DNA of 64,000 nucleotides from Ferrovibrio sp. MS7. GTDB lineage: Bacteria; Pseudomonadota; Alphaproteobacteria; Ferrovibrionales; Ferrovibrionaceae. The position numbers and the translations under genes were made by a program. The notes below the pieces were generated by a model that worked only from the letters and a program-made list of their open reading frames with translations, did not search any database and was not told where the DNA came from. Of the stretch, positions 1 through 64,000 are shown piece after piece; the first letter of the stretch is position 1, and the number at the start of each line of letters is the position of its first letter. The DNA is taken from NCBI RefSeq assembly GCF_038404985.1, contig NZ_JBBKBA010000001.1, positions 710,001-774,000 of the forward strand, written 5' to 3'.

Positions 1-1052
1 ATGTGGTGCGCACCGGCGAAAACGATTTCTTCGTGCTGGAAGACAATGCCCGCACGCCCAGCGGCGTCAGCTACATGCTGGAAAACCGCGAGGCGATGAT
101 GCGCCTCTTCCCCGATCTTTTCGCCCAGGTGCGCGTTGCACCGGTGGGCCATTACGCCGATGCGCTGCTGCAAACCCTGCGCGAATGCGCGCCGCCGAAC
201 TGCAATGACGAACCCACCGTCGCGCTGCTCACGCCCGGCGTCTACAATTCAGCCTATTTCGAGCATGTCTTCCTCGCCGAGCAGATGGGCATCGAGCTGG
301 TGGAAGGCTCGGATCTCGTGGTCAAGGACGGCATCGTCTACATGCGCATGGTCGGTGGCCTCAAGCGCGTCGACGTGCTTTACCGCCGCCTCGATGATTC
401 CTTCCTCGATCCCCAGGCCTTCCGCAAGGATTCGATGATCGGCGTGCCGGGCCTGTTCGCCGCCTACAAGGCCGGCAACATCACCGTCACCAACGCGGTC
501 GGCACCGGCGTCGCCGACGACAAGTCGGTCTATCCCTATGTGCCGGACATGGTGCGCTTTTACTTGGGCGAAGAACCGACTTTGGCCAATGTGCCGACCC
601 ATATCCTGCGCCGGCCGGATGACCTGAAATACACGCTCGAGCATCTCGACGAGCTGGTGGTGAAGGAAGTGCATGGCTCCGGCGGCTACGGCATGCTGGT
701 CGGCCCGCGCGCCACCAAGGCCGAGATCGAGGCCTTCCGCGCCAAGATCATCGCCAAGCCTGAAGCCTATATCGCGCAGCCGACCCTGGCGCTCTCCACC
801 TGCCCGACTTTCGTCGAAAGCGGCCTGGCGCCGCGCCATGTCGATCTGCGGCCCTTCGTGCTGTCGGGCAACACCACGCGCATCGTGCCGGGCGGGCTGA
901 CCCGCGTCGCCTTGCGCGAAGGCTCGCTGGTGGTGAATTCCAGCCAGGGCGGCGGCACCAAGGATACCTGGGTGCTGGAACCGCTGCCCGGCGAGGTGAT
1001 GCCCGAGGAACCGGGCCCGTCGCAATCACAGTCGCAGACAGCGGGGGCTTGA
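1..1052 (+). CDS. Circularly permuted ATP-grasp protein (COG2308 type), 5' end outside the window
   Basis: Partial gene: the frame is open from the first bases, so the start lies upstream and about 349 C-terminal residues are seen. The run [20 protein letters not shown] is characteristic of the circularly permuted ATP-grasp family, which is predicted to form peptide-like bonds using ATP. A conserved [11 protein letters not shown] segment and a later RHVDLRPFV / GGLTRVAL segment fit the family C-terminal half. The stop lies 3 bp before the alpha-E gene, so the two are co-transcribed. In many bacteria this pair travels with a transglutaminase-like protein and the Anbu peptidase. The substrate is unknown. 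The family call is strong, the function inferred. Confidence 0.9.
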
Positions 1053-1055
1053 GCC

Positions 1056-1997
1056 ATGCTGAGCCGCGCCGCCGACAATCTCTACTGGATGATGCGCTAC
1101 GTCGAGCGCGCCGAGAACATGGCGCGCCTGCTCGATGTGACACACCGCATGTCGCTGATGGGTGCCGATACCGGCATGAACCAGTGGGATGCGGCGCTGA
1201 TCATCGCCGGCGCCGACAAGCCCTTTGCGCTGCGCGGCGGCACCGCCACGCCGCGCGCGGTGATCGACTTCCTGGCCTTCGCGCCGGACAACCCCTCCTC
1301 CATCGCCGCCTGCCTCAAGGGCGCGCGCGAGAATGCCCGCGCCATGCGGGCGCAGATCACCAACGAAGCCTGGGAAAGCATCAACGCCGCCTGGCTGGAA
1401 ATGCGCACGCTGACGCTCGACAAGGTGGAGGCCGACGGCCTGCGTGGCTTCTTCGACTGGGTGCGCGACCGCTCGCATCTCTTCCGTGGCGTCGCCGAAG
1501 GCACCATGCAGCGCGGCGATGCGTATCGTTTCATGCGCTTGGGCACGCTGATTGAGCGCGCGGATTCGACGGCGCGTATTCTCGATGTGAAATACCACAT
1601 CCTGCTGCCCAGCCCGCGCGATGTCGGCGGCGCGGTGGATTACTATCAGTGGGGCGCCCTGCTGCGCTCGGTATCGTCCTTCCGCATCTACCGCCAGATC
1701 TACCGCGACAGCATCACGCCGTTGCGCGTCGCCGAATTGCTGATCCTGCGCGACGACATGCCGCGCAGCCTGCATAACTGCTTCTCAGAAATCGTCGAGA
1801 TCATGCAGCATCTGCGCGTGCATTACCGGCGCGACTACGAATCCGTGCGGCTGGCCGAACGCCTGCTGATGAAGCTGCGCTATGGCACGATTGATGAAAT
1901 CGTCGCCAAGGGCCTGCACGAATATCTCACCGAGGCAATCGACCAGAATATCGAACTCGGCAGCATGATCGCCCAGGATTTCATGCACACGGCGTGA
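1056..1997 (+). CDS. Alpha-E domain protein (DUF403, COG2307)
   Basis: A 313-residue, mostly helical protein. It opens with MLSRAADNLYWMMRYVERAE, the family signature, and carries internal RFMRLGTLIERADSTARILD. The length is normal for the alpha-E family. The biochemical role is unknown; genome context in many bacteria ties it to a circularly permuted ATP-grasp enzyme and to the Anbu peptidase, suggesting a peptide-tagging or peptide-synthesis function (inference). The start ATG follows the upstream stop by 3 bp, so translation is likely coupled. The gene is closed by a strong hairpin shared with the convergent chemoreceptor gene. Confidence 0.92.
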   Translation: MLSRAADNLYWMMRYVERAENMARLLDVTHRMSLMGADTGMNQWDAALIIAGADKPFALRGGTATPRAVIDFLAFAPDNPSSIAACLKGARENARAMRAQITNEAWESINAAWLEMRTLTLDKVEADGLRGFFDWVRDRSHLFRGVAEGTMQRGDAYRFMRLGTLIERADSTARILDVKYHILLPSPRDVGGAVDYYQWGALLRSVSSFRIYRQIYRDSITPLRVAELLILRDDMPRSLHNCFSEIVEIMQHLRVHYRRDYESVRLAERLLMKLRYGTIDEIVAKGLHEYLTEAIDQNIELGSMIAQDFMHTA

Positions 1998-2019
1998 GCT
2001 TGAAGCGTCGGTTCAGGCA

Positions 2020-2061
2020 ATAAACAAAACCGCCGCTCCAACGAGCGGCGGTTTTGTTTAT
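2020..2061. terminator. Bidirectional intrinsic terminator
   Basis: A perfect 19-bp inverted repeat (2020-2038 and 2043-2061) with a CAAC loop. The stem is GC-rich in the middle, with A-rich and T-rich flanks on both strands. It lies between two convergent genes, so it can serve both. Confidence 0.9.
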
Positions 2062-2082
2062 CTGCCGGGATGCGGCGCCGGA

Positions 2083-5000
2083 TCAGAATTCCTTCCAATC
2101 ATCGTCATCGTCGCGCTTGGCTGGCGTGGCGCCGGCGGGTGCCGGGCGCAGCAGCTTTTGCGGTGCCGGTGTGGCTGCCGCCGGCTTGGGCGCTGCCGGC
2201 TTGGGTGCGGCGGCAGTCGGCTTTGTTGCCGCAGGCTTGGCGGCAACCGGCTTGGCTGCAGCCGGCTTGGCCGCAGCCGGGGCCGGCTTCGGTGCGGCGC
2301 GCGGCGCCTCGCGGGTCGTCGCCATCTCCATGCCGGCGAAATGACGCGCCACCTGGGCCTTGGCGCTATCTTCCGCGAAGTAGCGCACCGCCACCATGTT
2401 GTCTTCCAGCCGCACCACGGTTGCCTCGGCGCTGAAATTCATGCCGACGCTTTGCAGCGCTGCCTTGAGCGACAGCCTGGTGCCCAGTGCCGGTGTCGGT
2501 TCCACCGGGCCGAACAGCATGCCGAACTGGCTCCAGTTGCGCGCCCGGTAGCTGCGGCCGCCGGTCTCGATGACATCGCTCGGGCCGAGATCGAAGCGGC
2601 TGTCGCGGCGACGTTCGGACAGCGCGGCGCCGCCGCGGTCGAAGAAGCCGACCAGGTCGGCCAGTTCGTTGGCCTGGAAGGCCAGGTTCTGCGTCGCGGC
2701 GCTGGTCTCTTCCACCAGGGCACCGTTGCGCTGGGTCATCTCGTCCATGTTCAGGATCGCGGTGTTGAGTTCCTGCATGGCGCGGGCCTGCTCGCCGCTG
2801 GCCGCGGCGATTTCCGCCACCAGGTCGGAGGCCTGCTTGATGGCGCCGACGATTTCCTCCAGCGCCTTGCCGGTCTGGCCCACCAGGTCGACGCCGGTTT
2901 TCACCTGGGCGTTGGAATTCTGGATCAGCGCCTTGATGTCCTTGGAAGCGCCCGCCGAGCGCTGCGCTAGGCTGCGCACTTCCTGCGCCACCACGGCGAA
3001 ACCCTTGCCGGCCTCGCCAGCGCGGGCCGCTTCCACGGAAGCGTTCAGCGCCAGCAGGTTGGTCTGGAAGGCGATCTCGTCGATCAGGGTCATGATCTCG
3101 GCGATGCGCTGGGCGCCGCTTTCGATCTCGCCCATCGCCTTCATGGCGCTGCTCACCACCACACCGCCCTTGGCGGCAATGTCGCGGGCGGCGGCGGCGC
3201 GATGATCGGCGGCCTGGGCATTCTCGGCGGTCTGGCGCACCGTCTCGGTCACCTGCTGCATCGCGGCGGCCGATTGCTCCAGCGTTGCCGCCTGGCTTTC
3301 GGTGCGCTGCGCCAGGTCCTGGGTGCCGGTGGCGATTTCGCCGGCTGAGTTGTTCACGTTGCCGGCGGCAATACCGATCTTGCCGGTGATGTCGTTCAGC
3401 TTGTCGATGGTGGCGTTGCAGTTTTCCTGCAGCCGCTTGAGCTGGCCGTCATACTGGCCGGTCATGCGCTGGCTGAGGCGACCATGGGCGAGCGCATCCA
3501 TCACGCCGTCGATGTCGTTCACGGCGCGGGCCATGGTATCCACCATGCCGTTCACGCCGCCGGCAATGTCGCGCATGAAGCCGGTCTTGCCGTCGAGATT
3601 GACGCGCTGGCTGAAATCACCCTGCTGCGCCGCCTGCACCAAGCCAGCCACTTCATGCTGCACCATCAGCAGTTCAGTCACGTTCTTCCATTCCACGGCG
3701 GCACCAAGCCGCTTGCCAGTGGCATCGAAGACCGGCACCGCGGTCAGTTCAAACGACAGGCCGCCGAGCTTGAGATTGCCGGCCAGCGGCGCGGCGAGCG
3801 TGCCGAGCTGGCGCTGCTGCAAGGCTGGATCGCGCAGCAACGTATCGATTGGCGCGCCCAGCAGAGCGGCGGCATCGAAGCCCGGAATCTCGCGGCGGAT
3901 CGCTGCGGCTGCCTCGCCGAACACGCGCATCGCGGCATTGTTGAGGAAGACCAGCCTGCCCTGCTCGTCGGCCAGGATCACCGGGTTGGTCAGGCTGTTC
4001 AACGTCTCCTTGGTCTGCAGCCCGGTGACGATACGGTCGCGCACCGTCAGCACTTCGCGCAAGGCGGCGCCGATTTCATCGCTGCGCTCGGCGCCCTTGG
4101 TGTCGATATCCACCTTGCCGGCGGAAAGTTCGCTCATGGCATTGGCCAGGCGCAGGATCGGGCGGGCGAAGGCATTGCCATAGGGCTGGCCGATCACCAG
4201 CGCGCCAAGCAGCGCCAGGGCCAGCACGATCAGCATTTCAAACTCGACCTCATAGAGCGTATCAAAGGCCTGCTTGGTCGGCACCCGCACCAGGATCGAC
4301 CAGCCGAGGCCGGGATAGCCATAGGCGCCGCTGGAATGGAAGTAGCCGACTACCTGCGCAACGCCGGTACGGAGATGCTTGCCTTCCATGCCGCCATTGC
4401 GGCCGGCCACGGCCTCGCGTGCCGCCACAAGACCGCCCTCGGCCAGATTCAGCTTGCCGATGACATTGAAGTCGCGCTTGTACTTGTGGTTCTGCAGCAG
4501 GGCGGGGTCGTAATCCACCAATATGGTGCCCTTGGGGTCCAGAATGGTGATCGAGGTATTGTCGTTGCCGGCGATTTCGAATTGCTTATGCGCCGCTTCC
4601 GCGATGTCTTCCACCAGCGCCATGTCAGCGAAATTCGCCCATACCGCCACGGTCTTGCCGTCGGTATCCTGCACCGGGGCGGCGAAGATCATGGCGTAAT
4701 CATCGCCAGCATAAAGCGTGCTGAGTTCCGGATGGCGGGTGGGCTGTTCCACCACGCTGCCGGTGAAGCCATCCTTGCCGACCAGGAACTTGCCGGCCAG
4801 GGCATCGCGCAGCCAGGCGGCATTGGCGTAGTTGCCCTGGTAGAGCGCCGCGGTGTTGAGCGGCTTGCCGGCGGCATCCTTGCTGTTCACCGCCAGCACC
4901 TTGCCATCCGGCGATACCAGCAGCATCAGCTTATAGACGCCGTAATTCGCCATGTAGCGGTCCATGGCCTGCACCAGCGGGTTCTTCTCGCCGGGCTGGC

Positions 5001-5250
5001 CCCAGTTGGCCGGGTCCATGGCGGCGGTGTTGTAGCCGAAGGCCTGCACGTCGCCATAGCGTTCGAACAGGTTGCGGTCGATCACGTCGGAGACATTTAC
5101 CGCCATGGCAGCGAATTCATTCACCGCGTCCTGGCGGAACTTGCCGAACTGGTAGTAGATGACGCCCGACAGCACCAGCATCGGCACCACCGCGAAAGCT
5201 ACCAGGGCGGCAACGATCTTGCCGCGTATACCAAGTTTAACCGTCATCAT
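2083..5250 (-). CDS. Methyl-accepting chemotaxis protein with PAS and C-terminal PilZ domains
   Basis: A 1055-residue transmembrane chemoreceptor, longer than usual. Order of parts: membrane helix about 11-34, Cache-like extracytoplasmic sensor about 40-330, second helix about 338-357, HAMP about 358-410, PAS-like domain about 412-530, linker, then the methyl-accepting domain with the hairpin tip near 722-755 ([20 protein letters not shown]). After it comes a PilZ domain (about 879-960) with both c-di-GMP motifs: RRDSR at 881-885 and NWSQFG at 905-910. An Ala/Pro/Lys-rich tether (about 975-1046) ends in DWKEF, a CheR/CheB-type docking pentapeptide. The layout resembles Azospirillum Tlp1 (family knowledge). 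It interrupts the Anbu gene group on the opposite strand. The ligand is unknown. Confidence 0.93.
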   Translation of the reverse strand: MMTVKLGIRGKIVAALVAFAVVPMLVLSGVIYYQFGKFRQDAVNEFAAMAVNVSDVIDRNLFERYGDVQAFGYNTAAMDPANWGQPGEKNPLVQAMDRYMANYGVYKLMLLVSPDGKVLAVNSKDAAGKPLNTAALYQGNYANAAWLRDALAGKFLVGKDGFTGSVVEQPTRHPELSTLYAGDDYAMIFAAPVQDTDGKTVAVWANFADMALVEDIAEAAHKQFEIAGNDNTSITILDPKGTILVDYDPALLQNHKYKRDFNVIGKLNLAEGGLVAAREAVAGRNGGMEGKHLRTGVAQVVGYFHSSGAYGYPGLGWSILVRVPTKQAFDTLYEVEFEMLIVLALALLGALVIGQPYGNAFARPILRLANAMSELSAGKVDIDTKGAERSDEIGAALREVLTVRDRIVTGLQTKETLNSLTNPVILADEQGRLVFLNNAAMRVFGEAAAAIRREIPGFDAAALLGAPIDTLLRDPALQQRQLGTLAAPLAGNLKLGGLSFELTAVPVFDATGKRLGAAVEWKNVTELLMVQHEVAGLVQAAQQGDFSQRVNLDGKTGFMRDIAGGVNGMVDTMARAVNDIDGVMDALAHGRLSQRMTGQYDGQLKRLQENCNATIDKLNDITGKIGIAAGNVNNSAGEIATGTQDLAQRTESQAATLEQSAAAMQQVTETVRQTAENAQAADHRAAAARDIAAKGGVVVSSAMKAMGEIESGAQRIAEIMTLIDEIAFQTNLLALNASVEAARAGEAGKGFAVVAQEVRSLAQRSAGASKDIKALIQNSNAQVKTGVDLVGQTGKALEEIVGAIKQASDLVAEIAAASGEQARAMQELNTAILNMDEMTQRNGALVEETSAATQNLAFQANELADLVGFFDRGGAALSERRRDSRFDLGPSDVIETGGRSYRARNWSQFGMLFGPVEPTPALGTRLSLKAALQSVGMNFSAEATVVRLEDNMVAVRYFAEDSAKAQVARHFAGMEMATTREAPRAAPKPAPAAAKPAAAKPVAAKPAATKPTAAAPKPAAPKPAAATPAPQKLLRPAPAGATPAKRDDDDDWKEF

Positions 5251-5484
5251 ACCGCTCCATCAGAATCTCTGCCCTGGCCAGGGCAGAGGGCCAGATTTTC
5301 CCGGCCAAGCTTGGTGAATCGCAACCGCCGATATACTCGACGCTTCTCGCGATAGGACCAGTTACTTTGGGGTAAGAGTTTGGTTTGTGAGCAAAAAATA
5401 ACGATACTGGGCGCATGGCCGGAGACGGCGGCGCCGAAAAAGGTATAATCACTCGTTGTATACATCCAAACGGGCATTTCTGTC
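5251..5484. promoter_or_regulatory. Divergent promoter region between the chemoreceptor and Anbu genes
   Basis: This 234-bp gap separates two divergently read genes and must hold both promoters. A perfect TATAAT at 5444-5449 faces the Anbu gene, 36 bp before its ATG, but no good -35 hexamer stands 16-18 bp upstream. The middle part (about 5365-5405) is AT-rich. No clear operator dyad is seen. Confidence 0.4.
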
Positions 5485-6222
5485 ATGACCTATTGTGTTG
5501 GGCTCAACCTGCGCGACGGAATCGTGATGCTGGCCGACAGCCGCACCAATGCCGGCGTCGACAGCATCGCCACCTTCGGCAAGATGCATGTATGGCAGAA
5601 GCCGGGCGACCGCGTGCTGGCGCTCTGCACCGCCGGCAACCTGTCGCTCAGCCAGTCGGTGGTGTCGCTGCTCAACGACGGTTTCACCGACGCGGAAGGC
5701 AAGCAGCATGATCTGATGCAGGCCGGCCGCATGTTCGAGGCCGCCGGCATGGTCGGCGCCGCGATCCGCGAAGTGGCGCGGCGCGATGGCGAGGGGCTGA
5801 AGCAGGAAGGCATCGAGCCGAACCTGACCATGCTGCTCGGTGGCCAGATCAAGGGCCGCCCGACCCAGCTCTACATGCTCTACTATGCCGGCAATTTCAT
5901 CCGCGCCACCGAGGACACGCCGTTCCTGCAGATCGGCGAGGCGAAATACGGCAAGCCGATCCTCGACCGCGTCATCCGTCCGGACACGCCGCTGATCGAG
6001 GCAGCGAAATGCGCCCTGATCTCGATGGATTCGACGCTGCGCTCGAATATCTCGGTCGGCCTGCCGCTGGATCTGCTGATCCTGCGCAAGGATGATTTCA
6101 AGCCCGCCCTGCGCCGCCGCATCGATGCCGACGATCCCTATTTCAACGATATCCGCCGCCGCTGGGGCGAAGGCCTGCGCTCGGTCTTCGCCACCACGCC
6201 CGACCCGGATTGGGGCCTCTAA
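5485..6222 (+). CDS. Anbu-type (ancestral proteasome beta-like) peptidase
   Basis: A 245-residue member of the Ntn-hydrolase proteasome-like family COG3484 (Anbu/BPH). It begins MTYCVGLNLRDGIVMLADSR. After removal of Met, Thr1 would be the N-terminal nucleophile, with Asp17 (in LADSR) and Lys32 (in FGKM) as the expected partners. Later GNLSLSQSVVSLL and LTMLLGGQIKG segments fit the beta-subunit fold. Anbu proteins form open-ring or lock-washer assemblies (family knowledge). Neighbours upstream on the same strand are the ATP-grasp and alpha-E genes usually found with Anbu, but a 3.2-kb chemoreceptor gene lies between and the usual transglutaminase gene is missing here. The same genome also has HslV (26292-26849). 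Confidence 0.92.
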   Translation: MTYCVGLNLRDGIVMLADSRTNAGVDSIATFGKMHVWQKPGDRVLALCTAGNLSLSQSVVSLLNDGFTDAEGKQHDLMQAGRMFEAAGMVGAAIREVARRDGEGLKQEGIEPNLTMLLGGQIKGRPTQLYMLYYAGNFIRATEDTPFLQIGEAKYGKPILDRVIRPDTPLIEAAKCALISMDSTLRSNISVGLPLDLLILRKDDFKPALRRRIDADDPYFNDIRRRWGEGLRSVFATTPDPDWGL

Positions 6223-6227
6223 GCGTG

Positions 6228-6270
6228 CGAGCCTCCAGTGGAGGCTCGTGGGCGCAGAGGCCCGAAGGGC
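6228..6270. repeat. Intergenic repeat module: hairpin plus 23-bp conserved tail
   Basis: A 9-bp stem (6228-6236 with 6240-6248) is followed by a 23-bp segment (6248-6270) that recurs with one mismatch at 35786-35808. The stem sequence differs at the second copy but stays self-complementary. No protein is supported here. Confidence 0.75.
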
Positions 6271-6299
6271 AGCGCGCAAAATCCCGCATCAAAATGGTC

Positions 6300-6424
6300 T
6301 CGTCATGCCCGCACTTGATGCGGGCATCTCATGCCATGCGGACTGAGATCGCCGGGTCAAGCCCGGCGATGACGAGTAATATAAAACGATAAGTGCGTCA
6401 TGCCGGCTTTCGCGGGAATGACGA
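6300..6424. repeat. Palindromic alphaproteobacterial intergenic repeat elements
   Basis: Two adjacent REP-like elements. The first (6300-6374) has outer ends CGTCAT and ATGACG and contains two hairpins: GATGCCCGC-type arms near 6306-6327 and GCCGGGTCAAGCCCGGC near 6351-6367. Its first 31 bases are identical to 35696-35726. The second (about 6396-6424) is a shorter CGTCAT...ATGACG dyad. They fill the gap between the convergent Anbu and phosphoesterase genes. Confidence 0.8.
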
Positions 6425-6431
6425 CAGAAGG

Positions 6432-7247
6432 TCAATCAATCAGCTTGCCGTTTTCGTCGAAGAACGGGAATGGGCCGGGATAGTCGCCGATGGGGGCGAC
6501 ATGGCTGACCAGCAGGCCGTCGCGCCAGCGGTGCAGCATGAAGCCCGGCGGCTCCATGCGGAAACGGCTCGGCGCGTCGTCGCGCAGGTCGAGCGCCACC
6601 TGATGCGCCGGGCTCGGGCTGGTCATCACGGCGCGGCCACCGACGCGGGCATGGATGGTGCGATGCAGGTGGCCACAGAGGATCAGTTCGATCTGGGGAT
6701 GCTTGGCCACAATATCAGCGAAACCCTCGCGCCCGATCAGGCCGATATCGTCCATATGGCCGATGCCGGTCTCAAACGGCGGGTGATGCATCATCACCAG
6801 GGTCGGCCGCTGCGGCTGCTCGGCCAGTGTCTTGTCGAGCCAGGCCAGCCGCTTGGCGCAGATTTCCCCGCCGCCTTTGCCTGGAATGATGGTGTCGAGC
6901 CCGATTAGCCGCAGCGGCCAGTCCTCCACGGCATATTGCAGAAAGCCGGAAGCCGGGAAATAGCCGCCGGCCTTGAACGCCTCACGCATCGGGTCGCGCG
7001 CATCATGGTTGCCCGGCACCACGTAGAGCGGCTGCGTCAACGGCGCGATGATCTCCTGCAGATGGGCGTATTCCTCTGGCCGGCCGAGATCCACCAGGTC
7101 ACCGGTCATGATGATCAGGTCCGGCTGCGGGTTCAGCTTCTGCACTTCCGCGACGCAGACCCGCAGCATGTCGGCGGTATCCACCTTCTTGTAGGCGAGC
7201 TTGCCCGGCAGCTTGATATGGGTGTCGGTGATCTGGCAGATCAGCAT
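6432..7247 (-). CDS. Metallophosphoesterase (CpdA/GpdQ-like phosphodiesterase)
   Basis: A 271-residue class III cyclic-nucleotide/glycerophosphodiester phosphodiesterase-like enzyme. All dinuclear metal motifs are visible: DTH near residue 8, GDLVD near 50, GNHD near 79-82, MMHHPP near 152-157 and GHLHR near 190-194. Family members cleave cAMP or glycerophosphodiesters using two metal ions in the cytoplasm. It is the last gene of a five-gene ABC operon, 11 bp after the ATPase gene, and lies under a DeoR/GlpR-like regulator. That favours a glycerophosphodiester or related imported phosphodiester as substrate (inference); cAMP remains possible. Confidence 0.88.
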   Translation of the reverse strand: MLICQITDTHIKLPGKLAYKKVDTADMLRVCVAEVQKLNPQPDLIIMTGDLVDLGRPEEYAHLQEIIAPLTQPLYVVPGNHDARDPMREAFKAGGYFPASGFLQYAVEDWPLRLIGLDTIIPGKGGGEICAKRLAWLDKTLAEQPQRPTLVMMHHPPFETGIGHMDDIGLIGREGFADIVAKHPQIELILCGHLHRTIHARVGGRAVMTSPSPAHQVALDLRDDAPSRFRMEPPGFMLHRWRDGLLVSHVAPIGDYPGPFPFFDENGKLID

Positions 7248-7258
7248 GGTGTGCTCTC

Positions 7259-8293
7259 CTACAGCGCCAGCAGGCTCTGCGGATCGATGCGCAGGCCCAC
7301 CCGCTCGCCGCGCTGGAAATCGCGCCGCTGCGTCGTCTCTACCACCAAAGGCTTGTCCTCGCCCACCGCCACGAATAGCCGCGTGCGGTCGCCGAGGAAA
7401 AACGCCGCGTCGATGCTGCCTTCGAGATGCGCCTCAGTACCTTCCGCCAGATGGGTGTCCTCGGGCCGGAACATCGCCTCGGCGGCCTGCGCCGGGGCAT
7501 TCGGCCAGGGCACCAGGCCGGCGGCGGCGCGGAAACCGCCTGATTCCACACGGCCCCGGATGCGGTTCATGGTGCCGATGAATTCAGCAACGAAACGCGT
7601 CGCCGGCTGGCGGTAGATGTCACGCGGGCTGCCCACTTGCGCCACCCGGCCATGGTCCATCACCACGATGCGGTCACCCAGCGCCATCGCCTCGGCCTGG
7701 TCATGGGTCACATACACCGCCGTGATGCCGAGGCGCCGCAGCAGGCTGTCGATTTCAAGGCGCAACGTGTCGCGCAGCTTGGCATCGAGCGCGGTCAGCG
7801 GTTCATCCAGCAGCAGGGCGCGCGGCTCGGCGGCCAAGGCACGCGCCAGCGCAACACGCTGGCGCTGGCCGCCGGAAAGCTGCTCGATGCGGCGGTCGGC
7901 CAGCGGCTCGATGCGCATCATGGCGAGCAGTTCGGCGACGCGCTGCTTCACGGCTGCTGGCGCGGTTTTGCGGATGCGCAGACCGTAACCGATATTCTCT
8001 GCCACGCTCATGTTGGGAAACAGCGCATAGGACTGGAACACCATGCCGACATTGCGCTTCTCGATCGGCAGCGGCGTCACGTCGGCGCCATCGAACAGCA
8101 CGCCGCCGCCGGCATCGGGGCTTTCCAGCCCGGCGATGATGCGCAACGTGGTGGTCTTGCCGCAACCGGAAGGCCCGAGGAACACCACCGTCTGGCCGGC
8201 GCCGATTTCGAGGTTCAGCGGCTCCAACGCCTTGGTGCCATCGGGAAAGGTCTTGGAGCATTGCTCCAGGCGGATCGAGACGGGCTGCATCAT
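7259..8293 (-). CDS. ABC transporter ATP-binding protein (spermidine/putrescine/iron type)
   Basis: A 344-residue ATPase of the PotA/FbpC/UgpC class. Walker A GPSGCGKTT, signature LSGGQRQRV and Walker B ALLLDEPL are intact; a TOBE-like domain occupies about the last 100 residues (EDTHLAEG onward). It energises import through the two adjacent permeases at the inner membrane. A second Met directly follows the first, so the start is uncertain by one codon. Six bp separate it from the upstream permease gene. The substrate is not fixed by the sequence; the operon context points to a phosphodiester or polyol phosphate. Confidence 0.93.
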   Translation of the reverse strand: MMQPVSIRLEQCSKTFPDGTKALEPLNLEIGAGQTVVFLGPSGCGKTTTLRIIAGLESPDAGGGVLFDGADVTPLPIEKRNVGMVFQSYALFPNMSVAENIGYGLRIRKTAPAAVKQRVAELLAMMRIEPLADRRIEQLSGGQRQRVALARALAAEPRALLLDEPLTALDAKLRDTLRLEIDSLLRRLGITAVYVTHDQAEAMALGDRIVVMDHGRVAQVGSPRDIYRQPATRFVAEFIGTMNRIRGRVESGGFRAAAGLVPWPNAPAQAAEAMFRPEDTHLAEGTEAHLEGSIDAAFFLGDRTRLFVAVGEDKPLVVETTQRRDFQRGERVGLRIDPQSLLAL

Positions 8294-8299
8294 GGTGGG

Positions 8300-9106
8300 T
8301 TACTCCTCATCCGCCTGAAAGCGCGGCTTGGCCGCCTGTCCCATCGCCTGCATGGCGATCAGCAGCGGCACGATCATCAGGAAAAAGACCAGGGTATAGG
8401 CACTGCCGATTTCGAGCCGCAAAGACGCATAGGCATCGGCGAGGCCGACGGGCAAAGTCTTGGTCAGTGGCGTGTGCAGCAGCCAGGTCATGTTGAATTC
8501 GCCCATGGACAGCGTCACCACCATCAGCGAGCCGGCGAGAATGCCGCCCCGGCAATTCGGCAGCACGACATGGAAGAAGCGTTGCCGGAAACTGGCGCCG
8601 AGCGAGGCGGCGCCTTCCTCGAGCGTCTTGAGGTCAATCGCCATCAGCACCACCAGCACCGAGCGCACCATGAACGGCAGCGTGAACAGCACATGGCCGA
8701 CCAGGATGAAGGCCGACGAGGTGCGGAAACCGCCAGCGCCGCCATACATCACGATCAGCGCCAAGGCAGTAGCCAGGCCCGGCACCGCCACCGGCATCAC
8801 CAGCAATTCCTCGATGGCGCGGCTGAAGGCATTCTGTCGTTTCGCCAGCACATAGGCGGCGGGAATGCCGAGCAGCAACGTGATCACGAGGCAGGCCAGC
8901 GACAGCGCGATGGAATGGAAAATGGTGTTGCGGTAGCCGGACCATACTTCCAGCACCCAGCGCAGCGTGAGTCCGCTGGAGAGGCCGGTCTGGTAATTCA
9001 CCGTGAGGCCGGCCAGTACCGAAAGGATCACCGGCACCACCAGGAAGGCGCAGACGGTGAGCGTGAAGGCGAGCTGCAGCCAGAACAGCGGTGTGCGTTT
9101 CATCAT
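8300..9106 (-). CDS. ABC transporter permease (second)
   Basis: A 268-residue inner-membrane permease with about six helices. The first is at roughly 8-30. The EAA loop EEGAASLGASFRQRFFHVVLP lies about two thirds along and contacts the ATPase. It is the PotC/UgpE-like partner of the preceding permease, with 6 bp between the genes. It forms the translocation pore with the other permease for the solute captured by the binding protein encoded upstream. Confidence 0.92.
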   Translation of the reverse strand: MMKRTPLFWLQLAFTLTVCAFLVVPVILSVLAGLTVNYQTGLSSGLTLRWVLEVWSGYRNTIFHSIALSLACLVITLLLGIPAAYVLAKRQNAFSRAIEELLVMPVAVPGLATALALIVMYGGAGGFRTSSAFILVGHVLFTLPFMVRSVLVVLMAIDLKTLEEGAASLGASFRQRFFHVVLPNCRGGILAGSLMVVTLSMGEFNMTWLLHTPLTKTLPVGLADAYASLRLEIGSAYTLVFFLMIVPLLIAMQAMGQAAKPRFQADEE

Positions 9107-9112
9107 CGCCCC

Positions 9113-9937
9113 CTAGCCCGCCGCCGCGACAGTGCCGCCGGCAATCTGGCGGGCGACCGCCAGCACGATCCAGGTGACGGCGCCCAAGACAAAACTCAGC
9201 GCCGCCGCCATTGCCATGTTGGCCTCCAGGGTGAACTCGGTATAGATCACCATCGGCAGCACATTGATGCGGGTGGCGAGCGTGAAGGCCGTGCCGAAAG
9301 CGCCGACGGCGGTGGCGAAACAGATTGCGCCGGCGGCTAGGAAGGCACCCTTCAGGCCGGGCACGATCACATCCAGCACCACGCGCCAGGGCGAGGCGCC
9401 GAGTGAGCGCGCCGCCTCTTCCAGCTTGGGATCGAGCTTTTCTGCCGCCGCCATCACCGTGAGAATGGTGCGCGGAATCGAGAAATAGACATAGCCCATC
9501 AACAGCCCGGCCATGGAATAGGCGAAGACCAGCTTCTCGCCGAACAGCAGCAGCGTGATATCGCCGATCAGGCCCTGGCGCCCGGCCAGCATGATCACCA
9601 TGAAGCCGATCACCACGCCAGGGAAGGCCAGCGGAAAGGTCAGCATCGCCACCAGGGTGGCATTGCCGCGAAAGCGGTTGCGCTGCAGGAACACGCCGGC
9701 AATGCCGCTGATGATCAGGGTGATCGCCGTGGTGCCGGCGGCCAGCACCAGGGTGGCGATCAGGCTGTTGAAGTAATTCCTGTCGGTGAGGATCGCCGCA
9801 TAGGCCATGTAGCCAAGCTTGCCGCTGCCGCCAATGAAGAAAAGCCGCGTCAGCGGCAGCAGGAAGAAGGCCAGAAAGAATACGCCCGCCGGCAACAGCA
9901 GCAGGGCAAGGATCGGGGTGTCGCGTTTATCGGTCAT
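9113..9937 (-). CDS. ABC transporter permease (first)
   Basis: A 274-residue polytopic permease (PotB-like). The first helix is at about 10-32 (ILALLLLPAGVFFLAFFLLP). The EAA motif EEAARSLGASPWRVVLDVIVP is clear. The gene follows the binding-protein gene after a 52-bp gap containing a terminator-like hairpin. Transcription may therefore be partly attenuated before the permeases, which is common where binding protein is needed in excess. Confidence 0.92.
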   Translation of the reverse strand: MTDKRDTPILALLLLPAGVFFLAFFLLPLTRLFFIGGSGKLGYMAYAAILTDRNYFNSLIATLVLAAGTTAITLIISGIAGVFLQRNRFRGNATLVAMLTFPLAFPGVVIGFMVIMLAGRQGLIGDITLLLFGEKLVFAYSMAGLLMGYVYFSIPRTILTVMAAAEKLDPKLEEAARSLGASPWRVVLDVIVPGLKGAFLAAGAICFATAVGAFGTAFTLATRINVLPMVIYTEFTLEANMAMAAALSFVLGAVTWIVLAVARQIAGGTVAAAG

Positions 9938-9947
9938 GCCGGTCCAG

Positions 9948-9983
9948 AAAAAAGGGTTGGCGGAAGGCAGCTTCCGCCAACCC
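9948..9983 (-). terminator. Intra-operon attenuator after the binding-protein gene
   Basis: A perfect 13-bp stem (9954-9966 with 9971-9983) and 4-base loop. On the minus strand it is followed at once by six T residues (9953-9948). It lies between the binding-protein stop and the first permease start, so it should reduce read-through rather than end the operon. Confidence 0.8.
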
Positions 9984-9989
9984 GGATGA

Positions 9990-11003
9990 TTAGTTCACTT
10001 CGTTCTTGTAGCGCTCGATGATGCTCTTCTGCGCACCGGCAAGCTGCTTCAGGTCGATCGGCTTGGCGCGGGCATAATCGGCATCGGGCAGGAACTTCGC
10101 CTTGGCGTCGGCCGAGAGATGCTCGGCGAAGACCGGGCGCAGGAAGGCATTGCCCCACATCGCCTGGCTTTCCGGCGACAGCACGAAGTCCAGCACCTTC
10201 TTGCCGTTATCGGCATTCGGGCCCTTGTTGGTCAGGCCCATGACATAGGGAAACACCACGCTGCCTTCCTTCGGGATCACGAACTGCACCGGCGCCTTGT
10301 CGGTATACTGGCCGCGATAGGCGTTGAAGTCGTAATCCAGCAGGATCGGGATTTCGCCGGAGATGACGCGGGCATAGGAAGTCTGCTTCGGCACGATCGG
10401 ATCGTTCTTGGCCAGCTTCTTGTAGAAGTCGATGGCCTTGTCGAGATTGCCGTAATCGCCGCCGAGCGCCAGGTTCACCGCCATGACGCCGAGCTGGCCG
10501 ACAGCGGCCGAGGTCGGGTCGAGATAGCCGACCATGCCCTTGTATTCCGGCTTCAACAGGTCAGCCCAGCTCTGCGGCACCGGCTTGCCGCGCAAAGCGG
10601 CGGTGTTCACGAACAGGCCGAGCGTGCCGGAGTGGATGGTGAACCAGTAGCCTTCCGGATCCTTCAGCGAAGCGGGGATCTTGTCCCAGCCGGCCGGCTT
10701 GTAGGGGCTCAGCACGCCGGCATCCTTGGCCGGATCGGCGGCGATGCCGCCGAGATAGGTGACATCGGCCACCGGGTTGGCCTTCTCGGCGATCAGGGCG
10801 GCGATGGCCTGGCCGGAATTCTTGTTGTCCGGCGGCACGGTGATGCCGAGCTTGGCCTGGATCGCCTTGAGCTGCGAGCCCCAGTCGGCCCATTCCGGCG
10901 GGCAGTTGTAGCAGATGGCGCGGCCTTGAGCGGCGGCATCGAGCGGCTGCAGGCCGAGCGCGGCGAGACCGAGCGCGGCGGACAGGACGAGACGCTTAAG
11001 CAT
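9990..11003 (-). CDS. ABC transporter periplasmic substrate-binding protein
   Basis: A 337-residue extracellular solute-binding protein of the iron/thiamine/polyamine-like class. I chose the ATG at 11003 because AGGAGA stands upstream and a signal peptide follows (MLKRLVLSAALGLAALGLQP, cleavage near DAAAQG). The longer upstream reading lacks a signal. The mature part shows PQSWADLLKPEYKG and GYLDPTSAA, typical of family 1/6 binding proteins, and an early CYNC pair. Its start overlaps the stop of the DeoR gene by 8 bp, giving translational coupling. The ligand is unknown; the operon suggests a phosphodiester. Confidence 0.9.
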   Translation of the reverse strand: MLKRLVLSAALGLAALGLQPLDAAAQGRAICYNCPPEWADWGSQLKAIQAKLGITVPPDNKNSGQAIAALIAEKANPVADVTYLGGIAADPAKDAGVLSPYKPAGWDKIPASLKDPEGYWFTIHSGTLGLFVNTAALRGKPVPQSWADLLKPEYKGMVGYLDPTSAAVGQLGVMAVNLALGGDYGNLDKAIDFYKKLAKNDPIVPKQTSYARVISGEIPILLDYDFNAYRGQYTDKAPVQFVIPKEGSVVFPYVMGLTNKGPNADNGKKVLDFVLSPESQAMWGNAFLRPVFAEHLSADAKAKFLPDADYARAKPIDLKQLAGAQKSIIERYKNEVN

Positions 11004-11865
11004 GGGTGTTGTCTCCTGTTGTGAAGGGAACCTGACTGGACGTGACGACGAGGCGGCAGCCGCTCTGTTCGAGCTGGCGCGCGATGGGCTCCGGCACGGC
11101 GCGGTCGGTGAACACCACGCTGGCCTCGGTGATATGGCCGCCGCGCACCGTGGCGCCACGGCCGAATTTGGAATGATCCAGCACCAGGAAGCGGCGGCGG
11201 CAATGCGCCGCCAAAGCCTGGCGCATCGCCACTTCGTCCTGGCTGAAATCCAGCAGCGTGCCGTCTTCCGCCACGCCGCCGACGCCATAGATGCCGATAT
11301 CGACGGCGAAGCGGGCGAAGAAGCCCTGCGCCTCGCCGGCGATCACGTCGCGGTCGAGGTTGCGCAACTCGCCGCCGGCGATGGTGATGTGATTCTCGGG
11401 TGCGCGCGCCAGGGCGAGCGCGGCATTCAGGTTGTTGGTCATCACCCGCAGGCCGCTGCTGGCCTCGAAGCGGTCAGCGAGGGCGATGGCGCATTGCTCC
11501 GGCGTGGTGCCGATGCCGAAGAACAGCGAGGCGCCGCCATCGGGGAAATCGGCGGCCACCTGCTCCGCCACCAGGGCGGCGATGCGGCGCTTGGCTTCCA
11601 GGTTCAGCACCTGGCGGGCCTGATAGGCGAGATTGCGGGTGCCGGCATCGAGGTCGGCCGGCGGTGCTTCCACGCCGCCATGGCGGCGGCGCAGCAGGCC
11701 ACGGTCGCAGATCAGGTTGACGTCACGGCGCACGGTCTGGGGCGTCACCCCAAAACTCGCCGCCAGCGTCTCGATGGTCTGGAAACCGTCGCGCCGCACC
11801 AGGTCCACAATGGCCCGGGCGCGATCCTCCGCCTGCATTGCCACGCTCGTCGTTCCTCGTCCCAT
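10996..11865 (-). CDS. DeoR/GlpR-family transcriptional regulator
   Basis: A 289-residue repressor. The N-terminal winged helix (about 14-70) contains QTIETLAASFGVTPQTVRRD and LLRRRHGGV, the DeoR signature. The remaining 210 residues are the sugar-phosphate-sensing domain with a VMTNNLNAAL motif and an IAGGELR segment. Met10 is an alternative start. Family members bind phosphorylated metabolites such as glycerol-3-phosphate or deoxyribose-5-phosphate. Two GlpR-like dyads lie just upstream (11897-11914 and 11940-11955), so it probably represses its own ABC/phosphodiesterase operon. Confidence 0.92.
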   Translation of the reverse strand: MGRGTTSVAMQAEDRARAIVDLVRRDGFQTIETLAASFGVTPQTVRRDVNLICDRGLLRRRHGGVEAPPADLDAGTRNLAYQARQVLNLEAKRRIAALVAEQVAADFPDGGASLFFGIGTTPEQCAIALADRFEASSGLRVMTNNLNAALALARAPENHITIAGGELRNLDRDVIAGEAQGFFARFAVDIGIYGVGGVAEDGTLLDFSQDEVAMRQALAAHCRRRFLVLDHSKFGRGATVRGGHITEASVVFTDRAVPEPIARQLEQSGCRLVVTSSQVPFTTGDNTHA

Positions 11866-11896
11866 GGCTCCCGGTTGCCCCGGTGAACCCGCGCCG

Positions 11897-11914
11897 AATG
11901 TTCATACGAACATT
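11897..11914 (-). promoter_or_regulatory. GlpR-like operator 1 (AATGTTCATACGAACATT)
   Basis: A perfect 7-bp inverted repeat, AATGTTC/GAACATT, with a 4-base spacer, 31 bp upstream of the DeoR gene. The ATGTTC...GAACAT arms match those of the Escherichia coli GlpR operator, though that site has a longer centre. Probable autoregulatory operator. Confidence 0.65.
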
Positions 11915-11939
11915 GCTCGGCACTTGTTATGCGTGTTTG

Positions 11940-11955
11940 ACGTTCACATGAAAGT
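11940..11955 (-). promoter_or_regulatory. GlpR-like operator 2 (imperfect)
   Basis: ACGTTC-ACAT-GAAAGT has the same 4-base spacer and arm layout as the first site. Its centre is 42 bp away, about four helical turns, so cooperative binding is possible. The arms match less well. Confidence 0.45.
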
Positions 11956-12016
11956 TTTGTGTCATCAAGTGAAAAGAGCCTGAGTTGGCGAGGAAAATAA
12001 GAAAATCCACTATAAT

Positions 12017-12088
12017 TCCATTATAATGGATCAATATTAGCCTTAAACGATAGAAATTGTATCTCTATAATGGATCAATATATAATCC
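12017..12088 (+). promoter_or_regulatory. hipAB promoter and operator region
   Basis: An AT-rich stretch holding a 14-bp perfect palindrome TCCATTATAATGGA (12017-12030). This is TCC-N8-GGA, the core of the TATCC-N8-GGATA HipB operator known in E. coli. The 16-mer TATAATGGATCAATAT occurs twice (12022-12037 and 12066-12081). A strong promoter is visible: TTGTAT (12057-12062), 18-bp spacer, TATAAT (12081-12086). It predicts a transcript starting about 2 bases before the toxin ATG. A second TATAAT at 12066-12071 would give a leader of about 17 nt. Confidence 0.65.
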
Positions 12089-12094
12089 AAAGCC

Positions 12095-13408
12095 ATGCAG
12101 CAGCTTAACTTGCAAATCCATCACGGCAATGTCTGGCATGATATTGCCGATCTGCATTTCCTGGAGCCCGAAAAGGGCATCGCCGGGCGCTGCACGCTGT
12201 ATTACGACATCGACTATATCGTCGCCCATGCGCCGGAGGTGATCCAGGGCGCGGCCAGCGTGCGCGACTACCGCGCCGCTTCGGTCGCGCTGCCGCTCAC
12301 CATCGAAGCGATCCAGTTGCCCAATTGGCCGGCCTTCCTGCTCGACCTGATACCACAGGGCGAGGCACGCCGGCGCATCATGGCTGAACTCGGCTATGGC
12401 GAGGATGATGCGCGCGGCGAGTTGCCGCTGCTGCTGCGCGGCGCTGCCAATCCAATCGGGAATCTGCGTATCCGCGAGGCGGCAGAGGCGGAAGCGGAGC
12501 GGCTTGTTCGTGATCCTCCGCTGGGCCTCGATGAAGCCGATATTTTCAGCCGTAGCCCGCGCTTCACCAGTATCGCAGATACTTTCGCCTATTTCAGCGC
12601 CGGCTCCAGCGGCGTGCAGGGCGAATGGCCCAAGGCGCTGATGACGCGGCGTCGCGATAGCGGCTGGTATCCCGACGCGTTTGTTGCCCTGGATGATGCG
12701 GTCGAATGCGCCATCTTCAAATTCCTCAAGGGCAACTCCGAAAGTGATCGCCTGATCCTGGCCAGTGAAGCGCCGTATCTTGAAATCGCGCATCGTTTTG
12801 GTCTGCGCGTGGCCGTGTCTCTAGTCTGGCAGAGTAATACGCTGAAAATTCCACGTTTCGACCGCGTGGCAGGGCAGCTTTTGCGCCTGGGCCAGGAAAG
12901 CCTGGTATCGGCCTGCGGCATCGCCGCTTTCGGCCATCGCGGCCATCATGAGGATTATGTGGCAATGCTGCGCCGGGTCTGCACCGAGCCGGAAACCGAA
13001 ATCGCCGAATATATCCTGCGCGATGTTCTGAACATGGCAGCGGGCAATCCGGATAACCATGGCCGCAACACGGCCTTGCAGAAGCATCTGGATGGGAGCA
13101 TTGCCCTGACGCCACTATTCGACTTCAATCCGATGATCCTGGAGGAGCGCGCGATGCCGCGCAGCACGCGGTGGCGCTGCCTTGGCGGCGATGAATCCGA
13201 TCCCGATTGGCGCCAGGTGATCAATGCCGTGGCACTGGATGAACAAGAAGCGCAGCGGCTGCGACGCCTGCTGGCCGGCAAGGCTGATTTCATTGCCAGC
13301 CTGCCCGATATCGCACGGGACTATGATATCGCGCCTGCGGTGATCGGGCGGGCGATGGCGCGGCATGGCGAAATCGCCGCGTCGCTACGCCGCCTGGAGA
13401 TCGACTAG
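12095..13408 (+). CDS. hipA: HipA-family toxin kinase
   Basis: A 437-residue HipA-like Ser/Thr kinase toxin. E. coli HipA phosphorylates glutamyl-tRNA synthetase; the target here is unknown. Features seen: an N-terminal HipA_N-like region, a regulatory loop AGSSGVQGEWPKALM (169-183), a probable ATP-binding Lys209 in IFKFL, the catalytic loop GNPDNHGRN (317-325, Asp320) and the metal-binding segment LFDFN (Asp343). The gene is first in its operon with the antitoxin 2 bp downstream, the reverse of the classic hipBA order. No Shine-Dalgarno sequence precedes the ATG, which fits a nearly leaderless transcript. Divergence from E. coli HipA is large, but all key positions are present. Confidence 0.88.
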   Translation: MQQLNLQIHHGNVWHDIADLHFLEPEKGIAGRCTLYYDIDYIVAHAPEVIQGAASVRDYRAASVALPLTIEAIQLPNWPAFLLDLIPQGEARRRIMAELGYGEDDARGELPLLLRGAANPIGNLRIREAAEAEAERLVRDPPLGLDEADIFSRSPRFTSIADTFAYFSAGSSGVQGEWPKALMTRRRDSGWYPDAFVALDDAVECAIFKFLKGNSESDRLILASEAPYLEIAHRFGLRVAVSLVWQSNTLKIPRFDRVAGQLLRLGQESLVSACGIAAFGHRGHHEDYVAMLRRVCTEPETEIAEYILRDVLNMAAGNPDNHGRNTALQKHLDGSIALTPLFDFNPMILEERAMPRSTRWRCLGGDESDPDWRQVINAVALDEQEAQRLRRLLAGKADFIASLPDIARDYDIAPAVIGRAMARHGEIAASLRRLEID

Positions 13409-13410
13409 AG

Positions 13411-13692
13411 ATGCCGCGAAGCAAGCAGCTCAGCAAAGCCGAACGAGATGCCTTGCGGCTGAAGCTGGCCGAGCAGGCGGCTCAGGGCGCGCTACATCTG
13501 CCTGAGACGATCAAGACCCTGCGCGCCATCATGGGCCTGAATCAGGAAGGCTTCGGCCGTCTGTTCAAGCTGACACGGCGGCAGGTGCATGAACTGGAAG
13601 CCGGCACCGCCAATCCGACGCTTGAAACATTGAATCGTCTTGGCCGGCCGTTTGGTCTCGAAGCTGGATTGGTGCCGAGGAAACGTTTCTAG
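13411..13692 (+). CDS. hipB: HipB-like XRE-family antitoxin
   Basis: A 93-residue helix-turn-helix protein. The XRE domain is at about 30-85 (LRAIMGLNQEGFGRLFKLTR, then VHELEAGTANPTLETLNRLG). Such proteins neutralise HipA and repress the operon by binding the upstream dyads. It starts 2 bp after the hipA stop, so the two are translationally coupled. The length fits HipB (about 88 residues). The basic N-terminus (PRSKQLSKAERD) is an extension beyond the core domain. The antitoxin role is inferred from the pairing with hipA. Confidence 0.85.
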   Translation: MPRSKQLSKAERDALRLKLAEQAAQGALHLPETIKTLRAIMGLNQEGFGRLFKLTRRQVHELEAGTANPTLETLNRLGRPFGLEAGLVPRKRF

Positions 13693-13707
13693 TTGCCGCC
13701 CATGAAA

Positions 13708-13730
13708 AATGGCGCCTTGCGGGCGCCATT
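13708..13730. terminator. Hairpin after hipAB, possible terminator
   Basis: A perfect 9-bp stem AATGGCGCC/GGCGCCATT with a 5-base loop. It lies between hipB and the convergent small membrane-protein gene. The T-run is weak on the plus strand and is four T residues on the minus strand. Confidence 0.55.
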
Positions 13731-13771
13731 CTGCATCTCGGGCATTCATGTGTTTCACGCCATTGAGGCGT

Positions 13772-14134
13772 TTAGGATTTGGCGTTGAGCAGGCGCTGCG
13801 CGCAGGCCGAGGCGACACCCTGCGCTGCCGCGTCGCGGCCGGGCATGATGGCGTATTTCTCCGCCAGTTCGCCGCGCTGGCGCCATTCCAGACCGGCGGC
13901 GTTCGGCTCTGCGGCCTGGGCCAGGGCAGAGCAGACCATGGCCTGTTGTTCAACACCACTGGCCTGGATGCGCTGTTCGGATGTGCTGCGTGTCACCTGC
14001 CAGCCCATGTAATTGGAGATCAGCGGACCGGCGATCAGGCCGACCACCAATGCCAGGGCGATGAGCTTGTTGTTGTTCCAGGTTTCCTGTGCACGGTCTT
14101 GCCAGGAGAGCGGTTGATGCGGAAGGGCAGTCAT
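13772..14134 (-). CDS. Small single-pass membrane protein, unknown function
   Basis: A 120-residue protein I do not recognise. I place the start at 14134 because GGAGGT stands 5 bases upstream; a longer reading to 14215 lacks this. One membrane helix is predicted at about 22-44 (LIALALVVGLIAGPLISNYM), followed by a soluble part of about 75 residues with two Cys (in VCSALAQ and ACAQR) that could pair outside the cytoplasm. The topology is probably N-in, C-out. There is no clear operon partner; the hairpin at 13708-13730 may end it. Confidence 0.65.
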   Translation of the reverse strand: MTALPHQPLSWQDRAQETWNNNKLIALALVVGLIAGPLISNYMGWQVTRSTSEQRIQASGVEQQAMVCSALAQAAEPNAAGLEWRQRGELAEKYAIMPGRDAAAQGVASACAQRLLNAKS

Positions 14135-14954
14135 GATGGACCTCCACCGCCGGGTGGCGGTTCGATAGAGAAAGGGATGGATTTGGGCCGCGGTTCCGAA
14201 GAAGCCGCGTCTCAAATCCGCGATACGGCCGGCGTCGCGCTGCCGGCTGCCATTACTGAACTCAAGGCAACATCAGTGCGCGGAAAGCGCCGACCGCACC
14301 GTCGCCAGCTACCATGGGGCAGCGGCGAAAACGAGGATGGGCCGGCGTCGGTTTCCCAATCGCCGACCCCGTCCCCGCCCGGTTACTGCTTGGCGGTCGA
14401 GTTGCCGCCATGCTTCGCCGGGGTAGGCAGAACGCCAGTGGCAATCTTCACGTCTGGCTGCGCCTTACTGGCGGCCTTATCGGCGGCGACGCCATCGGCG
14501 ACCCGCTTGTCGAGTTTGGAAAGAACATTCGGTTTATTGGAATGAGTCTTATTTTGCGAATTTGTCAAAGTATTCACGCTTTCTATTGGCAGGTATATGC
14601 CAGAAGCACATCTTATATGTTATTTAAAATATAGCGAGCTAATAAATAAAAAATAGAAAACAGGCATTGATATTATTGCAGAATACTAGGGGAAGCTGTT
14701 GGTATTGTTTAAAATTTAATATTAACGCGCAGTAATTATTTAGTCATTTCTTTGACTGATTCAGAGTATTTGGAAGAATTACAGGTAGCCACCGGTTGTT
14801 TTCTGCTCTGGCTGCTGCCTTGCGGCTGCGACCGCATCACGTGCCACAAGCCCAGGTACGAATGACCCAGGCACGAATGACCCGGGCGCCGATGGCCAGG
14901 ACGATGGCGCGCCCCTCGGATAAGCAGATTAAGACTTCGGCAGGCGCTGGCGGC
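14135..14954. other. Low-gene-density, partly AT-rich interval
   Basis: Between two minus-strand genes. It holds one possible small gene (14383-14577), an AT-rich stretch (about 14575-14775) unlike the GC-rich surroundings, and a short tandem run near 14850-14900 with repeated ACGAATGACCC units. No RNA gene or mobile element is seen. The base composition suggests a regulatory region or a remnant of transferred DNA. Confidence 0.5.
14383..14577 (-). CDS. Possible small hydrophilic protein (64 aa), unknown
   Basis: A GTG-start frame of 64 residues, rich in Lys, Asn, Asp and Ala (for example SNKPNVLSKLDKRVADGVAA), with no Cys and no membrane segment. It is probably intrinsically disordered. A weak AGAAAG precedes the start. 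It is unlike known families I can recall. The length and the absence of strong initiation signals leave it uncertain. Confidence 0.35.
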   Translation of the reverse strand: MNTLTNSQNKTHSNKPNVLSKLDKRVADGVAADKAASKAQPDVKIATGVLPTPAKHGGNSTAKQ

Positions 14955-15677
14955 TTACCGCCCGCGTTCCTTGCGCCAGGCTTCGAAGTCGATCTTGGTC
15001 TGCGGGTTGGTGGCGGGATAGAGGCCACGGATCGAGCGGCCCTGCTTCTGCACCATCTCGGTGACGAAATCCTCGAACGCGGTCATCTCGACGGCCTCCA
15101 CGGCGATCTCGTCGGCGATGCCTTGCGGAATCACCATCACGCCGTCGGCATCGCCGACGATCACGTCGCCCGGAAATACCGGCGCATCGCCGCAGCCAAT
15201 CGGCACGTTGATGTCGATGGCCTGGTGCAGGGTGAGATTGGTCGGCGCCGAGGGCCGGCTGTGGAAGGCCGGGATGCTGAGCCGCGCGATCTCGGCGGAA
15301 TCGCGGAAGCCGCCATCGGTGACAACGCCGGCCACGCCGCGCACCATCAGGCGCGAAATCAGGATGCCGCCGGCCGAAGCGGCACGGGCATCCTTGCGGC
15401 TGTCCATCACCAGCACGGCGCCGGGCGGGCAGATTTCCACCGCCTTGCGCTGCGGATGCTCCGGGTCCTGGAACACGGTGATCGGGTTTAGGTCCTCGCG
15501 CGCCGGCATGTAGCGGAGCGTGAAAGCCTCCCCCACCATGGTCGGCAGGCCGGGATTGAGCGCATGCACATCCTGGATGAACTGGTTGCGCAGGCCGCGC
15601 TTGTAGAGCGCGGTGGCCAGCGTCGGCGTGCTCACGGTCTTGAGGCGGGCGCGGGTTTCTTCCTTCAGCGTGCTCAT
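14955..15677 (-). CDS. RraA-like / HMG-aldolase family protein
   Basis: A 240-residue protein of the RraA/4-hydroxy-4-methyl-2-oxoglutarate aldolase family. I chose the ATG at 15677 with AGGA 8 bases upstream. The family signature GGILISRLMVRGVAGVVTDG is followed by GFRDS, whose Arg-Asp pair binds the metal-substrate complex in aldolase members. Family members include pyruvate aldolases, oxaloacetate decarboxylases and the RNase E inhibitor RraA. Its position as last gene after a lactonase and a sugar-acid dehydratase argues for a catabolic aldolase or decarboxylase acting on the 2-keto acid (inference). Confidence 0.85.
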   Translation of the reverse strand: MSTLKEETRARLKTVSTPTLATALYKRGLRNQFIQDVHALNPGLPTMVGEAFTLRYMPAREDLNPITVFQDPEHPQRKAVEICPPGAVLVMDSRKDARAASAGGILISRLMVRGVAGVVTDGGFRDSAEIARLSIPAFHSRPSAPTNLTLHQAIDINVPIGCGDAPVFPGDVIVGDADGVMVIPQGIADEIAVEAVEMTAFEDFVTEMVQKQGRSIRGLYPATNPQTKIDFEAWRKERGR

Positions 15678-15696
15678 GAAGCGATTCCTGTGTTTT

Positions 15697-16638
15697 TCAA
15701 GAGAGCGTGGCGCCCTGGGTGTTGACGTAAAGCGCATAGACCGACTGGCTGGCGGCCATGAACAGCCGGTTGCGTGCCGCACCACCAAAGCAGAGATTGG
15801 CGCAGCGTTCCGGCAAAGCGATGCGGCCGATAGCCTTGCCCGCCGGATTGAACACCATCACGCCATCGAGGCTGTCATGCCCCATGCCCCAGCCGCACCA
15901 CAGATTGCCATCCACGTCGCAGCGGATGCCATCCGAGGTGCCGGGGCCGCAATCAATATGCACGCGGCTGTTGGCCAGCGTCTTGCCGTCCTGGCTCACG
16001 TCATAGGCGCGGATCAGGCGGTTCGGCGTGGCGCGCGAATCCACCACATAGAGAATGCTTTCATCGGGCGAGAAGCAGAGCCCGTTCGGGCCGACGCAAT
16101 CCTCGGCGACGACGGTGAGGTCACCGCTCACCGGATCGAGGCGGTAGAGCCATTGCGGCAATTCGGCCTCGGCCTTGTAGCCTTCGTAATTGCCGCCGAT
16201 GCCGAACGAGGGATCGCTGAACCAGACGCTGCCATCGGATTTCACCACCACGTCGTTGGGTGAATTCAGCCGCTTGCCCTGGTAGCCGTCGGCGAGAACC
16301 GTAAGGCTGCCGTCATACTCGGTGCGCGTCACCCGCCGCCCGCCATGCTCGCAGGTGACCAGCCGGCCGGCGCGGTCGCGGGTATTGCCATTGGCATAGT
16401 TGGAGGGCTTGCGAAACGGCGTCACCTGGCCCGTGGCTTCGTCCCAGCGCAAAATCTGGTTGTTCGGGATGTCGCTCCACAGCAGGCAGCGCAGGTCGCC
16501 GAACCAGACCGGCCCCTCGCACCAGCGATGCCCTGTGCTCAGGCGCTCCACGGCGGCGAGATTGATGCGGTATTTGGTGAAGCTGTCATCCAGGGTCTGG
16601 ATGGCGGGATCGGGATAGCGGCTGGCGGGAATCCACAT
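15697..16638 (-). CDS. SMP-30/gluconolactonase family lactonase
   Basis: A 313-residue six-bladed beta-propeller lactonase. The start at 16638 has AGGA 8 bases upstream. Conserved pieces include CEGPVWF (metal-binding Glu), LNSPNDVVV (Asn), NGLCFSPDESILYVVDS and TSDGIRCDVDGNLW (metal-binding Asp). It hydrolyses sugar-acid lactones to the open acid using a divalent metal. The gene begins 13 bp after the dehydratase stop. A lactonase before an IlvD/Edd dehydratase is the usual order of chemistry in non-phosphorylating aldose oxidation; no dehydrogenase gene is seen nearby. Confidence 0.92.
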   Translation of the reverse strand: MWIPASRYPDPAIQTLDDSFTKYRINLAAVERLSTGHRWCEGPVWFGDLRCLLWSDIPNNQILRWDEATGQVTPFRKPSNYANGNTRDRAGRLVTCEHGGRRVTRTEYDGSLTVLADGYQGKRLNSPNDVVVKSDGSVWFSDPSFGIGGNYEGYKAEAELPQWLYRLDPVSGDLTVVAEDCVGPNGLCFSPDESILYVVDSRATPNRLIRAYDVSQDGKTLANSRVHIDCGPGTSDGIRCDVDGNLWCGWGMGHDSLDGVMVFNPAGKAIGRIALPERCANLCFGGAARNRLFMAASQSVYALYVNTQGATLS

Positions 16639-16651
16639 GATGCGTTCCTGG

Positions 16652-18385
16652 CTAGAAGATATCCGGCTCGGGCACCGGCGCACCGAAGCCGGTTTCGAGG
16701 AAATCGAAATCGCAGCCTTCGTTGGCCTGTTTGATATGGCGGCTGAACATCCAGCCATAGCCGCGCTCGTAGCGTGGCGGCGGCGGCACCCAGGCCGCCT
16801 TGCGCCGCGCCAGTTCTTCATCGCTCACGTCCAGGCGGATACTGCGCTTGTCCACATCGAGCGAGATTATGTCGCCGGTGCGCACCAGGGCCAGCGGCCC
16901 GCCGATATAGGATTCCGGCGCCACATGCAGGATGCAGGCGCCATAAGAGGTGCCGCTCATGCGCGCGTCGGAAATCCGCACCATGTCGCGCACGCCCTGC
17001 TTCACCAGTTTCTTCGGGATTGGCAGCATGCCCCATTCCGGCATGCCGGGGCCACCCAGCGGCCCGGCATTGCGCAGGATCAGGATGTGATCCTCGGTCA
17101 CCTCCAGGCTTTCATCGTCGATGGCTTTTTTCATCGACGGGTAATCGTCGAACACCAGGGCCGGGCCGCTATGCTTGAGGAATTTCTGCGCGCAGGCGGA
17201 GGGCTTGATGACACAGCCATCGGGCGCCAGATTGCCCTTCAGCACCGCCAGCGCGCCTTCCTTGTAGAGCGGATCCTCGGTGCTGCGGATCACGTCCTCG
17301 AGATGCACCTTGGCGCCGGCGATATTCTCGGCCACGCTCTTGCCAGTGACGGTGATGGCATCGAGCTTGAGATGCTCCGGGATGCGCGTCATCAGCGCCG
17401 GCAGGCCGCCGGCATAGAAGAAATCCTCCATCAGATACTTCTCGCCCGATGGCCGGATATTGGCGATCACCGGCACCTGGCGCGAGGCTTTCTCGAAATC
17501 CTCCAGGCCAATATCGGCACCCGCTCTGCGCGCCATGGCGATCAGGTGGATGATGGCATTGGTGGAGCAGCCCATTGCCATGGCGACCGCAATGGCATTC
17601 TCGTAAGCCGCGCGGGTCTGGATCTTCTTCGGGGTGAGGTCTTCCCACACCATCTCGACGATGCGGCGGCCGCTATCGGAACACATGCGGATATGGCCGG
17701 AATCGGCGGCCGGAATCGAGGAGGCACCGGGCAGGGTCATGCCGATGCTTTCGGCAATCGCCATCATGGTGGCCGCCGTGCCCATGGTCATGCAGGTGCC
17801 GTAGGAGCGCGCGATGCCGGCCTCGATGGAATTCCAGTCGGCATCCGAGATATTGCCGGCGCGGCGCTCGTCCCAGTATTTCCAGGCGTCCGAGCCGGAG
17901 CCGAGCACCTTGCCCTGCCAGTTGCCGCGCAGCATCGGCCCGGCCGGCACATAGATGAAGGGCAGCCCGGCGGAGGTGGCGCCCATCAGCAGGCCCGGCG
18001 TCGACTTGTCGCAGCCGCCGAGCAGTACGGCGCCATCGACGGGATGGCTGCGGATCAGTTCCTCGGTCTCCATCGCCAGCATGTTGCGATAGAGCATGGT
18101 GGTGGGCTTGACGAAATTCTCCGACACCGAAATCGCCGGCAATTCGATCGGCAGGCCGCCGGCCATCAGGATGCCGCGCTTCACGTCTTCGACGCGGTGC
18201 TTGAAATGGGCGTGGCAGGGATTGATGTCGGACCAGGTGTTGACAATGGCGATCAGCGGCTTGCCCTGCCATTCGGTGGGCGCGTAGCCCATCTGCAGGA
18301 TGCGCGAACGATGCCCGAAGCTGCGCAGGTCATCAGGCGCGAACCAGCGGGCGGAACGGAGCTGATCGGGAGTCTTGCGGGTCAT
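16652..18385 (-). CDS. IlvD/Edd-family sugar-acid dehydratase (arabinonate dehydratase-like)
   Basis: A 577-residue Fe-S dehydratase, the normal size for L-arabinonate/D-xylonate dehydratases. The three cluster Cys are in INPCHAHF, LGGCDKSTPG and YGTCMTMGTA. The base Ser is in ARMSGTSYG. The ATG at 18385 fits family starts; an upstream reading to 18430 adds 15 unlike residues. It removes water from a sugar acid to give a 2-keto-3-deoxy acid in the cytoplasm. It belongs with the downstream lactonase and aldolase and with the binding protein and GntR regulator upstream. Specificity among arabonate, xylonate, fuconate or gluconate cannot be read here. Confidence 0.9.
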   Translation of the reverse strand: MTRKTPDQLRSARWFAPDDLRSFGHRSRILQMGYAPTEWQGKPLIAIVNTWSDINPCHAHFKHRVEDVKRGILMAGGLPIELPAISVSENFVKPTTMLYRNMLAMETEELIRSHPVDGAVLLGGCDKSTPGLLMGATSAGLPFIYVPAGPMLRGNWQGKVLGSGSDAWKYWDERRAGNISDADWNSIEAGIARSYGTCMTMGTAATMMAIAESIGMTLPGASSIPAADSGHIRMCSDSGRRIVEMVWEDLTPKKIQTRAAYENAIAVAMAMGCSTNAIIHLIAMARRAGADIGLEDFEKASRQVPVIANIRPSGEKYLMEDFFYAGGLPALMTRIPEHLKLDAITVTGKSVAENIAGAKVHLEDVIRSTEDPLYKEGALAVLKGNLAPDGCVIKPSACAQKFLKHSGPALVFDDYPSMKKAIDDESLEVTEDHILILRNAGPLGGPGMPEWGMLPIPKKLVKQGVRDMVRISDARMSGTSYGACILHVAPESYIGGPLALVRTGDIISLDVDKRSIRLDVSDEELARRKAAWVPPPPRYERGYGWMFSRHIKQANEGCDFDFLETGFGAPVPEPDIF

Positions 18386-18455
18386 GCGCGGCACTCGGCT
18401 GGAAAAGAAAAAAAGCGGGGCGGACGACACCGCCCGCCCCGCCTGGGATGCGTGC

Positions 18456-19457
18456 TTATTCCGGCTTGATGTTGCCGGTATCGATCACGGTTTTCCAGCG
18501 CGCGATCTCGGCCTTGAGGAAGGTCTCGAACTCTGCCGGGCTATTCGCCACCACGTCGAAGCCGACATCATTGAACTTCTGCTTCACATCCGGGGCATTC
18601 AGCGCCTTGGTCATGGTGTCGGAGAGGGTCTTGCGCACATCCGCCGGCAGGCCCTTCGGGGCTGCGGCTGCCTGCCAGGAATACACTTCCACTTCCTTCA
18701 CCCCGGCTTCCGCCATGGTCGGCACGCTGTCCGGCAGGGCCGCGTTGCGCTTGTCGGCGGTGACGGCCAGGGCCTTCAGCTTGCCGGCCTTCACATGCTG
18801 GGCGATGGCGCCGAGATTCTGGAACGACACATCGGCATGGCCGCCGATCAGGTCGGAAATGGCCGGCCCGCCGCCCTTGTAGGGCACATGCACACCAAGC
18901 GTACCGGTCTTCTGCATGAACAGGGCGGCGGTCAAATGGTCCGACGAGCCGGTGCCCGAGGAGGCGAACGACACCTTGTCCGGGTTCTTTTTCATATGGG
19001 CGATCAGCTCGGCCACATTGTTGGCCGGGAAATTCGGGTTGGCGACCAGCACATTCGGGGTGCGCACGGCGATGGTCAGCAGGTCGAAATCGGCTAGCGG
19101 ATCGTAGCGCAGGTCCTTGAACAGCGCCGGGTTGATGGCGAACACGCCGATCGAGCCGACCAGCAGGGTGTAGCCGTCCGGCTTGGCCTGCTTCAGCAGC
19201 CCGGCACCCAGCGAGCCATTGGCGCCGCCGCGATTGTCGATGATGTGCTGCTGGCCGAGCAATTCGGTCATCTTGGCGGTGAGGTGGCGCGCGGTCTGGT
19301 CCGAGGCGCCGCCCGGCGGGAAGGGCACGATCACCGTGACGGTGCGGTCCGGGTAGCCGGCGGCCCAGGCAGACCCCAAGCCGGGCCCCCATGCGGTGAC
19401 GGTGGCGGCAGTGGCGATGGCAGCCACGGCAAGGCCGCGGCGGGTGATGCCGAACAT
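18456..19457 (-). CDS. Tripartite tricarboxylate-type substrate-binding protein (Bug/TctC)
   Basis: A 333-residue periplasmic binding protein. The start at 19457 has GGAGGA 8 bases upstream. The signal contains ITRRGLAVAAIATAA, which could be read by Tat or Sec, with cleavage near AWAAGYP. Family marks are TVTVIVPFPPGGASDQTARH, NRGGANGSLG and VPYKGGGPA. Bug proteins bind carboxylic acids. No TctA or TctB membrane genes occur in the window, so this is either an orphan receptor or uses a distant partner. It is divergent from the GntR gene across an 18-bp palindrome. Confidence 0.93.
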   Translation of the reverse strand: MFGITRRGLAVAAIATAATVTAWGPGLGSAWAAGYPDRTVTVIVPFPPGGASDQTARHLTAKMTELLGQQHIIDNRGGANGSLGAGLLKQAKPDGYTLLVGSIGVFAINPALFKDLRYDPLADFDLLTIAVRTPNVLVANPNFPANNVAELIAHMKKNPDKVSFASSGTGSSDHLTAALFMQKTGTLGVHVPYKGGGPAISDLIGGHADVSFQNLGAIAQHVKAGKLKALAVTADKRNAALPDSVPTMAEAGVKEVEVYSWQAAAAPKGLPADVRKTLSDTMTKALNAPDVKQKFNDVGFDVVANSPAEFETFLKAEIARWKTVIDTGNIKPE

Positions 19458-19515
19458 TGGGCGGTTCCTCCAGGTTATATAGACGCCAGTTTTTATCTGG
19501 TCGGGCACAAGTAAA

Positions 19516-19533
19516 GCACTAATGCATTAGTGC
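19516..19533. promoter_or_regulatory. 18-bp perfect palindrome, likely GntR operator
   Basis: GCACTAATGCATTAGTGC is fully self-complementary. It sits in the 100-bp space between the divergent binding-protein and GntR-family genes, the usual place for an FCD-type regulator to control both sides. Confidence 0.65.
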
Positions 19534-19652
19534 GTCAAACCTGATATGACGGGGGCAGCATGCTACAGCTGGCATGTTATACAGAGGGACAAGCCAGCGT
19601 CCCGCCCCGGATTCCATCAGCCCGAAACCCCGGTTCCTTCAGCCCGAAACCA

Positions 19653-20363
19653 ATGAGCAGCCCGGCCCCCTCCCCGATCAGTTTCGCGCCGCTCCGCGAC
19701 CGCACCCGCCATGCGGCGCCGCAGGTCTTCGACCTGCTGCGGGAGAAGATCCTGGAACTCGACCTGCTGCCCGGCACGGTGCTGTCGCGGTCGGAACTGC
19801 AGCAGCAATTCGGCCTGTCCTCGACGCCGATCCGCGATGCGCTGCTGCGGCTGCAGGAAGAGGATCTGGTCGATATCTTCCCGCAGCATGCCACACGGGT
19901 CAGCCGCATCGATATCGGCCATGCCCGCCAGGCAGCTTTCCTGCGCCGCGCCATCGAGGTGGAAGTGGCGCATAGCCTGGCCGAGACCCCTGATGCGGCC
20001 CTGGTGGCGGGGCTGCGCGACATGCTGCGCCAGCAGCAGCAGGTGGCGGATAGCGGCGACCTGGTGCGCTTCAACCAGCTCGACCGCGCCATGCACCGCA
20101 TGATGTATGACGCCGCCGGAATTCCCGATCTGTGGCAGGTGGTGCAGCGGCGCAACGGCCATATCCAGCGCCTGCGCAACCTGCATCTGCCGCTCGCCGG
20201 CAAGGTGCAGCAGACCATCCGCGATCATACCGCCATCGTCGACGCCATTGCCGCCGGCGATGCCCCTGCGGCGGCCGAGGAAGCGCGCATTCATCTCTCG
20301 CGGTCGCTTTCCATCATTGATGAAATTCGGGCAAAATACCCCGCCGACTATTTCCGCGACTGA
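19653..20363 (+). CDS. GntR-family (FCD domain) transcriptional regulator
   Basis: A 236-residue regulator from the ATG at 19653; an upstream ATG at 19560 (GGGGG before it) would add 31 residues of unlike composition, and I cannot exclude it. The winged helix spans about 20-85 (QVFDLLREKILELDLLPGTV, LSSTPIRDALLRLQEEDLV). The C-terminal FCD domain has the Asp/His metal or ligand positions (NQLDRAMHRMMYD and IRDHTAIVDAI). Such proteins respond to carboxylates and sugar acids. It likely controls the adjacent binding protein and dehydratase cluster through the palindrome at 19516. The leader contains a 12-bp direct repeat, CAGCCCGAAACC, at 19617 and 19639. Confidence 0.88.
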   Translation: MSSPAPSPISFAPLRDRTRHAAPQVFDLLREKILELDLLPGTVLSRSELQQQFGLSSTPIRDALLRLQEEDLVDIFPQHATRVSRIDIGHARQAAFLRRAIEVEVAHSLAETPDAALVAGLRDMLRQQQQVADSGDLVRFNQLDRAMHRMMYDAAGIPDLWQVVQRRNGHIQRLRNLHLPLAGKVQQTIRDHTAIVDAIAAGDAPAAAEEARIHLSRSLSIIDEIRAKYPADYFRD

Positions 20364-20391
20364 AGCGCCCGCCCCCCAAACAGAGTTTGCC

Positions 20392-21480
20392 ATGAGCCAT
20401 CACCAGCATTTCTCCGCCAGCTACAAACTGGCGCGGGCCAAGTTCCTTGCCGCCGCCCAGGCTGCGAATGCCGCGATTGAAAGCCTGCCGCATCCGCTGA
20501 AGGGCTATGAAGGCGAGGATCTCGCCGCCGATATCGCCTGGATCGGGCCGCGCGATGCGCAGAATGTGCTGGTCACGGTCAGCGGCACCCATGGCATCGA
20601 GGGCTATTACGGCTCCGGCATCCAGGTCGGCTGGCTCAACGAGGGCCATTACAAGAATCTGCCGGCCAACACCGCGCTGCTGCTGCTCCATGGCTCCAAT
20701 CCCTATGGCTTCTCCTGGGGCCGGCGGGTGAATGAAGACAACATGGACATCAACCGCAACTTCATCGCCTTCGAACGCGGCGCGGTGCCGCCGAAGAATC
20801 CGGCCTATGCCGAAGTGCATCCCTGGCTGGTGCCTGAGCAATGGAACGATGCCGCGATTGCCGAAGTGCAGGCGCAGCTCAAAAGCTATTACGAGCGTGT
20901 CGGGGCGAAGGCGGCGAATGCGGCGATTGTCGGCGGCCAGCACAGCCATGCCGATGGCATCTTCTATGGTGGCACCGGGCCCTGCTGGTCGCACCGCATG
21001 ATCCAGGATGTCTGCGCGCGGTATCTCAAAAATGCCAAGCGCATCGCGGTGATCGATTTCCATACCGGGCTCGGGCCGTTCGGCTATTCCGAACTGATCT
21101 GCCGCCATGCGCCGGGCTCGGAACCGCTGCAACTGGCGCGCGCCTGGTGGGGCGATGCCGTCACCTCGCCGGAAATGGGCCAGTCGGATTCGCCGATCAT
21201 CGAAGGCAACCTGCGCATGGGCATCGCGCGCTTCTGCGAGCCGGCGGTGACGGTGGCGGTGAATATCGAAGTCGGCACGCTGCCCTCCGAGCAGGTGCGG
21301 CTCTCGGTGATCGCCGATAACTGGCTGCATCTCAAGGGCGAGGTGTTCTCGGCGCAGGGCCAGGCGATCAAGCGCCAGATCCGCGCCGCCTTCTACCCGG
21401 AAAATCCGGCCTGGGCCGATATCTGCTATCCGCGCGCCGTCGAAATCCAGCGCCAGGCACTCGCGGGGCTGACGGGTTAA
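20392..21480 (+). CDS. M14-like metallopeptidase family protein (DUF2817)
   Basis: A 362-residue cytoplasmic zinc-peptidase-like protein. The start is the ATG at 20392, 28 bp after the GntR stop, so it is probably in the same transcript. Zinc-site motifs of the DUF2817/M14 fold are seen: SGTHGIEGYYGSG (His and Glu), MDINRNF and VIDFHTGLGPFG. M14 enzymes remove C-terminal residues or deacylate amino acids (aspartoacylase relatives); the substrate here is unknown. Its link to the GntR-controlled region suggests a role in using an amide- or amino-linked compound (weak inference). Confidence 0.82.
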   Translation: MSHHQHFSASYKLARAKFLAAAQAANAAIESLPHPLKGYEGEDLAADIAWIGPRDAQNVLVTVSGTHGIEGYYGSGIQVGWLNEGHYKNLPANTALLLLHGSNPYGFSWGRRVNEDNMDINRNFIAFERGAVPPKNPAYAEVHPWLVPEQWNDAAIAEVQAQLKSYYERVGAKAANAAIVGGQHSHADGIFYGGTGPCWSHRMIQDVCARYLKNAKRIAVIDFHTGLGPFGYSELICRHAPGSEPLQLARAWWGDAVTSPEMGQSDSPIIEGNLRMGIARFCEPAVTVAVNIEVGTLPSEQVRLSVIADNWLHLKGEVFSAQGQAIKRQIRAAFYPENPAWADICYPRAVEIQRQALAGLTG

Positions 21481-21488
21481 ATCATCAC

Positions 21489-22334
21489 TCAGCCATTCTG
21501 GCGCGGCGGTGTGGCGGTGCCGCTGCGGCGGTCCTCGCGGGCTTGCGGCACCGGGTCGTAGCGCTGCATCAGGCGGTCATAATCGCCGCTGGCACGGAAG
21601 CTGGCGAGCGCGCGGTTGAAATCGTCGCAAAGTGCTGCATCGGCGAAAGCGACGCGGTAGGGATTGGGCGGGAACAGGCGATGCTCGCGCACGGGCCGCC
21701 GTGTATCGACGGCGCTGTCGGGTGCGGCGATCAGGGTGCGGAAAATCCGCCGCTCGCCGAGGATGACATCGGCGCGTTCCGAGAACAGCGCGCGGACCTG
21801 CAGCATCTGGTTCGCCACTTCCGCATACTCGGTGCGTGCGCCGGCAATCGCCTCCTCGATACCGGGCAGCAGGCTGCGCGCATTCTGGAAGGCCAGCAGG
21901 CGCAGGCCGCGCAGATCGGTCACCGTGTTGACCGCCACATCGCGCTCGGCCAGCGACAGTCCGATATTCTCATAGACCAGTACCACGTCGCTGAGGCAGC
22001 CGGGCAGGTTCATTGCCGCCGCTGCCGGCGTGAAGGCCGGCAAGGCGCCACGGCGGAAATCCTCCGCCAGCCGCGCCAGTGGCAGCACGCGCGGTTGCAG
22101 GCCGCGACCGGCGCGCTGCAGCACGTCGCGCACCAGGTCATGTTCCAGACCGGATAGTTGGCCATCGCTGCCCTGTATCACATAGGGTGCGACGAGGCGG
22201 AAACCGACGGTGATCTCGGCGGCGCGGGCCTTGATGCCGGCAGCAAAGCCGATGAGCAAGGCGAGAGACAAAACCAGTGCACGGCGCAACGCCTGCGCCA
22301 TTCTTCCCGGCCATGACTGCCGTTGCCTTCCCAT
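21489..22334 (-). CDS. Periplasmic solute-binding family 3 protein
   Basis: A 281-residue secreted protein. A signal peptide is clear (ALRRALVLSLALLIGFAAGI, cleavage near KARAAE); Met12 (22301) is an alternative start. The mature part follows the amino-acid-binding SBP_bac_3 pattern: ITVGFRLVAPYVIQGSDGQLSGLEHDLVRDVL, then VTDLRGLRLLAFQ and a C-terminal FRASGDYDRLMQRY. No transporter genes are adjacent, so it may be a stand-alone sensor or enzyme-like relative. It ends 9 bp from the convergent peptidase gene. Confidence 0.8.
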   Translation of the reverse strand: MGRQRQSWPGRMAQALRRALVLSLALLIGFAAGIKARAAEITVGFRLVAPYVIQGSDGQLSGLEHDLVRDVLQRAGRGLQPRVLPLARLAEDFRRGALPAFTPAAAAMNLPGCLSDVVLVYENIGLSLAERDVAVNTVTDLRGLRLLAFQNARSLLPGIEEAIAGARTEYAEVANQMLQVRALFSERADVILGERRIFRTLIAAPDSAVDTRRPVREHRLFPPNPYRVAFADAALCDDFNRALASFRASGDYDRLMQRYDPVPQAREDRRSGTATPPRQNG

Positions 22335-22435
22335 GAGTCCAACTATAGGCTTATACCGTGATGCCGCAAGGTATCGCCTTTCGGTTTACCGCATGCTCGC
22401 GTGAAGATGCCCAGCCATTGTGAATTTCCCGCTCC

Positions 22436-22789
22436 ATGACACCGTTCGGTGCCCGCATGCGGCAGTTGCGCCAGGCGCGCGGCCTGACGCTGAAGCAGAT
22501 GGCGGCTGATCTCGATGTGTCGGCGGCTTATCTCTCGGCGCTGGAGCATGGCCATCGCGGCCGGCCGAGCTGGCTGTTCATCCAGCGTGTCTGCGGCTAT
22601 TTCAACATCATCTGGGATGAGGCGGAGGCGCTGGCCGATCTTGCGAAACGCTCGCATCCGCGTATCACCATCGACACGTCCGGTCTAAGCCCGCGCGCCA
22701 CTTTGCTCGCCAACGAACTCTCGGCGCGCATCGCCGGCTTAAGCGATGCCAAGCTGCGGCAATTGCTGAAGCTGCTGCGCGAGGACTAG
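22436..22789 (+). CDS. XRE-family helix-turn-helix regulator (117 aa)
   Basis: A small DNA-binding protein with the HTH at about 8-65 (MRQLRQARGLTLKQMAADLD, SAAYLSALEHGHRGRPS). The C-terminal 50 residues are helical and could form a dimer interface (LLANELSARIAGLSDAKLRQ). It is divergent from the solute-binding gene and ends 3 bp before the convergent SDR gene. The target is unknown; autoregulation is typical of the family. Confidence 0.85.
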   Translation: MTPFGARMRQLRQARGLTLKQMAADLDVSAAYLSALEHGHRGRPSWLFIQRVCGYFNIIWDEAEALADLAKRSHPRITIDTSGLSPRATLLANELSARIAGLSDAKLRQLLKLLRED

Positions 22790-22792
22790 CGA

Positions 22793-23581
22793 TTACTTGC
22801 TGGTTGGCGGGCGTGGCTGCGCCAGATGCATGCCGTTATCCACTTCCAGGATCTGGCCGGTGATATTGGTGGCATTGAGCAGGAACATCAGGATCGCATC
22901 GGCGATGTCGTCCGGCGTGTTGGTGCTGCCCAGCGCGGCATAGCTCCGCCAGTTGGCGCGCGCCGCCTCATAGGCCGCCTCGCCCATACCGTTCTTCAGC
23001 CATTCGCCTTCGATGAAGCCGGGGCAGATGGTGTTGACGCGCACTTCCGGCCCGAACACGCGGGCGAGGCTCAGCGTCAGGGTGTTCAGCGCGCCCTTGG
23101 AGGCGGCATAGGCGATGGAGGAGCCGGTGCCGTGCAGGCCGGCCACCGACGACACATTGACGATGGCGCCGCGGGCCGCGCGCAAGGCGGCTTCAGCGGC
23201 GCGCGCCATCTGGAACGGCCCGATGGTGTTCACGGCATAGATGGCTTGGAAATCCTCAGCCGAAAGGCCGGCGAGATTGCGGTGCGCCATGAATTTGGTG
23301 GTGCCGGCATTGTTCACCAGGTAGTCGATGCGGCCGAAGGCTTTCAGGGTTTCGTCCGCCAGGCGGCGGCAATCGCCGTCATCGGCCACGTTGCCCTGCA
23401 CCAGCAGGGCCTTGCCGCCGAGCTTCTCGCATGCGGCGGCCACGGCCTCGGCCGGGGCGCGGCTCTTGGAGTAATTCACCACGACGCTGGCGCCCTTGGC
23501 CGCCAGCTTCTTCACCGTAGCGGCGCCGACACCCGCCGACGAACCCGTTACCAGGGCGACCTTGCCCGTCAACTCAGCCAT
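22793..23581 (-). CDS. Short-chain dehydrogenase/reductase
   Basis: A 262-residue classical SDR. Cofactor motif TGSSAGVG at 12-19, NNAG at 90-93, catalytic Ser144/145, Tyr158 and Lys162 (YAASK), and ICPGFI after the active site. AGGAGG precedes the start. It resembles FabG-like or sugar/alcohol dehydrogenases, with NADP or NAD use undecided. It stands alone between two unrelated genes, so the substrate cannot be guessed. Confidence 0.92.
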   Translation of the reverse strand: MAELTGKVALVTGSSAGVGAATVKKLAAKGASVVVNYSKSRAPAEAVAAACEKLGGKALLVQGNVADDGDCRRLADETLKAFGRIDYLVNNAGTTKFMAHRNLAGLSAEDFQAIYAVNTIGPFQMARAAEAALRAARGAIVNVSSVAGLHGTGSSIAYAASKGALNTLTLSLARVFGPEVRVNTICPGFIEGEWLKNGMGEAAYEAARANWRSYAALGSTNTPDDIADAILMFLLNATNITGQILEVDNGMHLAQPRPPTSK

Positions 23582-23633
23582 CCTTTTCCTCCTGCTTTCT
23601 TCTTATGCCAGTGCCACGCTATGGCGGGCCACT

Positions 23634-24845
23634 CTATGTCGGGGCGAGGGCAACGCGGTTGCGGCCCTGCTGCTTGGCGGCATACAGCGCCATGTCGGCG
23701 CGGCGGGTGATCTCGTCCGGCGTTTCCTGCTGCTGCGCCTCGGCAATGCCGAAACTGGCGGTGACCGGAATGGCGACGCCACCTTCGATGATTTCGGCGC
23801 GTTCGATGGCGGCGCGCAGTTTTTCCGCCAGCATCAGTGCGCCCTGGCTGCCGGTATTGGGCAGCAGCACGCCGAATTCCTCGCCACCCAGCCGCGCCAC
23901 CAGATCGGTCGAGCGGCAGCTTGCCCGCGCCGCCGCCGCCACTTCCACCAGCACGCGGTCGCCGGCAGCATGGCCGTGGCCATCGTTGATACGTTTGAAA
24001 TGGTCGATATCGAACACCACCAGCGACAGCGGCAGGCCGGTGCGGCCGCCCAGCGCATGGAAATGCGCGAACTGCTCCATGAAGCGGCGGCGGTTATACA
24101 GCCGGGTCAGGGCGTCGATGGTGGCCAGGGAATAGAGTTCGTTCATATAGCCGCTGATGCGCCGCACCAGCGGGCGGAACACGAATACCGCCTCGGCAAT
24201 CAGCGCCAGCACGATGGCGACCAGCAGCGCGATCTGCACATTGCGCAACTGCCGCACCGTCTCGCGCGTTTCGGCCTCATGCCGTGCCACGATGTCGTTC
24301 AACTGCTCCAGCAGCCGCCCGGTGGCGAGTTTTGTCAGGCGCTGCAGGGCGGCTTCGATTTCGGCATCATTGCGCAGGCTGGCCGCCACCAGCCGGGCAT
24401 CGGCCAGGAAGGCCTGGATGGTGACGTTGGCGCCGCGTGGTCCCTCATAAAGTGCCGCCACGGCGCGCGACGGCCGGTTCACGATGCCAAGCTCCACATC
24501 GCCCTGCAGCAGGCCGCGATGCGAGCGCTCGAACAGCGCCATTGCCTCCTGCAGCAGCGTGCGCGCCTCGCCGTCGTCGTGCAGCACCATGGTATTGGCG
24601 GCCAGCGCGATGCGTTGCGACAGCATGCGCTGGCGCCCGGCGATATTGATGATGGTGGCGGCATCGTTCTGCTTGGCGATCACGCTGTCGAGCAGCAGAT
24701 GCAGGCAGAAGGCCAGTAGTGCGATGAAAGCCAGGCCGACGACATAGGAAAAGGTGATGCGCCGTGCCATGCCCTCTTCGGGCGAGCCCCCGCCGAGCCC
24801 GCCGGCGGCGGTATTTGGCAGACTGTCGAAGCCCTTGCGCGGCAT
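23634..24845 (-). CDS. Diguanylate cyclase with PilJ-type sensor
   Basis: A 403-residue membrane protein, or 378 if Met26 is the start. Helix 1 is at about 31-53. A periplasmic domain of about 145 residues opens with NIAGRQRMLSQRIALAAN, the PilJ/type IV pilus MCP N-terminal signature. Helix 2 is at about 203-224. The GGDEF domain follows with GGEEF at 320-324 and an intact inhibitory site RSTD at 311-314. It makes c-di-GMP from two GTP and should be product-inhibited. The chemoreceptor at 2083-5250 has a PilZ domain that could read this signal (inference). Single gene. Confidence 0.92.
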   Translation of the reverse strand: MPRKGFDSLPNTAAGGLGGGSPEEGMARRITFSYVVGLAFIALLAFCLHLLLDSVIAKQNDAATIINIAGRQRMLSQRIALAANTMVLHDDGEARTLLQEAMALFERSHRGLLQGDVELGIVNRPSRAVAALYEGPRGANVTIQAFLADARLVAASLRNDAEIEAALQRLTKLATGRLLEQLNDIVARHEAETRETVRQLRNVQIALLVAIVLALIAEAVFVFRPLVRRISGYMNELYSLATIDALTRLYNRRRFMEQFAHFHALGGRTGLPLSLVVFDIDHFKRINDGHGHAAGDRVLVEVAAAARASCRSTDLVARLGGEEFGVLLPNTGSQGALMLAEKLRAAIERAEIIEGGVAIPVTASFGIAEAQQQETPDEITRRADMALYAAKQQGRNRVALAPT

Positions 24846-24882
24846 GGCCCTACTAGACCCCGGCTGCGCGGCGCATGCAAGT

Positions 24883-24946
24883 CACCGGAACCAGTCACTG
24901 GGCCAACTCACTGGGCCAAGTCAGCGGGCCAAGTCAGCGGGCAAGC
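24883..24946. repeat. 13-bp tandem repeat, about five imperfect copies
   Basis: Units of the form CACTGGGCCAAGT run head-to-tail: 24883-24895 (diverged), 24896-24908, 24909-24921, 24922-24934 and 24935-24946 (truncated). They lie downstream of hslU and upstream of the diguanylate cyclase gene. Confidence 0.7.
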
Positions 24947-24964
24947 CGCCAAGGCGGCCTGCCC
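24939..24964 (-). terminator. Hairpin downstream of hslU
   Basis: GGGCAAGCCGCC (24939-24950) pairs with GGCGGCCTGCCC (24953-24964) with one mismatch, 15 bp after the hslU stop. There is no T-run on the minus strand, so factor-independent termination is uncertain. Confidence 0.4.
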
Positions 24965-24978
24965 GGACTAAACCCCGT

Positions 24979-26295
24979 TTAAAGAATGTACTTGCTCAGG
25001 TCGGTGTTGCGGGCCAGTTCGCCGACGCGGTCGCGCACATAGGCGGCGTCGATCCGCACCACCTGGCCGGGATGGTCTGCCGCCGTGTAGCTGATTTCCT
25101 CCACCACGCGTTCCAGGATTGTATGCAGCCTGCGGGCGCCAATGTTTTCCACGCCTTCATTCACCTGGGCGGCGTAATCGGCGATCACGTCGATGGCGTC
25201 GGCGGTGAAATCCAGCGTTACCTGCTCGGTGCCCAGCAGGGCGACATACTGCTTCAGCAGGCTGGCTTCCGGCTCGGTCAGGATGCGCTTGAAATCCTCC
25301 GCTGTCAGGCCCTTCAGTTCCACCCGGATCGGCAGGCGGCCCTGCAATTCCGGCAGCAGGTCGGAAGGCTTGGCGATGTGGAAGGCGCCCGACGCGATGA
25401 ACAACACATGGTCGGTTTTCACCGGGCCGTGTTTCGTGGAAACGGTCGTGCCCTCGATCAGCGGCAGCAGGTCGCGCTGCACGCCCTCGCGGGACACGTC
25501 GCCGCCGCTGCGGTATTCGCTGCGGGCGCAGATCTTGTCGATCTCGTCGATGAACACGATGCCGTTCTGCTCCACGGCCGTGATCGCTTCCTTCACCACA
25601 TGCTCCTGGTCCAGCAGCTTGTCGCTTTCCTCGGCGATCAGCAGCCGCATGGCATCGGCCACGCTGGTCTTGCGCGGCTTGCGGCGCACGCCGCCCAAAG
25701 CCTTGCCCAGCATGTCCTGCAGGTTGGCCATGCCCATCTGGGCGCCGGGCATGCCGGGAATCTCGAACAGCGGCATGCCGCCGCCGCCGCTATCGGCCAG
25801 GTCGATCTCGATCTCGCGCTTGTCGAGTTCGCCCTCGCGCAGCAGCTTGCGGAATTTCTGCCGCGTCTCGACGCTGGCCTTGTCGCCCACCAGGGTATCC
25901 AGCAGGCGTTCCTCGGCGGCCAGCTCGGCGCGCGCCTGCACATCCTTGCGGCGGCGCTCGCGTACCATGGCAATGCCGACTTCCAGCAGGTCGCGCACGA
26001 TCTGCTCGACATCGCGGCCGACATAACCGACCTCGGTGAACTTGGTCGCTTCCACCTTGATGAAGGGAGCGCCGGCCAGCCGCGCCAGGCGGCGGGAAAT
26101 CTCGGTCTTGCCGACGCCGGTCGGGCCGATCATCAGGATATTCTTCGGCAGCACCTCGTCGCGCAAAGCTTCCGGCAATTGCTGGCGGCGCCAGCGGTTG
26201 CGCAGCGCGACCGCCACCGCCTTCTTGGCCTCGGCCTGGCCGACGATGTAGCGGTCCAGTTCGGAGACAATCTCACGCGGCGAAAACGAGGTCAT
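24979..26295 (-). CDS. hslU: HslU, ATPase subunit of the HslVU protease
   Basis: A 438-residue AAA+ unfoldase. Walker [10 protein letters not shown] near 57-65, Walker B IVFIDEID near 250, an I domain between them (including [12 protein letters not shown]) and the conserved C-terminal tail LSKYIL, which docks into HslV. It unfolds substrates and feeds them to HslV in the cytoplasm during heat shock. The start overlaps the hslV stop as ATGA, so translation is coupled. The length is normal for alphaproteobacteria. Confidence 0.98.
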
Positions 26296-26849
26296 AGCTT
26301 TTCCACAGTCACATTACGGTTGGTGTAGACGCAGATATCGGCCGCGATATCCAGCGCGCGGCGCGCGATGCTCTCGGCATCCATGTCGTCGCGGTCCTTC
26401 AGCGCGCGGGCGGCGGCCAGCGCGTAATTGCCGCCCGAACCGATACCGACGATGCCGTCTTCCGGCTCCAGCACGTCGCCATTGCCGGTCAGCACCAAGA
26501 GGGTCTTGGCATCGGCCACGATCATCATGGCTTCCAGGCGGCGCAGGTAGCGGTCGGTGCGCCAGTCCTTGGCCAGTTCCACGGCGGCCTTTTCCAGATG
26601 GTTGGGAAACCGCTCCAGCTTGCTTTCGAGGCGTTCCAGCAGGGTGAAGGCATCGGCGGTGGCGCCCGCGAAACCGGCCAGCACGCTGCCGCCGGCGCCG
26701 ATGCGGCGCACCTTGCGCGCGTTGCCCTTGATCACTGTCTGGCCCAGGCTGACCTGGCCGTCGCCGGCCACCACCACCTGGCCGCCCTTGCGCACCGCCA
26801 CGATGGTGGTGCCATGCCAGGAAGCGGGGGAATTACTGTCGTCGCGCAT
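26292..26849 (-). CDS. hslV: HslV, peptidase subunit of the HslVU protease
   Basis: A 185-residue threonine peptidase of the proteasome beta fold. The start at 26849 has AGGAG 4 bases upstream. A short propeptide of 12 residues ends in WHG, exposing Thr13 of TTIVAV as the nucleophile. The downstream AGDGQVSLG and RKVRRI segments carry the conserved Asp and Lys. [14 protein letters not shown] is the usual late motif. It is first in the hslVU operon with a possible heat-shock promoter upstream. The window also encodes Anbu, a related peptidase. Confidence 0.97.
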
Positions 26850-26890
26850 GGGGCTCCTTGAACCTGGATACAAAAGCGATGAAGGCCTTC

Positions 26891-26919
26891 ATGTAGGGGG
26901 GCACCCAGCTTGCTGCAAG
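26891..26919 (-). promoter_or_regulatory. Possible sigma-32-type promoter for hslVU
   Basis: On the minus strand CTTGCAG (26919-26913) is followed after 13 bases by CCCCTACAT (26899-26891). The heat-shock consensus is CTTGAAA, 13-14 bases, CCCCATNT; the -10 matches only partly. A start near 26883 would give a leader of about 34 nt. Confidence 0.4.
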
Positions 26920-27110
26920 CCATAACATCCCGGGCCGGCATATACGATTACCCATGAAAGTTGCGAAAACCGCCGGCGCGCTAGTCCCCCGCGCGCTAAC
27001 TTGCTGAATCAAGGAAATATTTCGGTTCCCGCCGCGAGGTCGGCGATTGCTTGGCCGCAGTGGCCGGGCGTAGTCTGATTCAGCGCGGCTTGTGCGCGTG
27101 CGAGGCGTGA

Positions 27111-27974
27111 ATGAGCTATCTGATCGATCCGGCCGGCAAATGGTGGCGCTGGCCGTCCCTGGCCCTGGCGGCGAGATTCGGCCGCGATGAAGCCGATATC
27201 GACATCCCGGCCTATGCTCTGCGCAATCTCGGCTATGTCTGGCTGATCAATCAGCCGGAAGCCAGCTTCCTGCAATTCCGCGCCGGCATGGTCAGCGAGC
27301 GACAGATCGCGACGCTGGAGCCGGTGCTGCATGAAGCGCGGCCTGGCCGTCCGGTGGCTTTGGTCTATTTCGCATCCGGCTGGACCGAGGAAGTGCATGC
27401 CGACCCGGCTTTGCTGCCGGGCCGCCTGCGGCAACTGGCGGCTTTGCGCGAACCGCGCCAGCGCGACCTGTTCATCCGCCATGGCCATGCCGTGGATGAC
27501 TGGCGGCGGCATGCCAGCCCGGCGCTTGCCAGGCTTTATGCGCTGTGGCGCGAGCAGGGTGGCCGGCTCGGTGCCCGCGTGCAGGATTTCCTGCGCTCAA
27601 GCGGGCTTGAGCAGCGCACCGTGCTGGTCGGCCGCCCGGCTGAGCGCGACGCATTGCACGTGCTGCGCAGCGGCACGGATTTCACGCTCTATGACAGTTT
27701 CATCATGGATCGCCTGAACGGCCAGCCGCTGGCGGCACAGCCCGATCGCGCCTATGGCCAATGGGTCATCGGTGCCTATGAAGCGGTGGAGCAGACGGGC
27801 AACCCGACGCTGGATGACATCGATGCCATCGTCGAGGCACCGGACCATGACCCGCGCCGCCGCCGCTACCAGCGCCTGCTGCTGCCGTGGCGCGACGAAG
27901 ACGGCGCGCCCCGCTTCACCGGCACCTCGCTGCTGAAACTTGATCTGGCGATTCCGTTCGATCTCGCCACCTGA
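27111..27974 (+). CDS. Hypothetical protein (287 aa), PAS-like C-terminal half
   Basis: I do not recognise the family with confidence. A soluble protein without signal or membrane helix. The N-terminal half has LRNLGYVWLINQPEASFLQF and a region resembling a beta-rich sensory fold. The C-terminal half has LYDSFIMDRLNGQ, DRAYGQWVIGAYEAVEQTGNP and RRRYQRLLLPWRDEDG, reminiscent of alphaproteobacterial PAS-like proteins that adjust signal responses. Codon use agrees with the neighbours. It stands alone, divergent from hslVU. Confidence 0.7.
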   Translation: MSYLIDPAGKWWRWPSLALAARFGRDEADIDIPAYALRNLGYVWLINQPEASFLQFRAGMVSERQIATLEPVLHEARPGRPVALVYFASGWTEEVHADPALLPGRLRQLAALREPRQRDLFIRHGHAVDDWRRHASPALARLYALWREQGGRLGARVQDFLRSSGLEQRTVLVGRPAERDALHVLRSGTDFTLYDSFIMDRLNGQPLAAQPDRAYGQWVIGAYEAVEQTGNPTLDDIDAIVEAPDHDPRRRRYQRLLLPWRDEDGAPRFTGTSLLKLDLAIPFDLAT

Positions 27975-28024
27975 TTCAAACGTGTTGGCGCCTGAATCCG
28001 CGCCGATTTCAGATTGACCTTGTA

Positions 28025-28045
28025 ATAGTGCGCAATACGCACTAT
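28025..28045 (+). promoter_or_regulatory. Dyad in the cold-shock gene upstream region
   Basis: ATAGTGCG/CGCACTAT with a 5-base centre, followed directly by a TATAAA-like stretch. It is 163 bp before the csp start. It may be an operator or mark the start of a long structured leader, as in cspA mRNAs; the promoter itself is not clear. Confidence 0.35.
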
Positions 28046-28207
28046 ATAAACTGCATCGATCTTGTTGACGAATTTTGTTTCTGCGCCCCGGCTTCTCCAT
28101 AAGCTTGCGGCTCCCTGACGATCTCTCCTCCCAATGTCGAATATGTCGCAACGTCTGGCACGCGGTCAGACGGCGACCCCTCACGTCGATTTGAAAGGAA
28201 AATCGTC

Positions 28208-28417
28208 ATGACCACCGGAACCGTAAAGTTTTTCAACGCCACCAAGGGCTTTGGCTTCATCCAGCAGGAAAATGGCCAGCCGGATGTGTTCGTTCACATC
28301 TCGGCCGTCGAGCGCGCCGGCATGCGCAGCCTGAATGAAGGCCAGAAGCTCAATTTCGAGGTCGTTATCGACCGTCGCAACGGCAAGAGCGCCGCTGAGA
28401 ACCTGCAGGCGGCTTGA
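28208..28417 (+). CDS. Cold-shock domain protein (CspA family)
   Basis: A 69-residue single-domain nucleic-acid chaperone. RNP1 KGFGFI is at 13-18 and RNP2 VFVHI at 27-31. AAAGGA lies 8 bases before the ATG. It binds single-stranded RNA/DNA and melts structure; some members are cold-induced, others constitutive. About 160 bp without a gene precedes it, consistent with a long leader. Downstream are two tandem hairpin repeats and a strong terminator. Confidence 0.96.
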
Positions 28418-28420
28418 TGC

Positions 28421-28500
28421 GCCCAGGCCCGCGACGCCAGTCGCGGGCCGGCTGCATCTCTCCTGGGCCCGTGACGCAAGTCGCGAGCCTGCCGCATCTG
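28421..28500 (+). repeat. Two 40-bp tandem hairpin repeats after the cold-shock gene
   Basis: 28421-28460 and 28461-28500 align without gaps at 31 of 40 positions. Each forms a stem around GACGC(C/A)AGTCGC. They lie in the probable 3' untranslated part of the csp transcript. Confidence 0.75.
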
Positions 28501-28516
28501 ATGTTTAAGCAGAATG

Positions 28517-28541
28517 AAAAGGCCGATCATCTCGGCCTTTT
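28517..28541 (+). terminator. Intrinsic terminator of the cold-shock transcript
   Basis: A perfect 10-bp stem AAAAGGCCGA/TCGGCCTTTT with a 5-base loop, then TGTTTTTC. Confidence 0.88.
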
Positions 28542-28580
28542 TGTTTTTCTATCGATCTGTTTCCGCGAAGGAGCCTGACC

Positions 28581-28799
28581 ATGGATCACGCGTCCAAGAC
28601 AAGACTTTTCAAACCGCAGCCGACCCGCACCGAGTCGACCCGGGAGACGACATCGAGAGTCGCCAGGGAAATCATCGATAGCGAGCTGGTGGCGATGCGG
28701 ACCAAGACCGAGCGCCTGCGCGCTGCGCGGCTGGCCCGCGAACAGACGCAGCAAATGGCTGTCAGGCTGGCGAACAGGCTGGCCGGGTCCGCGAAGTAA
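28581..28799 (+). CDS. Small basic protein (72 aa), unknown function
   Basis: It starts 8 bases after AAGGAG. Rich in Arg, Thr and Ala, with a helical central part (TSRVAREIIDSELVAMRTKT, then ERLRAARLAREQTQQMAVRL) that could form a coiled coil. No Cys, no signal. I do not recognise it. It lies 40 bp after the csp terminator and has its own strong terminator, so it looks like a genuine monocistronic gene. Confidence 0.65.
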   Translation: MDHASKTRLFKPQPTRTESTRETTSRVAREIIDSELVAMRTKTERLRAARLAREQTQQMAVRLANRLAGSAK

Positions 28800-28848
28800 G
28801 CCATCCCGCGACAGGGACGGCGTTCGCACAACAGCAATCGCACAAACG

Positions 28849-28880
28849 AAAAGGGCCAGACCTTGCGGTCTGGCCCTTTT
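28849..28880. terminator. Strong bidirectional terminator
   Basis: A perfect 14-bp stem (28849-28862 with 28867-28880) with loop TTGC. The outer A4/T4 pairs give a T-run on both strands. It separates the convergent small-protein and outer-membrane genes. Confidence 0.92.
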
Positions 28881-28914
28881 GTTTAAGCCGGCCGTTTAAG
28901 CCGGAAGGTCTGGC

Positions 28915-30015
28915 TTAGAAGGTGGCGCGGAGACGGGCCGAGACGCTCCACACGTCAAGGTCCTGGCGGCCAGCCGAGAGATAGGCGCCTTCCACATTGC
29001 CGGAGAAACTACCCAAGCCGAAGAAGTTGATGCCAAGGCCGAGCTGCGCGCCGAGCTTGTCGTCATTCGAGAAGGTGCCGTTGCCCAGGGCCACCGGGGC
29101 GTCCTTCTCGAAATCATACTCGCCAACCAGCTTCACATACGGCATCACCTTCTCGAAGGCATAGCCGATATTGCCGCCGAAGGTCACGCGGCCCAGCTTG
29201 GAGGTGTTGGAGCCGACCGCACCGCCGGTCGATTCAGTGTAGGCGTCACTCTTTTCTTCAAGATACATCACGCCCAGCGTCGGCATCACAGCCCAGCGGC
29301 CGAAGCCATAGCTGCCATTCAGGTTGCCGGAAACAAACCAGCGCTCGGCATCATACGAGCCGCGCACGTTGGTGTTGCGGACCACGTCGTAGTTGAGCAT
29401 GCCGTAGCCGCCCGAAGCGCTGATGCTCCAGGTGTTGTTCAGCTGGAAACCAACATACGGGATGATCGAAAGACCATCGCTCTTGGTCGAGCCATTGTTG
29501 AACGTGGTGGTGAGGTCGAGGTTCTCATAACCCAGGGAAACGCCGATCAGGGCGCGGTCGGTGAGCTTGTAGTCAAGGCCGCCGACCAGGTTGTAGACGT
29601 TGCCATCCATCTGCAGGCCGGCCTGGCTGTTCTCCACCGAGGCATAGCTGCCCTGCATCCAGGTGCCGAACTTCTTGTCCGCCGAACCAGCGGCGCGACC
29701 GGAGTCGCGACCGTTCATCGAGATGGGACGAGGGCCGCTGCTGGGGCTGAAGCCGCCGCTGGGGCTGAAGCCGCCGCCGCTGCCGCCGCCAATAAAGCCG
29801 CCGCCGATGCCGCCGCTGATGGCGCCACTGATGGCGCCGCTGATCAGGCTAGCGGTTTGGACCGAGGCGATCGGCGCCACCACCGAGGTAACTGCCTGAT
29901 TGGCAACGGCACCCGAATTGCTGACGTCAGAAGCGGCGAAAGCCGGCGCGGTGGCGAAGAGGCCACCAGCCATCAAACCAGTGGCAGCGATGCCAAGAAT
30001 CAGCTTGCGGATCAC
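28915..30015 (-). CDS. Autotransporter-type outer-membrane beta-barrel protein with very short passenger
   Basis: A 366-residue protein from the GTG at 30015, which has GGGGGA 5 bases upstream. Signal peptide about 1-28 (LILGIAATGLMAGGLFATAP, APAFA). Then a Ser/Ala/Gly-rich stretch with repeats (GAISGAISGGIGGGFIGGGS, FSPSGGFSPS) of only about 80 residues in place of a passenger. The C-terminal 250 residues form a barrel of alternating beta strands (FGTWMQGSYASVENSQAG, LIGVSLGYENLDL) and end in Phe, the BAM signal. The repeat-rich linker may vary between strains. Function unknown; porin-like or adhesin roles are possible. Confidence 0.85.
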   Translation of the reverse strand: MIRKLILGIAATGLMAGGLFATAPAFAASDVSNSGAVANQAVTSVVAPIASVQTASLISGAISGAISGGIGGGFIGGGSGGGFSPSGGFSPSSGPRPISMNGRDSGRAAGSADKKFGTWMQGSYASVENSQAGLQMDGNVYNLVGGLDYKLTDRALIGVSLGYENLDLTTTFNNGSTKSDGLSIIPYVGFQLNNTWSISASGGYGMLNYDVVRNTNVRGSYDAERWFVSGNLNGSYGFGRWAVMPTLGVMYLEEKSDAYTESTGGAVGSNTSKLGRVTFGGNIGYAFEKVMPYVKLVGEYDFEKDAPVALGNGTFSNDDKLGAQLGLGINFFGLGSFSGNVEGAYLSAGRQDLDVWSVSARLRATF

Positions 30016-30260
30016 GAAATCCCCCAATAGTTGCGACCAAGCGTGGACTGCTTGGCCAGACGGCTTACCTTGATACTATAGCTACGGGTAAGGCGGGGGG
30101 GCGGTCAAGTCCCTTTCTACGAAAGTCTGTCAATATAATCAGGGTAATAAACCGTTAACGAAACGGTGCGGGCCAGCAGCCGGGGGTGAGGCCCCGGCCC
30201 GCAGGAGTGGTGCCCGGAACAGTCCTTGGGCATGGTCCCCGGGAAAATGGCTCCCGGGCC
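30016..30260. other. Upstream region of the outer-membrane gene
   Basis: Between two minus-strand genes. On the minus strand TTGACC near 30101-30106 and TATAGT near 30078 are promoter-like but 22 bp apart. A small CTTTC-TAC-GAAAG dyad lies nearby. Nothing else is seen. Confidence 0.3.
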
Positions 30261-30731
30261 TCAGTCGTGGCCGAGCGGCGCCGGTGCCGGGGCAGCCGCC
30301 TCGGCTTCTTCAGCCTCGCCCTCGCCATAGGAATGGGCAGCGGCCTTGATGAGCTGGAAGATGCGGTCGCGCACCACGCCATCCGAGATGCGGCCGAAAT
30401 TACGCACCAGCTCAAGCGCCTGGCGGCGCGACACAGAGGAACGCTCGGCATCCATGTCGCCGATGCCGGCCGCCTCGCCGCCGGTGCTGGCCTGTTGGTC
30501 GATGCCCGGCATATCCTCAAAGAAATAGGACGGCGGCACGTTCAGGATCTGGGCGAATTGCTGCAGCCGGCTGGCGCCGATGCGGTTCAGGCCCTTTTCG
30601 TATTTCTGAATCTGCTGAAAGCTCAGGCTCACGGCATTGCCGAGGCGCTCCTGGCTGAAACCGGCCAGCGTGCGGCAGGCCCGCAGCCGGGCGCCGACAT
30701 GGGCATCATAGGGGTTCGGTTTGCGCATCAT
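30261..30731 (-). CDS. XRE-family regulator (156 aa)
   Basis: GGAGG precedes the first ATG by 7 bases. The HTH spans about 12-66 (GARLRACRTLAGFSQERLGN, LSFQQIQKYEKGLNRIGASR), of the type common in alphaproteobacteria, followed by VPPSYFFEDM. The C-terminal part (about 95-135) is helical and the tail is Glu/Ala/Pro-rich and acidic. The QIQKYEKG form is found in regulators of cell-cycle or stress genes in this class. The target is unknown. A dyad at 30885-30903 may be its operator. Confidence 0.85.
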   Translation of the reverse strand: MMRKPNPYDAHVGARLRACRTLAGFSQERLGNAVSLSFQQIQKYEKGLNRIGASRLQQFAQILNVPPSYFFEDMPGIDQQASTGGEAAGIGDMDAERSSVSRRQALELVRNFGRISDGVVRDRIFQLIKAAAHSYGEGEAEEAEAAAPAPAPLGHD

Positions 30732-31185
30732 GGTCTTGCCTCCACTCCTGAGGGTGAGCCATTACCGGGGCAGGAGCCGGCAACGGGACGGGACAGTAGT
30801 CAGCTTCGGCTGCCGGGTCATCCCGTATCGCCAGGCGGGCGGCGGTACCGGATTCGCGACCGAGGGCTGTAATAACCACCCGGTTACTGCAACTGTTGCT
30901 GTAGTTTAGATGGGGGCATCCTAGTCCAACCGCAACCTGGCGGAACCTAAAAATTCGGTCACACCCTCGTCATAAGCGATTAATAACAGTCGGATATTTT
31001 CCGCTGCGGCGACAGGTCGCAGGCAGCCTGCGGCACGCTGTTTCCTGGGTTTCCGCTGCCCGGCGGCCCCGCAAGTGCGTGCTGGCAGGCAGGAGTACTT
31101 CCTGCTATACCGCGCGGCGAGCGAACGGGCCCGGCGACCAGGCGGGGCCCCCCGGCGCCTAAACCGGAGCCTTAAGGAGAGCAGC
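30732..31185. other. Intergenic region between the XRE gene and hisB
   Basis: A 454-bp divergent gap. It holds the 19-bp dyad at 30885-30903 (TACTGCAAC-T-GTTGCTGTA, 8 of 9 pairs) and an AGGAGTACTTCCT dyad near 31091-31103. It must contain the promoters of the XRE gene and of the histidine operon. No leader peptide rich in His codons is visible, so classic his attenuation is unlikely. Confidence 0.45.
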
Positions 31186-31779
31186 ATGGCCGAGCGCAAG
31201 GCCAGCGTGGCGCGCAAGACCAAGGAAACCGAGATCGCGGTGAGCCTCAATCTCGACGGCACCGGCAAATATGCCGTGTCGACCGGGGTCGGCTTTCTCG
31301 ATCATATGCTGGAACAGCTTTCCCGCCACAGCCTGATCGACCTTGAGGTCAAGGCCAAGGGCGACACCCATATCGATTTCCACCACATCACCGAGGATAC
31401 CGGCATCGCCATTGGGCAATGCGTTGCCCAGGCTTTGGGCGACCGCGCCGGCATCCAGCGCTATGGCGAAGCGACCATTCCGATGGACGAGACGCTGACC
31501 CGCGTGGCGCTCGATGCCTCGAACCGGCCCTATTTGATCTGGAAGGTGGCGTTCACCCGCCCGAAGCTCGGCGATTTCGATACCGAGCTGTTCAAGGAAT
31601 GGTTCCAGGCCTTCGCGCAAAATGCCGGCCTCACCTTGCATGTGGAAAATCTCTACGGCGAGAATAACCACCATATCGTCGAGAGCTGCTACAAGGCGCT
31701 GGCCCGCGCCTTGCGCCAGGCGATCAGCGCCGATCCGCGCAGCCCGCACGCCATCCCCTCCACCAAGGGTACGCTCTGA
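31186..31779 (+). CDS. hisB: Imidazoleglycerol-phosphate dehydratase
   Basis: A 197-residue enzyme of step six of histidine synthesis. The start at 31186 follows AAGGAGA by 5 bases. Metal-binding His clusters are seen: [27 protein letters not shown] and NNHHIVES. It is the single-domain form without the phosphatase of enteric HisB. First gene of the run hisB-DUF2628-hisH-GNAT-hisA-hisF-hisE. Confidence 0.97.
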
Positions 31780-31786
31780 GGCGGCA

Positions 31787-32251
31787 ATGGTTTTTTTCAC
31801 CGTCCATGAGCGTCCCGGAGCAACCGCCGGCGGCGATGATATCCGGCTGATCGCCTCGCGCTTCAGTTGGGGCGCGGCTTTGTTCACGCCATTCTGGCTG
31901 CTCTGGCACCGGCTCTGGCTCGGCCTGCTCGGCTATCTGCTGCTGATGCTGCCGCTTGGCGTGCTGCTGGAGATCATTGACATCGCCGATCCCGCCGATC
32001 TGGCCATCGGTGCCGCCATCGCCTATCTGTTTGGCAGCAGCGCCGCCGGCCTGCGCCGCTGGACGCTGGAACGCCAGGGCTGGAAGCTGGTGGCGGTGGT
32101 CGCGGCGCAGGACGCGATGGAAGCCGAATTGCGCTACCGCCGCGATGCCGCGTATCGGGCCCCGGTCGCGGCACCGGCAAGCGCGGTGGCTACCCCATCA
32201 GTACCGATGAATACGGGCGGATCGTTCTCCGCCCTGCCGAGGTTGATCTGA
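31787..32251 (+). CDS. DUF2628 family membrane protein
   Basis: A 154-residue inner-membrane protein 7 bp after hisB. A hydrophobic core from about 28 to 86 (FSWGAALFTPFWLLWHRLWL through LAIGAAIAYLFGSSAA) gives about two or three helices; a short soluble tail follows. DUF2628 proteins have no assigned activity. The position inside the histidine operon between hisB and hisH is seen in several alphaproteobacteria (my recollection), but no role in the pathway is shown. Confidence 0.85.
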   Translation: MVFFTVHERPGATAGGDDIRLIASRFSWGAALFTPFWLLWHRLWLGLLGYLLLMLPLGVLLEIIDIADPADLAIGAAIAYLFGSSAAGLRRWTLERQGWKLVAVVAAQDAMEAELRYRRDAAYRAPVAAPASAVATPSVPMNTGGSFSALPRLI

Positions 32252-32252
32252 C

Positions 32253-32894
32253 ATGCGTGTGGCGTTGATTGATTACGGTTCCGGCAACCTGCGCTCCGCC
32301 GCCAAGGCCATCGAGCGCGCGGCGCGCGACAATGCGCTGCCGCTGGATTTGAGCGTCACCGACAAGGTCGCCGATGTTGAAGCCGCCGAGCGCATCGTGC
32401 TGCCCGGTGTCGGCGCCTTCGCCGATTGCTATGCCGGCCTCGCTGCCCTGCCGGGCATGATCGATGCGTTGAACCGCGACGTGCATGAACGCAAGAAGCC
32501 GTTCCTCGGCATCTGCGTCGGCATGCAGCTCATGGCCAGCATGGGCCGCGAATATGGCGAGCATAAGGGCCTGGACTGGATTGGCGGTGTCGTCGAGATC
32601 ATGCAGCCCGCCGACCCCGCCCTGAAAATCCCGCATATGGGCTGGAACCAGTTGAAGCTGCTGCGGCCGCATCCGGTGCTCGATGGCATCAAGGATGGCG
32701 ACCATGCCTATTTCGTGCATTCCTATGCCTTCACGCCGGCGGATCGCGGCGATCTGCTGGCCGAGGTCGAGTATGGCGGCGCGGTGACGGCGATGCTCGG
32801 CCGCGCCAACATGGTCGGCACGCAATTCCATCCGGAGAAAAGCCAGGCCACCGGCCTGCGCCTGCTCGCCAATTTCCTGCGCTGGACACCATGA
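32253..32894 (+). CDS. hisH: Imidazole glycerol phosphate synthase, glutaminase subunit
   Basis: A 213-residue class I glutamine amidotransferase. Nucleophile Cys88 in GICVGMQ, with His193 and Glu195 in FHPEKSQ completing the triad. It releases ammonia from glutamine for HisF. It begins 1 bp after the DUF2628 stop and overlaps the GNAT start by ATGA. Confidence 0.97.
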   Translation: MRVALIDYGSGNLRSAAKAIERAARDNALPLDLSVTDKVADVEAAERIVLPGVGAFADCYAGLAALPGMIDALNRDVHERKKPFLGICVGMQLMASMGREYGEHKGLDWIGGVVEIMQPADPALKIPHMGWNQLKLLRPHPVLDGIKDGDHAYFVHSYAFTPADRGDLLAEVEYGGAVTAMLGRANMVGTQFHPEKSQATGLRLLANFLRWTP

Positions 32895-33421
32895 ACACGC
32901 AGCCGATCACCCGCATCGACCAGCTCACCGCGCTCAGCGAGGATGAGATCGACGAACTCTGCTCGGCGGCCGAGAAAGCTATCCTCGATGGGAGCGGCTT
33001 CGGCTGGCTCGCCGTGCCCTCGCGCCATGTGCTGGAGAAATACTGGCGCGGCGTGCTGCTGATGCCGCAGCGCGACCTGTTCGTGGCGCGGCTGGATGGC
33101 GCCATCGTCGGCTCGACGCAGTTGCTGCGGCCGCCGCCGAATAACGAAGCCCAGGCCCATGCGGTGCAGCTCACCACCTTCTTCATTGCCCCCTGGGCAC
33201 GCGGCCATGGCCTGGCGCGCGGCCTGCTGGCGGCGGTGGAGGCGGCGGCGCTGAAACAGGGCTATGTGCAGGTGGATGCGGATATGCGCGCCAGCCAGGT
33301 GGCGGCGACACAGCTCGCCGAGGCCTGCGGCTATCTGCGCTGGGGCGAGAAGCCGCATTACGCCATGGTCAACGGTGCCTCGGTGCCGGGCTATTTCTAC
33401 AGCAAGCGGCTGGTGCCATGA
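32891..33421 (+). CDS. GNAT-family N-acetyltransferase in the his operon
   Basis: A 176-residue acetyl-CoA-dependent acetyltransferase. The acetyl-CoA loop region [27 protein letters not shown] matches motif A (R/Q-x-x-G-x-G/A). ATGA overlaps with hisH before and hisA after show it is translated with the histidine genes. Substrate unknown; it is not a known histidine enzyme. Confidence 0.9.
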
Positions 33422-34152
33422 ATCTCTATCCCGCGATTGATCTCAAGAACGGCGCCTGCGTGCGGCTGGAACAGGGCGACATGGCCCGCGCCACGGTGTT
33501 CAACACCGATCCGGCCGCGCAAGCGGCGGCGTGGGAGGCGGCCGGCTTCAAATGGCTGCATCTGGTCGATCTCGATGGTGCCTTCGCCGGCAAGCCGATG
33601 AATGCGGAAGCCGTGCGCGCCATCCGTCAGGCGATCAGCCTGCCGATCCAGTTGGGCGGCGGCATCCGCGATGAAGCGACGATTGAAGCCTGGCTCGCCG
33701 CCGGTATCGGCCGCGTCATCCTCGGCACCATCGCAGTGCGCGATCCGGAATTGGTGAAACGGGCTGCAAAGCGCTGGCCCGGCCAGGTCGTCGTCGGCAT
33801 CGATGCGCGCGGCGGCAAAGTTGCCGTCGAAGGCTGGGCCGAGGCGAGCGAACTGGAAGCCGCCGACCTGGCGCGGCGTTTCGTCGATGCCGGCGTTGCC
33901 GCCATCGTCTATACCGATATCGACCGCGATGGCTTGCTGAAAGGCGTCAATGTCGAAGCCACCGCCGCCTTGGCCCGCGCCGTGCCGATTCCGGTGATAG
34001 CAAGCGGCGGAGTCGCCGGCGTGGAAGATATTGAGCGTTTAAAGGCAGCCAGTGTGATGAATGGCGGTGCGCCGATCGACGGCGCCATCCTCGGCCGCGC
34101 CCTCTATGCCGGCCGCATCGATCCGGCGGCGGCACTCAAGGCGGCAGCATGA
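33418..34152 (+). CDS. hisA: ProFAR isomerase (phosphoribosylformimino-AICAR-P isomerase)
   Basis: A 244-residue (beta/alpha)8 enzyme. Catalytic Asp8 in YPAIDLKNG and the second Asp in VVGIDARGG. Phosphate-binding glycines are in QLGGGIRD and VIASGGVAG. It opens the ribose of ProFAR to PRFAR, the HisF substrate. It overlaps both neighbours by 4 bp. Confidence 0.98.
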
Positions 34153-34913
34153 GCCTCAAGGTCCGCGTCATCCCCTGCCTCGACGTCAAGGACGGCCGCG
34201 TCGTCAAGGGCGTCAATTTCGTCAACCTGCGCGATGCCGGCGATCCGGTGGAGCAGGCCGCGCTCTACGATGCCGCCGGTGCCGATGAACTGACCTTCCT
34301 CGACATCACGGCGTCATCCGATGCCCGCGACACGCTGTTCGATGTGGTGGCGCGCACGGCGGAACGCTGCTTCATGCCGCTCACCGTCGGCGGCGGCGTG
34401 CGCGCGGTGGAAGACGTGCGCAAGCTGCTGCTGGCCGGTGCCGACAAGGCCTCGATCAATACGGCGGCGGTGAACCGCCCGGAATTCGTGCGCGAGGCGG
34501 CGGAGAAATTCGGCAGCCAGTGCATCGTCGTCGCCATCGATGCCCGCGCCACCGCGCCGGGCAAGTGGGAAGTCTTCACCCATGGCGGCCGCAACGGCAC
34601 CGGGCTGGATGCGGTTGAGTGGGCGCAGCGCATGGCGGAATACGGCGCCGGCGAGATCCTGCTCACCTCGATGGACCGCGACGGCACCGAGAAGGGCTTT
34701 GATCTGGCACTGACCCGCGCCGTGTCGGACGCCGTGCGGGTGCCGGTGATCGCCTCGGGCGGCGTCGGCAACCTGGATCATTTCGTCGAGGGCGTGCGCC
34801 AGGGCCATGCCTCGGCGGTGCTGGCAGCCTCGATTTTCCATTTCGGGCGATACAGTATCGCTGAAGCCAAGGCGCATATGGCGGCGGCGGGCCTGCCGAT
34901 GCGCCTGGCATAG
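34149..34913 (+). CDS. hisF: Imidazole glycerol phosphate synthase, cyclase subunit
   Basis: A 254-residue (beta/alpha)8 cyclase. Catalytic Asp12 in [14 protein letters not shown] and the later Asp in VVAIDARAT. Phosphate sites [10 protein letters not shown] and [11 protein letters not shown]. With HisH it makes imidazole glycerol phosphate and AICAR, which links to the purine genes farther along. It overlaps hisA by ATGA. Confidence 0.98.
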
Positions 34914-34938
34914 CCGCATGGCTGATTGAGGGGTAGGG

Positions 34939-35280
34939 ATGAGCGAGACGGAAAAATCGGTGGCGGTGCTGGATCGGCTCTATGGCCTGATCCTCAGCCG
35001 CAAGGGCGGCGATCCGGCGACCTCGCATACCGCCAAGCTGTTTTCGCGCGGCCGCGCCAAGATCGCGCAGAAGGTGGGCGAGGAAGCGGTGGAAACCGCG
35101 CTCGCCGCCGCGGCGCTGAACGACCGCGACGAGGTGATCGGCGAGAGCGCCGACCTGCTGTTCCACCTGCTGGTGCTGTGGGCCGATTGCGGCGTCACGC
35201 CAACCGAAGTCTGGGCCGAATTGCAGCGCCGCGAGGGCCGCTCCGGCGTGGATGAGAAGAAATCCCGCCCCGCCAGCTAA
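34939..35280 (+). CDS. hisE: Phosphoribosyl-ATP pyrophosphatase
   Basis: A 113-residue MazG-like helical enzyme of step two. Key motif [17 protein letters not shown], then [18 protein letters not shown]. Stand-alone HisE without HisI, as usual in alphaproteobacteria. It follows hisF after 25 bp with a GAGGGGTAGGG ribosome site. No hisI, hisG, hisD or hisC is in the window. Confidence 0.97.
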
Positions 35281-35311
35281 GATAAAAAACCCCAGCAAGC
35301 CGGAGGAAATC

Positions 35312-35683
35312 ATGGCCGCCTATGACAGCAACAATGTCTTCGCCCGCATCCTGCGCGGCGAGATTCCGTGCAAGAAGGTGCATGAGACGGCGCATTCGCT
35401 GGCCTTCCATGACATCAACCCGCTGGCGCCGGTGCATGTGCTGGTGATCCCGAAGGGCGCCTATGCCGATTTCGACCATTTCTCGGCCGCCGCTTCCGCC
35501 GAAGAGCAGGCCGATTATGTCAAGGCCATCGGTGATACGGCGCGGATCGTCGGCGCCGATGCCGGCGGCTACCGCCTGTTGTCCAATTGCGGCGTCAATG
35601 CCAACCAGGAAGTGCCGCATCTGCACATGCATATCTTCGGCGGCCGCACGCTGGGCCGCATGCTGAAGCGCGAAGGCGAGTAG
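35312..35683 (+). CDS. HIT-family protein (HinT-like nucleotide hydrolase)
   Basis: A 123-residue histidine-triad protein. GGAGG lies 6 bases before the ATG at 35312. The triad H103-L-H105-M-H107 sits in VPHLHMHIFGG, with an early FARILRGEIPCKKV typical of HinT. HinT hydrolyses AMP-lysine and other aminoacyl-adenylates. It lies 31 bp after hisE, probably co-transcribed. This order (hisE then hit) is common in the class. Confidence 0.96.
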   Translation: MAAYDSNNVFARILRGEIPCKKVHETAHSLAFHDINPLAPVHVLVIPKGAYADFDHFSAAASAEEQADYVKAIGDTARIVGADAGGYRLLSNCGVNANQEVPHLHMHIFGGRTLGRMLKREGE

Positions 35684-35695
35684 GCACCAACGCCG

Positions 35696-35908
35696 TCGTC
35701 ATGCCCGCACTTGATGCGGGCATCTCTCGCCACGCGGGCCGAGACCCCCGGATCACTGTAAGCGCGCGAACGCCATACGGCGTTCGTGGGCGCACAGGCC
35801 CGAAGGGCCCGGCGGGGGTGACGCATCTTTTTTGTGTCATGCTGGCGGAAGCCAGCATCCCATTTTTTGATGAAATGGAACCCCCGCTTTTCGCGGTGGT
35901 GACGATCC
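35696..35908. repeat. Mosaic of intergenic repeats
   Basis: Begins with 31 bases identical to 6300-6330. A second module (stem CGAACGCC/GGCGTTCG at 35767-35786, then 23 bp shared with 6248-6270 at one mismatch) is inserted inside the first element, whose GTGACG end reappears near 35817. Another dyad, ATGCTGGC-GGAA-GCCAGCAT, lies near 35839-35858 and a further GTGACG end near 35899. It fills the gap between convergent genes. Confidence 0.75.
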
Positions 35909-35928
35909 ATGTTTGAGAATTAGCCCGC

Positions 35929-36108
35929 TCAATTACCGCCGAGGCGGCCCTGTTCGAGCAGGTTCTGGCGCTGGCGGGCCATCAGGGCGACAAGCTTGGT
36001 TTCCTCGACGCCATCGCGCCGCATCACCGCCTTGGTGATCGGGTCGGCCAGCATGTCCTTGAGGCTCGGCTCACGCAGGGTGCCGTCGCTGTATAAGTCC
36101 ATGGCCAT
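35929..36108 (-). CDS. Small conserved-looking protein (59 aa), unknown
   Basis: The start at 36108 has GAGGAG about 6 bases upstream; the longer reading to 36225 has no such site. Sequence LREPSLKDMLADPITKAVMR then ARQRQNLLEQGR is helical and charged. It resembles short alphaproteobacterial proteins of unknown function with a DPxxxAVMxxDGV core (recollection, not certain). Single gene. Confidence 0.65.
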   Translation of the reverse strand: MAMDLYSDGTLREPSLKDMLADPITKAVMRRDGVEETKLVALMARQRQNLLEQGRLGGN

Positions 36109-36362
36109 GTCCGCCTCCTCTGTCAGCCAAGCCAGTTGCTGGCCGTGCTCATCTCTTCCTGTGCGGAGGGAATTAGCGCACACACGCGGCAAGGCCATGA
36201 CCACAATGAGGCGATTCCGGGGCAAGCGGTAAATTTCTGTTAGCGGATGTTACCGCCGTCACAGGATTTCAGGCGACAACGCAGGTGCAGCACGCGCCGG
36301 CGTGTCATGACTCAGATCAGCGCACGCGCCAGCGTTTCAGAAGCGGCGGCGGTTCGGGCAGA

Positions 36363-37127
36363 TCAGGCGGCGGTGAGGAAGCTGCGGTAGGCAGCCGCCA
36401 GTTCCGGCACCACGGCGTCCATGATGCGCTTGCCATGCTCGGCGCTGGCCAGGCCGGGATTGGAGCCGATGCGGCCATCGGGGAAGCGGCGGCGGTAATC
36501 GGCGGCGTCGGTGAAGCGCCCGCTCGGCGCCACGGTCGGCTCCAGCACGGCCTGCTTGATCGCTTCCGGATAGGCATGGAAGGTCACCGAAACCTCGCTC
36601 GGCGTGGCATGGCTGCCTTCCTGGCTGCCGTATAATTCGCGCGACATCTGCCGCGCCGCCGCCGTGTCGTACCAGTTCTGCAGGGCGCAGCGGATGCCGG
36701 GTGTGTTGGCGCCGCCCGCCTGCAGCGACTTCGGCTGCAGCGAGGCCTCGGCGTAGATTTCCGAGAAGGCGGCGGTGACGGTGGCGACATTGCCGCCATG
36801 GCCGTTGATGAAGAAAAAGCGCTCGAAGCCGTGCACGCGCAGCGATTGCACCATGTCGCGGATCACCGCGATGAGGGTGGAGGGCCGCAGCGTCATCGAG
36901 CCGGAAAAGCCCAAATGGTGCTGCGCCATGCCGACCGCGATGGTCGGCGCCACCAGGGCGTCGGCGGCCTCGCCCACGGCCTTGGCGAAGACTTCGGCGC
37001 AGATCGCATCGGTGCCGATCAGGCCGTTCGGGCCATGCTGCTCGGTGGAACCGATCGGGATGATGATGCCGCGCGAGCTTTCCAGCCGCGCATCGACTTC
37101 GGCCCAGGTGCAAAGATGCAGCAGCAT
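36363..37127 (-). CDS. Creatininase-family amidohydrolase
   Basis: A 254-residue metal enzyme. Motifs: IIPIGSTEQHGPNGLIGTD (metal Glu, His and Asp), FFINGHGGNVAT (His) and EGSHATPSEVSVT (Glu). The family includes creatininase and enzymes acting on cyclic amides in cofactor and riboflavin-type pathways such as MftE and FAPy deformylase. The substrate is not determined; the surrounding genes do not help. Confidence 0.9.
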   Translation of the reverse strand: MLLHLCTWAEVDARLESSRGIIIPIGSTEQHGPNGLIGTDAICAEVFAKAVGEAADALVAPTIAVGMAQHHLGFSGSMTLRPSTLIAVIRDMVQSLRVHGFERFFFINGHGGNVATVTAAFSEIYAEASLQPKSLQAGGANTPGIRCALQNWYDTAAARQMSRELYGSQEGSHATPSEVSVTFHAYPEAIKQAVLEPTVAPSGRFTDAADYRRRFPDGRIGSNPGLASAEHGKRIMDAVVPELAAAYRSFLTAA

Positions 37128-37213
37128 GCGGATTCCTCACTCTTTCAGGAACCCGCATTCAACGCGGCGCCTCTCCGGTTGTCGAGGGCTTGGGGCTGTC
37201 GAGAGTTTAGGGC

Positions 37214-39346
37214 CTAGAATTCCTTCCAGTCGTCGTCATTGCCGCCAGCGGCGGGCGGTGGCGGCGGTGGGGCCATGGCCACAGACTTCGCTGCCGGCGC
37301 AGGCCGATGTGCAGGCTTGGCGGTAGCTGCCGGTTTGATCGCCGCCGGCTTGGTTGCAGCGGGTTTCGCTGCCACCGGCTTCGCTGCCACCGGCGCGGCG
37401 GCGAGGCGCGGGGCATCGCTGCCGCCAAGCTTGAAGAAAGATACCGCATCGGCGAGTTCGCGGGCCTGGCCCGCCAGCGCCTGGGCGGCGGCCGAGGTTT
37501 CTTCCACCAGGGCGGAATTGCGCTGCGTCATCTCGTCCATGTTGCCTACGGCAGTGTTGACCTGATCAAGCCCGGTGGCCTGTTCGGCGGACGCGGCGGC
37601 GATTTCGGCGACGATATCCGACACTTTCTTGATCGCGGCGACGATCTCGCCGAGCTGGCTGCCGGCCTGGCTGGCCAGCCCGACGCCGTTCTTGACCTGG
37701 GCATTGGACTGGCTGATCAGCGCCTTGATTTCCTTCGACGCATTGGCCGAGCGCTGGGCGAGCGCGCGCACTTCCTGCGCCACGACGGCAAAGCCCTTGC
37801 CGGCTTCGCCGGCGCGGGCCGCTTCCACGCTGGCATTGAGGGCGAGCAGGTTGGTCTGGAAGGCAATCTCGTCGATCAGGCCGACAATGTCGGAAATCTT
37901 GCCCGCGCTCTGCTCGATGGCACTCATCGCCTCCACCGTGCTGGCGACCACGCGGCCGCCCTGCTCGGCGGTGTTGCGCGCCGTCTGGCTCAACTGGTTG
38001 GCCGCCTGGGCGTTATCGGCATTCTGCTTCACCGTGGTGGTGATCTGCTGCATCGAGGCGGCGGTCTCTTCCAGGCTGGCGGCCTGGGATTCGGTGCGTT
38101 GCGCCAGATCCTGGCTGCCGGTGGAGATTTCGGCCGAGGCATTCTGCACCTGGTGCGCGGTCTCGTTGAGGCGGCGGGCAAGCTGGCGCAGCGTGTCGCC
38201 GGTGGTGTTGGTGCTGTCTTTCAGGCGGCCGAACACGCCCTGGTAATTGCCCGTGATGTTGTTGGACAGATCGCCGCGCGCCAGGCCGCCCATCACGCCG
38301 TCCAGTTCTCGCATCATGGTGCCGAGCGTGGCTGAGAGTTCGTTGAGCTGCTGGCTCAGGCGCAGCAGGAAGCCGTCTTTGTCGGTGGTGTCGAGCCTGC
38401 TGTCGAGGTCGCCGGCGACGACGCGGCCGCAGAGATCGGCGATTTCGGCGGCTGCCTTGGCCTCGCGCGCCTCGCGCTCCGCACGCTGGCGGTCGGCCTC
38501 GGCACGTTCGGCGGCAAGAGCGGCATCGGCGCGCTGCTTCTCGATGATGTTGTCCTTGAATACCTGCATGGCGGCGGCGACATCGCCGATCTCGTCGCCC
38601 CGGCCATTGCCGAAAATATCAACATCAACCCGGCCGGCGGCGAGGTCGCGCAGATTCTGCACCGCACGGCCGATCGGGCCGGAGATGCCCGCGCGTCCGA
38701 TCAGTAGGCCGATCACCAGGCTGGCCAGGATGGTAATGCCAGCGGCGATGATCATGGTGCGGCGGGCTGCATCGGCAAGCACATGCGCCTCCGCGTTAAG
38801 CCGCGCGGCTTTTTCATCGGAATAGATGATGAACTGGCGCAGCGGCAGCTCGAAACGGTCGGCATACAACACGCTGGCGGAGGCCTCGGCGACCAAGGCC
38901 GCTTGCGCCTCGGCTGGGGATACCTTGCCGATCAGATCGCGCGCCTTGCTGAACGTGCCGGCCAGTTCGCGGCTATAGGCCTGGTAATGCGTGTCGATTT
39001 CCGCCAGCAGCTTGGCTTGTTCAGGGTCAGCCTTCTTCTTCAGTTCGGCCAGGCGTTCGCGGAAGGCCTTTTCCTCCTCCTGCACCCGCTGGCCGATTGC
39101 CTGCAGGTTTTCCGGCGTTGGCTGCGCTGCCACCCGGAATTCGCCACGGCTCAGGCGCAGCATATTCTGCCCGGCGCGCGCCGCTGTGGTGGCCAGGGCG
39201 CCGGCCTCGGCGGTTTGCTCTTCTATAAGGGTGAGCTTTTCCAGCCCGTTCAGGGCTATCAGCCCGAGCGTTGCGGATGCGGCTGCCATCAGCAGCACCA
39301 GGGCCATGACTTTGTAGAGAATTCGCCAATTGCTGAAAGACAGCAT
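37214..39346 (-). CDS. Methyl-accepting chemotaxis protein
   Basis: A 710-residue receptor. Helix 1 about 11-34, a helical periplasmic domain to about 196, helix 2 about 197-216, HAMP about 217-272, a long charged coiled coil, then the signalling domain about 400-635 with the tip [20 protein letters not shown] near 493-512. A Lys-Pro-Ala tether (about 645-700) leads to the terminal DWKEF, a CheR/CheB docking pentapeptide. The same tail type occurs in the receptor at 2083-5250. No che genes are nearby. The ligand is unknown. Confidence 0.94.
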
Positions 39347-39743
39347 GTCCCTTACCCCTGCAAAAGCCTGTTTCTTACCTCTAGCGGCAGACCACCCGGC
39401 ATGGCGCGCTGGTTCATAGGCCTGCGTTTAAAGCACAGGTCTGAGTTGAAATTATGTGTCCGCTCACCAGATGCAAGTCCAGGTCAATATCATAAATTCT
39501 TGTTGATCAAGGGCTTAGTGGGAGTTGTGTAGGTGTTGACCATGTCCACTTGTGGAGGATAGCAGCGACGACCCGACAGGTAGGCTTGCCAGCCGGGACC
39601 ACCGAATCCGGCCTTGACGGCGGGTCTTCAATCCTTATGATGCGCCCGCCCTCCCCGCTCCCCTCAAGCGGGGCGATTGGCATTCCTTGCATGGAACGGG
39701 TCGTCGTGGCTGCCGTCCGCCCATGCGCCGATCAGGATCACCT
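39347..39743. promoter_or_regulatory. Upstream region of rpsD
   Basis: A 397-bp divergent gap between the chemoreceptor and rpsD. A plausible rpsD promoter is TTGACC (39536-39541), 17-bp spacer, ATAGCA (39559-39564). The leader would be about 170 nt. It contains a 7-bp stem CCCCGCT/AGCGGGG (39653-39659, 39667-39673). No gene is seen. Confidence 0.45.
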
Positions 39744-40358
39744 ATGACCAAACGTCTTGAGTCCAAGTACAAGATTAACCGCCGCCTGAACGAGAACCTG
39801 TGGGGCCGCGCCAAGAGCCCGATCAACAAGCGCGCCTATCCGCCGGGTCAGCATGGCCAGAAGCGCAAGAAGCCGACCGATTACGGCGTGCAGCTCATGG
39901 CCAAGCAGCGTCTCAAGGGCTACTACGGCAACATCACCGAGAAGCAGTTCCGCCGCGCCTATTTCGAGGCGATCCGCCGTCGTGGCGATACCTCGGAGAA
40001 CTTGATCGGCCTGCTCGAGCGCCGTCTCGACGCCGTGGTCTACCGCATGAAGCTGGTGCCGACCGTGTTCGCCGCGCGCCAGTTCATCAACCACGGCCAC
40101 GTGCTGGTCAACGGCCGCCGCTGCACCATCGCCTCGATGCAGATCAAGGTCGGTGACGTGATCGAAGTCCGTGGCAAGGCCAAGGACATGGTGGTGGTGC
40201 AGGAAGCCCTGGCCTCCACCGAGCGCGATGTGCCCGATTACATCGACATGGACAAGGCCAAGCTGCGCGGCACCTTCACCCGCGTGCCGCTGCTCGCCGA
40301 CGTGCCCTATCCGGTGAAGATGGAACCGAACCTCGTGGTCGAGTTCTACTCGCGCTAA
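39744..40358 (+). CDS. rpsD: 30S ribosomal protein S4
   Basis: A 204-residue primary 16S-binding protein. It begins [20 protein letters not shown], and the central S4 domain [20 protein letters not shown] and [13 protein letters not shown] is intact. AGGA precedes the ATG. It is the zinc-free form, with no N-terminal Cys motif. Monocistronic with a strong terminator, unlike the alpha operon location in E. coli. Confidence 0.98.
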
Positions 40359-40386
40359 TCCTTCCGGGCTGTTCGCAGTCCAAACG

Positions 40387-40415
40387 AAAAGGCCGCCCAC
40401 CGGGCGGCCTTTTTT
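40387..40415 (+). terminator. Intrinsic terminator of rpsD
   Basis: GGCCGCCC-ACC-GGGCGGCC flanked by A4 and T6. It also faces the convergent HxlR gene. Confidence 0.9.
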
Positions 40416-40433
40416 GTTGCGGGCTTGCTTGTG

Positions 40434-40850
40434 TTACTCCGCCGCCTTCGCGGCTTGTTCGGCATCCTCTTCCTGGCGCCAGCGGATGGCGATGTCGGCC
40501 AGGGTCTGCAGCACGCCGTTCAATTCCTCGCCGCGCCTGGCCAGGCTGTAGGTGACCTGCGGCGGGATCGTCGCCGCGTAGCTGCGGGTGATCAGGCCAT
40601 GCTGTTCCAGCATGCGCAGCCGCTCGGTCAGCACCTTGGCCGAAACGCCCGGCACCAGGCGCTTCAAGGCGCCGAAGCGGGTCGGGCCCTCGTTGCGCAA
40701 GACCCAGAGAATGTAGGTGGTCCACGGCCCCATCAGCAGCCGCAGCAACTGGTCCATCGGGCAGGCCAGTCGGTCGCTGGCATCCTTTTCGGGCGCAAAT
40801 TTATGCGCGTCTTGAAGCTGCTTGGATGTAATGCGCTGGGCCAGGGGCAT
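40434..40850 (-). CDS. HxlR-family transcriptional regulator
   Basis: A 138-residue winged-helix protein. Core motif LLMGPWTTYILWVLRNEGPT then RFGALKRLVPGVSAKVLTER, typical of HxlR/YodB. A single Cys (about residue 30) in LACPMDQLL is the position that senses quinones or oxidants in YodB-like members. It is divergent from a flavodoxin-like reductase, the standard redox-repressor arrangement. Operator half-sites GTTACT lie between them. Confidence 0.9.
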   Translation of the reverse strand: MPLAQRITSKQLQDAHKFAPEKDASDRLACPMDQLLRLLMGPWTTYILWVLRNEGPTRFGALKRLVPGVSAKVLTERLRMLEQHGLITRSYAATIPPQVTYSLARRGEELNGVLQTLADIAIRWRQEEDAEQAAKAAE

Positions 40851-40871
40851 GGCTTACCGCTTCCTTACCTA

Positions 40872-40940
40872 GTTACTAAAAGGTACCTACTTTACTATTC
40901 CTCCGTGCTTGCTATGTCAATGTCGGTTACTTCGAGTAAC
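40872..40940. promoter_or_regulatory. HxlR operator candidates
   Basis: GTTACT-TCG-AGTAAC (40926-40940) is a 6-bp dyad. A further GTTACT stands at 40872-40877 and the palindrome AGGTACCT at 40881-40888. All fall in the 123-bp divergent gap. Confidence 0.5.
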
Positions 40941-40973
40941 TAACTTAGCAAAAGACTCCTAGGAGAGCCCGTC

Positions 40974-41555
40974 ATGACGGCGATTGCCATTGTTTATCAT
41001 AGTGGTTACGGCCACACCCAACGCCAGGCCGAAGCCGTGGCGGAAGGCGTCAACGCCGTACCGGGCGCCAAGGCGCTGCTGGTGCCGGTGGCGGAAGCCG
41101 AGGCCAACGAGGCGGCGCTGAATGCCGCCGATGCCATCATCTTCGGCGCGCCAACCTATATGGGCTCGGTTTCGGCGCCGTTCAAAACCTTCATGGACTG
41201 GTCGTCGAAAGCCTGGTTCGGCCAGGCCTGGAAGGACAAGTTCGCCGCCGGCTTCACCAATTCCGCCTCGCAGTCGGGCGACAAGTTCAACACCCTGGTG
41301 CAGCTCGCCACCTATGCGGCGCAGCATGGCATGATCTGGGTCAGCCTCGGCCTGCTGCCGGGCAACAACAATTCCAAGGGCAGCCCCGATGACCTCAACC
41401 GCCTCGGCGGCTTCCTCGGCGCGCTGGCGCAGTCGAATGCCGATGAGGGCCCGGACAAGGGGCCGTCGAAGTCCGACCTCGCCACCGCGCGCCATCTCGG
41501 CCAGCGCGTCGCCGAGCAGGCCAAGTTGCGCGCCCCCCTGAAGCAAGCTGCCTGA
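40974..41555 (+). CDS. Flavodoxin-like NAD(P)H:quinone/azo reductase
   Basis: A 193-residue FMN-binding protein. The phosphate loop is YHSGYGHTQRQAEAVAEG and the second FMN loop GAPTYMGSVSAPFKTFMD. Similar to WrbA and NADPH-dependent FMN reductases that make two-electron reductions of quinones. It is probably repressed by the adjacent HxlR protein and induced by electrophiles (inference). AGGAG lies 9 bases before the ATG. Confidence 0.9.
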   Translation: MTAIAIVYHSGYGHTQRQAEAVAEGVNAVPGAKALLVPVAEAEANEAALNAADAIIFGAPTYMGSVSAPFKTFMDWSSKAWFGQAWKDKFAAGFTNSASQSGDKFNTLVQLATYAAQHGMIWVSLGLLPGNNNSKGSPDDLNRLGGFLGALAQSNADEGPDKGPSKSDLATARHLGQRVAEQAKLRAPLKQAA

Positions 41556-41578
41556 AGCAGGCAGCCTAACGCAAACAG

Positions 41579-41606
41579 CCCGCGCCGCCTCGGGTGGCGC
41601 GGGTTT
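41579..41606. terminator. Possible terminator between convergent genes
   Basis: CCCGCGCC/GGCGCGGG stem with a 9-base loop, then TTT on the plus strand. Confidence 0.5.
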
Positions 41607-41614
41607 CCGCCGCC

Positions 41615-42154
41615 TCAGATCGTCTCGCCGCGCAAGAGGCTGTCGACCATGAAAGCCGTGAGCGCCAGCGACATGTCGAGATTCACCACCCGCGTGATCG
41701 AAGCAGCGGCGGCGGCCATGTCGCTGCCCTTGTACTCGGTGGCAACCAGGCGCAGCAGGTCGCCGAGAAAGAAATTATAGCCGGCCATGTAAAGCGGTGG
41801 CGGCACCTTGGCGCGATAATGCGCATGGCCGATGGCGAGCGCATTGGTCAGATAGTCATGGTCGAAGCGGCAATCAAACACCATTTCCCAATGCGACTGC
41901 TGGCGATGGCGCAGCTTCACGGTGTCATGCTTCGCCAGGATCGCCTTGCCTTCAGGAAACCGCTGCACGAAGTCGTAGAAGCGGCTGGTGATGCCGTTCA
42001 GGTGAAATTGCAGGATCGGTCGCACCAGGCGCAGGTTGTCGCGGGTCAGCGGCGTGATCCCGAAACGCAGCAGACGCTGTGGCAAGTTCACCTTGTCGGC
42101 TAGGTCGCCGACAGCCTGGCCCCAGGCTTTATTTGTCTCGTTGTTATCGCTCAT
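41615..42154 (-). CDS. Single-domain sensor globin (globin-coupled-sensor type)
   Basis: A 179-residue protein matching only the sensor globin domain. Signature segments: HWEMVFDCRFDHDYLTNALA, then IGHAHYRAKVPPPLYMAGY, giving proximal His112 for heme. No output domain (MCP, GGDEF or kinase) follows. Stand-alone members may bind O2 or NO and act through partners, or protect against NO. No partner gene adjoins; the diguanylate cyclase and chemoreceptors are kilobases away. Confidence 0.85.
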   Translation of the reverse strand: MSDNNETNKAWGQAVGDLADKVNLPQRLLRFGITPLTRDNLRLVRPILQFHLNGITSRFYDFVQRFPEGKAILAKHDTVKLRHRQQSHWEMVFDCRFDHDYLTNALAIGHAHYRAKVPPPLYMAGYNFFLGDLLRLVATEYKGSDMAAAAASITRVVNLDMSLALTAFMVDSLLRGETI

Positions 42155-42230
42155 GCCTCACCCCCCGGCATGAGCAGAGTATACACAGCGATGACTATCT
42201 CTGGAATAAAGAATCCAGATAATACTACCT

Positions 42231-43139
42231 TCAGTTTTTAATTGGCGCGAAAGCGGCCGTCGTTACGGTCAGGTCCGGCGCGGCCTGAGTCGTCCAGTCG
42301 CGGCGGGTGAATACCTGGGCATTGGCGCGTGCCGCCGCCAGGGCGGCGATATCCAGTGTCGCGTAGGTCCAGCCCGGCTTGTCGGTCTCGCCCAGCGCCA
42401 GCACGCCGTCATCGGGGAAGCCGCGATCCGGCGTGGCATAGATGCCGGCCTGGCCGCGATTGATGTCCACCGCTGGTGACCAGCGCGCCTCGCCCACGGT
42501 CTGTGCCACGGCGAGGTAGATCTGGTTTTCCAGCGCCCGGGCGCGGGCGCCGACATGCACGCGGTGCAGCCCGGCCAGGGTGTCGGTGCAGGACGGCGCC
42601 AGCACCAGGTCGGCGCCGGCTTCCGCCAGGGCGCGGGTGATCAGCGGGAATTCCACGTCGTAGCAGACCGCGATGCCGAAGCGGCAGCCGAGCCCGGTAT
42701 CGAAGACCTGCAGCCCCGTGCCGCTCTGGATGATCCATTCCTCGCGCTCGAAGCGCGTCATCTGGCGCTTGTCCTGCCAGGCTAGGCGGCCATCGGGCGC
42801 AAACACATGGGCGCGGTTGACGAAGCCGTTTTCTGCCAGGCGCACCGGAAAGCTCGACGCGACGATGGTGACGCGGTGTTGCCGCGCCAGTTCGGCATGC
42901 TTGGCGAGATAGGCGGGCAGCAGGTCCTGCATCGCCGCGATCTGGCCCAGCAGGTCGGCCTGCAATTCAGGCGACAGCAGCGAGGCCAGTTCCATCGCGC
43001 CATATTCCGGGAACAGCAACAGCTTGGCACCGGCTTGCGCCGCCTCCGCCACCCAGGCCTCGAGCTTGGCTTCCCAGGCGGCGAGATCGGCGAACTGGCC
43101 GATGGGATATTGCGAGCAGGCGATGCGCAGTCTGGTCAT
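42231..43139 (-). CDS. Carbon-nitrogen hydrolase (nitrilase superfamily)
   Basis: A 302-residue amidase with the triad Glu45 (FPEYGAME), Lys124 (DKRQMTRFE) and Cys159 (AVCYDVEFP). The overlap by ATGA with the GNAT gene upstream suggests joint action. Substrates of the family are amides or nitriles; specificity is not known. Confidence 0.93.
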   Translation of the reverse strand: MTRLRIACSQYPIGQFADLAAWEAKLEAWVAEAAQAGAKLLLFPEYGAMELASLLSPELQADLLGQIAAMQDLLPAYLAKHAELARQHRVTIVASSFPVRLAENGFVNRAHVFAPDGRLAWQDKRQMTRFEREEWIIQSGTGLQVFDTGLGCRFGIAVCYDVEFPLITRALAEAGADLVLAPSCTDTLAGLHRVHVGARARALENQIYLAVAQTVGEARWSPAVDINRGQAGIYATPDRGFPDDGVLALGETDKPGWTYATLDIAALAAARANAQVFTRRDWTTQAAPDLTVTTAAFAPIKN

Positions 43140-43732
43140 GCCGGCAATTCCCGCATCCAGTAGACCATTGGCTTCGCGGTCTGGGCGGTATCGCCGATAT
43201 CGGTCCAGGAAAAACTCGATACCAGGTCGGGGCGCTTCGAATAGCCACGCTTGGTCCAGAAGGCATCGAGCGGCACATAGTCGGCCGGCTTCATCGGATG
43301 ATCGGCCGGGCGCTGCACGCCGCAGAAACAGCAGATGCGTTTAGCAAAGCGGCGCGCGGCGGCCTCGCGTTCGTTGAAGAAGCCGACGCCGATGCCGTGG
43401 CCGCGATACTGCTTCAGCAGCACGGATTCGCCGAAATAGAAAATCGGCTTCACGTCCATGCCGGCGGCCAGGAATGGCGCCTGCACGTAATCCACTTCCT
43501 CTTCCAGCGCCAGGGCCGTGGCGGCGCCTACAGCCTGCTCGCCGTCCAATGCCACCACGATGGTGCCGGTCTTCGCGCGGGCATAGCGTTCGAGATACTG
43601 GCGCTCGTAGCTGATGTCGCCTTCGTAGAGATAGGGCCAGTCGCGGAACACCGTGATGCGCAGCCGAGCCAGATCATCCAGCCGGGTCAGCAGTTGTTCG
43701 CCATGCAGGCGCTCGACGCGGATCGCGGCCAT
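43136..43732 (-). CDS. GNAT-family N-acetyltransferase paired with nitrilase
   Basis: A 198-residue acetyltransferase. The acetyl-CoA site SVLLKQYRGHGIGVGFFNER is well formed. Later Cys-containing segment RICCFCGVQRP is unusual, with three Cys in a short stretch. The stop overlaps the nitrilase start. GNAT-nitrilase fusions exist in other bacteria, so the two proteins probably act on the same molecule. Confidence 0.9.
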   Translation of the reverse strand: MAAIRVERLHGEQLLTRLDDLARLRITVFRDWPYLYEGDISYERQYLERYARAKTGTIVVALDGEQAVGAATALALEEEVDYVQAPFLAAGMDVKPIFYFGESVLLKQYRGHGIGVGFFNEREAAARRFAKRICCFCGVQRPADHPMKPADYVPLDAFWTKRGYSKRPDLVSSFSWTDIGDTAQTAKPMVYWMRELPA

Positions 43733-43748
43733 GGCCCGATGCCCTTCC

Positions 43749-44162
43749 TTAAGCCGCGCCGACCTGGCGCAGCCAGTCCTGAAGATTGTAGTAGTTGGTG
43801 ATGCGCGCGACCTTGCCCCCCTTCACTTCGAAGAAGGCGCCGGCCGGCAGGCGGTATGTCTGGCCCGTCGCTTCCGGCAGGCCTTCATCGGTGGCCTTGT
43901 AGGTGCCGAGCACGATGAATTCGGCGGCGGCGCGGCTGCCGTCGTCATTCACGCTGATGCTGATCTCGACGATCTGCTCGGCATAGCTGCGGTCCATGCG
44001 CTTGAGGAAGGCGCGGAAGGCCTCGCGGCCCACTTCGCGGCCACCCTGGTTGATGTCATGCACCACGTCGTCCGTCAGCAGGCCGAGGAAGCGGTCGAAA
44101 TCCAGCGCGTTGAAGGCGGCGTAATACTCGGCGATCAGGGCCTTGGTGGCGGCAGCGGTCAT
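43749..44162 (-). CDS. Ketosteroid isomerase-like (SnoaL/NTF2 fold) protein
   Basis: A 137-residue protein from the ATG at 44162; a GTG at 44174 is too close to AGGAG. Motifs ALIAEYYAAFNALDFDRFLG, DVVHDINQGGREVGREAFRA and AGAFFEVKGGKVARITNYYN fit the NTF2-like hydrolase/isomerase fold. Activity unknown. Same strand as the GNAT gene, 16 bp from its start. Confidence 0.85.
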   Translation of the reverse strand: MTAAATKALIAEYYAAFNALDFDRFLGLLTDDVVHDINQGGREVGREAFRAFLKRMDRSYAEQIVEISISVNDDGSRAAAEFIVLGTYKATDEGLPEATGQTYRLPAGAFFEVKGGKVARITNYYNLQDWLRQVGAA

Positions 44163-44198
44163 GGCGGCAAGCACTCCTGTTGTATTTTGCGGCGGCGT

Positions 44199-44612
44199 TC
44201 AGCCGCCCTTGAATTCTATCGTGTTGCCGTCGGGATCGGGGAAATACAGCGACGGGCCTTCGCCGTCATTGCCGAAACGATTGCGCGCCGGATCGGTACT
44301 GATGCCATGGGCGGCAAGATGGCGGGTCAGCGCCGCCTCATCAAACGGCTCTATGCGCAGGCAGAGATGCTCGAGGTTGCGGCCGGGCTGATGCACTGGC
44401 TGGTCGCCGGCTTTCTTCAGCGGTCCATTGGCATCGACAATGTCGATAAGCTGGCCACCGGCACGTAAGTGCGTCAGGCCAAGCTTCGGCTGCTCGTGTT
44501 CCAGCGTGCAGCCGACCACCTCGATATAGAAGGCGATCAGGCGGGCCGGATCGGCGCTGCGCAGCACGATATGGTCGATGCCGCGCAGGCTGAACGGCCG
44601 GGGCGCGGCCAT
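44199..44612 (-). CDS. VOC-family (glyoxalase/dioxygenase-like) protein
   Basis: A 137-residue two-module metal protein. DHIVLRSADPARLIAFYIEV opens module one, NLEHLCLRIEPFD opens module two, and FPDPDGNTIEF provides the last metal Glu. Could be a lactoylglutathione-lyase relative or a resistance protein; the substrate is unknown. It lies 9 bp after the grxD stop. Confidence 0.88.
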   Translation of the reverse strand: MAAPRPFSLRGIDHIVLRSADPARLIAFYIEVVGCTLEHEQPKLGLTHLRAGGQLIDIVDANGPLKKAGDQPVHQPGRNLEHLCLRIEPFDEAALTRHLAAHGISTDPARNRFGNDGEGPSLYFPDPDGNTIEFKGG

Positions 44613-44621
44613 CGCCGCGCC

Positions 44622-44960
44622 TCAGGCGTTCTGGTAGGCGATGCCCTTCTGCTCCAGCAGCTGCTGCAGCTCGCCGGACTGGTACATCTCGCGCACGATG
44701 TCGCAGCCGCCGACGAATTCGCCCTTCACGTAGAGCTGCGGGATCGTCGGCCAGTCGGAGAATTCCTTGATGCCCTGGCGGATCGAGGGATCGGACAGCA
44801 CGTCCACGCCCTTGAACTTCACGCCCAGGTGGGAGAGCACCTGCACCACCACGGCGGAAAAGCCGCATTGCGGGAAGACCGGCGTGCCCTTCATGAAAAG
44901 CACGATGTCGTTGTCGGTGATGTCCTGCTTGATGCGTTCGGCAACGGTCGCGTCGGTCAT
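44622..44960 (-). CDS. grxD: Monothiol glutaredoxin (Grx4/GrxD)
   Basis: A 112-residue CGFS glutaredoxin with the active Cys32 in PQCGFSAVV. Later [20 protein letters not shown] holds the glutathione-binding residues. It carries a [2Fe-2S] cluster shared with BolA and delivers it to targets. It lies next to bolA, 17 bp downstream, as in many bacteria. Confidence 0.96.
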
Positions 44961-44977
44961 CGGGGCAATCCTCTCGC

Positions 44978-45208
44978 TTAAGGAGTCTGGGTGGTGAGCG
45001 CCAGCGCATGAAGCTGGCCGCCCATGCGGCCCTTCAGGGCGGCGTAGACAAGCTGGTGCTGCTTCACGCGGCTCAGGCCGGCGAAGGCGGCGGAGGTGAC
45101 GGTGGCGGCGTAATGGTCGCCATCACCGCGCAGGTCGTCGATCCGCACCACCGCATCGGGCAGGGCTTCCTTGATCATGCGCTCGATTTCACTGGCATCC
45201 ATTGCCAT
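44978..45208 (-). CDS. BolA-family protein
   Basis: A 76-residue BolA/IbaG-like protein with core [24 protein letters not shown]. The conserved His of KQHQ coordinates the Grx4-BolA cluster. It precedes grxD and follows purL by 27 bp, so it is in the purine transcript. Confidence 0.94.
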
Positions 45209-45235
45209 CGGGTAATCCCTTATTCCGCCGCCACT

Positions 45236-47440
45236 TTACTCTGCAGCCTGGGCGTCCATGTAGGCCGGCAACCAGCCTTCATGGCGTTTGCGCAGGTCGG
45301 CCAAGGATATGGCGCCATGGCCGGCAATAGTCAATTCCGCCCCCCCGGTGAGGCCGATCCGCCGCGCCGGCACGCCGGCCGCTTTGGCAGCAAGCAGCAG
45401 GGTTTCCGCCGCCGCAACCGGGCAGGTGACGATATAGCGGGCCTGATCCTCGCCGAAAGCCGCGCCAAAGGCGTCGCCCCCTGTAGCATTATTGGCCGGC
45501 AATTCAATGCTGGCGCCGATGCCGGAAGCCAGGCCCATTTCGGCCAGGGCCGGCAGCAGGCCGCCATCGGAGAGGTCATGCACCGCCGAGAGCGTGCCGG
45601 CGCTGATCTGGGCGCGGACGAAGTCGCCGTTGCGGCGCTCGGCGGTCAGGTCGACCGGCGGCGGCGGGCCGTCTTCGCGGCCCAATATTTCGCGCAGATA
45701 GATCGACTGGCCCAAATGGCCTTTCGTCTCACCCAGCAGGATCACCGCTTCGCCGGGCAGCTTGAAGGCCAGGGTGGCCATGGTCGCCACGTCGTCCAGC
45801 ACGCCGACGCCGCCGATGGCCGGGGTCGGCAGGATGCCCTTGCCGTTGGTCTCGTTGTAGAGCGACACGTTGCCCGATACGACCGGGTAATCCAGCGCCA
45901 GGCAGGCCTCGCGGATGCCCTGCACGGCGCCCACAAACTGCCCCATGATGTCGGGCCGTTCCGGGTTGCCGAAATTCATGTTGTCGGTGATCGCCAGCGG
46001 CCGGGCGCCGACGGCGGTGATGTTGCGCCAGGTCTCGGCCACCGCCTGCTTGCCGCCCTCGACCGGGTCGGCGAAGCAGTAGCGCGGCGTGCAATCCACG
46101 CTCATCGCCAGCGCCTTCTTCGGATGGTCCTGCACCCGCACGACCGCTGCATCCCCTCCGGGAATCTGCGCCGTGTCGCCGCGCACCAGATGGTCATACT
46201 GCTCCCAGATCCAGCGCCGAGATGCCATATCGGGCGAGCCGATGATCTTGGCCAAAGCCGCCGTCATGGTCAGGGGGTGGTTCACCGGGCCGAGGGCATC
46301 GCGCTTCGGTGTCGGCACCCACGGCCTGTCATATTCAGGCGAAGCCTGAGCAAGAGGATCAATCGGCAGATCACCGACCACTTCGCCGTTGAAGCGCAGC
46401 ACCATGCGACCGGTATCGGTGAGATGCCCGATCACCGCGAAATCCAGTTCCCACTTCTTGAAGATCGCCTCGGCCTGCGGCTCGCTGCCCGGCTTGAGGA
46501 TGATCAGCATGCGCTCCTGGGATTCGGAGAGCATGAATTCGAACGGCGTCATGCCGGTCTCGCGCGCCGGCACCTTGTCGAGATCGACATTGATGCCCAT
46601 GCCGCCCTTGGAGGCCATCTCGAACGACGACGAGGTGAGGCCCGCCGCGCCCATGTCCTGGATCGCGACGATGGCATCGGTGGCCATCAGTTCGAGGCAG
46701 GCTTCGATCAGCAGCTTCTCGGTGAAGGGATCGCCGACTTGTACTGTAGGCCGCTTTTCTTCCGAATCATCCGTGAATTCGGCAGACGCCATGGTGGCGC
46801 CATGGATGCCGTCGCGGCCGGTCTTGGAACCGACATAGACCACCGGATTGCCGAGGCCGGCGGCGGCGGAATAGAAGATCTTGTCCTGCTTGGCGAGGCC
46901 CACGGTCATGGCATTGACCAGGATGTTGCCGTTGTAGCTGGGATGGAAATTCACTTCGCCGGCCACGGTCGGCACGCCGACGCAATTGCCGTAGCCGCCG
47001 ATGCCATGCACCACGCCGGCCACCAGGTGGCGGGTCTTGGGATGCTCCGGCGCGCCGAAGCGCAGCGCGTTCAGGTTGGCGACGGGCCGCGCGCCCATGG
47101 TGAACACATCGCGCAGGATGCCGCCGACACCGGTCGCCGCACCCTGGTAGGGCTCGATGAAGGAGGGATGGTTGTGGCTTTCCATCTTGAAGATGGCGGC
47201 ATCGCCATCGCCGATATCGATCACGCCGGCATTCTCGCCCGGGCCGCAGATCACCCAGGGCGCCTTGGTCGGCAGGGTCTTGAGCCACTTCTTCGAGGAT
47301 TTGTAGGAGCAATGCTCCGACCACATCACCGAGAAGATGCCGAGTTCGACCTGGTTCGGCTCGCGGCCCATGATCTCGAGCACGCGGTCATATTCATCGG
47401 GCTTCAGGCCCATCAGGTCCTTGGGGTAGGTCTTGCTCAC
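45236..47440 (-). CDS. purL: FGAM synthase subunit II
   Basis: A 734-residue ATP-dependent amidotransferase synthase domain (small PurL type). Motifs: [10 protein letters not shown] near the start, [31 protein letters not shown] and a C-terminal [15 protein letters not shown]. It uses ammonia from PurQ to form FGAM. The start overlaps purQ by 4 bp. Confidence 0.98.
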
Positions 47441-48129
47441 GACAACTTCTCCGCCAATCCCTTGAACAGGCCGAAGCCATCCATGCCGCCGCAGGTCGGG
47501 TCGGTGGCGTTTTCCGGATGCGGCATCAGGCCCAGCACGTTGCGTTCCTTGTTGTAGATGCCGGCGATGTTCTTCACCGAACCATTGAGGTTGGTTTCCG
47601 GCGCCACATTGCCCAGGGCATCGGCATAGCGGAAAGCAACGCGGTCTTCGTCTTCCAGCCGCTTCACGGTGTCGGCATCGGCATTGTAGTTGCCGTCATG
47701 GTGCGCCACCGGCACGCGGATGGTCTGGCCCTGGCGGTAGGCATTGGTGAACACGCTGTTGGTGGTCTCGATGCGCAGGTAGACGTCCTTGCATATGAAC
47801 TTCAGGCCGGCATTGCTCATCAGCACGCCCGGCAGCAGCCCGGCCTCGCAGGCGATCTGGAAACCGTTGCACACCGCCAGGATGCGGGTGCCCTGTTCGG
47901 CGCGCTTCTTCACCTCGCGCATGGCCGGCGAATGCGCCGCCATGGCGCCGCAGCGCAGGTAATCGCCGTAGGAGAAGCCGCCCGGCAGCACGATCAGGTC
48001 CAGCTTCGGGAAATCGGCGTCACCATGCCAGATTTCCAGCGGCGCCTTGCCGTTGGCGGCCTTGGTCAGCGCTATTTTCATGTCGCGGTCGCGGTTGGAC
48101 CCGGGGAAGACGACGATGCCGGCTTTCAT
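47437..48129 (-). CDS. purQ: FGAM synthase subunit I (glutaminase)
   Basis: A 230-residue class I amidotransferase. The start is the ATG at 48129 with GAGGAG 8 bases upstream. The Cys nucleophile is in [18 protein letters not shown], and the His-Glu pair in [10 protein letters not shown]. It works with PurS and PurL. Confidence 0.97.
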
Positions 48130-48175
48130 GCCCTGCACTCCTCGAAAAAAAGCACCCGCTCGCGCGGAGGCGGCC

Positions 48176-48430
48176 TCAGCCGATCAGTTCGACCGAGTAA
48201 TTCTCGATCACGGTGTTGGCGAGCAGCTTCTGCGCCATGTCCTTCACCGCGGCCTCAATCTCGGCCTTGGGCTTGCTCTTCAGCGGCTCGCCGATATCCA
48301 GCTCGATCAGCTTGCCCTGGCGCACCTCGGTGACGCCCTGGAAGCCGAGGCTGTGCAAGGCCTGGCCGATGGCGCGGCCCTGGGGATCAAGCACGCCGTT
48401 CTTCAGGCTAACATGGACGCGGGCTTTCAT
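48176..48430 (-). CDS. purS: FGAM synthase subunit PurS
   Basis: An 84-residue structural subunit that joins PurQ and PurL. It begins MKARVHVSLKNGVLDPQGRA and ends NYSVELIG. The start is the first ATG in frame after a hairpin; the longer frame upstream overlaps purC and is not real. Confidence 0.95.
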   Translation of the reverse strand: MKARVHVSLKNGVLDPQGRAIGQALHSLGFQGVTEVRQGKLIELDIGEPLKSKPKAEIEAAVKDMAQKLLANTVIENYSVELIG

Positions 48431-48448
48431 TCGTTTCCCATCCTTTAG

Positions 48449-48483
48449 AAAAAGTTGCGGCGGCCGGTAGCTTTGGCCGCCGC
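48449..48483 (-). terminator. Terminator-like hairpin between purC and purS
   Basis: GCGGCGGCC/GGCCGCCGC (9 bp; 48457-48465 and 48475-48483). On the minus strand it is followed by AAC and TTTTT. It may attenuate purSQL expression. Confidence 0.55.
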
Positions 48484-48509
48484 TGGTCTGCACGGCGTTG
48501 GCACGCCGG

Positions 48510-49274
48510 TTACTGCATGGTCTCAGGCCCCTTGATGTCGCGGGGTCCGCCTTCCAGCAGGATGCCGAGGCGGCGCGCCACTTCCTGGTAGGCCTCGGCG
48601 ACATTGCCGAGATCGCGGCGGAAGCGGTCCTTGTCCATCTTCTCGTTGGTCTTGACGTCCCACAGCCGCGCGGAATCCGGGCTGATCTCGTCGGCCAGGA
48701 TGATGCGCATGTCCTCGCCCTGCCACCAGCGGCCGAATTCCAGCTTGAAATCCACCAGGCGGATACCGATGCCGAGGAACAGGCCGGTGAGGAAATCGTT
48801 CACCCGCAGCGCCAGATGCATCATCTCGTCGATTTCCTGCGGGCTGGCCCAGCCGAAGCAGGTGATATGCTCTTCCGACACCATCGGGTCGCCGAGTTCG
48901 TCATTCTTGTAATAGAACTCGACGATGGAACGCGGCAGCGTGGTGCCCTCGGCAACGCCGAGCCGGGTCGCCAGCGAACCGGCGGCGACATTGCGCACCA
49001 CCACTTCCAGCGGCACGATCTCGACTTCCTTGATGAGCTGCTCGCGCATGTTCAGCCGGCGCAGGAAATGCGTCGGGATGCCCACTTCGCCCAGCCGCGT
49101 CATCAGGTATTCCGAGATGCGGTTGTTGAGCACGCCCTTGCCGGTGATCGTGCCCTTCTTCTTATTGTTGAAGGCGGTGGCGTCGTCTTTGAAATACTGC
49201 ACCAGAGTGCCCGGCTCGGGACCCTCGAACAGGACCTTGGCCTTGCCCTCGTAAACCTGTCTGCGGCGGGTCAT
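48510..49274 (-). CDS. purC: SAICAR synthase
   Basis: A 254-residue ATP-dependent ligase joining aspartate to CAIR. The start [20 protein letters not shown] and internal [14 protein letters not shown] and [13 protein letters not shown] are diagnostic. First of the purC-purS-purQ-purL-bolA-grxD run; divergent from the ATPase inhibitor gene. Confidence 0.97.
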
Positions 49275-49417
49275 GGACCACCCGTTCGGTTGTTGGATAA
49301 AAGGGGAGCGTTAGGCCGGATAGATACCGCCAAAGCCCCGCCGCCGCAATGCACCGGGGACAAGAGTTTGCTGCCAATTTCCGGCGCCCCTGCGGCAGCA
49401 TGACTTGTCCCCGGGCC

Positions 49418-49447
49418 TTGCAGCCCCGGCACCCCAGCCCCTATATA
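49418..49447 (+). promoter_or_regulatory. Promoter of the DUF1476 gene
   Basis: TTGCAG (49418-49423), 18-bp spacer, TATATA (49442-49447). The start would be near 49454, a leader of about 32 nt. Confidence 0.55.
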
Positions 49448-49485
49448 AACCCGACGCCCGCCCGAAGAGACGGAGAGCCCGGATT

Positions 49486-49800
49486 ATGACCAGTTTTGAC
49501 GACCGCAAGGACGCTTTCGAGAAGAAGCACGCCCACGACCAGGAAACCGCGTTCAAGATCACCGCGCGGCGCAACAAGCTGCTCGGCCTGTGGGTCGCCG
49601 AGCATCTCGGGCTGGCCGGCGACGCGGCGGAAAAGTATGCCAAGGACGTGGTGGCGGCCGATTTCGAGGAAGCCGGCGACGAGGACGTGATCCGCAAGGT
49701 GCTGGCCGACCTCAAGGGCAAGGCCGACGTCTCGGAACACCGCGTGCGCAACAAGCTGGTTGAGCTGGCCGACGAAGCCCGCAAGCAGATCACCGGCTAA
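49486..49800 (+). CDS. DUF1476 / F1-ATPase zeta inhibitor family
   Basis: A 104-residue helical protein. MTSFDDRKDAFEKKHAHDQE and the following FKITARRNKLLGLWVAEHLG are the family signature. In Paracoccus the zeta subunit blocks ATP hydrolysis by F1 with its N-terminal helix. Found almost only in alphaproteobacteria and usually beside purC, as here. It helps fix the taxonomic class. Confidence 0.95.
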   Translation: MTSFDDRKDAFEKKHAHDQETAFKITARRNKLLGLWVAEHLGLAGDAAEKYAKDVVAADFEEAGDEDVIRKVLADLKGKADVSEHRVRNKLVELADEARKQITG

Positions 49801-49845
49801 GTCCTTAAAAACTTAAAGTTTCGCGCGAGATTTGGGCGGGCGGCT

Positions 49846-51333
49846 TCAGGCTACCCGTACCACCGCCATCATGCCGGCGGCCTGGTGCTCCAGGATGTGA
49901 CAATGGAGCATCCAGTCGCCGGGATTGTCGGCGACGAAGGCCAGTTCCGCGATTTCGCCCGGCTGTATCAGCACCGTGTCGTGAAAGGGCCGCGCCGGCT
50001 CTGGCCGGCCGTTGCGGCTCAGCAGCCGGAAAGCATGGCCATGCAGATGCAGCGGATGCGGCCAGACCGTATCGTTGCGCACGGCCAGGATGTAGCTGCG
50101 GCCAAGTTTCAGGTCAAAAAGCGGCGCGCCAAGGCCGGCATGGCTGGCCTGTTGCAGGCCATTCCGTTCAAGACCGTTCCGTTCCGGGCTGGGCATCGCC
50201 TGGCCGTTGAAGGTCCAGGCGACGCCATGCTGGCGGAAGGCATCGCGCAGGCTCATCCTGTGGCCATGCACGCTGGCCTCCGCAATCTGGCCCATGGCGC
50301 CGCCGGCCATGCTCAGCTCCAGCCGCTCGGCGCGGGCCAGGTCGGGCTCCGCCACCGGATTGGGCGGCAACGGGCGCACCGGGCCGCCGAAACCCGCCCG
50401 CGACGATACCGCAGCCGCTGCATAATCCAGGTGGAGCAGGCGGTAGCCGCGGCCATCCTGGTCGATATCGTTGACGGCAAAGCGTTCGCCGGGCTTGCCG
50501 GTGGCATCCAGGATCAGGTCGGCGCGCATGCCGGGGCCGAGCAGGGTGGCTTCGTCATCGGCCAGCCGGCGGGGCGGCACGGGATGGCCGTCCAGCGCCA
50601 CCAGCCACGGGTTATGCCCTTGGAATCGCAGTGAAAAAATGCGGGCATTGGCGGTGTTCAGCAGCCGCAGGCGAAGCCGCTCGCCAGCCGCCAGCGCCAC
50701 GCTGCGTGCCAGTTCGCCGTTCAGCAGGGCGGTGTTGCCCAGGCGGCCGCCATGGCTGGCATCCATCGGGTTGCTGAAACCGCCAACGATACGGGCCTGG
50801 GCATCCAGCCGCAGGTCGCTCAACACCCAGACCATTTCGCGGTCGGCCCCGGCATAGTCTTTGGCCTCGGCGACCACCAGGGCGCCATACAGGCCGCGCC
50901 CGACCTGTTCCGACGAAGCCCAGTGCGGGTGATACCAGTAGGTGCCGGCATCGGGCAGGGTGAAGCGGTAGGTGAAGCTGCCGCCCGGCGCGATCGGTTC
51001 CTGGCTCAGGCCAGGTACGCCATCCATGGCGAGCGGCAGGCGGATGCCATGCCAATGCACCGTGGTCGGCTGCGGCAGCCGGTTTTCCACTTCCACTTCC
51101 AGGATCTCGCCCTGGCGGGCCTGCAGCGGCGGGCCGGGCAGCATCCCGTTATAGGCCCAAAGCGGCGTTTCCGGCCGGTCTTCGCCCAGCAGGCGCCGGC
51201 TGACTTCCTGCGCGATCAGACGATAGCGCCGCACGCTGCCTTCCTGGGCCTGGGCCTGGGCCAGCAGCGGCGCGGCGGCCAACGTCAGCAGGCCGACTGA
51301 ACCATGGCGCAGGATGTCGCGGCGGGTTTGCAT
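49846..51333 (-). CDS. Multicopper oxidase, Tat-exported
   Basis: A 495-residue periplasmic copper oxidase. The N-terminus MQTRRDILRHGSVGLLTLAA is a twin-arginine signal. The four copper motifs are HWHG, WYHPHW, HPLHLHGHAF and HCHILEHQAAGMM. Similar to CopA/CueO/laccase-like enzymes for copper or metal detoxification or phenol oxidation. The ATG at 51333 lies 6 bases after a perfect TATAAT, so the mRNA is probably leaderless; no ribosome site is seen. No copper chaperone or pump adjoins. Confidence 0.92.
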   Translation of the reverse strand: MQTRRDILRHGSVGLLTLAAAPLLAQAQAQEGSVRRYRLIAQEVSRRLLGEDRPETPLWAYNGMLPGPPLQARQGEILEVEVENRLPQPTTVHWHGIRLPLAMDGVPGLSQEPIAPGGSFTYRFTLPDAGTYWYHPHWASSEQVGRGLYGALVVAEAKDYAGADREMVWVLSDLRLDAQARIVGGFSNPMDASHGGRLGNTALLNGELARSVALAAGERLRLRLLNTANARIFSLRFQGHNPWLVALDGHPVPPRRLADDEATLLGPGMRADLILDATGKPGERFAVNDIDQDGRGYRLLHLDYAAAAVSSRAGFGGPVRPLPPNPVAEPDLARAERLELSMAGGAMGQIAEASVHGHRMSLRDAFRQHGVAWTFNGQAMPSPERNGLERNGLQQASHAGLGAPLFDLKLGRSYILAVRNDTVWPHPLHLHGHAFRLLSRNGRPEPARPFHDTVLIQPGEIAELAFVADNPGDWMLHCHILEHQAAGMMAVVRVA

Positions 51334-51339
51334 AAGGCC

Positions 51340-51348
51340 ATTATAGCA
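51340..51348 (-). promoter_or_regulatory. Extended -10 promoter, leaderless start of the oxidase
   Basis: TGC-TATAAT on the minus strand (TATAAT at 51345-51340). Six bases separate it from the ATG, so transcription should begin at the A of the start codon. No -35 is evident, which an extended -10 allows. Confidence 0.65.
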
Positions 51349-51507
51349 TCGCCGCGCGCCGGACGCGGCTGCGGCATGCCGACGCTCCAGCATGGGAAGG
51401 TTGCCCAGCATCAGAAGGGTGCTTGTCCGGCGCGGCGGCTGGGGTTTCAATGGCCTTGGCGACTCCATGACCAGCACCTATTCTGCCGCCATGGTTATGA
51501 GGATGGC

Positions 51508-51927
51508 ATGACCGACGAGACAGATGCTCCCGACCTGCCGCCGGGCGTCGGGCCGCATGAATTGCGCGAACTGGAACTGATGCTGGCCGGCAGCAAGCCA
51601 GCGGCGAGGTTTTCCGATGCCGTGGTGGCGCGGTGGATCATCCCGGAGGATGATTTTGAGCCGCATGTCCAGGCCGGCCGCATCATCAAACGCGTGGTGT
51701 TCGAGGCCAACCCGGGCAGCTTTGATGCCATCAGCGTCTATTACGCCCTGCCCGGCGAGGAATGGCGGATCGACGCGCTGCAAGCCATCGACGAGGCGAT
51801 CCACTCGAAGCTGCGCCCGGCCACCGAGCAGGACGATATCGATACCGGCCGCCTGCTCGGCTACACGGAAGAGGAAATCGCCATCTTCCTGGCCTGGGTG
51901 GCGCCTTCCCGGCCGCCACAGGGTTGA
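51508..51927 (+). CDS. Hypothetical protein (139 aa)
   Basis: An acidic soluble protein with GAGG before the ATG. PDLPPGVGPHELRELELMLA opens it and TGRLLGYTEEEIAIFLAWV closes it; no metal motif or signal. I do not recognise the family. It ends 85 bp before the adenylate cyclase gene and could share its transcript. Confidence 0.7.
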   Translation: MTDETDAPDLPPGVGPHELRELELMLAGSKPAARFSDAVVARWIIPEDDFEPHVQAGRIIKRVVFEANPGSFDAISVYYALPGEEWRIDALQAIDEAIHSKLRPATEQDDIDTGRLLGYTEEEIAIFLAWVAPSRPPQG

Positions 51928-52012
51928 GCGGCCTCACACCCTTGCGTGAGGCATCCTACATCCCTGGAGTCCGGCCATGGGCAGGGCCGGTGGCATCGCC
52001 TAGACTTGGCGC

Positions 52013-53743
52013 ATGACCAGGGCGGCAGGCAAAGTCGAGGGGGCTTATGGGCGGCTGAAGCTGCTCAGCGGCCTGGTGCTGTTCACCTTCCTCGGCACCC
52101 ATCTGCTCAACCACGCGCTCGGCCTGATCGCGCTCGATGCGGCGGAAGCCGGCGCGGTGTGGTTCAAGGCGCTGTGGCGCAACCCGCTCGGCACCCTGGT
52201 GCTTTACACGGCTTTCCTGCTGCATCCGCTGCTGGCGTTGTTCAACTGGCTGCGGCGCGGCCATTACCGCGGCCTGCCCTGGCAGGCCTGGACGCAATTG
52301 CTGCTCGGTCTCTGCCTGCCGCCGCTGGTCATCCTGCATATCGTCGGCACCCGTGGCCTGGCCGCCAGCCACGGTTTCAACGACAGCTATGCCGCGCTGA
52401 TGACCACTTTGTTCGTGCAGGATCCGCTGCTCGGCCTGCGCCAGAACCTGATGCTGCTGATCGCCTGGGGCCATGGCTGCATCGGCGTGTATTACTGGCT
52501 GCGGCTGAAGCCGGCCTTCGAGCGGCTATGGCCGCTGCTATTCGCCGCCGCTTTGCTGCTGCCGGCCTGCGCCATGCTCGGCTATCTCTCCATGGGCCGC
52601 GCCGTGCGCTTCATGCTGCGCGACCCGGACTGGTACGCGGCCTTCATCGACAGCCTGAATTATCCCGGCGAGGCGGCGGTGGCCGCTGCCTATCGCGTCG
52701 CCGAATGGGGCCAGATGGGTTCCGCCGGGCTGCTGCTCGCCGCCCTGCTTGGCCGTGTGCTGTGGGGGCTGATCCGCCGCCGCCATGGCGAAGTGACCCT
52801 GACCTATCCCGGTGGCCGCCATTGGCGCGGTAATGCCGGCAGCCTCAGCCTGCTGGAAGCCAGCCGCGCCATCGGCTTTCCTCATGCCGCCGTCTGCGGC
52901 GGCCAGGGCCGCTGCTCGACTTGTCGGGTAAAACTGTCTGGCCCCGGCATGGCAATGCTGCCGCCGCCATCCGACAGCGAGGCGGCGGTGCTGGAACGCA
53001 TCGCGGCACCGCCGGGCGTGCGGCTGGCCTGCCAGGTGACGCCACGCGGCGACCTTACCGTGGTGCCACTGCTGCCGGCCGGCGCCGGGCCGCGCGCCGC
53101 CTATGGCGGCGGCATGACCGCGCTGGCGCAGGGCTCGGAACGGCGCATCGCCATCCTGTTCTGCGACCTGCGCGGCTTCACGCAATTCTCCGAGGCGCGG
53201 CTGCCGTTCGACGTGGTGTTCGTGCTGAATCAGTATTTCAAGGCCATGGGCGAAGCGGTGGAAGCTTCCGGCGGCCGGCTCGACAAGTTCATCGGCGACG
53301 GCGTGATGGCTTTGTTCGGCCTCGAGAACACGCCGGCCGATGCCTGCCGCCAGGCGCTCGTCGCTGCCGATGCCATGGGCCGCGCCCTGGCGCAGTTGAA
53401 CGAGACGCTGCGCGCCTCGCTGGGGCAGGTGAACCGGGAGGCGCCGGAGCTTTTGCGTATCGGCATCGGCATCCATTGCGGCCGTGTCATCGTCGGCGAG
53501 ATGGGCCATGGCCGCGCCACCGGCCTGACCGCCGTGGGCGATGCGGTGAACACCGCCAGCCGGCTGGAAAGCGCCACCAAGGATTTCGCCGCCGAACTGG
53601 TGGTGTCGGCGGAAGTGACGCAGCGCGCCGGTCTCAGCCCGGCCGACCTTGAGGCCCAGGGCTGGCGCGAGGAAACCGTGACCTTGCGGGGCAAGAGCGA
53701 GGCTTTGCAGGTATTCGTGCGCGAGCGGCTGGCGCGGCAGTAA
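52013..53743 (+). CDS. Membrane cytochrome b-like / [2Fe-2S] ferredoxin / adenylate cyclase fusion
   Basis: A 576-residue class III adenylate cyclase with a redox-type membrane anchor. Six helices (about 17-38, 58-80, 92-113, 144-164, 172-194, 232-254) carry His30, His34, His71, His109 and His154, a succinate dehydrogenase cytochrome b-like pattern for heme b. A ferredoxin domain (about 258-352) has Cys295, Cys301, Cys304 and Cys340. The cyclase domain (about 376-570) has metal Asp385 (FCDLRGF) and Asp429 (KFIGDGVMALFG), adenine-selecting Lys425 and GDAVNTASRLE with the catalytic Asn and Arg. It probably makes cAMP in response to quinone or redox state; Sinorhizobium CyaC is a known heme relative (recollection). 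Confidence 0.93.
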   Translation: MTRAAGKVEGAYGRLKLLSGLVLFTFLGTHLLNHALGLIALDAAEAGAVWFKALWRNPLGTLVLYTAFLLHPLLALFNWLRRGHYRGLPWQAWTQLLLGLCLPPLVILHIVGTRGLAASHGFNDSYAALMTTLFVQDPLLGLRQNLMLLIAWGHGCIGVYYWLRLKPAFERLWPLLFAAALLLPACAMLGYLSMGRAVRFMLRDPDWYAAFIDSLNYPGEAAVAAAYRVAEWGQMGSAGLLLAALLGRVLWGLIRRRHGEVTLTYPGGRHWRGNAGSLSLLEASRAIGFPHAAVCGGQGRCSTCRVKLSGPGMAMLPPPSDSEAAVLERIAAPPGVRLACQVTPRGDLTVVPLLPAGAGPRAAYGGGMTALAQGSERRIAILFCDLRGFTQFSEARLPFDVVFVLNQYFKAMGEAVEASGGRLDKFIGDGVMALFGLENTPADACRQALVAADAMGRALAQLNETLRASLGQVNREAPELLRIGIGIHCGRVIVGEMGHGRATGLTAVGDAVNTASRLESATKDFAAELVVSAEVTQRAGLSPADLEAQGWREETVTLRGKSEALQVFVRERLARQ

Positions 53744-53788
53744 GCGGCGGGACTAGGCTCGGCTTATTGTCCAAGCCGGGAGAAGCCG

Positions 53789-54316
53789 ATGTCCCAGACC
53801 TTGAGTCACAGCAGCGACCATGACCTGCTGGATGAACTGCGCCGCCGCCGCCGGGCGCGTCGCCAGCATCTGCCGCTGGCGCCGGAGGAAACCAACGGCC
53901 TGCCCTCCGCCGCGCCGCGCAGCCTGGGCGAAAAGCTCGCCGATCTGGTGGCCGACCGTGTCGGTTCCTGGGGCTTCGTGGTCAGCCAGAGCCTGGTGCT
54001 GGCGCTCTGGATCATCGGCAATGCCTGGTTCGGCCGAGGCGCGTGGGATCCTTATCCCTTCATCCTGCTGAACCTGCTGCTGTCGTTCCAGGCCGCCTAC
54101 ACGGCGCCGATCATCATGATGAGCCAGAACCGCATGGCCGGGATCGACCGCCGCCGCGCCGAGCAGGATTACCAGGTGAATGTGAAGGCGGAACTGGAGA
54201 TCGAACTGCTGCACCAGAAGATCGACCTGCTGCGCGAGCAGGAGATCCTGGCGCTGACCAAGGCGGTGACGGCGCTGACAGCACAGCTTGAGACACGGTC
54301 GAGCGGCCCAGCCTGA
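53789..54316 (+). CDS. DUF1003 membrane protein
   Basis: A 175-residue protein. Two helices (about 67-87 WGFVVSQSLVLALWIIGNAW, and about 90-113 FILLNLLLSFQAAYTAPIIM) follow the conserved GEKLADLVADRVGSW. The C-terminal 55 residues form a coiled coil (LEIELLHQKIDLLREQEILA). Function unknown; often annotated cyclic-nucleotide-binding-like by context only. It lies 45 bp after the cyclase gene, so probably co-transcribed. Confidence 0.9.
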   Translation: MSQTLSHSSDHDLLDELRRRRRARRQHLPLAPEETNGLPSAAPRSLGEKLADLVADRVGSWGFVVSQSLVLALWIIGNAWFGRGAWDPYPFILLNLLLSFQAAYTAPIIMMSQNRMAGIDRRRAEQDYQVNVKAELEIELLHQKIDLLREQEILALTKAVTALTAQLETRSSGPA

Positions 54317-54378
54317 GCGGAAATGCCGAAAAACCAGGATAAACCCCGCCTGGACAGAAGCGACAGGGCAAAGAAAAA

Positions 54379-54421
54379 ATGCGAGTTGCGATTAATAATG
54401 CGAGTTATTCTTACTTGCATT
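54379..54421 (+). promoter_or_regulatory. Iron-box-like dyad upstream of the heme operon
   Basis: Arms AATGCGAGT (54397-54405) and ACTTGCATT (54413-54421) are complementary at 8 of 9 positions with a 7-base centre. The first arm recurs as AATGCGAGT at 54379-54387. The layout fits a Fur-type operator in a typical heme-uptake promoter. Confidence 0.65.
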
Positions 54422-54495
54422 AATCCGGGTTCGGCCTATACTCCCCCTCGCGACGCCGCTTTTTCTACCGGCGGTCGCCTGGGGTTATAGTCACG

Positions 54496-54687
54496 ATGAA
54501 CGCTGCCACCGAGCCGAAAGGGCCGGGAAATCAGATAGATGCTGCCATTTCGGGGCATAAGGACATGCCGCCGCGCCTGGATGCGCGCCGGCTGTTCGGG
54601 GCTGCCCGGGAAGTCATCATCGAACATGAAGGCGCGGATTACCGTTTGCGGCTGACCGCGAACGGCAAGCTTATCCTGACCAAATAA
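54496..54687 (+). CDS. hemP: Hemin uptake protein HemP
   Basis: A 63-residue HemP-family protein. The signature LFGAAREVIIEHEGADYRLR ending in TANGKLILTK is intact. HemP is a small conserved factor found first in heme-uptake operons; in some bacteria it activates receptor expression. Here too it leads the operon behind the iron-box dyad. Confidence 0.93.
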   Translation: MNAATEPKGPGNQIDAAISGHKDMPPRLDARRLFGAAREVIIEHEGADYRLRLTANGKLILTK

Positions 54688-54819
54688 CCCGCAGCACCTG
54701 TAGGTACGTCAGCCAGCCACCCCGGCGCCGCATTGTCAGCGGCAACCCACGGTAGCCAGCCAGCCAAAGTCCGTTCCATTCGTCCGCCGGCTGGCGGGTC
54801 ATACCGGGGGTTTGTCCGT

Positions 54820-57042
54820 ATGCTGTCTTTCCGTCTTTCTCATGCCTCGCGCCGCCTCATGCTGCTGGCGCTGCTCGGCTCGACCGCGCTGGCGCCGCTG
54901 GCTGTGTATGCCCAGCAGGCGCAGCAGCAGCCGGCCCAACAGCAGCCTACCGGCGTGCCGACCGTGCTCGACACCGTGACCAGCGTCGGCGACCGCGTCG
55001 AGCGTCCGGTCGGCGAAAGCACCAGCACCATCACGGTGATCGACGAGGACAAGATCGACAAACAGAACCTGCACCGCATGCAGGACCTGTTCCGTGATGA
55101 ACCCGGCGTCAACGTGCTGAACGATCCGCGCCGCGCCGGCGCCGGCTCGTTCAATATCCGCGGCATCCAGGATAACCGCATCCTGATGCAGGTGGATGGC
55201 ACCCGCCTGCCGGACATGCCGGGCGGCATCCTGCTGCGCGGCGGCGGCTTCACGCCTTATACCCGCGACATGGTGGATTTCGACAGCCTGAAGCGCGTCG
55301 AGGTGCTGCGCGGCCCGGCCTCGGCCAGCTATGGCTCGGATGCGCTCGGCGGCGTGGTCAGCTACGTGACCAAGGACCCGACGGATTTCCTCAGCAATGG
55401 CCGCGACCTCTTCTACTCGCTCAAGCTCGGCTACGACACCATCGATTCGAGTTTCTCGCAGACCGGCACGGCGGCGACGCGCGTCGGCAACATGTCGATG
55501 CTCGGCATCTTCACCCATCGCGACGGCAGCGAGCTGGATTCCAAGGGCCGCATCAACGAGCAGGATTACCAGGGCAACAACCTGCTCGGCAAAATGGCCT
55601 GGGAAGGCGCTTCCAGCCGCTGGGTGCTGACCGGCGAATTCTTCCAGCGCGATGTCAACATCCCGAATATCGCCAACGAACTCACCGCAACGATCCGCTC
55701 CTCCTCGGCGCAGGACAGCACGGAACGCTGGCGCTTGTCGCTCGGCCAGACGCATTTCGATCCGATCGGCTTCGTCGATAAGTTCGACTGGAAGCTCTAC
55801 TACACCCAGTTCGAACGCGTCGATTACCGCGTGCAGACCCGCACCGGACCGCCGGTGCAGTTCCACAATTACCGCCAGACCAACGACCAGTGGATCGGCG
55901 GCGTGGAAACCCAGCTCACCAGCAATACCGACTGGTTCGGCGTGCAGAACACGCTGCTCTATGGCCTGTCGTTCAATGTCACCGGCACCGAGCGCCTGCG
56001 TGAATATGCCCGCATCAACGCCGCCACCGGGGCGCTGATCAGCAACACCACGGCCGATGGTGCGCTCACGCCCAGCCGCTACTTCCCGAATACGCTGACC
56101 ATGCAGGGCGGCCTTTTCGGCCAGGATGAGATCAAGCTCGGCAGCCTGACCATCACGCCCGGCCTGCGTGCCGATTATTACGACATGAACCCGATGCCCG
56201 ATGCGATCTACCGCATCAATCCATCGGTGCAGCAGCCGCGCGCCATCACCGAAATTGCGCTGTCGCCGAAGCTTGGCCTGAATTACGAGTTCAACAAGGT
56301 CTATTCGGTATTCGCGCAATATGCCCATGGCTTCCGCGCGCCACCCTACGACGATGCCAATACCGGCTTCCGTAACACGGTCGGCCCGATCTCGTATGAA
56401 TTCATCCCGAATCCGAACCTGGAGCCGGAAACCAGCCGGGGCGTGGAAATCGGCACGCGCGGCAAATTCGCCAACGGCTCGAGCTATCAGGTTTCGAGCT
56501 TCTATAACCGCTACAAGAATTTCATCGACATGGTGACGCTGGTGGAGCCGGTCGTCGGCACCACCGGCCAGTACCAGGCGCAGAATCTGAGCGAGGTGGA
56601 AATCTACGGCGCCGAGCTGCGTGGCGACTGGCGCTTCCTGCCGGAATGGGCGCTGAATGGCGGCATCGCCTATGCGGTGGGCGAGAATCTGCAATCCAAC
56701 GTGCCGATCAATTCGGTGGCGCCGCTTACCTTCACCGCTGGCCTTGGCTACGACACCATCGATGGCCTGTGGGGCGCGCGCCTCGATGCCAAGCATGTGT
56801 TCAAGCATGACCGCGTCACCGCCGCCAACCAGTACAAGACCAAGGCCTACACCACGCTCGATCTGTCGGCCTACTACAATCCGCTCGACTGGGTGACGAT
56901 CCGCGCCGGCATCTACAATCTGCTCGACAAATCCTATGTCAACTTCGCCGATGTGCAGGGCCTGACGCCGTCTGCCACCGTGCCGGGCGACTATTACCAG
57001 GCCGGCCGCTCAGCGGCGATCAACGTCACCATGCGGTGGTAA
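54820..57042 (+). CDS. TonB-dependent heme receptor
   Basis: A 740-residue outer-membrane receptor. The ATG at 54820 begins a signal peptide (LMLLALLGSTALAPLAVYAQ). A Gln/Pro linker, TonB box-like region and plug domain follow (TSVGDRVERPVGESTSTITV; GSFNIRGIQDNRILMQVDGT). The heme-receptor FRAP box is present as HGFRAPPYDDANTGF and the NPNL motif as NPNLEPETS. The C-terminus ends in RW. It imports heme across the outer membrane with the TonB encoded next. Confidence 0.93.
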   Translation: MLSFRLSHASRRLMLLALLGSTALAPLAVYAQQAQQQPAQQQPTGVPTVLDTVTSVGDRVERPVGESTSTITVIDEDKIDKQNLHRMQDLFRDEPGVNVLNDPRRAGAGSFNIRGIQDNRILMQVDGTRLPDMPGGILLRGGGFTPYTRDMVDFDSLKRVEVLRGPASASYGSDALGGVVSYVTKDPTDFLSNGRDLFYSLKLGYDTIDSSFSQTGTAATRVGNMSMLGIFTHRDGSELDSKGRINEQDYQGNNLLGKMAWEGASSRWVLTGEFFQRDVNIPNIANELTATIRSSSAQDSTERWRLSLGQTHFDPIGFVDKFDWKLYYTQFERVDYRVQTRTGPPVQFHNYRQTNDQWIGGVETQLTSNTDWFGVQNTLLYGLSFNVTGTERLREYARINAATGALISNTTADGALTPSRYFPNTLTMQGGLFGQDEIKLGSLTITPGLRADYYDMNPMPDAIYRINPSVQQPRAITEIALSPKLGLNYEFNKVYSVFAQYAHGFRAPPYDDANTGFRNTVGPISYEFIPNPNLEPETSRGVEIGTRGKFANGSSYQVSSFYNRYKNFIDMVTLVEPVVGTTGQYQAQNLSEVEIYGAELRGDWRFLPEWALNGGIAYAVGENLQSNVPINSVAPLTFTAGLGYDTIDGLWGARLDAKHVFKHDRVTAANQYKTKAYTTLDLSAYYNPLDWVTIRAGIYNLLDKSYVNFADVQGLTPSATVPGDYYQAGRSAAINVTMRW

Positions 57043-57107
57043 CGCGATGCGAAAGCGAAACCTGATGCGCATGCGAATGCCGATGTGACCCGAGGCGCCG
57101 CGCGGAG

Positions 57108-58073
57108 ATGCTTTTCCCACCAAACCCGCGGCTACCCTCCCCACCCGGCAGTGCGATGGCACTGCCGGGTGTCGCCATTCTGTCGGCAGCGCAGCCGCCG
57201 CTCTCTCACCACGCGCCGCTGTCGCAGCGCGGCATGCCGCTGCTCTGCTCGCTGGCCATGCATGGCCTGCTGTTCGCCGCCGCCCTGTGGCTCAGCCTGC
57301 CGAAACCGAGCCATGCGCCGCGCCCCGAACCCTTCATGACGGTGCAGTTCGTCGCCGCGCCACCCGCTCCCGTGGCGGTATCGGCTCCAGCGCAGGCGGT
57401 GGCACCGCCGCCACCAGTGCCTGAGCCGGAAACGGCGGTGCGTGAGGTGACGCCCGAGCCTGCTGTCGAGGCACCGCCGCCGTTGGTGACACAAAGTGCC
57501 GCCGACAGTGTGCCGCCGCTGCCCCCACGGATGGCGCCCCAGCCTGTGGTGAAACCCAAGCCGCAGCCGCGCGTTGCCGCCAGGCCGCCGGAAGCCAAGC
57601 CAGTCGAAACGAAAGCGGTGGAGACCAAGCCGGCCGAGACACCGCCAAGCGAAGTGGCCGCCGTGCCGCAGCCTGTGCCACAGCGCATGGAAGCCCCGCC
57701 AGCCATGGCTGCACCGGCTGCAACGGAAGCGCCCGTTGCCGCCCCTGCTGCGATTGCCGCTGCGGCGCCGGCCGAAACCCAGAGCAACGAACCGCCTGTG
57801 CTGCGCCATCCCGGTTTCCGCAACCGGCCGCAGCCGCCGGTCTATCCAGTGCGCGCACGCCAGATGGAACAGGAAGGCGTGTCCGTGGTGCGGGCCCTGA
57901 TCGACCCGGAAGGCCAGTCGCGCGAAGTGCGGCTATGGCGTTCGTCCGGCTACGAGATGCTTGACCAGGCGGCGCTCAATGCGGTGCGCGGCTGGGCCTT
58001 CAATGCTGCCCGCGTCGGCGACCGGCCGGTGCTGGCCTGGGTCGAGATACCGGTTCAATTCAAACTGCGCTGA
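57108..58073 (+). CDS. tonB: TonB-family energy transducer
   Basis: About 321 residues; the start is uncertain, as Met43 (57234) is just before the helix (CSLAMHGLLFAAALWLSL) and could be the true start. The middle is a long Pro/Ala/Glu/Lys spacer (for example KPVETKAVETKPAETPPSEV). The C-terminal domain has YPVRARQMEQEGVSVVRALI, then SGYEMLDQAALNAVRGWAF, the normal TonB fold. No exbB or exbD is in this operon. Its stop touches the next frame. Confidence 0.92.
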   Translation: MLFPPNPRLPSPPGSAMALPGVAILSAAQPPLSHHAPLSQRGMPLLCSLAMHGLLFAAALWLSLPKPSHAPRPEPFMTVQFVAAPPAPVAVSAPAQAVAPPPPVPEPETAVREVTPEPAVEAPPPLVTQSAADSVPPLPPRMAPQPVVKPKPQPRVAARPPEAKPVETKAVETKPAETPPSEVAAVPQPVPQRMEAPPAMAAPAATEAPVAAPAAIAAAAPAETQSNEPPVLRHPGFRNRPQPPVYPVRARQMEQEGVSVVRALIDPEGQSREVRLWRSSGYEMLDQAALNAVRGWAFNAARVGDRPVLAWVEIPVQFKLR

Positions 58074-58099
58074 TGCGTTTACCCACAGAGGAGCCCGCC

Positions 58100-59167
58100 A
58101 TGTCCGCCAGCCAAACTCTCAGCCAAGAATGGTCCGCCTTGCGCGAGGCCGAACCGGCCCTCCGCATCCGCGATGCCGCCCGCCGCCTCGGTGTTTCCGA
58201 AGCCGCCCTGCTTGCCACCCGCGTCGGCACGCCGGTCGCTGCAGGCGGCGTTGAGCGCCTCAAGGGTCCGTGGTCCGATATCATCGCTGCCGTGCCAGGC
58301 CTGGGCGACGTGATGGCGCTGACCCGCAACGACAGCGTGGTGCATGAGCGCCATGGCACTTATGGCGAGCTTGGCCTGCAGGGCCATGTCGGCCTGATCG
58401 TCGGCGAGGATATCGATCTGCGTATCTTCTTCGGCCCCTGGGCGCATGGCTTCGCCGTCGCCGAGGAAACCAAGGCCGGCCTGCGCCAGTCGCTGCAATT
58501 CTTCGATGCCCAGGGCAACGCGGTGCACAAGATCTACGCCACCAATCACACTGACGCGGCGGCTTTCGCCGCATTGGTGGCGCGCTTCCGCAACGACGAC
58601 CAGTCGAGCGATTTCGCCGCCCTGCCAGGCAAGGAACCGGAAGCGCCGCGCGCCGATGCCGAGATTGACATTGCCGCCTTGCGCGAAGGCTGGACCAACC
58701 TGCGCGACACCCATGATTTCTTCGGCCTGCTGCGCCAGCACAAGGTGGCGCGCGAGCAGGCTTTCCGCCTCGCCGGCCCGCGTTTCGCGCAGCGCCTTGG
58801 CAATGACGCAGCGCGCCGTATGCTGGAAGCCGCTGCCGCGCAGGAACTGCCGATCATGGTCTTCGTCGGCAATCACGGCATGATTCAGATCCATACCGGC
58901 CCGGTGAAGAAGCTGGTGCCAACGGGTCCGTGGTTCAACGTGCTGGATCCGCTGTTCAACCTGCATCTGCGCGAGGATGCCATCGCCTCCTCCTGGCTGG
59001 TGCGCAAGCCCAGCGTGGACGGCACCGTCACTTCGGTGGAGCTTTTCGATACCAAGGGCGAGCTGATCGTGTCCTTCTTCGGCAAGCGCAAGCCGGGCCA
59101 GCCGGAGCTGGAGCCGTGGCGCGACCTGGCGGAAGCCCTGGTCAATAGCGACAAGGCCGCTGCGTGA
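58100..59167 (+). CDS. hmuS: Cytoplasmic heme-utilisation protein HmuS/HemS
   Basis: A 355-residue protein with two homologous halves. GAGGAG precedes the ATG at 58100. The half-repeats are seen as FFGPWAHGFAVAEETKAG in the first and NLHLREDAIASSWLVRKPS in the second. The heme His lies in HGMIQIHTGPVKKL. It takes heme from the ABC importer and may degrade or store it. Its end overlaps the hmuT start. Confidence 0.94.
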   Translation: MSASQTLSQEWSALREAEPALRIRDAARRLGVSEAALLATRVGTPVAAGGVERLKGPWSDIIAAVPGLGDVMALTRNDSVVHERHGTYGELGLQGHVGLIVGEDIDLRIFFGPWAHGFAVAEETKAGLRQSLQFFDAQGNAVHKIYATNHTDAAAFAALVARFRNDDQSSDFAALPGKEPEAPRADAEIDIAALREGWTNLRDTHDFFGLLRQHKVAREQAFRLAGPRFAQRLGNDAARRMLEAAAAQELPIMVFVGNHGMIQIHTGPVKKLVPTGPWFNVLDPLFNLHLREDAIASSWLVRKPSVDGTVTSVELFDTKGELIVSFFGKRKPGQPELEPWRDLAEALVNSDKAAA

Positions 59168-60054
59168 TGCGGAGCCGGCTGAACCGCCGCGCGCTGCTGC
59201 GCGGCACGGCCGCCGCTGCGGCGGCTCTCGCACTGCCCGGCGCGGCCCATGCAGCGGCGCCGGAGCGACTGGTAGTGGCCGGCGGCGCCCTCACCGAGAT
59301 GGTCTACCGTCTCGGCGCGGAGAAATCGCTGGTCGGCGTCGATACCACCAGCCTGTATCCCAACGATACGTTCAAGCTGCCGAAGATCGGCTATTTCCGC
59401 CAGCTCAGCGCGGAAGGTATCCTGTCGCTCAACCCGTCGCTACTGCTGGTGACCGATCAGGCCGGGCCGCCGGCGGCGCTCGAGCGGCTGCGTGCCATCA
59501 AGCTGCCGCTCACGGTGATCCCGGAAACCCTGCATGTCGCCGATGTGCCGGAGAAGATGCGGCTGGTCGGCGCGGCGCTGGACCGCAAGGCCGAAGGCGA
59601 ACGCCAGGCCAGCCTGATCCGGGCCGAGATCGAGGCGGTGAATGCGGCGGTGGCCAGGCTGACAGCACGGCCGCGCGTGCTGTTCCTGATGAGCATCACC
59701 GATGGCCGGCTGCTGGCCGGCGGTGACATCACGGCGGCGGAAAGCATGATCCGCTTCGCCGGCGGGCGTAACGCCGTGGTCGGCTCGACTGGCTACAAGC
59801 CGATCTCCGCCGAGGCCGCCTTCGCCGCCGACCCGGATTACATCCTGCTCTCGGATCAGAGCCTGGAAGCCTTGGGCGGCATCGAGGCAATGCGCAAGCT
59901 GCCGCAGCTTAGCGGATTGAAGGCGTTGCGCGAGAACCGCGTCGTCACGCTCGATATGCTGTACCTGCTGGCGCTGGGGCCGCGCGTCGCCCATGCTGGC
60001 CGTGATCTGGCCGCCGCGCTGCATCCCGGCGCCACGCTGCCGCGTTTTGCATGA
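59167..60054 (+). CDS. hmuT: Heme ABC transporter periplasmic binding protein
   Basis: A 295-residue cluster III binding protein. The ATG at 59167 overlaps the hmuS stop (TGATG). The signal has NRRALLRGTAAAAAALALPG, a Tat-like twin Arg. Typical features: VAGGALTEMVYRLGAEKSLV, NPSLLLVTDQAGP, and a late SGLKALRENRVVTLDMLYLL. It delivers heme to HmuUV. Confidence 0.93.
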   Translation: MRSRLNRRALLRGTAAAAAALALPGAAHAAAPERLVVAGGALTEMVYRLGAEKSLVGVDTTSLYPNDTFKLPKIGYFRQLSAEGILSLNPSLLLVTDQAGPPAALERLRAIKLPLTVIPETLHVADVPEKMRLVGAALDRKAEGERQASLIRAEIEAVNAAVARLTARPRVLFLMSITDGRLLAGGDITAAESMIRFAGGRNAVVGSTGYKPISAEAAFAADPDYILLSDQSLEALGGIEAMRKLPQLSGLKALRENRVVTLDMLYLLALGPRVAHAGRDLAAALHPGATLPRFA

Positions 60055-61103
60055 GTGAACGGATGATGACGGATGCGCTGCCGCGCCGGTTGGCGTTCGC
60101 CTGGTCGGCCGGCTTGTTGCTGGCGGTGTTTCTGGCCTGCGTGCTGCTGGTCAGCCTGGCCGTCGGCCCGGTGCCGCTGAAGCTGGCCGAGGTGGTCCGC
60201 GCGCTGCTCGGCCTCGATGCCGATGCCCGCGCCGAAGCCATCGTATGGCATCTGCGTTTGCCGCGCAGCCTGATGGCCGGCCTGATCGGCGCGGCTTTGG
60301 GCATTGCCGGCGCGCTGATGCAGGGCCTGTTCCGCAACCCGATGGCCGATCCCGGCCTGGTCGGCGTCACCGGCGGCGCCGGCTTGAGCGCCGCTTCCGC
60401 CATTGTCTTCGCCGGCTGGCTCTATCCGGCGGCCTGGCAGCCGGTGATGCTGCCGGGGCTGGCCTTCGCTGGCGGCCTCGCCGTCACGCTGATGGTCTAT
60501 CGCTTCTCGCAGGTCGAAGGCCGCACCGCCATCACCATGCTGCTGCTCGCCGGCATCGCGCTGAATGCCATCGCCTCCTCCGGCATCGGCATGATGAGTT
60601 TCCTCTCCGATGACCGGCAATTGCGCGACATCACCTTCTGGCTGCTCGGCAGCGTGGCCGGCGCCACCTGGGGCAAGCTGATGCTGCTGGCACCTTTCGC
60701 GCTGCTGCCGATCCTGCTGGCGCCCTGGCTGGCGCGCGCGCTGGATGCCTTCAATCTCGGCGAACGCGAGGCGGCGCATCTCGGCTTCCCGATCGAGCGC
60801 GTCAAGAGCAGTGTCTGCTTCGCCGTGGCATTGGCTGCCGGCGGCGCCGTGGCCTTCAGCGGCATCATCGCCTTCATCGGCCTGGTGGTGCCGCATCTGG
60901 TGCGGCTGTGGCTCGGGCCGGGGCATCGCCGGCTGCTGCCCTGCTCGGCGCTGGCCGGCGCCAGCCTGCTGATTCTCGCCGATACAGTGGCGCGCACCAT
61001 CGCGGCGCCGGCGGAACTTCCTGTTGGCCTGCTCACCGCGCTGATCGGCGCGCCGTTCTTCCTCGCCCTGCTGCTGCGTCAGCGCAAGGAGCTGGCAGTA
61101 TGA
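60051..61103 (+). CDS. hmuU: Heme ABC transporter permease
   Basis: A 350-residue FecCD/BtuC-type permease with about ten helices. Markers: RLPRSLMAGLIGAALGIAGA, LMQGLFRNPMADPGLVGVTG and FIGLVVPHLVRLWLG. It overlaps hmuT and hmuV by ATGA. Confidence 0.95.
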   Translation: MSERMMTDALPRRLAFAWSAGLLLAVFLACVLLVSLAVGPVPLKLAEVVRALLGLDADARAEAIVWHLRLPRSLMAGLIGAALGIAGALMQGLFRNPMADPGLVGVTGGAGLSAASAIVFAGWLYPAAWQPVMLPGLAFAGGLAVTLMVYRFSQVEGRTAITMLLLAGIALNAIASSGIGMMSFLSDDRQLRDITFWLLGSVAGATWGKLMLLAPFALLPILLAPWLARALDAFNLGEREAAHLGFPIERVKSSVCFAVALAAGGAVAFSGIIAFIGLVVPHLVRLWLGPGHRRLLPCSALAGASLLILADTVARTIAAPAELPVGLLTALIGAPFFLALLLRQRKELAV

Positions 61104-61873
61104 TCGCGGTCGAGACTATCCAGGTACTGCGGCGCGGTGCTGAAATCCTGCGCGACATCTCGCTGCAACTGATTCCCGGCGAAGTGCTGGCCATCGTTGG
61201 CCCCAATGGCGCCGGCAAGTCAACGCTGTTGCAAGTGTTGTCCGGCGATCTGGTGCCGCAATCGGGCAGCGTGCGGCTTGAAGGCCGTGCGTTGCAGGAT
61301 TGGGCACCGCTGGCTTTGGCGCGGCGGCGCAGCGTGATGCCGCAGGCCGCCCGCCTCGGCTTTCCGCTGCCGGCGCGTGACGTGGTGGCTTTGGGTCGCC
61401 TGCCTTTCGAACGGCTCTATGATCGCGGCACTAACCAGGCGGCGGTGACGGCGGCCATCGGCGCCGCAGACATTGCGCATCTCGCGGCGCGTTCCTATGC
61501 CACGCTCTCGGGTGGCGAGCAGCAGCGCGTGCAGCTTGCCCGCGCCATGGCTCAGCTCGATCTTGCAGGCGGCGCGGCACCTTTGCTGCTGCTCGATGAG
61601 CCGACCGCCAGCCTAGACCTCGCCCATGCCCATGCCGTGCTGCGGCTGGCGAGAAGGCTGGCGGGCCAAGGTGTGGCGGTGGCCGCCGTGCTGCATGATC
61701 TCGGTCTGGCGCATGCCTATGCCGATCGCGTCGCGGTGTTGCAGCAGGGCCGGCTGCTGGCACTGGATGTGCCGGCGCGCGCGCTGACGCCGGAGATTCT
61801 AGCGCAGGCTTTCGCCGTCGATGCCGCCTTCTATGATGGCCACCTCGTCATCAAGGGGCCGTTGGCGGCGTAG
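61100..61873 (+). CDS. hmuV: Heme ABC transporter ATP-binding protein
   Basis: A 257-residue ATPase. Walker A GPNGAGKST, signature LSGGEQQRV, Walker B LLLLDEPTASLD. The C-terminal half LHDLGLAHAYADRVAVLQQG is typical of HmuV. Last gene of the heme operon; no terminator is clear. Confidence 0.96.
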   Translation: MIAVETIQVLRRGAEILRDISLQLIPGEVLAIVGPNGAGKSTLLQVLSGDLVPQSGSVRLEGRALQDWAPLALARRRSVMPQAARLGFPLPARDVVALGRLPFERLYDRGTNQAAVTAAIGAADIAHLAARSYATLSGGEQQRVQLARAMAQLDLAGGAAPLLLLDEPTASLDLAHAHAVLRLARRLAGQGVAVAAVLHDLGLAHAYADRVAVLQQGRLLALDVPARALTPEILAQAFAVDAAFYDGHLVIKGPLAA

Positions 61874-61878
61874 CGCCA

Positions 61879-62247
61879 TCAGCCACGCAGTTGGGCGGGA
61901 TCGTAGTAGAAGCGTTCTTCCGCGATCTTCTCGCCCTCCCAGCGCTGATAGGCCAGCTCGTCCATGGCGCGCTTGCTGCCATCCTTGAAGGTGAAGCGGA
62001 AGATCCAGCGGATCACGGTTCTGTCGCCCTCGACAAATACCGGCCGCACGCATTCGCTTTCCACGCTCTGCACGCGTGCCAGCACCGCGCGTTCATGCGC
62101 CACCAGATTGGCGCGGCCACGGCGCGGCGGTTCGGTCAGGTTCTCCTGCATCGTCGCCGCTTCCGTATAGAAACGCTCGATGGCGGTGTCATGGGCACCG
62201 CTTTCCACCAGGGCGATAAAGGCTTCCAATGTGGCAGGGTTCGGCAT
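61879..62247 (-). CDS. SnoaL/NTF2-like protein (122 aa)
   Basis: A small NTF2-fold protein. It opens MPNPATLEAFIALVESGAHD and continues TAIERFYTEAATMQENLTEP; later TVIRWIFRFTFKDGSKRAMD. Such proteins act as isomerases, hydrolases or ligand-binding subunits. It ends 5 bp from the convergent hmuV stop. Function not predicted. Confidence 0.82.
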   Translation of the reverse strand: MPNPATLEAFIALVESGAHDTAIERFYTEAATMQENLTEPPRRGRANLVAHERAVLARVQSVESECVRPVFVEGDRTVIRWIFRFTFKDGSKRAMDELAYQRWEGEKIAEERFYYDPAQLRG

Positions 62248-62360
62248 CCCGTTGTTCCCTCTGGTTTTCTATTTTAGGTCGCGGTCAAACGTCGCAGGCG
62301 GTTGTCCCCGGCTTGCGCCGCGCCAAGTGAAGGCGTGTAGTAGCCCCAGGAGTAAACGCC

Positions 62361-62621
62361 ATGCACAGCAACAGCGACAAGATTTTTGGTATCGGCATCA
62401 CACTGGCCCTGATCGGCGCCCTGATCGGCGCCGCGGTGATGAGCGTGCGCTTCTGGACCAATATGGGTGCCGACCTGGATGATGCCGCCGTGGTGCCGTT
62501 GATTCTCGGCGTGGTGCTCAGTCTGGTGCTTGGCGGCGCTGTGGTCGGCATCTACCTCTATGGCCGCCGCCAGGAAATCAACCGCGACCTGAAGAATTCC
62601 AAAACCCCCGGCGAGTTCTAG
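62361..62621 (+). CDS. Small two-helix membrane protein (86 aa), unknown
   Basis: AGGAG lies 8 bases before the ATG. Helix 1 at about 8-29 (IFGIGITLALIGALIGAAVM) and helix 2 at about 43-66 (VVPLILGVVLSLVLGGAVVG); the tail is charged (GRRQEINRDLKNSKTPGEF). I do not recognise it. Divergent from the SnoaL-like gene. Confidence 0.75.
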   Translation: MHSNSDKIFGIGITLALIGALIGAAVMSVRFWTNMGADLDDAAVVPLILGVVLSLVLGGAVVGIYLYGRRQEINRDLKNSKTPGEF

Positions 62622-63274
62622 AACAGCGTAAACGTGTTCCCGACCAGGCCGAGCGGCCAGCGGCCGGCTTCGAACAGGCGGAACTTGGCGGCGAAGGCAT
62701 GTTCCTCGCCGCTATCGTCATCCTCGTTATAGTCATTGCCCTGGGCGGCCAGCACCAGCGCGGCTTGATACGCCGCCTGCCCCGCAGCCTGGGCGGCGGC
62801 GCGGATCAATCCGTCATCGACGATGCCGGCGCGCGCGGCGGCGGCAACGGCCTTGATCTGCGCCAGTTCGGTGGCGCGCAAGGCCACATGGTTCAGCGCC
62901 ACTTCGAGATCATAGCTCGGCAGCCATTGCTCGGCCTGCTCCAGCAAAGCCTGATGCGCCTGTTCTTCCGCTTCCCAGAATTGCGCGTCCCAATCCTGCT
63001 CGGCAGCGAGTGCCGCGGCTTCGCGCCAGCCTTCTAGGCCGCTGACATTGACATCGAGAAAGCCTAAACCCGCGCAATAGCTTTCGGCCCAGATCAGTTG
63101 TGTATTCTTGATCGGCCGGCCGGTCTGGCTGAACCAGTCGATATTCGGTAGCAGCCGCGCCAGGCGTGCCACCGCGCGCAGGCCGGCAATCGCCTCGGCG
63201 CCGGGGATCAGGTCTTCGAGTTCGTCCTCGAAATGGCTGCCCTGGGAGCCATCATCGTCATTCGCGGCGCTCAT
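62618..63274 (-). CDS. Hypothetical protein (218 aa) coupled to a cupin gene
   Basis: Start at 63274, overlapping the cupin stop by one base (TGATG). A soluble, acidic, Ala-rich helical protein; AAAAARAGIVDDGLIRAAAQ and NHVALRATELAQIKAV are notable, with a single Cys in ESYCAGLG. No domain recognised. The tight coupling suggests a role with the dioxygenase. Confidence 0.7.
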   Translation of the reverse strand: MSAANDDDGSQGSHFEDELEDLIPGAEAIAGLRAVARLARLLPNIDWFSQTGRPIKNTQLIWAESYCAGLGFLDVNVSGLEGWREAAALAAEQDWDAQFWEAEEQAHQALLEQAEQWLPSYDLEVALNHVALRATELAQIKAVAAAARAGIVDDGLIRAAAQAAGQAAYQAALVLAAQGNDYNEDDDSGEEHAFAAKFRLFEAGRWPLGLVGNTFTLF

Positions 63275-64000
63275 CAGCGGTTGCCCCGGCTTTCGCGCCA
63301 CAGCCCGAGCTTCTTCTGCACCGGACGATCCGAGAAGCTGAACAGCACGGCATCGCCGTTCGGCGCATGATGGCTCACCGGGATCCAGCTCGGCACCACG
63401 AAGGTGTCGCGCTTCACCCAGTCAAAGCGTTCCTCGCCCACCATGGAATAGCCGCTGCCTTCCACGATGTTGAACACCGTGGCATCGGTGCTGCGATAGC
63501 GTTCGCCGTCGAAGCCCTTGGGCAGGAGCTGCATGAAGGTGGCGATGGTTGGCATGGCGTAGTCGCCGGTGGCGGGATTCACATACTGCATCTTGAGGCC
63601 GTGGCAGGCATCCCAGGCCTCGGCGCGGCGCATGGTGTCGAGCGCCTCGCGGGTGCGGCGGTAGGGATAGTTGAAGATTGGCGAGGTAGGCGTCGCCGGT
63701 TCGTAATCCAGCGGCAAGAGGCCGGCGCCATAGCGCGCCAGGCTGTCGCCGACCGGCTTGGACAGCGGCTGGGTTTCCTCGGCGCCGCGTTCCATGAAGG
63801 AACAATCGAGCGCCTGGATCAGCGGAATGTCGAGGCCATCCATCCACACCATCGGCTCTGCGGAGTCGTTGCCATGGTCATGCCAGGTCCAGGAGGGCGT
63901 GATGACGAAGTCGCCTTCCTCCATGATGGTCTTCTCGCCATCCACCGCCGTGTAGGCGCCGCTGCCCTCGACCACGAAACGCAAAGCCGACTGCGTATGG
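63274..64000 (-). CDS. Gentisate 1,2-dioxygenase-like cupin, 5' end outside the window
   Basis: Partial: the frame runs out through the window edge with HTQSALRFVVEGSGAYTAVD at the cut. A bicupin dioxygenase: the first cupin continues with TPSWTWHDHGN (iron ligands), and the second has NIVEGSGYSMVGEERFDW then VPSWIPVSHHA. Gentisate dioxygenases open gentisate to maleylpyruvate using Fe(II). An N-terminal part of about 110-130 residues is missing. Salicylate or other hydroxybenzoate dioxygenases are alternatives. Confidence 0.88.
   Translation of the reverse strand, partial: HTQSALRFVVEGSGAYTAVDGEKTIMEEGDFVITPSWTWHDHGNDSAEPMVWMDGLDIPLIQALDCSFMERGAEETQPLSKPVGDSLARYGAGLLPLDYEPATPTSPIFNYPYRRTREALDTMRRAEAWDACHGLKMQYVNPATGDYAMPTIATFMQLLPKGFDGERYRSTDATVFNIVEGSGYSMVGEERFDWVKRDTFVVPSWIPVSHHAPNGDAVLFSFSDRPVQKKLGLWRESRGNR

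Follow-up and report, generated by a model that had tools for sequence, protein, structure and literature searches.

A CyaC-type class IIIb adenylate cyclase with a predicted diheme cytochrome b anchor and a fused ferredoxin

Thirty class IIIb adenylate cyclases from alpha- and beta-proteobacteria have been assigned to an isolated cluster in which a ferredoxin is placed between the membrane and the catalytic domain (Beltz et al. 2016, eLife, PMC4821796). Their anchors are described there as succinate dehydrogenase/fumarate reductase (SDH/FRD) cytochrome b-like with four intramembrane histidines, and two hemes are predicted. Among such enzymes, S. meliloti CyaC is stated to be redox-regulated via a di-heme-B anchor in Schultz 2022 (PMC9552081), and the title of Wissig et al. 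2019 (Mol. Microbiol. 112:16-28, doi 10.1111/mmi.14251) calls CyaC “quinone responsive”.

We analysed an open reading frame at positions 52013-53743 of the window, by which we mean the whole 64,000-nucleotide stretch of DNA under study (the frame, its parts and the DUF1003 gene described below are on the + strand). The frame is uninterrupted from its ATG to its stop codon and encodes a protein of 576 amino acids (P0001), which aligns over residues 14-569 with the CyaC-annotated product of S. meliloti Ak57 at 42% identity (E 1e-133) and, judged by sequence, is homologous to CyaC across all three of its parts. The S. meliloti CyaC protein was reportedly found to contain heme B and an Fe-S cluster and to respond to Q0/Q0H2, and mutation of a histidine is said to have led to the loss of both heme and activity. 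The original prediction had portrayed the window protein as a fusion of membrane helices, a ferredoxin and a class III cyclase, and this three-part organisation is borne out: Pfam identifies Fer2 at residues 274-344 (E 5e-6) and Guanylate_cyc at residues 376-568 (PF00211, E 1.7e-18), both above their curated cut-offs; the membrane part has no Pfam match at E ≤ 1. We conclude with high confidence that the protein belongs to the redox-regulated class IIIb adenylate cyclases of the CyaC type, with a diheme anchor and a ferredoxin that would control the formation of cAMP. Its best named relative is encoded by a Ferrovibrio metagenome-assembled genome (MAG; locus L038, 62% identity). Eight other places in the 4.58 Mb genome match the cyclase part, in no case with an alignment that extends into the membrane part.

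The N-terminal part of the protein is a putative complex-II-type diheme cytochrome b anchor (residues 1-216, positions 52013-52660), which is followed by an extra last helix (residues 220-258, positions 52670-52786). AlphaFold models computed from 69 aligned family members contain the six helices that had been predicted, both in the whole protein (pLDDT 91.0, pTM 0.71) and in residues 1-258 alone (pLDDT 95.1, pTM 0.90). The anchor was folded separately because cyclases filled the fold search with the whole protein. When the anchor model was compared by VIA-align with 235 chains ranked by Foldseek, the top six entries were complex II cytochromes b with Z scores of 11.7-14.8, four of them being cytochrome b (FrdC) of the W. 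succinogenes quinol:fumarate reductase (QFR). The best entry, 1qlb_C from this organism, had a Z score of 14.8 and an rmsd of 3.6 over 205 aligned residues; other complex II entries were the D. gigas QFR (5xmj_C, Z 13.9) and the C. aurantiacus SDH (9lay_C, Z 11.7). After the top six, the scores drop to those of STEAP proteins (Z 6.2). In Foldseek itself, QFR cytochromes took ranks 1-5 with probabilities of 0.99-1.00, but with E values of 0.11-0.46. The anchor is thus predicted to fold like the diheme cytochrome b of fumarate reductase or succinate dehydrogenase, with one helix more: the aligned ranges of the top six entries stop at residues 195-217, and the modelled helix at residues 220-257 is therefore an addition.

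The sequence of the anchor has diverged far from that of its structural counterparts, with just 13-17% identity to complex II cytochromes b in the structural alignments. The whole protein has a weak match to SDH cytochrome b with E 0.19. The NCBIfam model sdhC_b558 matches the anchor with E 0.061 at 12.9 bits, below the curated cut-off of 96 bits; it is found at E ≤ 1 in 35 of the 69 members, with a best value of 5.4e-4. A search of the PDB sequences with the membrane profile alone gave no match at E ≤ 10, and Pfam searches of 25 membrane parts gave weak matches to one to three members each, which included DUF7865 (E 0.0053, one member) and Sdh_cyt (best E 0.53, two members). A search of 100 genomes of one phylum with sdhC_b558 gave one weak match. 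For a direct comparison, SdhC b558 sequences (2, then 15) were taken from a genome labelled Nitrospinota and others of its phylum. Profile-profile alignment of the anchor with this set was local only (E 0.005, probability 6-7%) and ambiguous in register, as one run aligned helices 1-2 of the anchor to helices 1-2 of SdhC and another run to helices 3-4; for this reason, no pairing of ligands was drawn from it. With sequence searches null or weak, it is chiefly the predicted fold, together with the weak NCBIfam matches, that supports the relation to complex II.

The distribution of charges in the 69 members favours a topology in which both ends of the anchor are cytoplasmic (N-in/C-in). The N-terminus, loop 2-3, loop 4-5 and the C-terminus carry on average 3.9, 3.8, 2.2 and 4.1 lysines and arginines and 0.8, 0.1, 0.1 and 0.6 aspartates and glutamates, respectively, whereas in loops 1-2, 3-4 and 5-6 the positive residues (2.1, 2.2 and 2.9) are set against 1.9, 2.9 and 4.5 negative ones.

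The heme-type histidines of the original prediction correspond to four helix histidines, H30, H71, H109 and H154, and the four cysteines that it assigned to the [2Fe-2S] ferredoxin (C295, C301, C304 and C340) were placed correctly. All eight residues are identical in a set of 110 sequences composed of the window protein, 29 loci from a genome sample and 80 further loci, in which H34 is found in 105. Because the 80 loci had been seeded partly on the ferredoxin motif, we added 55 members: 44 from a search with the membrane profile and 11 weak or partial matches, all of which pass that profile. Every one of the 55 has all eight ligands. Removal of the 8 of 165 members that were at least 95% identical to another left a non-redundant set in which the eight ligands are present in 157 of 157 members and H34 in 148. 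Loci L150-L153, which show no match to the membrane profile at E ≤ 1e-20, were left out of the member set. In the membrane part, no alignment column is invariant apart from those of the four histidines, G158 and G190. Within the predicted complex II fold, the four invariant helix histidines are a diheme signature. By analogy, H30 and H109 would ligate a heme on the periplasmic side and H71 and H154 a heme on the cytoplasmic side, a pairing that we assume to carry over from complex II.

The family is common among Alphaproteobacteria, and 78 of the 289 sampled genomes contain a match at E ≤ 1e-40. Five members (L072, L079, L091, L097 and L110) lie on MAG contigs labelled Nitrospinota/Nitrospinae or Rokuibacteriota, which reflects either real transfer or a binning error. 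Reyranella sp. CPCC 100927 (L068) has two cyclase frames of this family, a few kb apart.

The ferredoxin domain (residues 274-344, positions 52832-53044) matches PF00111. Its sequence relatives are adrenodoxin, putidaredoxin and the NqrF ferredoxins, and the NCBIfam models that match it are nqrF, AcsV and PRK05713. Adrenodoxin- and NqrF-type ferredoxins have, as a rule, low potentials. The idea that this iron-sulfur module came from succinate dehydrogenase finds no support, as no SdhB-type model in Pfam or NCBIfam matches the window protein at E ≤ 1; Fer2 is the sole Pfam match in this region at that threshold. Ferredoxin-cyclase combinations also occur outside the membrane family. L152:1496-2506 encodes a soluble Fer2-cyclase protein of 337 amino acids, and L153:1208-2719 encodes a protein of 504 amino acids that has no membrane anchor and combines two CDGSH stretches with Fer2, cyclase and Rieske domains; both genomes encode the membrane form too. 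A Hymenobacter plasmid gene has a match confined to residues 279-540.

The cyclase domain (residues 376-568, positions 53138-53716) agrees with the original assignment to class III. Apart from the Pfam match, it contains a complete catalytic set, D385, K425, D429, T506, N513 and R517, and may be active. We take D385 and D429 to bind metal, K425 and T506 to contact the substrate, and N513 and R517 to stabilise the transition state, and we assume that the substrate pair of a lysine and a threonine is the mark of class IIIb. The nearest solved fold is that of the Spirulina cyclase CyaC (1wc3, Z 26.0), which shares its name and its catalytic domain with the Rhizobium CyaC.

The catalytic residues are less uniform across the family than the redox ligands. 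K425 is replaced by glutamine in 30 of the 157 members and N513 by histidine in 6, as aligned by MAFFT; other substitutions, to serine, alanine, glycine, methionine and others, are single or few cases each. The membrane and ferredoxin parts of 156 members were used for a quick tree (LG model, no mixture), which leaves out L155, a frame that ends some 119 bases before its contig does. In 39 of these members the six residues differ from DKDTNR, which requires at least nine changes on the tree, and the metal and transition-state residues are altered in 10, with at least six changes; both counts include L149. The latter gene (L149:2474-3613, on a 4.19 Mb contig) encodes 380 amino acids comprising the membrane part and the ferredoxin with all eight ligands, and is devoid of the cyclase. 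The long frame that comes next on the same strand encodes an MscS-type channel. The eight redox ligands are likewise intact in L145, L177, L178 and L190, which have altered substrate or transition-state residues, and in the lysine-to-glutamine group (e.g. L128-L134). With cyclase residues non-canonical or missing in a part of the family, cAMP output may therefore not be family-wide. What this analysis adds is the contrast between fixed redox ligands and drifting cyclase residues, from which the redox module looks like the part under the stricter constraint, and which bears on what the module was originally selected for.

The same contrast speaks for an alternative in which the protein primarily transfers electrons, e.g. 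as a ferredoxin:quinone oxidoreductase that receives them from the cytosol, and has the cyclase as a secondary reporter open to alteration or loss. The member that retains the membrane part, the four histidines and the four cysteines without a cyclase fits this explanation, and so does the low-potential type of the ferredoxin, which would suit the entry of electrons from the cytosol. However, there is one clear cyclase-less member among 157, the metal-binding aspartate pair is invariant in 155 members (all except L149 and L155), and no reductase is conspicuous among the recurrent neighbours, a minority of which were identified. We consider electron transfer as the primary role to be unlikely. 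A broader formulation, to which we give a similarly small chance, is that the conserved function is that of a diheme-ferredoxin electron-transfer module with the cyclase as one of its possible read-outs, retuned or degenerate in some members and missing in one. It is equally doubtful that the exchanges of lysine for glutamine and asparagine for histidine retune the read-out towards another nucleotide or product.

A second alternative, in which the hemes are gas sensors (for O2, NO or CO) and exchange no electrons with quinone, is very improbable. Heme proteins can in principle bind gases, and this general property is all that speaks for it, as no data presented here point that way. Since the four bis-histidine ligands of the putative diheme site are all invariant, an open coordination site is not to be expected, and the anchor is predicted to fold like a complex II cytochrome b. 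Furthermore, the CyaC paper names quinone in its title as the effector to which the enzyme is responsive.

Redox-regulated cAMP synthesis is the preferred explanation. Two hemes and an iron-sulfur cluster probably allow the membrane protein to follow the redox state of respiration, with cyclic AMP as its output. In the model that we propose, electrons would pass between the quinone pool and the two b hemes, the chain would re-enter the cytoplasm through the last helix, and the cytoplasmic [2Fe-2S] ferredoxin would relay or sense the redox state and tune the activity of the dimeric cyclase. The ferredoxin would take part in signal transfer in this model, and cAMP would report the respiratory redox balance. 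By analogy with CyaC, we expect the window protein to have a di-heme-B anchor and to be regulated by redox. The anchor and the redox signal to the cyclase in the original prediction are thus retained and refined to a diheme anchor as in the S. meliloti enzyme; its SDH-derived iron-sulfur module is not. Eight places in the genome encode cNMP-binding domains and are possible receivers of cAMP.

Downstream of the cyclase gene, a DUF1003 membrane protein (positions 53789-54316, E 6.6e-38) is followed by a heme-uptake cluster (window positions 54733-61870) that encodes a TonB receptor, TonB, HemS/ChuX, a periplasmic binding protein, a FecCD permease and an ABC ATPase. The DUF1003 protein had been proposed as a partner of the cyclase, and its gene lies on the same strand, 45 bases past the cyclase stop codon, but the two genes adjoin in 2 of 81 loci only, the window and the Ferrovibrio MAG, while no DUF1003 gene was found within 8 kb of the remaining 79 (72 of which have more than 1 kb of downstream sequence) or in the flanking sequence of L009, a locus from the same genus with short flanks of about 1.4 kb, so that a conserved partnership is rejected and an obligate one is hardly credible. 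Near 19 of the 81 loci (e.g. L041, L059, L067 and L082), a gene encodes a small TPR protein that begins with a signal-like stretch and has a pair of cysteines at its C-terminus; the gene occurs in several orientations and, in all cases but one, within about 200 bases of the cyclase. A profile of this protein matched none of the frames in the window.

Three described systems can be set beside the window protein. Complex II cytochromes b (1qlb_C, 5xmj_C and 9lay_C) have the fold and the four helix histidines in common with its anchor, to which the window protein adds the last helix, the fused ferredoxin and the cyclase. Cluster 1 of Beltz et al., exemplified by R. palustris Q132R4, is alike in the order of anchor with four histidines, ferredoxin and class IIIb cyclase; compared by description, the accessible text of PMC4821796 gives no difference from the window protein. 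The closest parallel is S. meliloti CyaC, whose Ak57 version shares the order of six transmembrane helices, ferredoxin and class III cyclase, as well as the four histidines, the four cysteines and the six catalytic residues. From its name, species and architecture, we infer that the cyaC gene on pSymB of Ak57 is the gene of Wissig et al. 2019. The design and its redox control have thus already been published and are not new; as far as our searches show, the window protein is an unstudied member of the family. S. meliloti belongs to the Hyphomicrobiales and Ferrovibrio, the nearest named relative of the window, to the Rhodospirillales, and the genomic settings differ: cyaC of Ak57 has a LysR gene on one side and IS4 transposases on the other, whereas the window gene precedes the DUF1003 gene and the heme-uptake cluster. 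The window gene is a non-rhizobial representative of a family that, by linking respiratory redox state to cAMP, provides one of the rare examples of a cyclase whose membrane anchor is known to function as a receptor.
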